Part shown: in pieces, positions 1 through 35,047 of the stretch
Layout of the letters: each line of letters begins with the position of its first letter
Position numbering within the stretch: position 1 is the first letter of the stretch
DNA from: a virus
Virus record (IMG/VR): IMGVR_UViG_3300032293_001188
Location: 1-35,047 of that record
Reading direction: 5' to 3' (one strand)
DNA: 35,047 bases
Program-made: the position numbers and the translations under genes
Notes under the pieces: generated by a model
Told to the model about the DNA's origin: nothing
The model's database searches: none
What the model saw: only the letters and a program-made list of their open reading frames with translations

Positions 1-123
1 AGCACCCTAAAATCGGTATGCGGATAATTTGCTTTGTTTAATCCTATCAATGGGTCTACTATATCTGCTCCTATATAAGAAGCGCCACATAAATCTACAT
101 CTTTCATCCAGTTCCAGTCTCCG
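1..123. repeat. Terminal direct repeat, left copy (circle junction)
   Basis: These 123 bases are identical to the last 123 bases of the window (34925-35047). An open reading frame continues seamlessly across the join. This is the usual signature of a circular or circularly permuted phage genome assembled with a k-mer-length overlap. A true short terminal repeat cannot be excluded. Confidence 0.95.
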
Positions 124-290
124 CAAGGAATATCTAAAATAGATGTGATACCAAACTTTTGTAATAGCACAGGTAATTCTCTACGAATCACTTTTGTATT
201 TTGCATTTCACTTCCGCCACCACTTACACTTTCAGGTGAACACCATAGATTCTTTTCGTAAATCTCTGTAAACTTTTCTTTTACACTCAT
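1..290 (-). CDS. Class I SAM-dependent methyltransferase, N-terminal part (wraps to 34615)
   Basis: Reading down from the ATG at 288-290, the frame is open to base 1 and continues in frame at 34924 on the circle, ending at 34615. This gives a 199-aa protein. The N-terminal part contains a GGGSE stretch near residue 25 and the SAM-binding motif I LDIPCGDWNW at about residues 52-61. The start overlaps the stop of the upstream glycosyltransferase by 4 bp (ATGA), which suggests translational coupling. This small phage and surface-polysaccharide methyltransferase family has no firmly assigned substrate. Its position directly after a glycosyltransferase suggests O-methylation of a sugar or of a glycosylated virion protein, which is inference. 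See the entry at 34615-35047 for the C-terminal part. Confidence 0.85.
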   Translation of the reverse strand, partial: MSVKEKFTEIYEKNLWCSPESVSGGGSEMQNTKVIRRELPVLLQKFGITSILDIPCGDWNWMKDVDLCGASYIGADIVDPLIGLNKANYPHTDFRV

Positions 291-1222
291 AACAATATTG
301 TTTTTTTAGCTGTTTCTTTTACTTGCTCCCAATAGTATGTACCTGCTTTATTCTCATCTACTATTAATTCATCACTATATGGTAATCTATTAATGTAAGA
401 TGCTTTATGAAACATTCCACTATTAGCATCCATTACGCCTGCATTATGTAATATCCAATACTTCTCAACTGAACTTACATTATCAGTACTCCATCCAAAT
501 GCCATTCTTTCATCCACTTGCGTAGGATGTCCAAACAACCATGCGTTCCATAATAAACTCCACATACCTGCAGTCCACTTTTGAATTGGATAATCCCAAT
601 CTGCTTTCATTACATGTAAGTGTTCTGTTGAACAAAAGTATGCATACATTTTAATTGCATCTTTTTCTACTTTATCCCAAAATTCAAATCCCTCTCCCTT
701 AATCAAATACTGAGCTCCTCCTGAATGATTATTCATTAGCTTAGGTATTTGTTTATCTATACCAATTATCTCACACATATCCTCATATATGTGATTTCCT
801 TTTTGCTGTATGTAATCCCAATTAATGTATGAATTTGTATCACTCATATACCATGTGTTTGGATTTCTTCCCCAATTTAATTCAGGCGGACGAGTAAATA
901 CAATATCACTATCATGTAAAAATAACCATTCATCTTTCAAAGCAGGATATGCTTTAAGATGTTGTTTCATTAAGTTAAAATAGATTGATGGGATATAAGA
1001 GTAATCTTCTCTAGTATCCTCATAGAAAAAGAAACGAACGGTATTGTAATGAGATTGTAATTTCTTCCAATCATCAGGTACATGTCCATTGTTTATTGCA
1101 CCCAATATATCAATTTGATTTGGGTTTACTCCATGCTTAATGAAGTTATTAATTAGTACTTCTATTTGCCAACGATAGTAATCGTTAGCTGGTTGAGCAC
1201 ATATAAATCGTGTTTGTTGCAT
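287..1222 (-). CDS. GT-A-type glycosyltransferase, hydroxyproline-arabinosyltransferase-like
   Basis: The 311-aa protein has a GT-A layout. FLHDSDIVF at about residues 101-109 contains the metal-binding DxD (DSD). HSGGAQ lies near 166, a KMYAYF segment near 191, a Trp-rich stretch near 216-228, and a late ILHNAG at about 257-262 whose His could complete the metal site. The DSD, MYAY and C-terminal His arrangement resembles plant and algal hydroxyproline O-arabinosyltransferase and serine galactosyltransferase proteins, which glycosylate Pro/Ser/Thr-rich polypeptides. It lies 12 bp after a gene for a Thr-rich virion protein and is coupled by ATGA to a methyltransferase. Inference: it glycosylates the Thr/Ser-rich tail proteins. 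It could instead act on a host glycan. No signal peptide or membrane segment is visible. Confidence 0.75.
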   Translation of the reverse strand: MQQTRFICAQPANDYYRWQIEVLINNFIKHGVNPNQIDILGAINNGHVPDDWKKLQSHYNTVRFFFYEDTREDYSYIPSIYFNLMKQHLKAYPALKDEWLFLHDSDIVFTRPPELNWGRNPNTWYMSDTNSYINWDYIQQKGNHIYEDMCEIIGIDKQIPKLMNNHSGGAQYLIKGEGFEFWDKVEKDAIKMYAYFCSTEHLHVMKADWDYPIQKWTAGMWSLLWNAWLFGHPTQVDERMAFGWSTDNVSSVEKYWILHNAGVMDANSGMFHKASYINRLPYSDELIVDENKAGTYYWEQVKETAKKTILL

Positions 1223-1234
1223 AACATTTTATTT

Positions 1235-2197
1235 TTATAAACATCCTCCATCACAAGATGCAAATGTATCTAAATGAAGTGTAGTTCCAATATCACCAGG
1301 TTGTACTGTGTAAATTGCAGTAAATATATTTGCTATGCCACCTGAATTACAATCTGCATCCGTTATAATACCTGTACAATATGCATTTGCGTAATTATCA
1401 GGTTCTCCACATTGTTGGCAATTTACTTCAACATTTATTACATCACCAGAGTAAACAGTATATGTTCCATTTGCTGTATTACTTCTGCTTTCAACAACTG
1501 AACCATTTACATACAAATCCATATATCCATTAGCTCCACCTGTTTCACTATAACTCCATGCTAATGTAGCACCGCCAGAGGTTGTAGTAGTTGTTGAAGT
1601 TGTAGTAGAAGTTGTAGTAGTACTGGTTGTGGTACTAGTAGTAGAAGTTGTACTTGTGGTTGTTGTTGTTGGTACAACAGGTTGAGCAAATGGTAACGCA
1701 TCAGGTAATATAGGACCAAGCAATTGTATTTTACATTCTCCATTTTTCAAAGAATAATCGTTAATTGCACGTAAGTGATAATAGTTACCTCTAAATTGTA
1801 CTACATCATTTAATTCCATCTTAAAATAATCTGCTAATGGAATGATTGCTGAAGCGTTCAACAATCTAGTGCGTGGGTTATATAACAATTCTACATAAGT
1901 TTGCCAATATGAAGAATATAATGAATCAAAAGGTACTTCACCATACACAGCTGCTTCATTATAAAATAGAAGGGAGTTAGAACCTGTTGTAGGAAACTGA
2001 TTAGTACCAATTGTATTATAGTTATCAAAATAAGGAAACTGTTTAACTTCATTTCCAGCATTATTCTCATCTAAAACATAAAATCTTTCACAATCTATTT
2101 GTCCATTATAAAATAATAAACGTGGTAAAACTCTAGCCGGTTGAAAATCTACTGAACTAATGTAAGTTGGAACATATATTGGTATAATTTGTGACAT
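1235..2197 (-). CDS. Tail hub C-terminal-like protein with Thr-rich stalk and adhesin tip
   Basis: The 320-aa protein has three parts. Residues 1 to about 170 look like the C-terminal half of a Bacteroidota-phage tail hub or minor tail protein (PRLLFYNG near 25, then a segment ending VVQFRGNYYHLRAIND near 132-147). Residues about 177-207 are almost only Thr and Ser. Residues about 208-320 form a Cys-containing beta-rich tip domain (CQQCGEPDNY, CDGGC at the C-terminus). It starts 10 bp after the 669-aa tail protein, and the two together resemble one split hub. The Thr block looks like a mucin-type stalk. Role in receptor binding is inferred from domain order and position. Confidence 0.65.
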   Translation of the reverse strand: MSQIIPIYVPTYISSVDFQPARVLPRLLFYNGQIDCERFYVLDENNAGNEVKQFPYFDNYNTIGTNQFPTTGSNSLLFYNEAAVYGEVPFDSLYSSYWQTYVELLYNPRTRLLNASAIIPLADYFKMELNDVVQFRGNYYHLRAINDYSLKNGECKIQLLGPILPDALPFAQPVVPTTTTTSTTSTTSTTTSTTTTSTTTSTTTTTSGGATLAWSYSETGGANGYMDLYVNGSVVESRSNTANGTYTVYSGDVINVEVNCQQCGEPDNYANAYCTGIITDADCNSGGIANIFTAIYTVQPGDIGTTLHLDTFASCDGGCL

Positions 2198-2207
2198 ATA
2201 ATTTATT

Positions 2208-4217
2208 TTAACAATTTGATGTTACATAGTTGTATCCTAAACTTCCTATTTGTGCCACATAAGAAGTAGGTCCTTCAGACGGTCTATAAAATTTCCAAAA
2301 GTTATTTCCACCATTAAATGGTAATGTTAATTCTTGGTCTAAATAGAAATAAGTAACTGTGTATGGAGATTGTTCTGCACTATATACAATACCAGGGTAG
2401 TAATAGGTATCCGTACAAGCTTGATAAGAACTTCCAAATCCAGAATATCCAATACTCCAATTGTATGAAGGTGGTGTTGGATTAACTCCAACTACTGAAC
2501 CCGAAACTCCAGTTCCCTGTATTTGTATTAATGGTGAACTTGCTAATGTTGTTTTAACTTCAAACTTACCCTGTGAGAAGAAGTTTTCAGTATCCGTATA
2601 GTATTGTTTTGAGTATTCTCTATTTGCTGCTTTACTAAATTGTTGTGAGATATAATCCTGGTCTAATGTATCACCAAAATTAAGTTCATTCACCGCAAGA
2701 TTGTTAGCAGGAATTACTTCTATCTTTTCATCTAAGTTTATGTATTTGTTAAAATCTTTTATCTCTCCAGCCTGATACCAATTGTTAAATGTTTCAACAA
2801 TAAATTCATTCCTTTTAGTTTTAGATGGATATATTACCAAATTATATTTCTTTTGAACTCCTTTAATAAAATCAATTAACTTAATACCATTAGTTCCAAA
2901 TGGCATATTCAATGGAATATTCATAATCCTTTCATCAGCTGCCTGTTGTACTTTTGTAATTTGTAATGATGATTTTGGTTTACCATTAGGGTCTAATACA
3001 AATGTAAAGTTGTTATAAGGTGCTGAAAATATATCTCTCCATTGTATTCCAAAATAATAAGTACCAGGGTCCAATCTAGCAGTTGTAAATTCAGTTGAAA
3101 CTGTATATGTTTTATTTTGTCCATTAGCACCTTCAGCAAACATTGCGTAAGTATTTTGTTCAAAGAATTGATTAAAATTTACTAATGTAGTTAATGATTG
3201 TTGTGTTAATGAACCAGTATCTCTAACAATAAATTCAGTAACAGGTCCACCTAAAGAACCTGATAATTTTACTTCTAATGTTAATACACCTTTTAATGAT
3301 GAAGTAACATCTAATGTATAAGATGAGTTTTGTCCAACAACACCACTAGGGTCTCTTGTTACACTATACCAAGGTAAATTAGTTGCAGTAAGTTGCGGAA
3401 TATTCAAATCAGTTTGTCCACTTCCAGACAATGGTGCAATTGAAATAACACCATAGTTTTCTAAATCAACATTATCAAAAACAGGGTATCTTAATGCTCT
3501 ATTACAAACTAAATAAACATCATCTAAAAATGGTTCATTAAAGAATGAGCCTGTATAAGTGTATCCAGAATAATCAAATATAGCATCCCATACTGCTTTC
3601 ATACGAATAGCAGGTTTGAAATCCTGAACTGTTAATCCACCTTCATTATCATCTATACCAAAGAATGGGTCACCTGATGTGTACTTCATCTTTTGTCCAT
3701 ACTCAGCTAATGGATAAACTATATTACCATTATATAATTGACCAGCCCAACTTGCACTTATATTACTAAATGAAGCTGTATGGTTGTATTCGTTTAATGT
3801 TGTTAATTGAGTTAGGAATGTATTTGTAATTGTTTTAGCAAAAGAAGATATTGCTCCAAAGATAGTTACTTCGTATGAATCAATAAACTTATTAGCTATT
3901 ACATTTACTTTATTTAATTGTAGGTATCCTTGCGAAATGTAGATACCATCAAAATCTAAATAACATGGTACTTTAATATTTGTAGCAAATGTATCAGGAT
4001 TAAATACTGATATATCATACACATGCTCAAAGAATGCATTATTCTTTTTTGAACCAGGCAAAGAAATCTGACGAGAAAAATCAGCCGGAATAACACCCAA
4101 GTCAAAAAGACCTGTAACATTGTCCGATAACTTTATTTCTTCGTCAGCAAAAAGGTCTAGGATTTCACCATTTGCCACTAGTTTGAAAATAAAACCTTGC
4201 GTTGTAACTACTCCCAT
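2208..4217 (-). CDS. Tail hub / baseplate-like protein
   Basis: The 669-aa protein begins with a domain typical of large tail-tip proteins in Bacteroidota phages and prophages (DFSRQISLPGSKKNN at about residues 46-60, then SYEVTIFGAISSFAK). The middle contains beta-sandwich-like repeats. The C-terminal 100 residues form a separate Tyr-rich domain (YYYPGIVYS, YLDQELTLPF) of the kind attached to phage fibres. Its start codon shares one base with the stop of the preceding 388-aa tail gene (TAATG). The downstream 320-aa gene seems to supply the rest of the hub. Assignment is by sequence feel and neighbourhood; no catalytic motif is seen. Confidence 0.6.
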   Translation of the reverse strand: MGVVTTQGFIFKLVANGEILDLFADEEIKLSDNVTGLFDLGVIPADFSRQISLPGSKKNNAFFEHVYDISVFNPDTFATNIKVPCYLDFDGIYISQGYLQLNKVNVIANKFIDSYEVTIFGAISSFAKTITNTFLTQLTTLNEYNHTASFSNISASWAGQLYNGNIVYPLAEYGQKMKYTSGDPFFGIDDNEGGLTVQDFKPAIRMKAVWDAIFDYSGYTYTGSFFNEPFLDDVYLVCNRALRYPVFDNVDLENYGVISIAPLSGSGQTDLNIPQLTATNLPWYSVTRDPSGVVGQNSSYTLDVTSSLKGVLTLEVKLSGSLGGPVTEFIVRDTGSLTQQSLTTLVNFNQFFEQNTYAMFAEGANGQNKTYTVSTEFTTARLDPGTYYFGIQWRDIFSAPYNNFTFVLDPNGKPKSSLQITKVQQAADERIMNIPLNMPFGTNGIKLIDFIKGVQKKYNLVIYPSKTKRNEFIVETFNNWYQAGEIKDFNKYINLDEKIEVIPANNLAVNELNFGDTLDQDYISQQFSKAANREYSKQYYTDTENFFSQGKFEVKTTLASSPLIQIQGTGVSGSVVGVNPTPPSYNWSIGYSGFGSSYQACTDTYYYPGIVYSAEQSPYTVTYFYLDQELTLPFNGGNNFWKFYRPSEGPTSYVAQIGSLGYNYVTSNC

Positions 4218-5383
4218 TATATAATTAATTTATAAGATTGTCCCCAATCAAAATCAAATTGGTATTGAACTAATTTATCGTTTACACCTGTTTTGAATGT
4301 AACTGAATCAGTTCTAATTGTAATTGGTCTAACAGTTTCAGTTGTTGAGTTTTGCTCATATACCCAATAGATTTCATCTGCTACTAACAATTGTTTTAAT
4401 ATATTGTTGTAATCTTCATCCATATAGTCAGAGTTTACACTTAATGTTTGTTTACTGTCTGACAAATAATTTAAGTTAGAACTATCATAATTTTGATAAG
4501 ATAATCCAGTACTTTGCCATGTTCCTAATTGTGGTTGATATGTTCTCTTTGTAGATTGGAATGATTGCCTATTAACTAATAAGAAATTATAGTAATCAAA
4601 TTGTCCGTATCTATTTTTCCATTTGATTCTAACATTTGGATACTTTTGTAAACAAACATCTGTAAAGTTAATTGAAGAACCTAATGGTGTTGAACCATTG
4701 TATGCCTGTACACTAAATGTGTCAGTTAATACGTTTAATGGGAAATCACTACACAAAGGTCCAATAGGAAAATATTGTGTTTGTTGTGAAGATGATATTG
4801 AGCTACTTACGTTAATTGAAGCATTACCTAACGAACCTGAATAAACCATTCGGGTTGGTTGAGGTGCTCCAGTAGTACCAGTATAAACTGTCATCCATCC
4901 GTTAGTATCATCTAAAAAAGATTGAGATACAGGACCATCACTCATTATAGGCCAATGGACTGATTTAGATACAATTTGTTGATTGATTGGTTCTTGAAAT
5001 ATAGCGTATCCATCTAATGCTTTATATAACCCTGTTGTTACGTGAGAACCTGATACATAACCACCTGTACCTAAATACTGCCAATAAAAATCTACAGTAT
5101 AGTATTTAACATTTGAACTATTAGCAAATGCTAAATCAGTAAGTGTAGAATTCATTATTCTACTAACATCAAATATTCCACGTAGGGAATCATTTGGATA
5201 CTTTGTTAGAGTATATTCAGGTACCGCAGGCTGTCCAGCTGCAGAACCCGTCCAATAGTATAAATCAGCATAATACTGAAATGATGAACTATATACAACA
5301 CCTGTATTCTCAAACACAGTAAATGCCATAGGCGATTGTGCCAAAGATGCGGTTGCTGGATATTGAGTTATATTCAAAGCCAT
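4217..5383 (-). CDS. Tail tip / distal-tail-like structural protein
   Basis: The 388-aa protein has no obvious catalytic motif. It is rich in Ser, Thr, Tyr and Asn and looks beta-structured throughout. It sits between the connector and neck genes (5.4-6.9 kb) and the large tail hub gene, and is coupled to the hub by a TAATG overlap. This is where distal tail and baseplate proteins are encoded in siphophages. The C-terminal FDFDWGQSYKLII could be a small domain contacting the hub. Function is inferred from position only; I do not recognise the family firmly. Confidence 0.5.
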   Translation of the reverse strand: MALNITQYPATASLAQSPMAFTVFENTGVVYSSSFQYYADLYYWTGSAAGQPAVPEYTLTKYPNDSLRGIFDVSRIMNSTLTDLAFANSSNVKYYTVDFYWQYLGTGGYVSGSHVTTGLYKALDGYAIFQEPINQQIVSKSVHWPIMSDGPVSQSFLDDTNGWMTVYTGTTGAPQPTRMVYSGSLGNASINVSSSISSSQQTQYFPIGPLCSDFPLNVLTDTFSVQAYNGSTPLGSSINFTDVCLQKYPNVRIKWKNRYGQFDYYNFLLVNRQSFQSTKRTYQPQLGTWQSTGLSYQNYDSSNLNYLSDSKQTLSVNSDYMDEDYNNILKQLLVADEIYWVYEQNSTTETVRPITIRTDSVTFKTGVNDKLVQYQFDFDWGQSYKLII

Positions 5384-5431
5384 AGTAATCTTTTATCTTT
5401 TAACCAACAAAAACGATTTTGTATTGGATGG

Positions 5432-5842
5432 TTACGATGGTAACCTTCTAAATGCTCTCTTAAATGCTATATCTACTGCATTCATTATGGTAGTTTGTAC
5501 TATACCATTAACTGCGTTATCTATCTGTCTCTTTAATAAAGGGTCATTAGCAGCTTCTTCAGCAAATGGTCTTTTCTTCATATATACAGTACCATCCTCT
5601 ACAAACTTACCATATTCTGCACCAGGAGGAGCATAATCCAAAGTAATAAATACTTTTGGTGTTTCTATCTTAATTTTATTACCCTTCTTAGTCTTTGTAG
5701 ACCTAAGCATTCTATCCGGAGTATTGTATGAATAAACTGTATTCATTAAATTACCGGTCTTATAAGCAGGTTTAGGCCTGTTAATCATATAAGTTTTAGC
5801 TAGGGTTCTAAACGATTCGGCAACTTGTCTAAATTCTTTCAT
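5432..5842 (-). CDS. HK97 gp10-like neck / tail completion protein
   Basis: The 136-aa protein has the HK97-gp10 pattern: an N-terminal helix, a TGNLMNTV segment near residue 30, then YGKFVEDGT followed by KKRPFAEEA at about residues 80-98 and a C-terminal helix. Family members form the ring joining neck and tail. Length matches the family. Its start shares one base with the stop of the preceding 173-aa gene (TAATG). Neighbours on both sides are connector and tail genes, which supports the call. Confidence 0.75.
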   Translation of the reverse strand: MKEFRQVAESFRTLAKTYMINRPKPAYKTGNLMNTVYSYNTPDRMLRSTKTKKGNKIKIETPKVFITLDYAPPGAEYGKFVEDGTVYMKKRPFAEEAANDPLLKRQIDNAVNGIVQTTIMNAVDIAFKRAFRRLPS

Positions 5843-6363
5843 TAGAATGGATATAAATCATACATACATCTTGGTCTAGCATTATGCGTAGTTAAATCAA
5901 ATGTAGCTACCCATCCAGCTAATCCATTATCAAATGTATCGGCAAATGCTTGGCAATCAATCCCACCATCTATATCAAAGTTATTAACAGCGTATTGTGT
6001 GTATGAAAGTAAATCGTTAAGGATAGCTAATGTATTTGCATGAATATCAACTGCATCATTATTACGATAGAATGGAATTACATCTTTATTGTATTTTCCT
6101 GTTGATTCATTATTTTTTAATTTAACTTTGTCAGCAATTGTAAGTTGACAAGTATAAATTGTTTGTGAATCTTCAAATCGTGTAGCATTAATTAAAATGT
6201 TACCAATTGGATATGATGGAAATTCATCAGTATCTATTTCAAAGATACTACCCTGCGTTACAGCATCAATAGATGGATGGTTATCCATTATTGTTTTGAA
6301 GTATTCCAATACGTTATAATATAACGAATAGTTTACACCAGTATTTTGAACTACATTTCCCAT
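5842..6363 (-). CDS. Putative tail terminator / head-tail connector protein
   Basis: The 173-aa protein has an N-terminal amphipathic helix (YYNVLEYFKTIMDNHPSI) followed by beta-strand-rich sequence and a segment NDLLSYTQYAV. This fits tail-terminator and minor-tail proteins that lie next to HK97 gp10-like genes. It follows the 172-aa connector gene by 5 bp and is coupled to the gp10-like gene by TAATG. Assignment rests on position and general fold features, not on a signature motif. Confidence 0.5.
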   Translation of the reverse strand: MGNVVQNTGVNYSLYYNVLEYFKTIMDNHPSIDAVTQGSIFEIDTDEFPSYPIGNILINATRFEDSQTIYTCQLTIADKVKLKNNESTGKYNKDVIPFYRNNDAVDIHANTLAILNDLLSYTQYAVNNFDIDGGIDCQAFADTFDNGLAGWVATFDLTTHNARPRCMYDLYPF

Positions 6364-6368
6364 AAAAT

Positions 6369-6887
6369 TTATAATTGGATACCGCCAAAGTATTGATTAG
6401 TGAAATCAGGGTAAACCTGTGTAAGGTTTCCAACACTCTCAAGATATTGTGGTATTTGGTTAGAATAAGCTACTAAGTAATTTTGTAAACGAGTTGCGTA
6501 GAAATCTGCTGAATTCAATGCTTTCTGCAATAGGTAATCAATCTCATTCTTACCCGGTGAAACGGATACTTCTGACTGATGTTTAACAGCACCTTCACTT
6601 TTGAATTGGATACCAGAGAAAGGGATGTATTCAACGCAGGAGTACCATATTAGGGTAGGTTTGATGTGGTCATTGATTAAATCCTGATAATAAGGAGATA
6701 ATGTACTCACAGTATTGTTCTCAATATGTCCTTGTAAGAAATAAAACAATACAGTACCTAACAAGTTAAGCATGTATTTGTCTTGCGCTGTTCTTACAAA
6801 AGGTAATAATCTATCAGCATCAATAGAACCCTGTAATGGTGAGTTCTTAATAATATCGTTTCTACTTACAAATAAAGCGTATGCCAT
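6369..6887 (-). CDS. Putative head-tail adaptor (connector) protein
   Basis: The 172-aa protein looks mostly helical (ADRLLPFVRTAQDKYMLNLL near residues 24-43, then KNEIDYLLQKALNSADFYATRL near 113-134). This resembles head-tail adaptor proteins of Bacteroidota phages encoded after the portal. It starts 12 bp after the portal stop, and the next gene follows by 5 bp. Role: probably docks under the portal to close the head. Family membership is inferred. Confidence 0.55.
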   Translation of the reverse strand: MAYALFVSRNDIIKNSPLQGSIDADRLLPFVRTAQDKYMLNLLGTVLFYFLQGHIENNTVSTLSPYYQDLINDHIKPTLIWYSCVEYIPFSGIQFKSEGAVKHQSEVSVSPGKNEIDYLLQKALNSADFYATRLQNYLVAYSNQIPQYLESVGNLTQVYPDFTNQYFGGIQL

Positions 6888-6899
6888 TGTATTTAATTT

Positions 6900-8168
6900 T
6901 TAGTTTGAATATGTTTTAACAAATTGTGGTGTTCCCATCATAATTCTTTCATCATTGATTGTATCATCTACTGCACCTTTATCATCTACTGCTGCTGGGT
7001 TCTCACCTTCTTCATTAATATCATCTTGCACCTGTTCGGTTGTTTGTCCTGTTTCTTCAGCAGTTTCAGACAAAATAGCCAATGGAGTTAATTGCTCAAA
7101 GTATAATTCAGTTTCTTCATATCCACCTTCACTTAGTGCAGTTGTTAAGAAGTTTATAATTAAATTTTGAAAAGGATTAATAGTCATTGTTTGTAAAATA
7201 GAATAAGCCGTTTTCATTTCTTCTGACTGAGAACTAAAACCATTTGCCTGTGTACGAATACCAAATAAAAGAGGAGAAGTAATTCTATGTCCAACTAATA
7301 TTCTATCCTGTGCGTACTCAGCAACATATTTGTACTTGTCATGCAAATTATCTATGTTGATTGTATCTAAGGTAGGTCTTCTATCAGCATCATCGTTAAA
7401 TGAAATCATAAATCTACCAGCGTTTCTAGTGCCTGTAAATTTAGATTCAATCATTGATTCTATTGTTTGTCTTTCTTCAGGTGCTGGAATACCATTATTC
7501 ATATTAATCATTACCAATGGCATGAATCCATTCTCAATGTTATTAAGATGTAAGTTTGATAATTCAGCTTCTACATAAGCAAATTGTAATGCACTCATCC
7601 AATCAGGAAGTGAGTAGTAGTATTTACCTGGTGAATAATTCTTAATATAAAGTAATTCCATCTTTTCATTTGAACAACCAAATGCAGGAATCTTCTTTTT
7701 GTTTCTTTGTGCTTTTTGGTCATTCCAATCTATACAATAGAAATAATTTTCTATCTTAGGATTATCGTATATCTTTTCAGCACGAATTGTTTGAACTGGA
7801 ATATGATATAATTTAACAATCTTAGTATGTGCATCATCCCAATATACTTGGAAACAAGCATTACCATATAGTTTCAAATCAAAGATAGCTCTTTTGATTT
7901 CTTCTTGCGGAATCAATTTATCTAATACAGTTTGGAAAGCCTCATCTTTAGAGTACAATCCTTTACCAAATATTAAATCTGCTATTCCCTCAACGCAAGC
8001 TGCGTTAGTTGTTGATGTTGTGTAACTATCCGTTATGTTTTGGAAGTAATCATCAGGCCCTATAATACCAACAGGTACCCATTGGTAACGTGTTTTTGTA
8101 TCTTCAATTACGATAGGTATATCTTGCTGTGATAGGTTTACAACCGAAAAATTCGTACTTTGTTTCAT
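6900..8168 (-). CDS. Portal protein
   Basis: The 422-aa protein has portal features: a clip and stem region including LYGNACFQVYWDDA near residues 100-113 and IVKLYHIPVQTIRAEKI; a wing segment LLYIKNYSPGKYYYSLPDWMSAL near 172-194; and the crown-side HRITSPLLFGIRTQANGFSSQ near 295-315. The C-terminus is acidic and low in complexity (about 370-410). The portal forms the dodecameric channel through which DNA is packaged. It lies between capsid/tail tube genes and connector genes, not next to terminase as in many phages. Confidence 0.85.
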   Translation of the reverse strand: MKQSTNFSVVNLSQQDIPIVIEDTKTRYQWVPVGIIGPDDYFQNITDSYTTSTTNAACVEGIADLIFGKGLYSKDEAFQTVLDKLIPQEEIKRAIFDLKLYGNACFQVYWDDAHTKIVKLYHIPVQTIRAEKIYDNPKIENYFYCIDWNDQKAQRNKKKIPAFGCSNEKMELLYIKNYSPGKYYYSLPDWMSALQFAYVEAELSNLHLNNIENGFMPLVMINMNNGIPAPEERQTIESMIESKFTGTRNAGRFMISFNDDADRRPTLDTINIDNLHDKYKYVAEYAQDRILVGHRITSPLLFGIRTQANGFSSQSEEMKTAYSILQTMTINPFQNLIINFLTTALSEGGYEETELYFEQLTPLAILSETAEETGQTTEQVQDDINEEGENPAAVDDKGAVDDTINDERIMMGTPQFVKTYSN

Positions 8169-8169
8169 A

Positions 8170-8544
8170 TTATTCCATTATTATGTATTCGTTCTGTGTT
8201 AGATTACTTATGTATCTTTCTTCAACTCCTAATTGTGATTGGTATTCAAACTTCTCTACTGATTGAGATGCGAATACTGAAATAGAACCATGCCAAATAG
8301 AAGATGTTCCATCAGTTATGTATGCTCTATATTGGTCACCTACCGATGCCGATACTAAAGATGCAGTCCAATTTAATTTACTTTCATAAGCATCGTATGT
8401 GTAAGGTCTTGTAGAAGAACTAACTGATGCTGATGTATTTTGCAATGTCAACATATCTTGCAATTGTAATACAAGGTTTGATGATGCCGTTGGTTCTGTT
8501 CTAAAAGTGTAATAATTGCTTCCTGAAATGTAATAAGCTAGCAT
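8170..8544 (-). CDS. Hypothetical structural protein
   Basis: The 124-aa protein is rich in Ser, Thr and Tyr and appears all-beta (ISGSNYYTFRTEPTASSN near the start, DGTSSIWHGSISVF near residue 80). It ends 2 bp before the portal ATG, so the two genes are translated together. It lies after the tail tube gene and its terminator. A small virion or decoration protein is plausible from position. I do not recognise the family. Confidence 0.55.
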   Translation of the reverse strand: MLAYYISGSNYYTFRTEPTASSNLVLQLQDMLTLQNTSASVSSSTRPYTYDAYESKLNWTASLVSASVGDQYRAYITDGTSSIWHGSISVFASQSVEKFEYQSQLGVEERYISNLTQNEYIIME

Positions 8545-8617
8545 TATGTTGTCTTTATATTGTTTTTATCTATTCATTTAACAAACTTATCTAACAATAT
8601 AGTGAAGTAGCATAAAA

Positions 8618-8642
8618 AAAGAGAGAACTGAGTCCTCTCTTT
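8618..8642 (-). terminator. Intrinsic terminator after the tail tube gene
   Basis: An 8-bp perfect stem (AAAGAGAG with CTCTCTTT) and a 9-nt loop. On the minus strand it is followed by seven T, so it terminates leftward transcription just after the tail tube gene. It probably lowers expression of the portal and downstream genes relative to capsid and tube. Confidence 0.8.
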
Positions 8643-8664
8643 AATATTTTAAGCGATATACTGA

Positions 8665-9216
8665 TTAGTTAGTTCCGTTTACGATTGTAGGCGGATTAGT
8701 AACTGAACCGAATGGGTTACCGAATGTTGAACCTGAGATAAATGATGCAGGGTATTGCTCCATACCAGTGAAAGTAATAGAATAACCATAAAGGTCACCT
8801 AATGCTGCTCCTGTTTGTAGAGTACCTGCAGTTACATCTGCTCCCTCTCTTTGTCCTACTAATAGAGTATCTCCATTCATAGTGTGTACAAAGATTTGAG
8901 GTCTTCCATAAGCCATTAATTTTAATTGAGTGGTCATCTCATTTGTCAACTTCTTCAAGTTTAATACTAACTCCTGATTAAAGAAGGTAGTACCATTTTC
9001 TCTTGATGAGTTCACAGTTTCAGTATATGCACTCGTTCCTTTAAGTTCGTAGTAGTAAGCTGTAAGGCCTGCAGGTAATGATTCAATTAAATCATCACTT
9101 ACACCATTTGTTGCAGCTGATAAAGAACCGGTCCAGTTTACAAAGTAAACGCCAGCCAATCCACCTACTGATTCCTTACAAACTTCGTTACGTCCTAATG
9201 TTAAATTACAAGGCAT
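8665..9216 (-). CDS. Major tail tube protein
   Basis: The 183-aa protein begins MPCNLTLGRNEVCKES, then GGLAGVYFVNW, a start seen in tail tube-like proteins of Bacteroidota phages. The middle has NGTTFFNQELVLNLKKLTNE near residues 75-94, matching the tube-fold pattern, and the end is Gly/Thr/Asn-rich. It lies between capsid and portal genes and is flanked on both sides by hairpins, as expected for a gene whose product is needed in high copy. It forms the stacked hexameric rings of the tail. Confidence 0.7.
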   Translation of the reverse strand: MPCNLTLGRNEVCKESVGGLAGVYFVNWTGSLSAATNGVSDDLIESLPAGLTAYYYELKGTSAYTETVNSSRENGTTFFNQELVLNLKKLTNEMTTQLKLMAYGRPQIFVHTMNGDTLLVGQREGADVTAGTLQTGAALGDLYGYSITFTGMEQYPASFISGSTFGNPFGSVTNPPTIVNGTN

Positions 9217-9267
9217 TTTGATTAAGTTTTTAGTTTTTAATTTTTTGTCTGAAACTATTATGAGTAA

Positions 9268-9290
9268 AGGGAGATATGGTTAATCTCCCT
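9268..9290 (-). terminator. Hairpin between major capsid and tail tube genes
   Basis: An 8-bp perfect stem AGGGAGAT / ATCTCCCT with a 7-nt loop, extended by imperfect pairing of flanking GAGTAA and TTACTC. No long T run follows on the minus strand, so it may be a weak terminator or an mRNA-stabilising or processing hairpin behind the capsid gene. Confidence 0.6.
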
Positions 9291-9306
9291 ATTACTTACT
9301 CAAATA

Positions 9307-10260
9307 TTAATAGTTTTTATAGATTGCGATGTCATTACCGATACCGAATTCAGTATCAGCAGTGTATCTCATGATGATTCTAAAGTTTTGAGAACCATCT
9401 AAGTCTTCCATGTCTAACACTTTAACCTGATTGTAATCACTCATCAAACCAGTACCGAAGAACAAGTTAGATTTTTGTGCTGCAACCATAGCAGAAGATG
9501 CAAGACCAGGACATAATGCTAATTCAATTCCTTGGAAGTTAAGAGGTTTTTCTCCAACATTCATAGAATTGTTCCAGCCATTTGCTCCAGCTGTTCCTCC
9601 TGAAAGTGCTTGCTGATATGCCTTAGCTACGTTAGTAGGGATGTAGATAGTTAAATCTTCCTTACCATAGATAGTTTGAGGGATAGCGTTGTATAAGCTA
9701 TCTAATGCAGTTAATACGTTTGCAGATGTAATTGAACCAGAAACTGATGCAGTTACAGGTGAATTAACACCAGCAGGTACTACTGAAGAAGATAATGCGT
9801 TGTACAAACCTTGGAATTGTCCGTTAGTTGCACTATTACCTTGCCAGATAGAAGTTTCAGTTGCTTCAGCAACTTTACCACCTACATAAGAGATTAAGAA
9901 ATCAGTAAATGATGCAGGGATAGTATCAAATGCGCTATAGCCCAATTGTAAAGCTTCCCAGCTATCTACGAATTCTTGCTTACATAATTGTAAGTTTACT
10001 TGTAATTCTTTTGGTTCTAAGATTCTCTCAGTAAGAGCTACAGTACCAGAAGTTGTAAAATCACAAGATGCATCATTAACGATAGAATCAACTGCAATCT
10101 TTTGGATAACAGCTTTGAATTTCACGTTTGGCATTATTGTGATGTATTTGTTATCAAGCGTTCTAGCCGATAACAAAGCTGCAGCTATATACTTACCTGC
10201 GAACTCACCTGCGTAAGTTGTGGTAATTACTGGCTGAGCAAAGTTTTGATTTTTTCTCAT
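9307..10260 (-). CDS. Major capsid protein (HK97 fold)
   Basis: The 317-aa protein lies directly downstream of an acidic scaffold-like gene. It has HK97-type features: an N-terminal arm, an E-loop-like region (about 40-75), the SWEALQLGYSAF spine-helix region near 99-110, SIWQGN near 137-142, a P-domain segment LDSLYNAIPQTIYG near 185-198 with DLTIYIPTNVAKAYQQAL, and a C-terminal GIGNDIAIYKNY. About 300 residues is normal for this family. It forms the icosahedral shell. Hairpins follow the gene, and a TATAAATA box lies 22 bp upstream of the ATG. Confidence 0.85.
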   Translation of the reverse strand: MRKNQNFAQPVITTTYAGEFAGKYIAAALLSARTLDNKYITIMPNVKFKAVIQKIAVDSIVNDASCDFTTSGTVALTERILEPKELQVNLQLCKQEFVDSWEALQLGYSAFDTIPASFTDFLISYVGGKVAEATETSIWQGNSATNGQFQGLYNALSSSVVPAGVNSPVTASVSGSITSANVLTALDSLYNAIPQTIYGKEDLTIYIPTNVAKAYQQALSGGTAGANGWNNSMNVGEKPLNFQGIELALCPGLASSAMVAAQKSNLFFGTGLMSDYNQVKVLDMEDLDGSQNFRIIMRYTADTEFGIGNDIAIYKNY

Positions 10261-10281
10261 TTTAATCTTTTTTTTGTTTAA

Positions 10282-10932
10282 TTATTTATATAGTTTTGAT
10301 AAGAATTGTGATTGCGAATTTGCAACCTTTCTACCAAAGTTATTTTGTTTTTGAGATTTAGCTAACGGAGATTCATCTACCGGTGCACCATCTAATTTTG
10401 GAAGTTCTTCTTCTTCTTCCATTTTAACATCAGCTTCTTTTTTATCTTCTGCTGGTTTCATAGCTTCTTCAAAAGATGCCATTTTCTTTTCCATCTCCTC
10501 AATACGGTATTGTAGTTTCTCAACCATCTTACCCATATCTTCAGTTAATGGTTCTACTTCAGCATCTGCTGCATCTCCACCTTCTTCACCACCGATGTCT
10601 TCACCTGCGATAGATGCCATTTCTTCTTCTCCTGCTTCAGGTACTTCAGGTTTTGCTTCTTCAACATTAGCTCTTTCGGTAATCTTACCGTCTTTAGTCA
10701 TAATGCGAATTACAACTTCCTTACCTTCTGAGTCTTTCAAAGCAATTTCATGCTCACCATCTGGTGCTGGAGTTTTTCCATCTTCTGCTACAACTTCAAC
10801 ATCTTCACCTAAATCAAAGGTAGGAGATTCTAATATTGTACCATCTTCCATTTTAGCGTATGTAAAAGCAACAACTTCCTTCTCTGCAGAAAGTGCTGAT
10901 ATGATTTTACTTAATACTTGTTTTGCGTTCAT
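10282..10932 (-). CDS. Scaffolding-type head assembly protein
   Basis: The 216-aa protein is strongly acidic. The central part is rich in Glu, Ala and Gly (about residues 90-130), followed by a likely coiled coil (MVEKLQYRIEEMEKKMASFEEAM at about 135-157) and a basic C-terminal tail (NFGRKVANSQSQFLSKLYK). Acidic, coiled-coil, with a basic C-terminal capsid-binding helix and placed immediately before the major capsid gene: this is the classic profile of a scaffold. It would guide procapsid assembly and be removed, perhaps by the XkdF-like protease encoded at 31.9-32.6 kb. Confidence 0.7.
   Translation of the reverse strand: MNAKQVLSKIISALSAEKEVVAFTYAKMEDGTILESPTFDLGEDVEVVAEDGKTPAPDGEHEIALKDSEGKEVVIRIMTKDGKITERANVEEAKPEVPEAGEEEMASIAGEDIGGEEGGDAADAEVEPLTEDMGKMVEKLQYRIEEMEKKMASFEEAMKPAEDKKEADVKMEEEEELPKLDGAPVDESPLAKSQKQNNFGRKVANSQSQFLSKLYK
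10283..10290 (-). promoter_or_regulatory. Possible gp55-type late promoter box TATAAATA before the capsid gene
   Basis: On the minus strand TATAAATA, the T4 late -10 box, overlaps the last codons of the scaffold gene and ends 22 bp before the capsid ATG. The phage encodes a gp55-like sigma factor, which makes this worth noting. An all-A/T 8-mer is common by chance in DNA this AT-rich, so support is weak. Confidence 0.3.
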
Positions 10933-10982
10933 ATTATTTGTATTTAGTTATTTAACAACTATTACGTTGTTTGTAGTTATTT

Positions 10983-11201
10983 TTATGATTGAGGTGAAAC
11001 AAATATATCGTTTATCTCATCGTATGTATCTCCTATTCCTGCAAACTTACCTCTAAAGTTTCCGTTGTATGAAGTTTGAATCCATCTTCCAGTGAATCCC
11101 ATACCATTAAGTAATTCTTCACCTCTATGTTCATCTTCATTAGCAACTACAACTACCCAAGTTACTACATTGTATGCATCTATTTTTGCGAAATGTGCCA
11201 T
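10983..11201 (-). CDS. Small conserved phage virion-associated protein
   Basis: The 72-aa protein has the pattern MAHFAKIDAYNVV, then GRWIQTSYNGNFRGKFAGIG and TYDEINDIF. This short module is widespread in marine and freshwater phages, alone or at fibre ends, but its role is not firmly known. It lies between the glycine-rich fibre gene and the scaffold gene. A related but diverged small protein seems to be encoded at 15224-15406. Confidence 0.7.
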   Translation of the reverse strand: MAHFAKIDAYNVVTWVVVVANEDEHRGEELLNGMGFTGRWIQTSYNGNFRGKFAGIGDTYDEINDIFVSPQS

Positions 11202-11212
11202 AATTTATAATT

Positions 11213-12085
11213 TTAATTCCAAGTAAATGTTCCTGATGCGTTAAATTGATGATAAGTGTATCCACCTGATTGAGTTATATCTCCACCTGTTGCGTTTGGT
11301 GTACCAGTGTATCTTATAATACAAACACCTGAACCACCTCCACCTGCATTTCCGGTTTCTCCTAGTCTAGTAGCATTACCACCATTACCTGTGTTAGGTG
11401 CTCCTGATGGAGCAGGACTACTGAAACCAACTGAGCCACCTTTAGACCTTACAGTTGCGCTATCATACCATACAGCACCACCTGCATTTCCTTGTCCATT
11501 TATACCACCACCAACTCCACCGTCTCCTCTATACGTTCCTGATGCATTAGCTCCAGCAGTTCCATATAATGTTCCTTGAGATGTACCTCCACCTGAACCT
11601 TGAAAAGAATCTGTTTGACCTCCGCCACCGCCTGAACCTCCAGTTCCGCCTGTTTGACCTCCGCCAGCTCCAAATCCACCACCATCTGCAACAATTAAAG
11701 TTGTTCCTCCACGTTGTAATAATGAATTGTTACCTGAATCACCACTGCCACCTCCACCAGCTTTACCACTAGCTGCAGCTCCAATAACAATATCGTATGC
11801 TCCGGAGAATACATTCAATGAACCAGTCCAATATGCACCAGCACCACCTGCTCCACCACCACCTGCTCCGGATAAACCAGCACCACCACCTCCACCAACT
11901 AATAGATACTCTACTGATGTAGGTGCTACAGTTGTTGTTGTTGAAGTTGTTGTTGTAGTTGAAGTTGTAGAAGTAGTAGATGTAGAAGTAGTAGAAGTAG
12001 TTGTTGTAGTAGGTCCTATTTGTGGTCCTGCTCCAATATTACTTCTACCTCCAGCGCCTAATATGTTTAAGTTTAGATTTAACAT
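11213..12085 (-). CDS. Tail fibre adhesin: Thr-rich stalk plus glycine-rich domain
   Basis: The 290-aa protein has a short N-terminal anchor (1-25), a Thr/Ser block of about 30 residues (about 26-55), then VEYLLVGGGGGAG and a long glycine-rich domain (about 60-260) with many GGGG turns. It ends GGDITQSGGYTYHQF and ASGTFTW. Glycine-rich domains of this type form polyglycine-II sandwich adhesins at the tips of phage tail fibres, and variation in their loops decides host specificity. A paralogous glycine-rich fibre lies at 12408-13811, sharing the GGDITQSGGY end and a 23-nt identical DNA stretch. Confidence 0.75.
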   Translation of the reverse strand: MLNLNLNILGAGGRSNIGAGPQIGPTTTTTSTTSTSTTSTTSTTTTTSTTTTVAPTSVEYLLVGGGGGAGLSGAGGGGAGGAGAYWTGSLNVFSGAYDIVIGAAASGKAGGGGSGDSGNNSLLQRGGTTLIVADGGGFGAGGGQTGGTGGSGGGGGQTDSFQGSGGGTSQGTLYGTAGANASGTYRGDGGVGGGINGQGNAGGAVWYDSATVRSKGGSVGFSSPAPSGAPNTGNGGNATRLGETGNAGGGGSGVCIIRYTGTPNATGGDITQSGGYTYHQFNASGTFTWN

Positions 12086-12090
12086 CTATT

Positions 12091-12363
12091 TTATTTTAAT
12101 GCGATAATGTTAGTTGCGGTTGATGATGAAGATACTGCTGAAATCAAACCAGGGATAAATCCACTAGCTGATACAAATGTTAGTACGCTTGCATCGTATG
12201 TTCTTACAACTAAATTACCTTGTCCACCAACATATAATCCACCAGCTACATAACCGAATGAACCGGTCTCTGAGTTGAATGTTGCTCCTGTTGTTGGAGT
12301 TACTGCTACACCACCAACGAATTGAGGGTTAGCGATGTATGAACTTTGAGTTTCTAATTTCAT
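12091..12363 (-). CDS. Spike-base-like small virion protein
   Basis: The 90-aa protein carries the pattern GLYVGGQGNLVVRTYDASVL near residues 42-61 and a C-terminus STATNIIALK. This matches the short phage and gene-transfer-agent proteins with consensus LYVGGAGD, V.V and a TATNIVAL ending (spike base family). It lies between two fibre genes, 5 bp before the glycine-rich fibre. It probably forms a small trimeric base or cap for a fibre, which is inference from the family. Confidence 0.65.
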   Translation of the reverse strand: MKLETQSSYIANPQFVGGVAVTPTTGATFNSETGSFGYVAGGLYVGGQGNLVVRTYDASVLTFVSASGFIPGLISAVSSSSTATNIIALK

Positions 12364-12407
12364 AATATTGTTTTTATATTTAACAAATTTGTTTTAATTT
12401 ATAGTGA

Positions 12408-13811
12408 TTAAACTTGTCTTAAAGGTCTTACTCTTAATGAGAATGGTCTATATCCACAAGGATTAGAACCTGTACTCATTACTAATGAAGATGCGTAGTA
12501 TCTACTTGAAAACCCACAAGTTTGTGTAGAAGACCAGTATTCACCTGTCATCCCTAATACAGTTCTTGATGCTCTCATAACAACTAATTCATCTATTGAA
12601 GGTAAGTACCAATCACTATATCCATTTAATGTTAATCCCTGACAAGCTGCTGCTGCTCCACCACATCCTGCTGCCACAATAGCTGCAGTGTTTGATTCAC
12701 CAGTTCCAATTGCTGTTCCATTTGCACCAGGTATATCAACATCTCCACATCCCCACTCTATTTGTCCTAAGTCAGAAGTTGCTGCTACTAATATTGTTCC
12801 TCCACTATTATAAACAACTATACCACCCTGATAGTAACAACCTACTGAAGTTCCAGTACACGTAGTAGTTGTTGTTGGTGCTGCCGTAGTTGTAGTAGTT
12901 GTTGTTGGTGCTGGCGTAGTTGTAGTAGTTGTAGTTACTGGTGTTGGAATTCCTGTATAAACCAATGTTGAACTTCCGGAAGTAAATGTATGGTAAATAT
13001 ATCCACCTGATTGAGTTATATCACCACCAATACATAATGCTGAATTGGATAGGTATCTAAATTTAATTATACCGCTGCCACCTTGTCCACCATTAGCATT
13101 AGCTCCAGCTGCACCTCCACCACCTCCGGTGTTAGCACTTCCAGATACTCCATCAAGTCCTTGCTGGCCACCATTACCACCACCACCGATTCCGCCTGCT
13201 CCACCATTACCAGTTCCAGCACCACCACCTGCGCCTCCACCACCACCTGCGTATGGTGTTCCATCTAACCAATATGTACCTGCTCCACCTGCTCCACCTA
13301 TAAGTGTACCATCTCCATTAATTCCTGCAGAAGATGCTCCACCACCACCTGCTCCACTAAAATTACCACCCACACCACCATTAAAACCTTGAGAACCTGT
13401 ACCTGCTAAGTGTGTTGGTAATGGTACACCTCCACCTGCTCCACCTCCGCCTGAACCACCATTAGAACCAGATGGTGCTGAAATTAGTTGACCTAATCCA
13501 CCACCTAAAGCAGTTAATTGTAATCCATTTGTGTTTTGTCCATTAGAAAATAAACTTCCAGTACCAACAATCATTTGGTATGCAATACCATATTCAATTT
13601 GCATAGAACCTGATAGGAATCCACCAGCTCCTCCTCCGCCACCTATATATGGTGCTTCTGGCGGATATGGTCCTCCACTTCCTGCTCCACCAGCTCCAAC
13701 AATTAAATAATCAATATCTAATGGTGGTATGTAAGCATGTTGAGGAATTACAAAATTATTTCCTAATTCTGTAAAAGTTATATATTGATTTCCTAAATAA
13801 GCTACACTCAT
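12408..13811 (-). CDS. Composite tail fibre: glycine-rich adhesin, Thr linkers and DUF1566-like C-terminal domain
   Basis: The 467-aa protein has these parts in order: a short N-terminal domain; IDYLIVGAGGAG opening a glycine-rich adhesin domain (about 34-255); a GGDITQSGGYIYHTF module; two Thr/Ala/Pro blocks (about 292-317); and a C-terminal domain (about 320-467) with GYSDWYLPSIDEL, EYWSSTQ and FSLRVRPLRQV. The last is the DUF1566 / Lcl-type, C-type-lectin-like fold used by many adhesins. The protein therefore has two possible receptor-binding modules on one stalk. Cysteines in the last domain may pair. No variable-repeat partner or reverse transcriptase was found, so it is not an obvious diversity-generating retroelement target. 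Confidence 0.75.
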   Translation of the reverse strand: MSVAYLGNQYITFTELGNNFVIPQHAYIPPLDIDYLIVGAGGAGSGGPYPPEAPYIGGGGGAGGFLSGSMQIEYGIAYQMIVGTGSLFSNGQNTNGLQLTALGGGLGQLISAPSGSNGGSGGGGAGGGVPLPTHLAGTGSQGFNGGVGGNFSGAGGGGASSAGINGDGTLIGGAGGAGTYWLDGTPYAGGGGGAGGGAGTGNGGAGGIGGGGNGGQQGLDGVSGSANTGGGGGAAGANANGGQGGSGIIKFRYLSNSALCIGGDITQSGGYIYHTFTSGSSTLVYTGIPTPVTTTTTTTPAPTTTTTTTAAPTTTTTCTGTSVGCYYQGGIVVYNSGGTILVAATSDLGQIEWGCGDVDIPGANGTAIGTGESNTAAIVAAGCGGAAAACQGLTLNGYSDWYLPSIDELVVMRASRTVLGMTGEYWSSTQTCGFSSRYYASSLVMSTGSNPCGYRPFSLRVRPLRQV

Positions 13812-13814
13812 ATC

Positions 13815-14513
13815 TTATGGCATTGTTGTTGTTGATGTCATTGGTGGATACATCGTTGTTGTTGATGTACTCATTGTTGTGCTACTAGTTGTTGAAGTTG
13901 GCATCGTAGTTGTACTTGTGTACATTGTAGTGCTACTTGTTGAAGTTGTACTGCTACTAGTCGTTGTACTGCTAGTTGATGTTGGTGTAGTAGTTGTTGA
14001 TGTTGTTCCAGTAATACATTCACCACAATCATTGTATGACATTGTTGGAGTTACTGTTGTTCCACCCATTGCTGAAGGAGTTAATGTCCAACATGCGTTT
14101 GTATCAAATGGCGCACCTACTGCGTAAAACTTATAAACTGCTACCAATGATAATGGGCTATATGAAGTAACAGTATAAGAAGAACCTCCAGCACAATTAT
14201 TTATTTGATAATTGTATGTTGTAGGAGATGTTGTTGTAGTACTGCTAGTTGTTGTAGGGGATGTTGTTGTACTGCTACTTGTTGTAGTTGTTGGCATCGT
14301 AGTTGTAGAACTAGATGTTGTTGTACTACTTGTGGTAGTTGGTTGAGTAGTAGTACTTGTTGAAGTAGTACTGCTCGTAGTTGTAGGAGAAGTTGTAGTA
14401 GATGTACTAGTAGTTGTTGTACTAGTCATTGCGTTAATAGCATCAATAGCCGCATTTATCTTTGCTCTTGCTACTGCTCCTGTATCTCCGTTATTTACTG
14501 TTTGTAATGGCAT
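13815..14513 (-). CDS. Mucin-like Thr/Ser-rich virion protein
   Basis: The 232-aa protein starts with a phage-fibre N-terminal module (VNNGDTGAVARAKINAAIDAI, about residues 5-25). It then has a Thr/Ser/Pro block (about 30-118), a compact Cys-containing domain (about 119-168, with NNCAGGSS, NACW and DCGECITG) and a second Thr/Ser/Met/Pro block to the C-terminus. Such blocks are extended stalks and classic O-glycosylation targets. It lies 1.5 kb or less from the sulfotransferase gene and 4 bp before the composite fibre. Function as a decorated stalk or sheath on the tail is inferred. Confidence 0.7.
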   Translation of the reverse strand: MPLQTVNNGDTGAVARAKINAAIDAINAMTSTTTTSTSTTTSPTTTSSTTSTSTTTQPTTTSSTTTSSSTTTMPTTTTSSSTTTSPTTTSSTTTTSPTTYNYQINNCAGGSSYTVTSYSPLSLVAVYKFYAVGAPFDTNACWTLTPSAMGGTTVTPTMSYNDCGECITGTTSTTTTPTSTSSTTTSSSTTSTSSTTMYTSTTTMPTSTTSSTTMSTSTTTMYPPMTSTTTMP

Positions 14514-14525
14514 AATATATTAATT

Positions 14526-14774
14526 TTAATCTATCCAAATTGCATCATCTTTCCACACACCATAATCATTCCATTTAGCAGATGCTAAAATCCAAGGATA
14601 AGGAAATGTAGTAGTTGATGTTGTAGATGTTGTTGTTGTAGTAGGAAGTATTGTAGTTGTAGATGTTGTAGTACTTAGTGATACAAATATAGGTGCACTC
14701 TTTGAAGCATTAACTTGCGTACCACTACCTATTGATGCATTTATATTTCTACCACCTGCTTTAATTCTAAACAT
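14526..14774 (-). CDS. Short Thr-rich virion protein
   Basis: The 82-aa protein has a basic N-terminus (FRIKAGGRNINASIGSG), a Thr/Ser block (about residues 34-57) and an aromatic tail (PYPWILASAKWNDYGVWKDDAIWID). Its start overlaps the stop of the sulfotransferase gene by 8 bp, so the two are translationally coupled. The N-terminus resembles that of the 290-aa fibre (GGRSNIGAG), suggesting a shared anchoring motif. Likely a minor fibre or cap; family unknown. Confidence 0.6.
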   Translation of the reverse strand: MFRIKAGGRNINASIGSGTQVNASKSAPIFVSLSTTTSTTTILPTTTTTSTTSTTTFPYPWILASAKWNDYGVWKDDAIWID

Positions 14775-15240
14775 AATCTTCGTTTGTTAATTCTCCAATC
14801 ATATCAATTCTTTTCTTTGGTTGTATTGGATTATCTACTAATTTAACACCAAACTTTGAACTTATAGTATTGAGTAACTCATTATAATTTTCTACCGCCC
14901 ATCTATGATTCACCACAATACAATTCTCACCCAATGCTTTACCTACCTCAATGTACTTCTGGTGTGTTTCCTTACTCACCTGATACACCCAACCTTGTCT
15001 CTTAATACTTTCCTTCCATTCATCATAATCCTTCCAAATAACCACCGCAAATTGAGAATGCGATAGGGTTGGATAACCATGCTTAAAATCAGTCCAATAT
15101 GGAAAGCTTCCCTCCACATCGTTTTGTATCTCATGCATTGGTGAATAATCTAATCCAAAATTATTTCTCAATGTCCACTCCATAAAGTTTGTACCAGAAC
15201 GAGGTAAACCAAATACCTGTATCTTATTGTACAACCTCAT
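14767..15240 (-). CDS. Sulfotransferase (PAPS-dependent, P-loop)
   Basis: About 157 aa from the preferred ATG at 15238-15240; an upstream in-frame ATG at 15273 would add 11 residues but overlap the previous gene by 50 bp. The N-terminus carries VFGLPRSGTNF, the 5'-phosphosulfate-binding loop of sulfotransferases. A second stretch, FAVVIWKDYDEWKESIKRQGW, resembles the family's 3'-phosphate-binding segment with its Ser. The protein is short compared with typical 250-300 aa enzymes, as in other phage versions. It would transfer sulfate from PAPS to a hydroxyl or sugar. It sits inside the Thr-rich fibre cluster, 8 bp coupled to a Thr-rich gene, while an APS kinase gene lies 10 kb upstream in the same orientation. 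Confidence 0.75.
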   Translation of the reverse strand: MRLYNKIQVFGLPRSGTNFMEWTLRNNFGLDYSPMHEIQNDVEGSFPYWTDFKHGYPTLSHSQFAVVIWKDYDEWKESIKRQGWVYQVSKETHQKYIEVGKALGENCIVVNHRWAVENYNELLNTISSKFGVKLVDNPIQPKKRIDMIGELTNEDYV

Positions 15241-15406
15241 ACTCACACGTTTCTCCGTTATATCGTTTACCAATTAAGGTTCTATCTTCTTCCGTTAATG
15301 AATTCATTCTTTCAACCCCTGTAAAATCGTTATCAGGGTTTGTAATATCGTATGTTCTTATATCAAATACAATATCGTTTTCATCTATACATGCGTACCA
15401 TTTCAT
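15224..15406 (-). CDS. Small conserved fibre-associated protein
   Basis: The 60-aa protein (MKWYACIDENDIVFDI, then EEDRTLIGKRYNGETCEYEVVQ) has the same overall pattern as the 72-aa protein at 10983-11201: an opening 'ID..N.V' strand and a later 'YNG' turn. It is encoded between the LamG-like fibre and the sulfotransferase and overlaps the latter by 17 bp if the sulfotransferase starts at 15240. Probably a small tail or fibre accessory protein; function unknown. Confidence 0.55.
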   Translation of the reverse strand: MKWYACIDENDIVFDIRTYDITNPDNDFTGVERMNSLTEEDRTLIGKRYNGETCEYEVVQ

Positions 15407-15416
15407 AATATCTAAT

Positions 15417-16202
15417 TTAAGCTGTTATTATCATATTTGGTGGTGGTGTAAAGTTAGCTGTGTATTTAGCAACTCCAATGTATATTCTACAATCTTGATA
15501 TGTTGCTGCAGATTGTGCAGTATTATTGTAGTTACCAATATACGATGGCCATGTTGTTCCTCCGTTTATTGTACCTGCTTGCGTTACAGTTGTTCCTTGC
15601 TGAACACCATTTATAAAACATCTATAATCATTACCACTACGAGTTACCGCAACATGCGACCATTGTCCTATTGGAACTGTAAAGCTTCTATTAACCCATA
15701 TACCAAACTCACTACCACCTGATTCAATATATAAACTAAATGTATTCACGCCATGAAACCAACCCATTTGAGTTGTAGCTACTTGGTATGAACGATAGTT
15801 ATTAAAGAAAGGTCTCATCGTAGTTGTTGAAGGATTAACCCAAAACTCCATTGTAAAGTTACTAGCTCCTAAGTTCAAACGAGTATCAGGTATTACTCTT
15901 GCTAATAAAGCATTTGTACCTGTTACTGCTACTGCTCCTCTATATCCTTCGTTTAACCATTTACTACCAGAAGCATTTGTTTGAAATGAACCTGATGTTG
16001 GTTGTCCAAATGTTAATGCTACTGGATATATGTTAGCTGGGCCACCACCTCTACTAATAGGAGATATGTCTTGATTTGCTGATGTCATACCTAAATCAGG
16101 AAACATAACACCTGGCGTTGCATATCTTAATTGTGCAGCATTAGGGTCATACCTTAATTCTGCTTTTTGACCTGTGAATGTATATGGTGTAAATAAACTC
16201 AT
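15417..16202 (-). CDS. LamG / concanavalin-like lectin fibre protein
   Basis: The 261-aa protein has an N-terminal linker (about 1-90) and a C-terminal LamG-type jellyroll (about 90-258). Strand signatures are NFTMEFWVNPS, GQWSHVAVTRSGNDYRCFINGVQ and QDCRIYIGVAKYTANFTPPP. LamG-like domains in phage tails bind carbohydrate. It follows the 1043-aa fibre by 1 bp, so it may be the receptor-binding tip carried by that fibre. No catalytic residues of a glucanase are evident; binding is more likely than cleavage. Confidence 0.75.
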   Translation of the reverse strand: MSLFTPYTFTGQKAELRYDPNAAQLRYATPGVMFPDLGMTSANQDISPISRGGGPANIYPVALTFGQPTSGSFQTNASGSKWLNEGYRGAVAVTGTNALLARVIPDTRLNLGASNFTMEFWVNPSTTTMRPFFNNYRSYQVATTQMGWFHGVNTFSLYIESGGSEFGIWVNRSFTVPIGQWSHVAVTRSGNDYRCFINGVQQGTTVTQAGTINGGTTWPSYIGNYNNTAQSAATYQDCRIYIGVAKYTANFTPPPNMIITA

Positions 16203-16203
16203 A

Positions 16204-19200
16204 TTAAATAAACTTTTTAGCCGGTAATAAATAAACGTTACTACTATCGTATGCTATGAATGTAAGTAAATCAGTATTGTTACTTCCTGATGTAGGTATG
16301 TAAGCTGAACCTGATATTTGTTTTACATTTGAACTAAACGATGCAGTTGGAATACCTACCGTTGTTAATCTTAATGTCACACTTTCTCCAGCACTTGCGT
16401 TTAATATATTAAAGTGAGTAACACCATTTGGTGCTAAACAAGTAAAGAATCCACCTGCGTTAAAATCAATTGATGCAGTTGATGATGCAATTGATGCCGA
16501 TACAATGTTACCTGCTACACTTCCAGTTATGATTAATGAACCTGATATGATTGCTGAACCAGTATAAGGGAATGATGCTCCACCTCCACCTCCAGCATTC
16601 AATGCGTATGATGCAGTTACTGCGTATGAAGAACTCAATACACTCATTGAAGAAGTTACTGAACTATTAATTACAGCTACTCCATTGTTTAATATTGAAC
16701 CAGTCACACCCAATGAACCTGTGATTTGTGCACTACCTGTATAAGGGAATGTTGTATCTACTATGTTTGAACCTGATATGATGTATAATGTATTTACATC
16801 AGGTACTGCTAACCCTGTGTATTCTGCTTCAGTTAGAGTTACTATATGTTCAATTCTAGGTACTGATGGGAATGTATCGTTTCTATTGTCCACTACTGAA
16901 CCTGATTCACTTCCTACCTGTACACCAATACTTCCTAATACGTTTAATGAACCTGTAATATCTACATTACCAATATAAGTTGGTAAGAAAGATGTACCTG
17001 AAGTTCCAGAAGAACCAGCAGGTCCACTAGCTGCTTGTAAATTTACAGTCCAACTTGCGTATGTTCCGCTACCTACTGCTAATGTAATTTGGAATGTCAT
17101 TGAACCAGTACCATCATTATAAGATACTACGATAGCTTCCATATAGTTACTTACATCGTAAGCACATACAATAGGTTGTCCTACCGTAAAATCTAAACCT
17201 GTACCAACAGTTATTGTTCTATTATTACCAATTGCTCCTATTGAAATAGAAGTTGTTGATGTTGTTGCATATTGTTGAGATTCTCCAGATGTACCTGATG
17301 AACCTGATGTTCCATTTACGCCTGATGTGCCACTCACTCCACTAGTCCCACTCACACCGCTTGTACCAGAAGTTCCTGATGAACCAGGGTTACCAGGTGC
17401 ACCATTGAATCCAGAAGTACCGGATGAGCCATTCACACCATTCGTTCCATTAACTCCGTTTGTACCATTCACACCACTCGTACCATTTACTCCGCTTGTG
17501 CCACTTACACCCGATGTGCCTCCACTACCATTCGTACCACTCAAACTTACGCCTGATGTACCTGATGAACCTGCAGTACCATTTGTACCAGTAACACCCG
17601 ATGTACCATTTTGTCCTGAAGTACCAGATGTACCTGAAGTTGGATTTGAACCTGATACAACATATAATGTATTTTGGTCTGTTGCGTATGATGATACTAA
17701 AGCTGCGTATGATGCACTACCAATGCTTATAACTTGCTTAATTGATGGTACATTTGGATAATTAATTCCAACATTTGTTATAACAGAACCTGTTTGTGAA
17801 CCTGATGTAATATTAATTGAACCAGTAACACCAATGTTTCCAACCACATCTAATGAACCGGTAATTCTTGCTGAACCTGTATATGGAAATTGTACACCCT
17901 GAATAGATGATGTTGCTACTAAACCAGCCGTACCATTTTGTCCTACCCATGCGTATCCATCTCTTAATGAAGCAGTGAATGCTCCGTTTACATTTAGAGA
18001 GCCAGTCACACCATTTGTGAATCTAACTGCATTACCTAATTGTATTTCAGTACCATTATCTACTATTGATGATGGCCCGATACGTTCTCCGTTATCAATT
18101 CCTTTAGGTATTGTGTTTGTTGCTATGCCTGTTTCATTACCTATGTTGTTATATGTTTCAGGTCCTAATATGAATAATGAAGATGTTGTTCCACTACCTA
18201 ATGTGTGTATGCTTATCCAACGATTTTCAACTGAATCATAAAAGAATGAACCTGAGTTTTGTGGTATTGAGCCACTATCGTTTACAACCAATCCACCAAA
18301 TCTTACACCTGGCGTTTGTGTGTTTACTGATATGATATTACTTCCAATGTTTAATTGAGAAGATGTGATATAGTTTACTGATGAGCTACCTAATACAGTT
18401 AAGTTTTGATTAATGATTAGAGAACCAGATACAGTAGAACTCAATCCAAAGTTTTTAACATCTAAATTATTAGCAGTTAAGTTTCCGTTTACTACTTCAT
18501 TACCTAATATGTTTACACTACCAGTTATAGTTGTGTTACCTTTAATAGATGTTGAACCTGTTATATTAGTGCTACCTGTAATTTGAGTTGAACCTGATAC
18601 CTTTAATGATGCAGTTACTTCTAAGTTGTTTGTCTTCATATTAGAAGATGTAATCTCATTAGAACGGATAATACCATTACCAGCTGCATCGTACTGCATT
18701 TCTAAATTACCATAGATAAATGCCGAACCTGTCACCTTTACGTTACCACCCATTAAATGTAAACCACCCTGTACATCTACTGCATTATAAGGAGAACCTG
18801 TTACGATTAACCCTTGCTCTAAAACAGTTAAATCATCTACGTTAAGTGTAGAGTTAATTGTTACACCACTATTAACATTCATTGTCAATGTTGATGTACT
18901 CTCTATAATAACATCTGCACCAGCTGCTCCATTAATAAATAAATCACCACCTGCAGTACTACCAATTTGATGTGGATTACCTGATACGGATGATGATATG
19001 AATAATGAGCCTGAGATAGTTTGAGAACCAGCAAACTTATTACTACCAGTAACAGTTGCCTTAGTATTGATGTCAGCTTGTAATACTGATGAACTATAAT
19101 TTAATTGAGCATCGGTTGCGTAAGTGCTATCCAATGATGAACTAAAATTCTGCAATGCTGCAATACTTCCTGAGAAAGATTGCGAATCAATGTTGTATTG

Positions 19201-19335
19201 TCCTTCATCAACCAAAGAATCAATCATATTAGTATTGAATCCTCTTAATATTGATGGAGTAATAAATCCAGCATTGTTATTAGGAAAACTGCTTTGATTG
19301 TCAGCTTGTAATTGGGTCTTATTTAATTGAGACAT
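16204..19335 (-). CDS. Long tail fibre with TGS repeats and collagen-like segment
   Basis: The 1043-aa protein is the longest in the genome. The N-terminus (NNNAGFITPSILRGFNTNMIDS, about 19-40) matches the attachment domain of many aquatic-phage fibres. Next come many short 'ITGS' and 'VTGS' repeats (beta-spiral or shallow beta-helix). Residues about 563-684 are a collagen-like run of GTS, GVS, GVN and GTN triplets. The second half repeats a module starting FPYTGSA with ITGSL at least three times, and a 'NTLYVVSGSN / NTLYIISGSN' element twice. The protein would form a long trimeric fibre, with the lectin encoded just downstream as a possible tip. Confidence 0.8.
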   Translation of the reverse strand: MSQLNKTQLQADNQSSFPNNNAGFITPSILRGFNTNMIDSLVDEGQYNIDSQSFSGSIAALQNFSSSLDSTYATDAQLNYSSSVLQADINTKATVTGSNKFAGSQTISGSLFISSSVSGNPHQIGSTAGGDLFINGAAGADVIIESTSTLTMNVNSGVTINSTLNVDDLTVLEQGLIVTGSPYNAVDVQGGLHLMGGNVKVTGSAFIYGNLEMQYDAAGNGIIRSNEITSSNMKTNNLEVTASLKVSGSTQITGSTNITGSTSIKGNTTITGSVNILGNEVVNGNLTANNLDVKNFGLSSTVSGSLIINQNLTVLGSSSVNYITSSQLNIGSNIISVNTQTPGVRFGGLVVNDSGSIPQNSGSFFYDSVENRWISIHTLGSGTTSSLFILGPETYNNIGNETGIATNTIPKGIDNGERIGPSSIVDNGTEIQLGNAVRFTNGVTGSLNVNGAFTASLRDGYAWVGQNGTAGLVATSSIQGVQFPYTGSARITGSLDVVGNIGVTGSINITSGSQTGSVITNVGINYPNVPSIKQVISIGSASYAALVSSYATDQNTLYVVSGSNPTSGTSGTSGQNGTSGVTGTNGTAGSSGTSGVSLSGTNGSGGTSGVSGTSGVNGTSGVNGTNGVNGTNGVNGSSGTSGFNGAPGNPGSSGTSGTSGVSGTSGVSGTSGVNGTSGSSGTSGESQQYATTSTTSISIGAIGNNRTITVGTGLDFTVGQPIVCAYDVSNYMEAIVVSYNDGTGSMTFQITLAVGSGTYASWTVNLQAASGPAGSSGTSGTSFLPTYIGNVDITGSLNVLGSIGVQVGSESGSVVDNRNDTFPSVPRIEHIVTLTEAEYTGLAVPDVNTLYIISGSNIVDTTFPYTGSAQITGSLGVTGSILNNGVAVINSSVTSSMSVLSSSYAVTASYALNAGGGGGASFPYTGSAIISGSLIITGSVAGNIVSASIASSTASIDFNAGGFFTCLAPNGVTHFNILNASAGESVTLRLTTVGIPTASFSSNVKQISGSAYIPTSGSNNTDLLTFIAYDSSNVYLLPAKKFI

Positions 19336-19349
19336 AAATTTCTATATTT

Positions 19350-19610
19350 TTAATAAACGGGTGTTCCTATATCAAAACCATCACTAAACCCAACACTAAA
19401 TGCTCCTCTAGTTGCAAATTGTGCTGGTACCTGTGTTTGTCCTATCCCTTGTTGAATCAATGCACCATCACAACATTTACGTGAGTATGTGTTTGAATTA
19501 GCACATAAACATGCTTGTCTATTGTTCTTTGGTGAACTCTTTCCCCTAGTAGGTCCTAAGTAAATACCCGATGTTGCTTTGAATCGGGCTAGATAAGCTG
19601 GAGTTGGCAT
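19350..19610 (-). CDS. Small Cys-containing virion-associated protein
   Basis: The 86-aa protein has a cysteine cluster ACLCANSNTYSRKCCDGALI near residues 33-52, followed by QQGIGQ. This CLC, YS, CCDG, QGIG pattern recurs in small proteins next to fibre genes in Bacteroidota and aquatic phages. The four cysteines could bind metal or form disulfides. It precedes the long fibre by 14 bp. The role is unknown; an adaptor between tail and fibre is one possibility. Confidence 0.6.
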   Translation of the reverse strand: MPTPAYLARFKATSGIYLGPTRGKSSPKNNRQACLCANSNTYSRKCCDGALIQQGIGQTQVPAQFATRGAFSVGFSDGFDIGTPVY

Positions 19611-19661
19611 ATACTAATGATTTTATTATTTAACAAACAAATACCCAATTGTAGTGGATTA

Positions 19662-19925
19662 TCATTTTGTTCTAGCCAAAACTTCTTTATGTAATAGATT
19701 CTGTAAGTAATTATAGTCCGAGTTATAAGCTAAGAATAACAAGCACTGCTCTAATGGTAACTCCACAACCTCATCCATCTTCTTTATATCTCCTCCTGCT
19801 AATTGGATAACTGAGCTGTAATTTTTCCACTTCTTTCCAAAACGGACTTGATGCTCGGAGGGAGCTTCTCCAAATCCATCATAGATTTCAGGATAACGCT
19901 CGGTAAGGCCGTTAATAAACGAACA
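19662..19925 (-). CDS. Tail assembly chaperone, -1 frame extension (T-like part)
   Basis: In the -1 frame relative to the 209-aa gene, the reading frame is open through the nine-T run at 19925-19933 and on to a TGA at 19662-19664. After the run it encodes 87 residues. They include FINGLTERYPEIYDGFGEA, FGKKWKNYSSVIQLAGGDIK and LPLEQCLLFLAYNSDY, a pattern typical of the C-terminal half of phage tail chaperones (W, LAGGD, L..L.Y). A ribosomal -1 slip on T TTT TTT would give a fusion of about 255 aa, as in lambda gpG/gpGT. There is no good start codon for separate translation before this domain. A homopolymer error could mimic this. Confidence 0.65.
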   Translation of the reverse strand, partial: CSFINGLTERYPEIYDGFGEAPSEHQVRFGKKWKNYSSVIQLAGGDIKKMDEVVELPLEQCLLFLAYNSDYNYLQNLLHKEVLARTK

Positions 19926-20428
19926 AAAAAAAACAATGCTCCGTAATGTATATCCATTGGAACTTCTAAGAATAGGGCCTCATTATCTTTGCCTGTGTAT
20001 TCTTCTATCTCATACGTTCCCATACTCTTTCTCTTTATAGGTCTATATAGGATATTCATTATCTTTGCCCAATTCTCATCAATAGCAAATGTATCATGCT
20101 TAGTAATGTCCAAATAAGCTCCGTATGCCATCTTTGATAAATTAGGTTCAAATCCATATTCCTTTCCATCTATCATTATAAACCTTTGTAGCTCAGTATC
20201 CGTATTGGTCATAAAGCCTGTAAGGTCTTTCTTAATCTTAATAAAAGTTTCAGTATCCAACCCATGCAGATACTCCGCTGAGAATCCACATAAGTGATGT
20301 AATAAGCATGCCACATAAGCATTCTCATCTTCTCCATACACTTTCAAATCTCTTTGTAATGCTAGGTATTGTTTTAGTGTTACAGCTGACCATTTAGTTG
20401 GTACTACTATTTTAATTTCTTTCTTCAT
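19799..20428 (-). CDS. Tail assembly chaperone, zero frame (G-like)
   Basis: The 209-aa protein begins with basic and aromatic strands (EIKIVVPTKWSAVTLKQYLALQRDL), which fits tail chaperone-like proteins of Bacteroidota phages. It has a central acidic segment and, near residues 163-175, ALFFFVRLLTALP encoded over a nine-T run. It ends SGKITAQLSN. Some ribosomes probably shift to -1 at the T run and make the longer product (see 19662-19925). It follows a 105-aa gene by 1 bp and lies downstream of terminase. The tape measure gene, its usual neighbour, is far away on the circle, which is unusual. Confidence 0.65.
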   Translation of the reverse strand: MKKEIKIVVPTKWSAVTLKQYLALQRDLKVYGEDENAYVACLLHHLCGFSAEYLHGLDTETFIKIKKDLTGFMTNTDTELQRFIMIDGKEYGFEPNLSKMAYGAYLDITKHDTFAIDENWAKIMNILYRPIKRKSMGTYEIEEYTGKDNEALFLEVPMDIHYGALFFFVRLLTALPSVILKSMMDLEKLPPSIKSVLERSGKITAQLSN

Positions 20429-20429
20429 A

Positions 20430-20747
20430 TTATATCTTATTTGATTTTGGTACTACACTAACTCTATCAGCAGGTACAGCCCATTGTTCTGGATTAATTA
20501 AATCAAAGGATGCATTCATTACTACTGCTTCAGTAATAGGTACAGTCTTTAAGGCCTTATCAGCTAATAGGTTTTGATACTTCATCTCTGCTGAATTCCT
20601 TTGTTGTAGTGTAGCAGATAGATAAGCTTTAGTTTCTCTTAGCTGATTTAGAAGTTCTACGTTCTTCTTCTCACTCATAGCAACATAAGCTGCCATCTCC
20701 ATGAAATCATCTTTTGTTAAATTGTCAATGTCAAATTCTTTTTCCAT
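20430..20747 (-). CDS. Hypothetical protein with coiled coil
   Basis: The 105-aa protein has an acidic N-terminus and a likely coiled coil (SEKKNVELLNQLRETKAYLSATLQQ near residues 25-49, continuing to about 65). A Pro-containing C-terminal segment follows. It lies 5 bp after terminase large subunit and 1 bp before the tail chaperone. I do not recognise it. A head or packaging accessory role is possible from position only. Confidence 0.6.
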   Translation of the reverse strand: MEKEFDIDNLTKDDFMEMAAYVAMSEKKNVELLNQLRETKAYLSATLQQRNSAEMKYQNLLADKALKTVPITEAVVMNASFDLINPEQWAVPADRVSVVPKSNKI

Positions 20748-20752
20748 ATTAT

Positions 20753-21916
20753 TTATTTTATACTAATTACATATTTCCCAACAGCTGTTGCTTTTTGTGA
20801 TAACTTCATCATTGCCACATAACGAGCAGCATCTAATAAGTGATTGTTAAAATCAACAGGCCTATCTAATATCTTACCAAACCTATCCGTTTCCCACTCA
20901 TACGAATAGAATTCATTAATAAGGTTCTGACAACTCTTAGGTATCTTTATCTTATAGTTTTGTAGGACACCTATACCAAAGTTAATACTATCCTTACCTT
21001 TAGTCACCGGCTTTATATTAAATCCAGCTCTACGAATTTCTTCTATTAAGCGTGGTTCACTACTATCAGCCCATATCTCCTCATTACCACTCACTGCTTT
21101 CTTTAGCATATCGGTTATTTCGTTTGTCACCATTCCCTTTTCATAGCAATGTTCTAAGATGTATATCTCATTACCATTTAGTTTCCATAAACTTACCAGG
21201 GCATTGGGGTCATTAGCGTAGCCGAAATCCAAGCCCCATGCAATAAACTCTGCATCATCAGGCAACCATTCAATCAATTCAAATTCAAAGATAGCCTTAT
21301 CATTAGTAGTGTACTCACCCTTAGTGTATACCTGATATGCTTTAATGTTGGTATGCTTCAAATCCTCCAATGCTCTTATCACACTTCTTTCCAAATAAGG
21401 ATTATCCTTATAGCTTGTGAAGTAACGAGTACAATCCTGCATCTCTCTTAACCAATGCCAGGGGCTTACAGTTGGATTATAACTTAATATAATCTTTCCG
21501 GTAGTTCTTATTTGTAATTGTAGATACGATTCTGCATCAACCTCCGAGGCCTCCTCAATCCATAGTATGTTTGATTTAACACCTCTCAGCTTCTCTGCGT
21601 TATCCGTACTGATGAATTGTATTTGTGAATCATTATAGAACGTATATGTCCTATCACTTATATTAAAGTCCGAATCAGACCATATACTCATATCTTTCAT
21701 AACGTCCTGAAAATCCTTCATTACAGTCCTTTTAAGCGATGGTATGCTCTTTCTTACTATTGTTATTAGTTGTTTGGTTTGAAGCGCTTGTACTATACAC
21801 CATTGAAGTGTAGCGTATGTCTTACCACTTCTTGAGCCGCCCACCAAATGACACACCCTAGTCGGGCAATTATCTATGTGGCCGTAACTAATCGTTGTGT
21901 TGACTTCCAGATGCAT
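20753..21916 (-). CDS. terL: Terminase large subunit
   Basis: The 387-aa protein has the packaging ATPase-nuclease layout. Walker A GGSRSGKT is at about residues 26-33 and Walker B with catalytic Glu, ILWIEEAS, at about 117-124. A coupling motif SYNPT lies near 145-149. The RNase H-like nuclease domain starts with DFGYANDP at about 230-237 and includes NHLLDAARYV near the end. It fits the PBSX / Terminase_3 type. It forms the motor that drives DNA through the portal and cuts the concatemer. Its start overlaps the small subunit gene by 29 bp. Confidence 0.95.
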   Translation of the reverse strand: MHLEVNTTISYGHIDNCPTRVCHLVGGSRSGKTYATLQWCIVQALQTKQLITIVRKSIPSLKRTVMKDFQDVMKDMSIWSDSDFNISDRTYTFYNDSQIQFISTDNAEKLRGVKSNILWIEEASEVDAESYLQLQIRTTGKIILSYNPTVSPWHWLREMQDCTRYFTSYKDNPYLERSVIRALEDLKHTNIKAYQVYTKGEYTTNDKAIFEFELIEWLPDDAEFIAWGLDFGYANDPNALVSLWKLNGNEIYILEHCYEKGMVTNEITDMLKKAVSGNEEIWADSSEPRLIEEIRRAGFNIKPVTKGKDSINFGIGVLQNYKIKIPKSCQNLINEFYSYEWETDRFGKILDRPVDFNNHLLDAARYVAMMKLSQKATAVGKYVISIK

Positions 21917-22202
21917 CTACTACTTTTTGATTAATGTTTACCGAAATCTGTTGAATTCTTTGTTCAATTTCACCTTTCAACTCAACACGACTTTGTTTTG
22001 GGAGATGAAACTCCAGCATTTTCAATGTAATATCTACTGCAGCCTTTGGGTCATTCTTCATCATCTCATCCATTAAGGCTGGTAGATTATCCATTACTTT
22101 GTTTGTAGCACGAGCTAATGATAGTTTCATCATCTCCGTACTTCTATTGAGAGCTCCTTTAGGTCTGCCTGTTGCTAGTTTGTTTCCTTTTTCAAATGCC
22201 AT
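21888..22202 (-). CDS. terS: Terminase small subunit
   Basis: The 104-aa protein begins with FEKGNKLATGRPKGALNR at about residues 3-20, the DNA-binding opening of many phage small terminase subunits. A helical middle follows (PALMDEMMKNDPKAAVDITLKMLEF), then a polar C-terminal tail. It overlaps terL by 29 bp, the normal arrangement. It would recognise the packaging start site and load the large subunit. Confidence 0.8.
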   Translation of the reverse strand: MAFEKGNKLATGRPKGALNRSTEMMKLSLARATNKVMDNLPALMDEMMKNDPKAAVDITLKMLEFHLPKQSRVELKGEIEQRIQQISVNINQKVVDASGSQHND

Positions 22203-22241
22203 GTTATTTTATGTTATTTTAACATATATAGATATAACACA

Positions 22242-23066
22242 CTAGTCCCAAAATGTATTCATCACCCTACCATAATAAGGGTTGTATGCTTTCTTAAATT
22301 GTATTGTATGCTTTTGATGTATAAAGTCATCATTCAATTGTAGAAACTCATTCTTCATCTTTATTATATGTGGATATAAAGAAGCAAGATGATTCATATT
22401 ATCTAAATTAATTTGTGTAGTCCTTCCAGCTAACTTACAACCACCTTCATTTCCATAATCATCACACTCAAATAAGTACTTATCACTTACTACTGTCTTA
22501 CCTCCCATTGATAGTACCTGAAGAATAAAGTGTACATCTTCTACAAAAGGAATCTCCCATACTATCTTATCTCTATCTAATTTACTTCCATCAATCCAAA
22601 ATACTTGCACCAGCTTTCCAAACTTCATATCATCCTTTGGGTTAGGTGGTAATCCTTTTGCTCTATTGCCTGATATTGCATAACCTTCATTCCATTTATC
22701 TTCTACCCATTGTATCATTTCTTTCCAATCACTATCAGTAAATTCTTCATTACTTTTATCTGCATTCTTTTTACCACTCTTTCTGTCCACATTTCTTTTC
22801 CAAAATGTAATATCATCATCAATCATACAATAGCAATCATCTCCACCATCTTTGATTAACCAATCTCTAGTAGCGCAGATACCTTTGATATAAGCGGGTA
22901 AAACCTTTATGTTGGAGTTAGGATACCTTTCTCTAAATTGAGCCTCCTCCTGTGGTTGTATTACAATGTACGTCATATCCTTAACCCAATCGGGCATAGC
23001 ATCGTATGTAATTTGTTTATTAACTCTACCTAATGTTGGTATGTAAATTCTTTGTAACTTTTTCAT
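22242..23066 (-). CDS. GT-A fold glycosyltransferase (TAGT-like)
   Basis: The 274-aa protein opens RIYIPTLGRVNKQITYDAMP, then YIVIQPQEEAQFRERYP, CATRDWLI near residues 64-71 and CYCMIDDDITFW with DDD at about 83-85 as the metal-binding motif. A late FVEDVHFILQVLSMGGKTVV with acidic catalytic candidates follows near 175-194. This pattern resembles phage GT-A enzymes including the TET-associated glycosyltransferases, some of which modify DNA bases. No base hydroxylase, deoxynucleotide hydroxymethylase or TET-like gene is visible here, so a protein or glycan target is equally possible. It lies between a sigma-like gene and terS. Confidence 0.7.
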   Translation of the reverse strand: MKKLQRIYIPTLGRVNKQITYDAMPDWVKDMTYIVIQPQEEAQFRERYPNSNIKVLPAYIKGICATRDWLIKDGGDDCYCMIDDDITFWKRNVDRKSGKKNADKSNEEFTDSDWKEMIQWVEDKWNEGYAISGNRAKGLPPNPKDDMKFGKLVQVFWIDGSKLDRDKIVWEIPFVEDVHFILQVLSMGGKTVVSDKYLFECDDYGNEGGCKLAGRTTQINLDNMNHLASLYPHIIKMKNEFLQLNDDFIHQKHTIQFKKAYNPYYGRVMNTFWD

Positions 23067-23071
23067 TTTAT

Positions 23072-23626
23072 TTATTTTGGTTTGAATGGATTAACTTTTG
23101 TCAATCTTATGTGTTGTTTAATCTTCTTTACATTTAGAAAGGAAGTACTCTTGCTTATTCCTATATCTTTACTTAACTTATCTAATGTCATCTTATCTCC
23201 ACTAAAGAAATATAATTCAGCTAAACGGGCTGAACTCCACATCTTTGTTCTTTGTAATTGTTGTATCTCATTTACTACATCATCATAGCATTGCTGTACT
23301 TTAGTATCTAGTTCCTCATTGTATTCTTCATCTACTACATCATAAGTGTCCGAAATGGTTTGTACTTTACCATTACTCTTTACCATATTAATGTGTCTTG
23401 TTCTTAAGAATGAATGAAGATACATCATATTGAAATCATTATCACCATACCATATATTTGGATTACCTCTTTCCGCAATGTAAGAATAGAGTTCTGCAAC
23501 TAATTCCTTAGCCATCTCTCTATTCTTTGTTATGTTGTATGCTGCTGACATCAACCAATCATTCTTAACTCTATAAAGAATGTCCAGCCTTCTATTGTTT
23601 TCTTTTTGTATTTCTTCTATCTTCAT
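23072..23626 (-). CDS. Sigma-70-like transcription factor
   Basis: The 184-aa protein has an N-terminal part resembling sigma region 2 (WLMSAAYNITKNREMAKELVAEL near residues 24-46 and MMYLHSFLRTRHINMVKSNG near 67-86). The C-terminus is a helix-turn-helix (MTLDKLSKDIGISKSTSFLNVKKIKQHI near 146-173) resembling region 4. Similar small sigma-like proteins occur in Bacteroidota phages. It would redirect or modulate host RNA polymerase. It is in the leftward train before the glycosyltransferase and terminase genes. It could also be a terminase-linked DNA-binding protein. Confidence 0.6.
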   Translation of the reverse strand: MKIEEIQKENNRRLDILYRVKNDWLMSAAYNITKNREMAKELVAELYSYIAERGNPNIWYGDNDFNMMYLHSFLRTRHINMVKSNGKVQTISDTYDVVDEEYNEELDTKVQQCYDDVVNEIQQLQRTKMWSSARLAELYFFSGDKMTLDKLSKDIGISKSTSFLNVKKIKQHIRLTKVNPFKPK

Positions 23627-23853
23627 TAGATTCTATCACTTACAAATTTTCTCAACTCATCAATACATCTAGCCCATAAGCCGCCTGATGATTTACAACT
23701 GCATGGTTGTGGTTCTTTGTTACCTCTTATTTGTGTACATCTGCTCCACATCTTACCCATAAGGTGTTCAGGTAAATGCATTCTTATTTGTGATAGTTCT
23801 TCTCTCATTAAGTTAAACTCTGCCTCATCAAATGGTGCGTATTTATTTTCCAT
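23626..23853 (-). CDS. Small conserved hypothetical protein
   Basis: The 75-aa protein contains RGNKEPQPCSCKSSGGLWARCIDEL near residues 44-68, giving three cysteines in a CxC...C arrangement that could bind metal. The same short pattern is seen in small phage proteins of unknown role. It shares its last base with the next gene's start (TAATG) and overlaps the preceding gene by 11 bp. Confidence 0.6.
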   Translation of the reverse strand: MENKYAPFDEAEFNLMREELSQIRMHLPEHLMGKMWSRCTQIRGNKEPQPCSCKSSGGLWARCIDELRKFVSDRI

Positions 23854-24112
23854 ATTTTTGTTTGTATTGTTTAATGTTTGTCACAATGTCATTTGATTTC
23901 TCAACGATTGCATAACTCTCTACTTCGCCTGTGTACATATAAACGTAGATTAGATAATCTCTAACTGCTCCGCTTGATAGTGAATCCATTTCTCCTATCT
24001 CCATTGGTCTCATTCTACATACTTCTCTTTTGTTATCATCAAAGTGTACTATTACATCGTTGTATTTTTCTGGGAACGATTCCCAATCTATGTGTGTTAT
24101 TTTGTTTTCCAT
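23843..24112 (-). CDS. Hypothetical protein
   Basis: The 89-aa protein (MENKITHIDWESFPEKYND, then MRPMEIGEMDSLSSGAVRDY) shows no recognised domain. It looks like a small alpha/beta protein. It starts directly after the stop of the 66-aa gene and overlaps the next gene by 11 bp, so it is part of a tightly packed cluster of small genes between the DUF2061 gene and the sigma-like gene. Confidence 0.55.
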   Translation of the reverse strand: MENKITHIDWESFPEKYNDVIVHFDDNKREVCRMRPMEIGEMDSLSSGAVRDYLIYVYMYTGEVESYAIVEKSNDIVTNIKQYKQKYGK

Positions 24113-24313
24113 TTAGTATAATTTTATTCCGTTACATTCTCCATCGTATTCAGGGTTAGTTAGTTTGTTTAGCCATTCTTTTCTTTGGCAACATCCACAT
24201 TCATTTCGTCCGAATACTTTTCTTGCAATCCATAGTGCAATTCTTTCTCCTTGTCCCATTGTTAGAAAATCAATTATGAATTCTAACCACGTTCCTAATT
24301 TAATCCATTTCAT
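24113..24313 (-). CDS. Small Cys-containing hypothetical protein
   Basis: The 66-aa protein has an amphipathic or hydrophobic N-terminal half (WLEFIIDFLTMGQGERIALWIA), then ECGCCQRKEWLNKL with a CxCC cluster and a further Cys near the C-terminus. Metal binding is possible. It follows the DUF2061 gene by 3 bp. The pattern CGCCxRKxWLN recurs in small phage proteins of unknown function. Confidence 0.6.
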   Translation of the reverse strand: MKWIKLGTWLEFIIDFLTMGQGERIALWIARKVFGRNECGCCQRKEWLNKLTNPEYDGECNGIKLY

Positions 24314-24316
24314 ATT

Positions 24317-24523
24317 TTATTTGTTTAATCCGTATTTAATCCATTTATACCAAACTCTTTCGTGTATGTAGTATTGGATTGGTTTGTAAACTAATTCTGC
24401 TACACCAAATGCTGCACCAGCCTTAATAGAACCTGTTATCATCCACATTAGACCGAAACCAATTAAGGTACTTACTATTCGGTAACTAATTGTCTTAGCT
24501 ATGTGTCTCTTATAGGATACCAT
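24317..24523 (-). CDS. DUF2061 small membrane protein
   Basis: The 68-aa protein fits DUF2061: KRHIAKTISYRIVSTLIGF near residues 5-23, a hydrophobic stretch to about 35, then AAFGVAELVYKPIQYYIHERVWYK near 38-61 ending in the family's HERxW. Two membrane segments are likely. DUF2061 genes are often found near sulfate activation genes (cysC, cysD, cysN) in bacteria. Here the gene overlaps the nucleotidyltransferase by 14 bp, with the APS kinase next. Its biochemical role is unknown; a link to sulfate activation is suggested by context. Confidence 0.75.
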   Translation of the reverse strand: MVSYKRHIAKTISYRIVSTLIGFGLMWMITGSIKAGAAFGVAELVYKPIQYYIHERVWYKWIKYGLNK

Positions 24524-24851
24524 TGTTTCTCATTTTAGTACCGCTTATTTCCCTTATCTCTTGCGGTGGTTGGTGTTCTATCACTTCGTACCCTACATCC
24601 CTCCCATAGTTAAAGGATTCAATATCAGGTATAATGCTTAACATTACTTTACCTTCTGCTATCTCTACTCCTAAATGTTTATGTAACTCCATCATTACTT
24701 GCCAAGCATTAAGTGGATTATTCTCATCCTTCTCTACATCTCTTATTGCTATCCAAACCTTCTTACCTTTCTCCAACTGCTGATTGATTAACCATCTATG
24801 GCCTTCATGCCATGTCTGCCATCTCCCTATATAGAGTGCGTACTTTTTCAT
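24510..24851 (-). CDS. HxGH nucleotidyltransferase, possibly for sulfate activation
   Basis: The 113-aa protein starts [19 protein letters not shown], a variant of the GRFxPxHxGH motif, and ends with ISGTKMR, matching the ISxTxxR motif of the cytidylyl/adenylyltransferase superfamily. Between them is IIPDIESFNYGRDVGYEV. ATP sulfurylase belongs to the same superfamily, so a role in making APS is possible, but NMN adenylyltransferase-like activity cannot be excluded. It overlaps the APS kinase gene by 47 bp and the DUF2061 gene by 14 bp, which implies joint translation and a shared pathway. Confidence 0.65.
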   Translation of the reverse strand: MKKYALYIGRWQTWHEGHRWLINQQLEKGKKVWIAIRDVEKDENNPLNAWQVMMELHKHLGVEIAEGKVMLSIIPDIESFNYGRDVGYEVIEHQPPQEIREISGTKMRNNGIL

Positions 24852-25239
24852 AATCGTTTTTATTATTTGTGTTAATTAAAATGAAATCTTGCTGAGGTTC
24901 TTCGTATGTAGTTGTATGTGGACTTCTAATCTCATCACAACAAACATATATCTCAACAATATCATTACCCATTGCCTTTTTGAATTCTTCTCTCTGCTCT
25001 CTAAACGGAGCTATCACCGATACTATTACTGAATTGTATTTTGAATTAAGAAACTTAGCAATGTTTTGTGCTAACTCTACATTCTTCTTTCTACCTTCTG
25101 CTGAGTAATCTTTATTTTGGAATACATCTCTCAACTCATCACCATCAATTGTTACCGCATGTGTGTCAAGTTCTTTCTTCATCCAATTAGATAGAGTTGT
25201 CTTACCAGCGCCTGATTGTCCTGTTATCCAAAATATCAT
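24805..25239 (-). CDS. cysC: Adenylyl-sulfate (APS) kinase
   Basis: The 144-aa protein has the P-loop GQSGAGKT at residues 7-14, the APS-kinase DGDELR at about 32-37, SAEGRKKN near 46-53, and [15 protein letters not shown], which matches the family's 'iSPyr..R' strand. A shortened lid and C-terminal region, [18 protein letters not shown], replaces the usual longer one; host enzymes are about 200 aa. The enzyme phosphorylates APS to PAPS, the sulfate donor of sulfotransferases, in the cytoplasm. It overlaps the HNH gene by 4 bp (ATGA) and the nucleotidyltransferase by 47 bp. With the sulfotransferase at 14.8-15.2 kb it gives the phage both PAPS synthesis and use. Confidence 0.85.
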
Positions 25240-25826
25240 ACAGTAGTTGGTTTATTCTTTCTTAGCTTCTTACCAGCGTAACGGATTGGTTTCTTTTTGT
25301 ATAACTTCTTACCTGATGATAGAGTAGCACATAGAGAATGATGTGAGAAACCATTTACCATAGCACATTCCTTAATTGAATTGTACTTAACTCCGTCATA
25401 ATAAATAGGACGAGTAACTGATTCTCTACCTAACACTACAAACGCGTGTGTTATGTTTTGTTGTCTTGTCATCCATTCTAAGTTCTCTACTCTATTGTCT
25501 TGCTTCTTACCATTGATGTGATTCACTTCTAATGGTATCTCTTTACTATCTACATCATACGTTGGTAATGGTTTAGGTATGAAGGCCTCTGCTACTAACC
25601 TGTGTACTCTAATCCATTTACGAATACCTTTACCATTTGTATCTCTACCAAATAGTCCTACTTCCAAATATCCTCTGTTGTGTTCTTTAGGTCTGATAGG
25701 ATATAGTCCACCACTTAGGAATGCTTTAGTAGCGTGTACATTTGAATACACTATACCATTTGCTGAAATAAAATAGTTAGGGAATCCTTCAATGCCCATT
25801 ATTGGGTCTTTTACATTACTTGCCAT
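25236..25826 (-). CDS. HNH homing-type endonuclease (NUMOD4-HNH-NUMOD1)
   Basis: About 196 aa from the ATG at 25824-25826, which follows the upstream stop by one base; a longer frame starts at 25856 but overlaps the previous gene. A NUMOD4-like start ([17 protein letters not shown]) is followed by a HNH core, [13 protein letters not shown] and [18 protein letters not shown], with the His, Asn and His-region residues in place. A C-terminal NUMOD1-like DNA-binding repeat ([18 protein letters not shown]) and a basic tail complete it. Free-standing HNH enzymes of this kind promote their own spread and that of flanking DNA. It lies directly before cysC, coupled by ATGA. Confidence 0.85.
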
Positions 25827-25827
25827 A

Positions 25828-26046
25828 TTATTGTTTTTTGTTTTGTCCAAATTCATTTAACATATCATCAAAGGCCTGCTCTAATGCTAACTTGCTGAGG
25901 TTTTGATAATACGCTTTCTTCTTTTCTAAATCGTAACCTTGCGTATCAATAAGGTCACCCATCTTACTAAAGTCTGGTATTGCTAAGAATCCCATTTCTT
26001 CCATATCCTTTTGGATTTCATTTGCCAAATCTGCCTGTGTTTTCAT
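25828..26046 (-). CDS. Hypothetical small helical protein
   Basis: The 72-aa protein ([20 protein letters not shown], then [22 protein letters not shown]) is mostly helical and charged with no recognised domain. It is the second gene of the leftward train, 11 bp after the replication-type gene. A regulatory or replication accessory role is possible from position only. Confidence 0.55.
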
Positions 26047-26057
26047 TTTATATTGTT

Positions 26058-26618
26058 TTAATTTGATTTTAGATATTCAGTAGGGTCTATCACTATTCCC
26101 ATTTCATATAATTCCTGATAAGATTTATTTTTAAGACTTTCAGCATTACCAGGAAACAGTATCCCAGGTACAGTAGTATTCTTTTGTAACCTACTTCTTT
26201 TATTAACTACTTCTTTTATTAACTCCTTCTTTTCTATACTTACTGAATTTCCTACTAACTGATTTTCAGTGTTACTGATTTTCAGTAAGTCTGATTCTAA
26301 GTAAGTCGGTGTTTCATATACACTATGATGCCACCCCTTTAATAAACCATTCTCCATAATTCTATGTGATTTTATGTAACCAGCTGCTTCTAATCCTTTC
26401 CATGCTTTATTAAACGCATCTCTACCAATATTCATTTTCCTCCATATATTAGTTTTAATGATAGAGAATGTTTTTGGCAAGGATAATAAATGTACGATAA
26501 CACTTTTTTGATTTGGTGTTAGAGTACTGCTTTGTAAAATACTATTAGAGATGGGAGTATAATCACTCTTACCCTTTTTGGGGTCTCTATTAATTTTTGA
26601 TGTATTGTGTATTGCCAT
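26058..26618 (-). CDS. Winged-helix replication initiator-like protein
   Basis: About 186 aa from the ATG at 26616-26618 (MAIHNTSKINRD). The frame is open upstream to 26738, but those 40 residues are unlikely to be translated. The core (about 25-100) reads LTPNQKSVIVHLLSLPKTFS, NIWRKMNIGRDAFNKAWKGLEAAGYIKSHRI, a winged helix of the DnaD / RepA-N type used by phage and plasmid replication starters. The C-terminal part is Lys/Asn-rich and less ordered. It is the first leftward gene and lies beside the repeat-rich, DnaA-box-bearing region, which fits an initiator binding its own origin. Confidence 0.65.
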   Translation of the reverse strand: MAIHNTSKINRDPKKGKSDYTPISNSILQSSTLTPNQKSVIVHLLSLPKTFSIIKTNIWRKMNIGRDAFNKAWKGLEAAGYIKSHRIMENGLLKGWHHSVYETPTYLESDLLKISNTENQLVGNSVSIEKKELIKEVVNKRSRLQKNTTVPGILFPGNAESLKNKSYQELYEMGIVIDPTEYLKSN

Positions 26619-26698
26619 ACTACTATTTAAGTTTTCTATATATAAATATACACTTTTACACCAAACGATAAAAAATAGCAATCTTTTTTTAACAAATG

Positions 26699-26714
26699 TG
26701 ATGAGCGGTAAAAT
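26699..26714. repeat. TGATGAGCGGTAAAAT, inverted copy of the ACCGCTCATCA operator-like repeat
   Basis: This 16-mer is the exact reverse complement of 26953-26968. A shorter third copy (ACCGCTCATCA, 26938-26948) lies 20 bp before the latter. Three copies in two orientations between divergent genes look like binding sites for the winged-helix initiator or a repressor. Confidence 0.6.
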
Positions 26715-26735
26715 ATAAGGATGAATGGTATTAAA

Positions 26736-26743
26736 CAAATTTA
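26736..26743 (-). promoter_or_regulatory. Possible leftward -7 element TAAATTTG
   Basis: On the minus strand TAAATTTG matches TAnnTTTG, with a TTG about 20 nt upstream inside the 26758 palindrome. It would drive the initiator gene starting at 26618. A single weak match in AT-rich DNA. Confidence 0.3.
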
Positions 26744-26757
26744 TAACTTATAGTTTA

Positions 26758-26828
26758 TTGATTATCAATCAGTTATAGCATATAAAATAACGCTAATATG
26801 TAAGTTATTGATTATCAACCAGTTATGA
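26758..26828. repeat. Two TTGATTATCAA palindromic iterons, 50 bp apart
   Basis: TTGATTATCAATCAGTTAT at 26758 and TTGATTATCAACCAGTTATG at 26808 share the palindrome TTGATTATCAA followed by CAGTTAT. Related copies lie at 27747 and 30145. The second copy is followed 24 bp later by the DnaA boxes, an arrangement repeated at 27747. Confidence 0.7.
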
Positions 26829-26831
26829 GAA

Positions 26832-26851
26832 TGTGGATAACTTGTGGATAA
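26832..26851 (-). other. Tandem DnaA boxes
   Basis: Two perfect TTATCCACA boxes on the minus strand (TGTGGATAA at 26832-26840 and 26843-26851), 11 bp apart, about one helical turn. The same pair recurs at 27772-27791. Host DnaA binding is the obvious reading. Confidence 0.75.
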
Positions 26852-26901
26852 TTCCTTCAAAAGAATTAGGAATTGTAAGCGTTTTTTACTAACTTCGTGA
26901 T

Positions 26902-27036
26902 ATGAAAGTAATTAAAAATAGCAGAAGATATATGGTTACCGCTCATCAACCTATTTTACCGCTCATCACAAAGGCTAAAAATAGTTTCAAAATGATTAGG
27001 AATTTATCAGGAATCTTCGTATCTTTGTCCCTGTAG
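26902..27036 (+). CDS. Possible 44-aa leader ORF
   Basis: An ATG-to-TAG frame (MKVIKNSRRYMVTAH, then FVSLSL) runs through the operator repeats and the 27003-27027 promoter. It starts just after a degenerate promoter-like TAACTTCG. Overlap with regulatory elements makes real translation doubtful. Confidence 0.2.
   Translation: MKVIKNSRRYMVTAHQPILPLITKAKNSFKMIRNLSGIFVSLSL
27003..27027 (+). promoter_or_regulatory. Early rightward promoter 1 (TATCTTTG)
   Basis: TTTATCAGG followed by TTCGTATCTTTG. The end matches the Bacteroidota -7 element TAnnTTTG. The same composite recurs at 27813-27837 and 30615-30640. It lies 84 bp before the ATG at 27111 and is preceded by ATTAGGAATT shared with promoter 2. 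Confidence 0.75.
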
Positions 27037-27110
27037 AGAAAGTGATAGATACTATATATAATTTTTTTTTAATATAAACAAACGGAGTGGTTTCCGCAAA
27101 AACTAACAAT

Positions 27111-27746
27111 ATGACAAAATTTGAGTTAAAAACAATTTCATCAGTTTGCCCGGCAAATGACAATTTAGTATTTGATACGGCCGTAGGTTGTAAGTACAGG
27201 GCAATATTAGCACACAAACAATGTGACATACCAATCCAAATGGGTACTATATGGGTTAGAGTAGGTAGAGAGTACATCGCTCCTTATCAGGACCATTACT
27301 GGTGTGTTGAAGATACCGATACAGGTACAATCATTTATGACACTATAAGTGAATTACAAAGATTCTTCAAAGATACCTTTGTTGAAATGGGCGGTTACAA
27401 ACCAACCATAGTTAATAAAACTCCTTTCCTTAATAAAGATAATGAGGATATAAAAATATTAGAGATTTCAGGTGAGAAGTGGATAGGTAAACATCCTCAA
27501 CAATTTATGAATTGGTTAGGTAAAACATATAGAGATAGTAATTACGATATTATATATGTTGCCGATTTAATGCAGGATTTTAGAAACCCACATAGATTCT
27601 CAACAATGGCTGATATGGAATTAGAATTTGAGGTAATGTATAATAACTTATCAAATTGGTTGGACGTAAATGACCCAACACATGGTATGGTATTAGTTGG
27701 TGAAAACGGCGTAGAATACGCTGGAGGAGTAGAAATATCTAACTAA
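27111..27746 (+). CDS. Early protein of unknown function
   Basis: 211 aa from the ATG at 27111; a GTG at 27087 in the same frame is less likely. The protein (MTKFELKTISSVCPANDN, then IWVRVGREYIAPYQDHYWCV and a C-terminal VLVGENGVEYAGGVEISN) has no domain I recognise. It looks like a soluble alpha/beta protein. It is the first gene of the rightward early module, behind promoter 1 and next to the putative origin, and is followed by a second promoter. Early host-takeover or replication-related roles are possible, but the sequence does not show which. Confidence 0.7.
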   Translation: MTKFELKTISSVCPANDNLVFDTAVGCKYRAILAHKQCDIPIQMGTIWVRVGREYIAPYQDHYWCVEDTDTGTIIYDTISELQRFFKDTFVEMGGYKPTIVNKTPFLNKDNEDIKILEISGEKWIGKHPQQFMNWLGKTYRDSNYDIIYVADLMQDFRNPHRFSTMADMELEFEVMYNNLSNWLDVNDPTHGMVLVGENGVEYAGGVEISN

Positions 27747-27758
27747 TTGATAATCAAT
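27747..27758. repeat. TTGATAATCAAT iteron, third copy
   Basis: TTGATAATCAAT, then ACGTTACGA, directly after the stop of the 211-aa gene and 25 bp before a DnaA box pair. It is the same arrangement as at 26808-26851. Confidence 0.65.
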
Positions 27759-27771
27759 ACGTTACGAAAAA

Positions 27772-27791
27772 TGTGGATAACTTGTGGATAA
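27772..27791 (-). other. Tandem DnaA boxes, second pair
   Basis: Two perfect TTATCCACA boxes on the minus strand (27772-27780, 27783-27791), 11 bp apart. The flanking bases are nearly identical to the first pair, so a block of about 45 bp (DnaA pair plus ATTAGGAATT) has been duplicated. Confidence 0.75.
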
Positions 27792-27812
27792 TTCATTCAA
27801 AATAATTAGGAA

Positions 27813-27837
27813 TTTATCAGGATTTTTCGTAACTTTG
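27813..27837 (+). promoter_or_regulatory. Early rightward promoter 2 (TAACTTTG)
   Basis: TTTATCAGG, then TTTTTCGTAACTTTG, ending in a perfect TAnnTTTG -7 element. It is followed by an untranslated leader of about 75 nt with repeated TTTAACAA and a small TTGTG/CACAA inverted repeat at about 27892-27906, before the ATG at 27914. Drives the five-gene operon ending at 30029. Confidence 0.8.
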
Positions 27838-27913
27838 CTTCGTAATAAAAACAATTACAATAATTTAACAATTTAACAATTAAACAAAGGGTTGTGACCA
27901 ACACAAAACAATT

Positions 27914-28996
27914 ATGGCTAAGTATAGCAATGTAGTGAAACAAACACTTAAAAATCAAATGGATGAATTACAAACATCGTATTTAACCCACTTCAAAAAT
28001 GAAGTTAATAAAGCAGGTGGTACTGAATTTGTAATGGACACACCAAATGGTGTTAAGGTAACATTTACCTTAGATAAAATAAATGGTATTCACAATGTAG
28101 AATGGGCGATTAGTAATGGTATTACTTGTACTGCAACCATTGAAGGTCTTGATGAATATCATAACTTCAAAGTTAGGTACGATGCTCGTACATTTGAATC
28201 CGTTGTGTTGGCTAGGTACGGTAATACCGAAATCATTTCTTCACCGGTATTTAAGATTGATATTGAAGAAACATTAGTATCCTTGACTAAGGAGATGGAA
28301 AAAATCTATTGGTTCAAAACTGATAAAGAATTTATTCAAAATTTTGTAGAAACTAAATTGAATCAAAAAATTAAACTATTGTTTCCGTTGTACTCAAAGT
28401 ATATGGATGAGTATTTGGAAATACAACATCAGTATTCAAATTACGATTCAATGTTGTTAGATGCATGGAAGCAAAATGTACTTAAAACAGGTATGTTAGA
28501 GCATGAAAAATCATACGATTGGCAATGTAGAGAAAACGCTGATGGTATCTCTGACAGAATGAGAATATACAGCAGTAGTTTTAATCTATGGGATATACAT
28601 TGTGCAAACTATGAAGGTGGCACATACAAAAAAAGAAGTATCTATATGAATGAGGTAAACTACATAACTGAATATAAGAAAGGTAAGTTTGTAGCAGGAT
28701 TTGTTAAGGATTTTACATTACCTATTGAGTTGACTGATTATAATAACAATTTCAAAAAAGAGTATTACTTTACATCAGCAGGTGTTGATAAGTTCTTGAA
28801 TGAGGTATATAAAAAGAATACTTGGGCTGTTGAAAATAATTCTTTTGAAAGTGTTATTAAAGAAATCAACGATGGTGGTGAGGTAGAGATTAACATTGAT
28901 AATATCCAACCGGATGTATGGTACGCTTTACTTCCTAACCCAACTGGGTATGCAGAATTTATCACCGCTGAAATATTAGAATTGAACAATAATTAA
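27914..28996 (+). CDS. Early protein of unknown function, large
   Basis: The 360-aa protein is Lys/Glu/Asn/Tyr-rich and soluble. It has a beta-rich first third (VKVTFTLDKINGIHNVEWAI, then ATIEGLDEYHNFKVRYDART), a helical middle (about 125-185) and an alpha/beta end (NIQPDVWYALLPNPTGYAEF). No nucleotide-binding, nuclease or HTH motif is evident. It is the first gene behind promoter 2, whose strength and long leader suggest high early expression. I do not recognise the family. Confidence 0.7.
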   Translation: MAKYSNVVKQTLKNQMDELQTSYLTHFKNEVNKAGGTEFVMDTPNGVKVTFTLDKINGIHNVEWAISNGITCTATIEGLDEYHNFKVRYDARTFESVVLARYGNTEIISSPVFKIDIEETLVSLTKEMEKIYWFKTDKEFIQNFVETKLNQKIKLLFPLYSKYMDEYLEIQHQYSNYDSMLLDAWKQNVLKTGMLEHEKSYDWQCRENADGISDRMRIYSSSFNLWDIHCANYEGGTYKKRSIYMNEVNYITEYKKGKFVAGFVKDFTLPIELTDYNNNFKKEYYFTSAGVDKFLNEVYKKNTWAVENNSFESVIKEINDGGEVEINIDNIQPDVWYALLPNPTGYAEFITAEILELNNN

Positions 28997-29007
28997 ATTT
29001 ATAAATT

Positions 29008-29235
29008 ATGGTATATAAAATTAACGATACACAATTAGTTAGATTAATGCTCTATCACGAAATGTTAGAAGATAATTGGATTCTTTATAATTCTGCTTTG
29101 GAAGCAAATAGAAGAAATCATATTATGGAAATCTTAGCAGAAATAAGTAGAGAAGGTGATTACCATACTAAACATCAAGATATTCTAAATTATTTAGAAG
29201 CGTTACATAAAAAATACATAAAATATGGAAGATAG
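29008..29235 (+). CDS. Small early protein, unknown
   Basis: The 75-aa protein (MVYKINDTQLVRLMLYHEML, then NRRNHIMEILAEISREGDYH) is helical and charged. It lies 11 bp after the 360-aa gene and overlaps the next gene by 11 bp. No domain recognised. Confidence 0.6.
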   Translation: MVYKINDTQLVRLMLYHEMLEDNWILYNSALEANRRNHIMEILAEISREGDYHTKHQDILNYLEALHKKYIKYGR

Positions 29236-29536
29236 AATAATATCATTAGAGAGGCGCCTTATGGCGCTTCTCAATATCTTACCTAAAGAATGGCAGGATA
29301 AAGTAGAAGAAGAAAAGTTTATAATGAGGAAAGAGACTGGTAAGAAATACAAAGTACAATTCCTTATTGAAACTGATAAGGGTACTAAACCAATTACAAT
29401 AGATAACATTTGGGCATGGAGTGATAATGACGCTATGTATGTTGGGACAGTACTTAATGTTAAACCGGAAATGGATAGGTTACAAATAGAAGGTAAAATC
29501 CGTTTCTATAAAATAATAAATAAAAAAATATGTTAG
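29225..29536 (+). CDS. Small early protein, unknown
   Basis: The 103-aa protein has an N-terminal helix (EDRIISLERRLMALLNILPKEW) and a beta-rich C-terminal half (KYKVQFLIETDKGTKPITID, then NDAMYVGTVLNVKPEMD). Codons 9-16 form a GC-rich hairpin in the mRNA, unusual for this genome. It overlaps both neighbours (11 and 7 bp). Function unknown. Confidence 0.6.
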   Translation: MEDRIISLERRLMALLNILPKEWQDKVEEEKFIMRKETGKKYKVQFLIETDKGTKPITIDNIWAWSDNDAMYVGTVLNVKPEMDRLQIEGKIRFYKIINKKIC

Positions 29537-29715
29537 TAAATAAAAATCTCTTAAGAGAAATCGTACTATTGAATAGTATTGCAAAAATGATTGAAACAGA
29601 TAGAATAGAAATTATGCCTGGTTTAATTTCAAAGTTAGAACAATTACAAAGTGAATTACCATTTTGGATTACTGAATTAAAAGAAGTAATTGATAACCAT
29701 AAAAAAGATATATAA
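29530..29715 (+). CDS. Small early protein, unknown
   Basis: The 61-aa, probably all-helical protein (NLLREIVLLNSIAKMIETDR, then LISKLEQLQSELPFW) overlaps the preceding gene by 7 bp and shares one base with the next (TAATG). A small binding or inhibitor protein is possible; nothing specific is visible. Confidence 0.55.
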   Translation: MLVNKNLLREIVLLNSIAKMIETDRIEIMPGLISKLEQLQSELPFWITELKEVIDNHKKDI

Positions 29716-30029
29716 TGGAAAAAGAATTTAAGATGGCTATGATTAAGAACTTAAAGCCTTCACAATTGCAAGCATACATTAAACATCAAATATGGTTATG
29801 TATTCAAACAAAAGAACAATTAAAAGAATCATTTCAAAATGGTGAGTTTGAATTGCCAGGTAAGTTTTATAACGCAATGAATTACCAAAATGGTAGAATT
29901 GCTTCATTAAGTGAATTATATACGGACATTGGTAGAATGGGTAGTGGGATAACGCTTCCCTATCTAATGCCGGATAAAATATATGAAAATCCTACTAAAG
30001 TTATAGAGGATGAAGTTTCTGGTTTATAG
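29715..30029 (+). CDS. Small early protein, unknown
   Basis: The 104-aa protein (MAMIKNLKPSQLQAYIKHQI, then FYNAMNYQNGRIASLSELY) is last in the early operon, 16 bp before a strong terminator. It looks helical, with no recognised domain. Confidence 0.6.
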   Translation: MEKEFKMAMIKNLKPSQLQAYIKHQIWLCIQTKEQLKESFQNGEFELPGKFYNAMNYQNGRIASLSELYTDIGRMGSGITLPYLMPDKIYENPTKVIEDEVSGL

Positions 30030-30045
30030 GTTGATTTATAATTTA

Positions 30046-30069
30046 GGGGTGGTTTTCCACCCCTTTTTT
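30046..30069 (+). terminator. Strong rho-independent terminator of the early operon
   Basis: A perfect 7-bp G/C stem GGGGTGG / CCACCCC with a TTTT loop, followed by six T. It lies 16 bp after the stop of the last early gene. Confidence 0.92.
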
Positions 30070-30144
30070 ATGCCTTTGAGGGTAAGTATCCACCTAGAAT
30101 AAGGCACTCAGGAAGGGGCTAAAAAGGGGTTAATATGTATTAAA

Positions 30145-30163
30145 TTGATAATCAATGAGTTAT
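30145..30163. repeat. TTGATAATCAAT iteron, fourth copy
   Basis: TTGATAATCAATGAGTTAT, matching the copies at 26758, 26808 and 27747, but here without DnaA boxes. It lies between two terminators in a gene-free stretch of about 265 bp (30030-30294). Confidence 0.65.
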
Positions 30164-30178
30164 GATTTTGGGCATAAA

Positions 30179-30207
30179 AAGAGCCTGCTAAATGAAAACA
30201 GGCTCTT
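30179..30207 (-). terminator. Leftward terminator after the 102-aa gene
   Basis: A 9-bp perfect stem AAGAGCCTG / CAGGCTCTT with an 11-nt loop. On the minus strand it runs into a short T tract (about five T), so it ends transcription of the isolated gene at 30295-30603. It may work in both directions. Confidence 0.8.
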
Positions 30208-30294
30208 ATGGTGGGCTTTATTAACTTAAAATAATAGAAATATATAAATGGCAATTTAGATATAGGGCGCCCACCAATAATATATATAAGGAAA

Positions 30295-30603
30295 TTAGTT
30301 TTTTATAGGTACACAATTGGGTACGGACCTTCCGTCTAATATCTTAGTACCTATCGCTTCATAACCAGGCCAACATGAATCTTCTAATCCATCACCTTCC
30401 GCAAGTTTGATTCCTTTATATTGAATCTCTCTTAGTTTAGATGCAATTAAATTTACTCCACTCATTCCAGTCTCTTTACGATATGTTTCATAACATATAG
30501 CTGATGCTTGGTCTTGTTCGTAACCAGCATTAATTTCCGCTGGTATGCAATAAGCTAAATATTCTTCTTGTGTTTCTCCTGCTTTTGGTTTATCTACTGG
30601 CAT
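30295..30603 (-). CDS. Small conserved phage head-associated protein
   Basis: The 102-aa protein has an N-terminal half with GETQEEYLAYCIPAEIN and QASAICYETY, a 'GE..eey...C...E......qa.AIC' pattern common in head-gene proteins. Its end, EDSCWPGYEAIGTKILDGR then VPNCVPIK, recurs in many phage head or portal-linked proteins. In other phages it is near or fused to capsid or protease genes. Here it stands alone in reverse between two rightward units, with its own terminator and a divergent start 86 bp from the late sigma gene. Precise role unknown. Confidence 0.65.
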   Translation of the reverse strand: MPVDKPKAGETQEEYLAYCIPAEINAGYEQDQASAICYETYRKETGMSGVNLIASKLREIQYKGIKLAEGDGLEDSCWPGYEAIGTKILDGRSVPNCVPIKN

Positions 30604-30614
30604 AATAATTTGGT

Positions 30615-30640
30615 TTTATCAGGTATTTTTCGTACCTTTG
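30615..30640 (+). promoter_or_regulatory. Rightward promoter 3 (TACCTTTG), drives the gp55-like sigma gene
   Basis: TTTATCAGG, then TTTTTCGTACCTTTG, ending in TAnnTTTG. It has the same composite as promoters 1 and 2 with one extra spacer base. It lies 48 bp upstream of the ATG at 30689. Confidence 0.8.
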
Positions 30641-30642
30641 TC

Positions 30643-30689
30643 TTATAACAAACGAAAATGAAATTGTTATAATATAAACAATGTTATAA
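30643..30689. promoter_or_regulatory. Triple TGTTATAA repeat, possible operator
   Basis: TTATAACA at 30643 (inverted) and TGTTATAA at 30665 and 30682 lie between promoter 3 and the sigma gene start; the last touches the ATG. Such repeats over the transcription start suggest feedback control of the sigma gene. AT-rich, so chance is possible. Confidence 0.4.
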
Positions 30690-31549
30690 TGCCACGTAAA
30701 AAGAATCCTACCAACAATTATTTCCATGAAGGAGTAGAAGAAGCAATCAAACTATATAATAAAGCTGAGTCTGAGCTAGAGCGTAATAGGCTATTCACAA
30801 TCATATATCCTGCTCTAGCGAAGATTAGCGAAGTATATTACAATAAAATTAAACCTGTGTATATTGAAGGTGAACCATTAGATATTCAAATGGATTGTAC
30901 TTGCTACCTTAGTGAAAGATTACATAGGATTAGAGATGGTAAAGGAAAAGCGTTCTCTTACTTTACAATATGTGCTAAAAACTATTATATATTTTGGAAT
31001 CAAAAAGGATATAAGGAAGTACAAAGAACTCTTAAGTTAGATGTATTAAATGAAAATTGGGATATAGCTGATGATACTTCAAATAGAGTAGAGGAGATGG
31101 AAAAATCTGCTAAACTGCTTTCCGCATTTGTAGATTATATGGATGAGCATAGAGAAAAGTTTGTACATACTAAAAAAGGAAATATTGTAGTACAGGCAGT
31201 TATTGATTTCTTACGAGATGTGGATTCAATTGAAGATTTTAATCGTAGAAATATAATGAATGACTTAACCGAAATAAACGGATACAAAGTAGATAGACAT
31301 TATATAACAAAAGTATTTAACCGATTACAAATACACTATGGTGTGTTTAGTAGGGAGTGGTTGAAAACAGGTAAATCAATTCCGTTTTGGGATAAAGATA
31401 AATTAACTCCAGAAGAAATAAAATTTTGTATAGAAAATTATACACCAAATAAAGGTGGCCTTAGTATTGTAGGATTATCTAAAAAGTTCAATGTAGAAGA
31501 ATATACAATAAGAAAAGAATTATATTCAGCTGGGTTAGCTTCTATCTAA
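30689..31549 (+). CDS. Late-transcription sigma factor, T4 gp55-like
   Basis: The 286-aa protein has a helical N-terminus (EAIKLYNKAESELERNRLFTIIY) and a segment MDCTCYLSERLHRIRDGKGKAFSYFTICAKNYYIFWNQKGYK near residues 68-110. That segment strongly resembles sigma region 2 of T4 gp55-type late sigma factors (KAFSYFxIxxKNY). A C-terminal helix-turn-helix follows (LSIVGLSKKFNVEEYTIRKELYSAG, near 259-283). Larger than T4 gp55 (185 aa). It is behind an early promoter, so it would appear early and switch host RNA polymerase to late phage promoters. It ends tail-to-tail with the leftward 107-aa gene, overlapping by 8 bp. Confidence 0.75.
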   Translation: MPRKKNPTNNYFHEGVEEAIKLYNKAESELERNRLFTIIYPALAKISEVYYNKIKPVYIEGEPLDIQMDCTCYLSERLHRIRDGKGKAFSYFTICAKNYYIFWNQKGYKEVQRTLKLDVLNENWDIADDTSNRVEEMEKSAKLLSAFVDYMDEHREKFVHTKKGNIVVQAVIDFLRDVDSIEDFNRRNIMNDLTEINGYKVDRHYITKVFNRLQIHYGVFSREWLKTGKSIPFWDKDKLTPEEIKFCIENYTPNKGGLSIVGLSKKFNVEEYTIRKELYSAGLASI

Positions 31550-31865
31550 CTCTATATCTCTTGCCTTCCCAACGGCATTCAGTAACAAATCCTAAATTGA
31601 TTGTTCTCCACTCATCGTTGTTATCTTCGGACTTTACAACCATATAATCATAAGCCTCATAATCATAGATAGCACCTCTAGCGATACCATTTAAGAAAGG
31701 GCCCCAATATACTGAACGAGTTGTTTGCCCTCCATCAACTTTATTCCACTTAACCCAAATAGGTTTTCCAGCATTACTATCCAATAGGAAATCATAAAAC
31801 TGTGTGAATGTAATTTCAGGTACAGCAAATTGTAATATCTTATTATGTACGTTATTTTCTATCAT
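31542..31865 (-). CDS. Hypothetical late protein
   Basis: The 107-aa protein has many aromatic residues (GKPIWVKWNKVDGGQTTRSV, then YEAYDYMVVKSEDNNDEWRT) and looks beta-rich. It is the last gene of the leftward train, overlapping the protease gene by 14 bp and the convergent sigma gene by 8 bp. A virion or head role is plausible from operon position. Not recognised. Confidence 0.55.
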   Translation of the reverse strand: MIENNVHNKILQFAVPEITFTQFYDFLLDSNAGKPIWVKWNKVDGGQTTRSVYWGPFLNGIARGAIYDYEAYDYMVVKSEDNNDEWRTINLGFVTECRWEGKRYRVR

Positions 31866-32580
31866 TGAAATCTTGCAATATTGGTGGTATAGATGAACCC
31901 GAAACTGCTTCGCCAGGGTATGAACTTGCTACTGATGGTTCTGCTAATTCAATTCCATTATCCATTAACATAGAATGAATAGTATGTAATACTTTCTTAG
32001 CTTCATCTTCAGTCAACTCATCAATCTCTTTTAACAAATATCTTTGATTTGCAGCCTCAACTAATTGATGGCTAAAGAGACCTTCAATGCTGAAACCTGT
32101 AAGTTTACCAGTCTTAACAAAATCTTGCCACAACTTTTCGTTGTTTACTTTCATTGTACCAGCCCATGTGCCTGGCACTAATGATAAACCATACAATGCT
32201 GATTTATCTTTTGTTGTAGATTCTACAACCCAGCTTTCAACTAATGATACGTCTGAAACTGATTTCTTATGTTCAACAGTTACCTTATCGGTATATTTGT
32301 TTTGTAAGTATTTCTCACTTAATTTCTTAATAGTAGGTGCAGATAAGAATACATGATACGGTTTACCTTCACCATCTATACGAAGTATTCTCTTATCCGG
32401 CACCAGGATAGGCCCAAGGACCAATCTTTTATCGTTATCTACTGCTTGAAATTGAACTTGCTCTTTATCAAATGCTATCCAACCAGACTCAATAGCCGGC
32501 TCAGATACCATTGAAATTGCATATACCTCATCGGCATCATCTTCAATTACTAGTTCGTATATTAAATCTTCTGTTATCAT
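31852..32580 (-). CDS. XkdF-like prohead protease
   Basis: The 242-aa protein starts with AISMVSEPAIESGWIAF (about 21-37), the usual N-terminal cleavage-like segment of XkdF-type proteins. It continues with VTVEHKKSVSDVSLVESWVV (about 100-119), with the candidate catalytic His near 104. GTWAGTMKVNNEKLWQDF and TGKLTGFSIEG (to about 167) follow, with a Ser in the conserved GFSIEG. This is the phage-PBSX XkdF / HK97-like prohead protease family, which trims scaffold and capsid during maturation. Its position after the tape measure, far from the capsid gene, is unusual. Confidence 0.8.
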   Translation of the reverse strand: MITEDLIYELVIEDDADEVYAISMVSEPAIESGWIAFDKEQVQFQAVDNDKRLVLGPILVPDKRILRIDGEGKPYHVFLSAPTIKKLSEKYLQNKYTDKVTVEHKKSVSDVSLVESWVVESTTKDKSALYGLSLVPGTWAGTMKVNNEKLWQDFVKTGKLTGFSIEGLFSHQLVEAANQRYLLKEIDELTEDEAKKVLHTIHSMLMDNGIELAEPSVASSYPGEAVSGSSIPPILQDFNDRK

Positions 32581-32618
32581 AATGTTTTAACAATTAAGTT
32601 TAGGTTTTTATTCATATA

Positions 32619-32626
32619 TATTTATA
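32619..32626 (-). promoter_or_regulatory. Possible late promoter box TATAAATA before the protease gene
   Basis: TATAAATA on the minus strand in the 48-bp gap between tape measure and protease, 38 bp before the protease ATG. It is the same box as before the capsid gene. The surroundings are a TA-rich run, so a chance match is quite possible. Confidence 0.3.
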
Positions 32627-32628
32627 TA

Positions 32629-34434
32629 TTAGTATCCACCAAATGTTGCTGCGTTAGATGTTCTTCTATCTAATGCCTGTTGTGATGATACATCTCCTGC
32701 AACGACGTAAGCTTTCACCGGCTTTCCGCTGGTTGCTGCTAATGTACCTGCTATTTGTGCACCAGGTGATGCTGCCTGTGTTCCACCTATCGTTGGTGCA
32801 GCCATACCTGCTACGGTTGGAGCTGCTGGTGCTGCTTGACCTGAAGGTAAAGAAGTTCCACCACCACCTACTGATGTTGCGTTATCACTACTATTAATTT
32901 GTTGTATTGATTTAGCTGCTCCTGCTATTGTAGATGCGATACCTAATGCTGCTGATATTGTGTTAATAGTAACCCAAGGTTGTCCTACAGTAAGAGGAAA
33001 CGCTGCTGCTGCTTTAGCGTTAGCTACTGCAGTATTTGCTACAATCTTTCCAATAGCTGCAGCCTGTTCTACTACGATACCAGCGATTGCTAACTTCTTA
33101 TTTTTTCCAGCTATTTGTTGTAAGAATGAACCGAACTGTCCAACTAAATCTAATTGTGCATTTTGTAATTCAGCTTTAGCATCCAACTCAGCCATATCAA
33201 TTTGCTTTCTTTGGTCTGATGCTGCTTTAGCAATTGCTGTTTTTTGATTTTCAGTTAAATCTTTTTCACTTAAAAGGATTTGTTCTTTCTCATTTATTAA
33301 TGCTCTCCTTTGGTCAAATGTCATAGCATCAAACTCTAATTGAGCATCAACACCTAATAAATCATCTTCTCTTTTCTTATTTACTTTTTCCTTTTCTTTC
33401 TCAGCTGCTTCTTTATCTTTCTCAGCTTTTTCTTTAGCTGCTTCTTCTTTCTTCTTAACCTCCTCATCATCGTACTTCTTATTAATTGCGGCTACTTCTA
33501 ATCTACCTTGCTCTATTACTGAAGATTTATCTTTAATACCAGCTTTTTCTAATGCTACTAATCTTTCGTTTTGTTTTAATCCAGCATTGTATATGTCCTG
33601 GTCTCTTTGTTCTAATGTAGATACATAAGCTTCAGTTAATACTTTATTTGCATCTGCTAAATTCTTAGCTGCTTCTTCTTCTTGCTTCTTTCTTTTCTCA
33701 GCTGCTTTAGCTGCATTCTCTGCTCTTTTCTTAGCTTGTTCGTCTTGCTTTTTAGTTAGTTCTTCTTGTCTTTTCTTCTCAGCTTCATTTGTTTTTTGTT
33801 GAACCTCATCTACTGATAGAGTTGCTTCTTTAATTTTAGCAGAAGATATACCAAGCTTTTCAGCAAACCATGCAAATGCTTGACCTGTTTTTTCTAATAC
33901 AGCTGCAAATCCATTAAACAAAGGTACTGCTACCTTTTCAACTATTGCTAATATAGGACCTAATATTGATGAGAATCCTTGCGATAATCTATTAAGAGTT
34001 TTCTGACCTTCTGCAGTAGATTCTAATGATTTCTTCATTAAGATTAATGCTCCTGCAATTGCAGCAATAACAGCTACAACTGGATTAGCTAACATCATTT
34101 TGAATGCATCACCAATACCTTTAATTGCTCCACCGGCCTGACCTGCAGGACCTGGTAACGCAGATAGTTGGTCTTCAAATTGTTTTGATTGGAATTGAAC
34201 TTTTTCTAATCCATCTTCCAAATCATCCAATTGTGCTCTTAACTTATTGAACTTTACTTTATCACCTGCAGCTGCAGCTTCCTGCAAATCCTTTTGTGTT
34301 TTACGAATTTGTAATTGTAGTTTGACAAAGGCTCCTGCGGTTTCTTCGGCCTTATCACCTAAGTCTCCTACTTCTTCCGCACCCTTTACTTGGGTATCAA
34401 TAATTGCGGTGTATGTGGTTGTATTATCAGCCAT
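32629..34434 (-). CDS. Tape measure protein
   Basis: The 601-aa protein has long helical and coiled-coil stretches rich in Ala, Lys and Glu (about 215-360), a hydrophobic segment NPVVAVIAAIAGALILM (about 117-133), a second hydrophobic region around 470-510, and a C-terminal PVKAYVVAGDVSSQQALDRR typical of tape measure ends in Bacteroidota phages. It sets tail length; by the usual rule of about 1.5 angstroms per residue the tail would be roughly 90 nm. It may help DNA cross the envelope. Its start shares one base with the stop of a 51-aa gene (TAATG). Confidence 0.85.
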   Translation of the reverse strand: MADNTTTYTAIIDTQVKGAEEVGDLGDKAEETAGAFVKLQLQIRKTQKDLQEAAAAGDKVKFNKLRAQLDDLEDGLEKVQFQSKQFEDQLSALPGPAGQAGGAIKGIGDAFKMMLANPVVAVIAAIAGALILMKKSLESTAEGQKTLNRLSQGFSSILGPILAIVEKVAVPLFNGFAAVLEKTGQAFAWFAEKLGISSAKIKEATLSVDEVQQKTNEAEKKRQEELTKKQDEQAKKRAENAAKAAEKRKKQEEEAAKNLADANKVLTEAYVSTLEQRDQDIYNAGLKQNERLVALEKAGIKDKSSVIEQGRLEVAAINKKYDDEEVKKKEEAAKEKAEKDKEAAEKEKEKVNKKREDDLLGVDAQLEFDAMTFDQRRALINEKEQILLSEKDLTENQKTAIAKAASDQRKQIDMAELDAKAELQNAQLDLVGQFGSFLQQIAGKNKKLAIAGIVVEQAAAIGKIVANTAVANAKAAAAFPLTVGQPWVTINTISAALGIASTIAGAAKSIQQINSSDNATSVGGGGTSLPSGQAAPAAPTVAGMAAPTIGGTQAASPGAQIAGTLAATSGKPVKAYVVAGDVSSQQALDRRTSNAATFGGY

Positions 34435-34589
34435 TATTTTTTACTTTTCCAGATTCTTTTTAGTAACAATTTTCCTTCGCTTATGGATTGAGGATATTTG
34501 TATTTACCTTTGGCAATATCAATATCTTCGTTTACTCCATAAAATTCTCCTAAGTTCAATAAATCAATTACGGTCTTTATCATATCCAT
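34434..34589 (-). CDS. Small protein upstream of the tape measure
   Basis: A 51-aa frame (MDMIKTVIDLLNLGEFYGVN, then GKYKYPQSISEGKLLLKRIW and a Lys-rich end) runs from the ATG at 34587-34589 to a TAA whose last base begins the tape measure ATG (TAATG coupling). Tight coupling and gene-like composition support it. It occupies the usual position of a tail chaperone second product, but shows no recognisable similarity to one. Confidence 0.65.
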   Translation of the reverse strand: MDMIKTVIDLLNLGEFYGVNEDIDIAKGKYKYPQSISEGKLLLKRIWKSKK

Positions 34590-34614
34590 TTAACACTTTT
34601 GTTTGGTTTTGTGA

Positions 34615-35047
34615 TTAAGGGTTCAATTGGAATAAAATCATACACTTATCGTTATAATGCGGGTATCCTTCCTGACAATCTTCATTTATTAGATAAATTG
34701 GATTTAGCTGAAATGGAGGTATCATTAGATTAATGCATTTCCAGCCACCATTCTCTACATCAGGGTTCATATCCCATTTAGTAAAGGATGTGGCTAGGAG
34801 GTATTTTGAGCCACTCTCCTGACAGTTTCTTATAGCCTTTGATACATTATCATTACTTAGGTGTCCCAAGCAATCTCTGGTGAATATTAAATCTACCTTT
34901 GGTAATGGGTCATTGATTAAATCCAGCACCCTAAAATCGGTATGCGGATAATTTGCTTTGTTTAATCCTATCAATGGGTCTACTATATCTGCTCCTATAT
35001 AAGAAGCGCCACATAAATCTACATCTTTCATCCAGTTCCAGTCTCCG
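34615..35047 (-). CDS. Class I SAM-dependent methyltransferase, main part (5' end lies past the junction)
   Basis: C-terminal portion of the 199-aa methyltransferase that starts at base 290 on the circle. This part shows YIGADIVDPLIG, the strand and acidic residue that bind SAM ribose; DLIFTRDCLGHLSND, the family's motif near the active site; and a C-terminal half with GGWKCINLMIPPFQLNPIY. The frame is uninterrupted across the junction, so the gene is intact. Within the linear window bases 34925-35047 duplicate 1-123. The 51-aa gene and tape measure follow after a 25-bp gap. Confidence 0.85.
   Translation of the reverse strand, partial: GDWNWMKDVDLCGASYIGADIVDPLIGLNKANYPHTDFRVLDLINDPLPKVDLIFTRDCLGHLSNDNVSKAIRNCQESGSKYLLATSFTKWDMNPDVENGGWKCINLMIPPFQLNPIYLINEDCQEGYPHYNDKCMILFQLNP
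34925..35047. repeat. Terminal direct repeat, right copy
   Basis: Identical to bases 1-123. Removing one copy gives a circle of 34,924 bp with an intact methyltransferase gene over the join. Confidence 0.95.

Follow-up and report, generated by a model that had tools for sequence, protein, structure and literature searches.

Three overlapping genes in a virus of bacteria probably form a compact sulfate-activation module (we put the probability at about 0.7), in which a nucleotidyltransferase (NT) derived from NadM would serve as a non-homologous ATP sulfurylase and the PAPS formed would feed a phage sulfotransferase. The window, that is, the whole stretch of 35,047 nucleotides analysed here, is IMG/VR record IMGVR_UViG_3300032293_001188. 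A 123-bp terminal repeat in it shows that the 35-kb phage genome is closed. The three cassette ORFs together span 24317-25239, and the cassette very probably makes PAPS. The features concerned are listed below.

24805-25239, minus strand: CysC-like (APS kinase) gene of 144 aa that lacks the canonical lid; assigned by Pfam APS_kinase
24510-24851, minus strand: mini HxGH nucleotidyltransferase (NT), 113 aa, proposed as an alternative ATP sulfurylase from its fold, motifs and CysC association
24317-24523, minus strand: DUF2061 small predicted membrane protein, the third cassette gene (Pfam E = 1e-16)
24318-25274, minus strand: whole cassette (CysC-like kinase, NT, DUF2061), a precise accessory block of ~0.95 kb that is missing in near relatives
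14767-15240, minus strand: short sulfotransferase-like gene, 157 aa, with the PAPS-loop GLPRSGTNF; assigned from its motifs, a model of moderate confidence and the way it tracks the cassette
15417-16202, minus strand: LamG-like (Laminin_G_3) virion/adhesin gene, possible sulfation target (Pfam E = 1e-16)
14526-14774, minus strand: Thr-rich gene, possible sulfation target, identified from its ORF and junction

A preliminary description of this DNA had named cysC-like, HxGH nucleotidyltransferase, DUF2061 and PAPS-loop genes, and all four were confirmed by ORFs, motifs and Pfam, with the sulfotransferase scoring below the cut-off. The product of 24805-25239 belongs to the Pfam APS_kinase family (E = 2e-19, 70.5 bits against a curated cut-off of 21.1) and scores 73.9 bits with NCBIfam apsK, under the stricter equivalog cut-off of 138.7. 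Its nearest relatives in a PDB search are APS kinases. Both a P-loop (GQSGAGKTT) and DGDELRD are present, and D32, G33, D34, R37, R50 and N53 are invariant among relatives; R37, R50 and N53 are presumably the residues that bind APS. The earlier assignment to a cysC-like APS kinase with a P-loop and DGDELR stood for the family and the motifs, but the usual lid is missing. The KGLYKKAR motif of that region is absent from the window kinase and its viral relatives, which carry RGRE or less, and the window kinase is without even the RGRE mini-lid that relatives keep. Canonical, lid-bearing CysC was found paired with NT in cells.

NT, whose ORF overlaps cysC by 47 nt, carries the NadM-type motifs GRWQxWHxGH and ISGTKMR, which are common to a family of 54 members. 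Among profiles, Pfam CTP_transf_like gave only E = 0.014 and NadM models E ~1e-6, the latter at 27.7 bits against a curated NadM cut-off of 127. The AlphaFold model (pLDDT 90.6) has a NadM-like fold, closest to that of NMN adenylyltransferase. Between its two conserved blocks, one with HxGH and one with ISGT, that enzyme has an NMN-side segment of ~33 residues that NT lacks, and a conserved SVNYGRGVGY stretch stands in its place. Membership of the Sat family PF01747 was considered and rejected: a search with NT gave no match, the QxRNPxHxxH and GRDHAG motifs of ATP sulfurylase are absent from NT, and in hhalign only the ISGT-R end aligned with Sat, at a probability of 0.4%. NT is best read from its sequence as a trimmed NadM-like HxGH enzyme and not as an ATP sulfurylase by descent.

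In viruses the three genes form a unit, with cysC, NT and DUF2061 together in 47 of the 48 loci found by cysC. In the window the DUF2061 gene overlaps NT by 14 nt, and in Chitinophagaceae (L092, L105) DUF2061 is fused to CysC. The cassette is missing from relatives whose terminase is 92-94% identical; in L220 and L224 the alignment to the window runs down to 25275 and resumes at 24317, just ~34 bp separating the two aligned parts. The cassette is gained or lost as one block. It had been placed inside the fibre cluster, which proved incorrect: it is flanked by an HNH-like gene and the terminase block, ~9 kb from the tail-adhesin cluster, and of the genes concerned only the sulfotransferase-like 14767-15240 is in that cluster. 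PADLOC returned nothing beyond weak P-loop matches, and a defence role for the genes is unsupported. In other phages, sulfotransferases above the Pfam cut-off adjoin or sit within the cassette. In 17 viral loci a sulfotransferase was found inside the cassette or ≤1.5 kb from it, and in 26 anywhere in the locus. Further, Sulfotransfer_3 exceeded its cut-off in 11 of 50 cassette records and in none of 50 control phage records, and Sulfotransfer_2 was present in three further cassette records. 2OG-Fe(II) oxygenases and a GT9-like glycosyltransferase are also frequent in or beside the cassette.

In 54 of 62 cellular loci NT adjoins CysC or is joined to it in one protein, with 14 such fusions in both orders. 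Its neighbours include Sulfotransfer_1, _3 and _5 and Inositol_P/CysQ; by Pfam tally they are diverse overall, with sulfur-linked families present and no single one dominant. In Nitrospira, NT follows CysI-CysH in four loci, forming a CysI-CysH-NT operon, and the QTRNP motif of Sat is altered in three of four copies, two of which have an altered GRDHAG as well. Genomes with NT, mostly incomplete MAGs and SAGs, lack Sat in 45 of 50 cases and CysN in 46 of 50. Among the CysC-bearing genomes of one order, CysN occurs in none of the 5 that carry NT and in 55 of the 58 that do not (p = 8e-6), these genomes being mostly incomplete MAGs or SAGs and the NT-positive ones possibly a single clade. In genomes and operons alike, NT thus takes the position otherwise held by Sat/CysDN. 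The conserved order of the genes, their fusion in either order, the co-occurrence with sulfotransferases, CysQ and CysH and the absence of CysN and Sat from NT-carrying cells support two earlier proposals, a phage-borne PAPS-making unit and an NT that may replace ATP sulfurylase. The core idea holds, and more widely than first proposed.

In the proposed pathway, the NadM-like NT would have taken over the ATP-sulfurylase step, converting sulfate and ATP to APS, and the CysC-like kinase, judged by its family, would convert APS to PAPS. The DUF2061 protein would be an accessory, perhaps a membrane anchor. PAPS would then feed a phage sulfotransferase, here the product of 14767-15240. The weakest step concerns the targets, which, going by gene position, would most likely be the tail-adhesin proteins encoded beside the sulfotransferase or a glycan that they touch.

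Many bacteria use CysC in assimilation, and a phage cysC could be an auxiliary gene of assimilatory sulfate reduction, raising the host's cysteine supply. While the proximity of NT to CysH in Nitrospira is in keeping with this, we consider it unlikely for the cassette: none of 50 cassette records had CysH above cut-off, the neighbours inspected by eye included no sulfite reductase, and sulfotransferases directly adjoin the cassette in many records. The closest folds and profiles of NT, NadM/NMNAT, raise the prospect of a different unit altogether, in which NT would be a nicotinamide mononucleotide adenylyltransferase and the kinase an analogue of ribosylnicotinamide kinase, together serving NAD salvage as in NadR, which combines these two activities. 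Such a role is very improbable, as the kinase clearly belongs to the APS-kinase family, canonical CysC with its lid pairs with NT in cells, the neighbours are sulfotransferases, CysQ and CysH, CysN is missing where NT occurs, and NT has lost the stretch that links the HxGH half of NMNAT to its ISGT motif.

The sulfate site of NT is hypothetical, and the oxygenases and glycosyltransferase near the cassette would suit a kinase-NT pair that makes another 3'-phosphorylated adenylate or an activated headgroup for them. This is quite unlikely, since it leaves unexplained the missing CysN and Sat, the CysQ and CysH neighbours and the adjacent PAPS-dependent sulfotransferases.

The assignment of 14767-15240 calls for more caution. 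The product matches Pfam Sulfotransfer_3 at E = 0.17 (12.5 bits, below the cut-off of 27), neither phmmer against the PDB nor tblastn against 50,697 phage records gave a match, and peptide scans matched only three contigs. In its family of four, the PAPS-loop residues and a Lys/Ser stretch at the expected 3'-phosphate site are invariant. The model has a pLDDT of 68.6 and contains the PAPS loop; a PDB fold search with this moderate-confidence model returned PAPS sulfotransferases for nearly all top matches (best E 0.012, probability 0.94-0.98). In this phage group the gene is present in 3/3 contigs with the cassette and 1/16 others (p = 0.004, a looser test with small n), while the strict two-by-two test on contigs covering both sites, with just one negative contig, gave p = 0.25. 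A search for co-occurrence in related phages had been proposed earlier, and in this group it supports a gene that travels with the cassette. Collectively, the motifs, the model and the co-occurrence suggest that 14767-15240, sub-threshold in Pfam, seems to be a sulfotransferase. The Pfam score, the lack of PDB sequence matches and the moderate model leave some room for another P-loop protein, with phage PAPS serving a host sulfotransferase; this is doubtful given the folds, the invariant residues and the link to the cassette, and would be compatible with the main reading. The LamG-like gene stays adjacent in L050, L051 and L194. The Thr-rich gene overlaps the sulfotransferase stop by 8 nt, in agreement with the coupling described earlier, and is kept as a neighbour in L051 only.

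To our knowledge, the sulfate-activating enzymes generally known are Sat and CysDN, which are unrelated to each other. The proposed chemistry and the CysC-family kinase are those of CysD/CysN or Sat with CysC, and the cellular unit likewise lies near sulfotransferases, CysQ or CysH; it differs from those systems in its first enzyme, a NadM-like protein of 113 aa that is not homologous to ATP sulfurylase, in the deleted lid of the phage kinase and in the addition of DUF2061. NT shares the HxGH fold and the GRxQxxHxGH and ISxTxxR motifs with NadM/archaeal NMN adenylyltransferase, from which its SVNYGRGVGY replacement sets it apart. Bacterial sulfation clusters (cysC, PAPS sulfotransferases, CysQ) also hold PAPS-making genes beside sulfotransferases, whereas this unit is phage-borne and minimal, does without CysDN or Sat, and comes and goes as a block. 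PHROG_10255 of Casjensviridae phages and Stenotrophomonas phage DLP6 is the same kinase and NT fused into one protein of ~245 aa, annotated only as a kinase or hypothetical protein, with no annotated DUF2061 or sulfotransferase in the stretches shown. In passages of PMC10914622, freshwater phage cysC genes, which probably overlap this cassette family, are read as auxiliary metabolic genes for assimilatory sulfate reduction, and those passages make no mention of NT, DUF2061 or sulfotransferase partners. The preliminary description knew of no phage system with this combination; none was found in open-access full text, where searches on DUF2061, alone and combined with the system, likewise returned nothing.

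We lean towards a third, hitherto unrecognised class of ATP sulfurylase, NadM-derived and of ~110 residues, that occurs in many phages as well as in bacteria and archaea and that together with the mini APS kinase would be a portable PAPS module sulfating phage particles or the host surface. If so, an NT type not previously linked to sulfate would be nature's third route to activated sulfate, and this far smaller enzyme would fill a pathway gap in Marinimicrobia, many marine Bacteroidota, Acidobacteria and some archaea. With PAPS from NT and the kinase serving sulfotransferases, many commonly annotated phage cysC genes would be for sulfation and not sulfur assimilation, signalling sulfated virion or surface structures. 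Phage sulfation would become directly testable, and so tiny a PAPS module would be of practical use. One observation tells against the proposed module: many T4-like records have NT-DUF2061 but no cysC on the same contig, even where the contig exceeds 100 kb in some cases; cysC lies elsewhere in only two, both of >200 kb.

The three cassette genes on the minus strand are best read as a self-contained phage module for PAPS production, a prediction to which we assign a probability of roughly 0.7. The small HxGH nucleotidyltransferase (NT) and the CysC-like kinase would produce PAPS within the module, and a phage sulfotransferase would use it, perhaps on virion adhesins or on an adhesin-bound glycan. 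The conserved cassette, gene fusions, adjoining sulfotransferases and missing Sat and CysN all favour the phage-borne PAPS supply proposed in the preliminary description. The genes concerned are:

14767-15240, minus strand, putative sulfotransferase of 157 aa (GLPRSGTNF), in the tail-adhesin cluster ~9 kb from the cassette
24317-24523, minus strand, DUF2061 protein (Pfam DUF2061, 1e-16)
24510-24851, minus strand, NT, HxGH nucleotidyltransferase (Pfam CTP_transf_like, weak at 0.014; NCBIfam NadM models, 1e-6)
24805-25239, minus strand, CysC-like kinase (Pfam APS_kinase, 2e-19)

The cassette genes overlap one another, and Pfam clearly supports the predicted kinase and DUF2061 protein and weakly the NT. 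The kinase keeps the P-loop, DGD, R37, R50 and N53; its lid is deleted. The window, an entire virus record, begins and ends with the same 123 bases (1-123, 34925-35047), which shows the phage genome to be closed; a methyltransferase-like gene crosses this junction.

Of the 48 loci that the kinase retrieved from 2.9 million viral contigs, 47 have NT and DUF2061 adjoining, 46 in the order of the window and one with these two swapped. An NT-based scan returned more than 580 relatives, and DUF2061 lies near NT in all 80 retained except L186. Kinase and NT form a single protein in Clavibacter phage 33 and Stenotrophomonas phage DLP6, and correspond to the first and second halves of PHROG_10255, a phage family annotated simply as 'kinase'. 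Two contigs with terminases 92-94% identical (L220, L224) lack block 24318-25274 alone, their flanking genes being ~34 bp apart, and the cassette was found in none of 21 terminase-related contigs with sufficient upstream sequence. A TAGT-type glycosyltransferase gene (22242-23066; Pfam 1e-18; PHROG beta-glucosyl-HMC glucosyltransferase) is a further precise accessory insertion, missing from L220, L224 and the cassette phages L050 and L194.

The NT model is a confident fold (pLDDT 90.6). Among solved structures it lies nearest to NMN and phosphopantetheine adenylyltransferases, and the ranking reaches a true ATP sulfurylase at place 49. Its profile matches NadM in two parts, the nucleotide-binding half and the ISGT-R motif; the ~33 NadM residues in between are replaced by a conserved SVNYGRGVGY. 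With Sat, HHalign matches ISGT-R alone. On these grounds, membership in the ATP sulfurylase family was rejected. We propose that NT would nevertheless do the job of an ATP sulfurylase, and its pairing with canonical, lid-bearing CysC in many cells supports APS as the shared intermediate.

A single scan of 84,980 species genomes gave 62 NT loci (including Marinimicrobia, Bacteroidota, Acidobacteria, Nitrospirota, Haloarcula and Woesearchaeota), 54 with a fused CysC domain or cysC within ~1.5 kb. The 14 fusions occur in both orders (CysC first in eight, NT first in six), which implies at least two joining events. Sulfotransfer_1, _3 and _5 proteins and CysQ-type Inositol_P lie nearby (L098, L108, L064, L092). 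In Chitinophagaceae L092 and L105, a DUF2061-CysC fusion is followed by NT and a sulfotransferase. With Asp/Asn beta-hydroxylase and PKHD hydroxylase also present (L092, 8515-12532; L105), this may be a hydroxylation-plus-sulfation cluster; tail-collar-like genes adjoin it.

If NT replaces ATP sulfurylase, as earlier suggested, CysC- and NT-bearing cells should lack Sat and CysN (DISPLACEMENT test). Of 50 NT genomes, 45 have no Sat and 46 have no CysN above cut-off. In the order of L098 (148 genomes, 63 with CysC above cut-off), CysN occurs in 0/5 CysC-bearing genomes with NT versus 55/58 without (Fisher p=8e-6; the 55 include one partial CysN slightly below cut-off, genomes are incomplete and the five may share ancestry). 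The Nitrospira exceptions to Sat absence have Sat-CysC fusions (L214-L217). Two copies have lost the GRDHAG arginine, one of them also one of the HxxH histidines; in a third, QTRNP is altered. It looks as though the Sat domain decays in the presence of NT. Altered motifs in three of the four copies comprise QTRHP/QTRSP, YRVH, GQDYAS and GWDYAS. NT comes straight after genes resembling CysI and CysH at four Nitrospira loci; the CC motif of this CysH suggests an APS-reducing type.

In a published account, phage cysC has been read as serving sulfur assimilation (PMC10914622). Against this, CysH was above cut-off in 0/50 cassette records. Sulfotransfer_3 was above cut-off in 11/50, versus 0/50 controls from the window's own phage group, which are shorter on average. 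Classical sulfotransferases lie directly upstream of cysC in L037-L046, L121, L134 and L183. The space between NT and DUF2061 looks like a cargo site, holding a Pfam-identified sulfotransferase in L124, sulfotransferases recognised solely by motif and similarity to further such proteins in L122 and L158, and 2OG-Fe(II) oxygenases elsewhere (L031, L125, L151). SET-like and methyltransferase-like genes seemingly occur there too (L193, L020). Within the stretches examined, 26 cassette loci carry a sulfotransferase relative, 17 within 1.5 kb. Weak points of the PAPS-module reading include the window kinase's eroded lid and T4-like records with NT and DUF2061 whose contigs lack the kinase; both records >200 kb without adjoining cysC carry it far off. 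T4-like phages with NT-DUF2061 and no adjoining cysC include L126, L128, L136, L154, L162 and L181; in several of these phages a short gene resembling sulfotransferases lies 2.6-7 kb away from NT.

The product of 14767-15240 is probably a sulfotransferase, as first described. The sequence libraries searched gave no match above threshold. Its model is moderate (pLDDT 68.6, pTM 0.71), but it finds nearly all its best PDB fold matches among PAPS sulfotransferases, with a best E of 0.012 and probabilities of 0.94-0.98. Its four-member family (with L050, L194 and L051) keeps GLPRSGTN and a V-I-x-K....W..S stretch. The gene occurs in 3/3 cassette contigs, the window included, versus 1/16 others covering its place (p=0.004), in line with the co-occurrence in related phages that had been suggested as a check; the contigs of L050 and L194 end within cassette genes, and L051 stops short of the cassette site. 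Placement of the whole pathway in the fibre cluster held for the sulfotransferase and failed for the distant cassette. A LamG-like adhesin gene always precedes the sulfotransferase gene, which in the window overlaps the Thr-rich gene to which coupling had been proposed. Given these neighbours, virion adhesins or adhesin-bound glycan would be the first candidate targets. Long mucin-like Thr/Ser runs, which may carry O-glycosylation or other modifications, occur in virion-cluster proteins at 13815-14513 (88 Thr in 232 residues), 14526-14774, 11213-12085 and 1235-2197.
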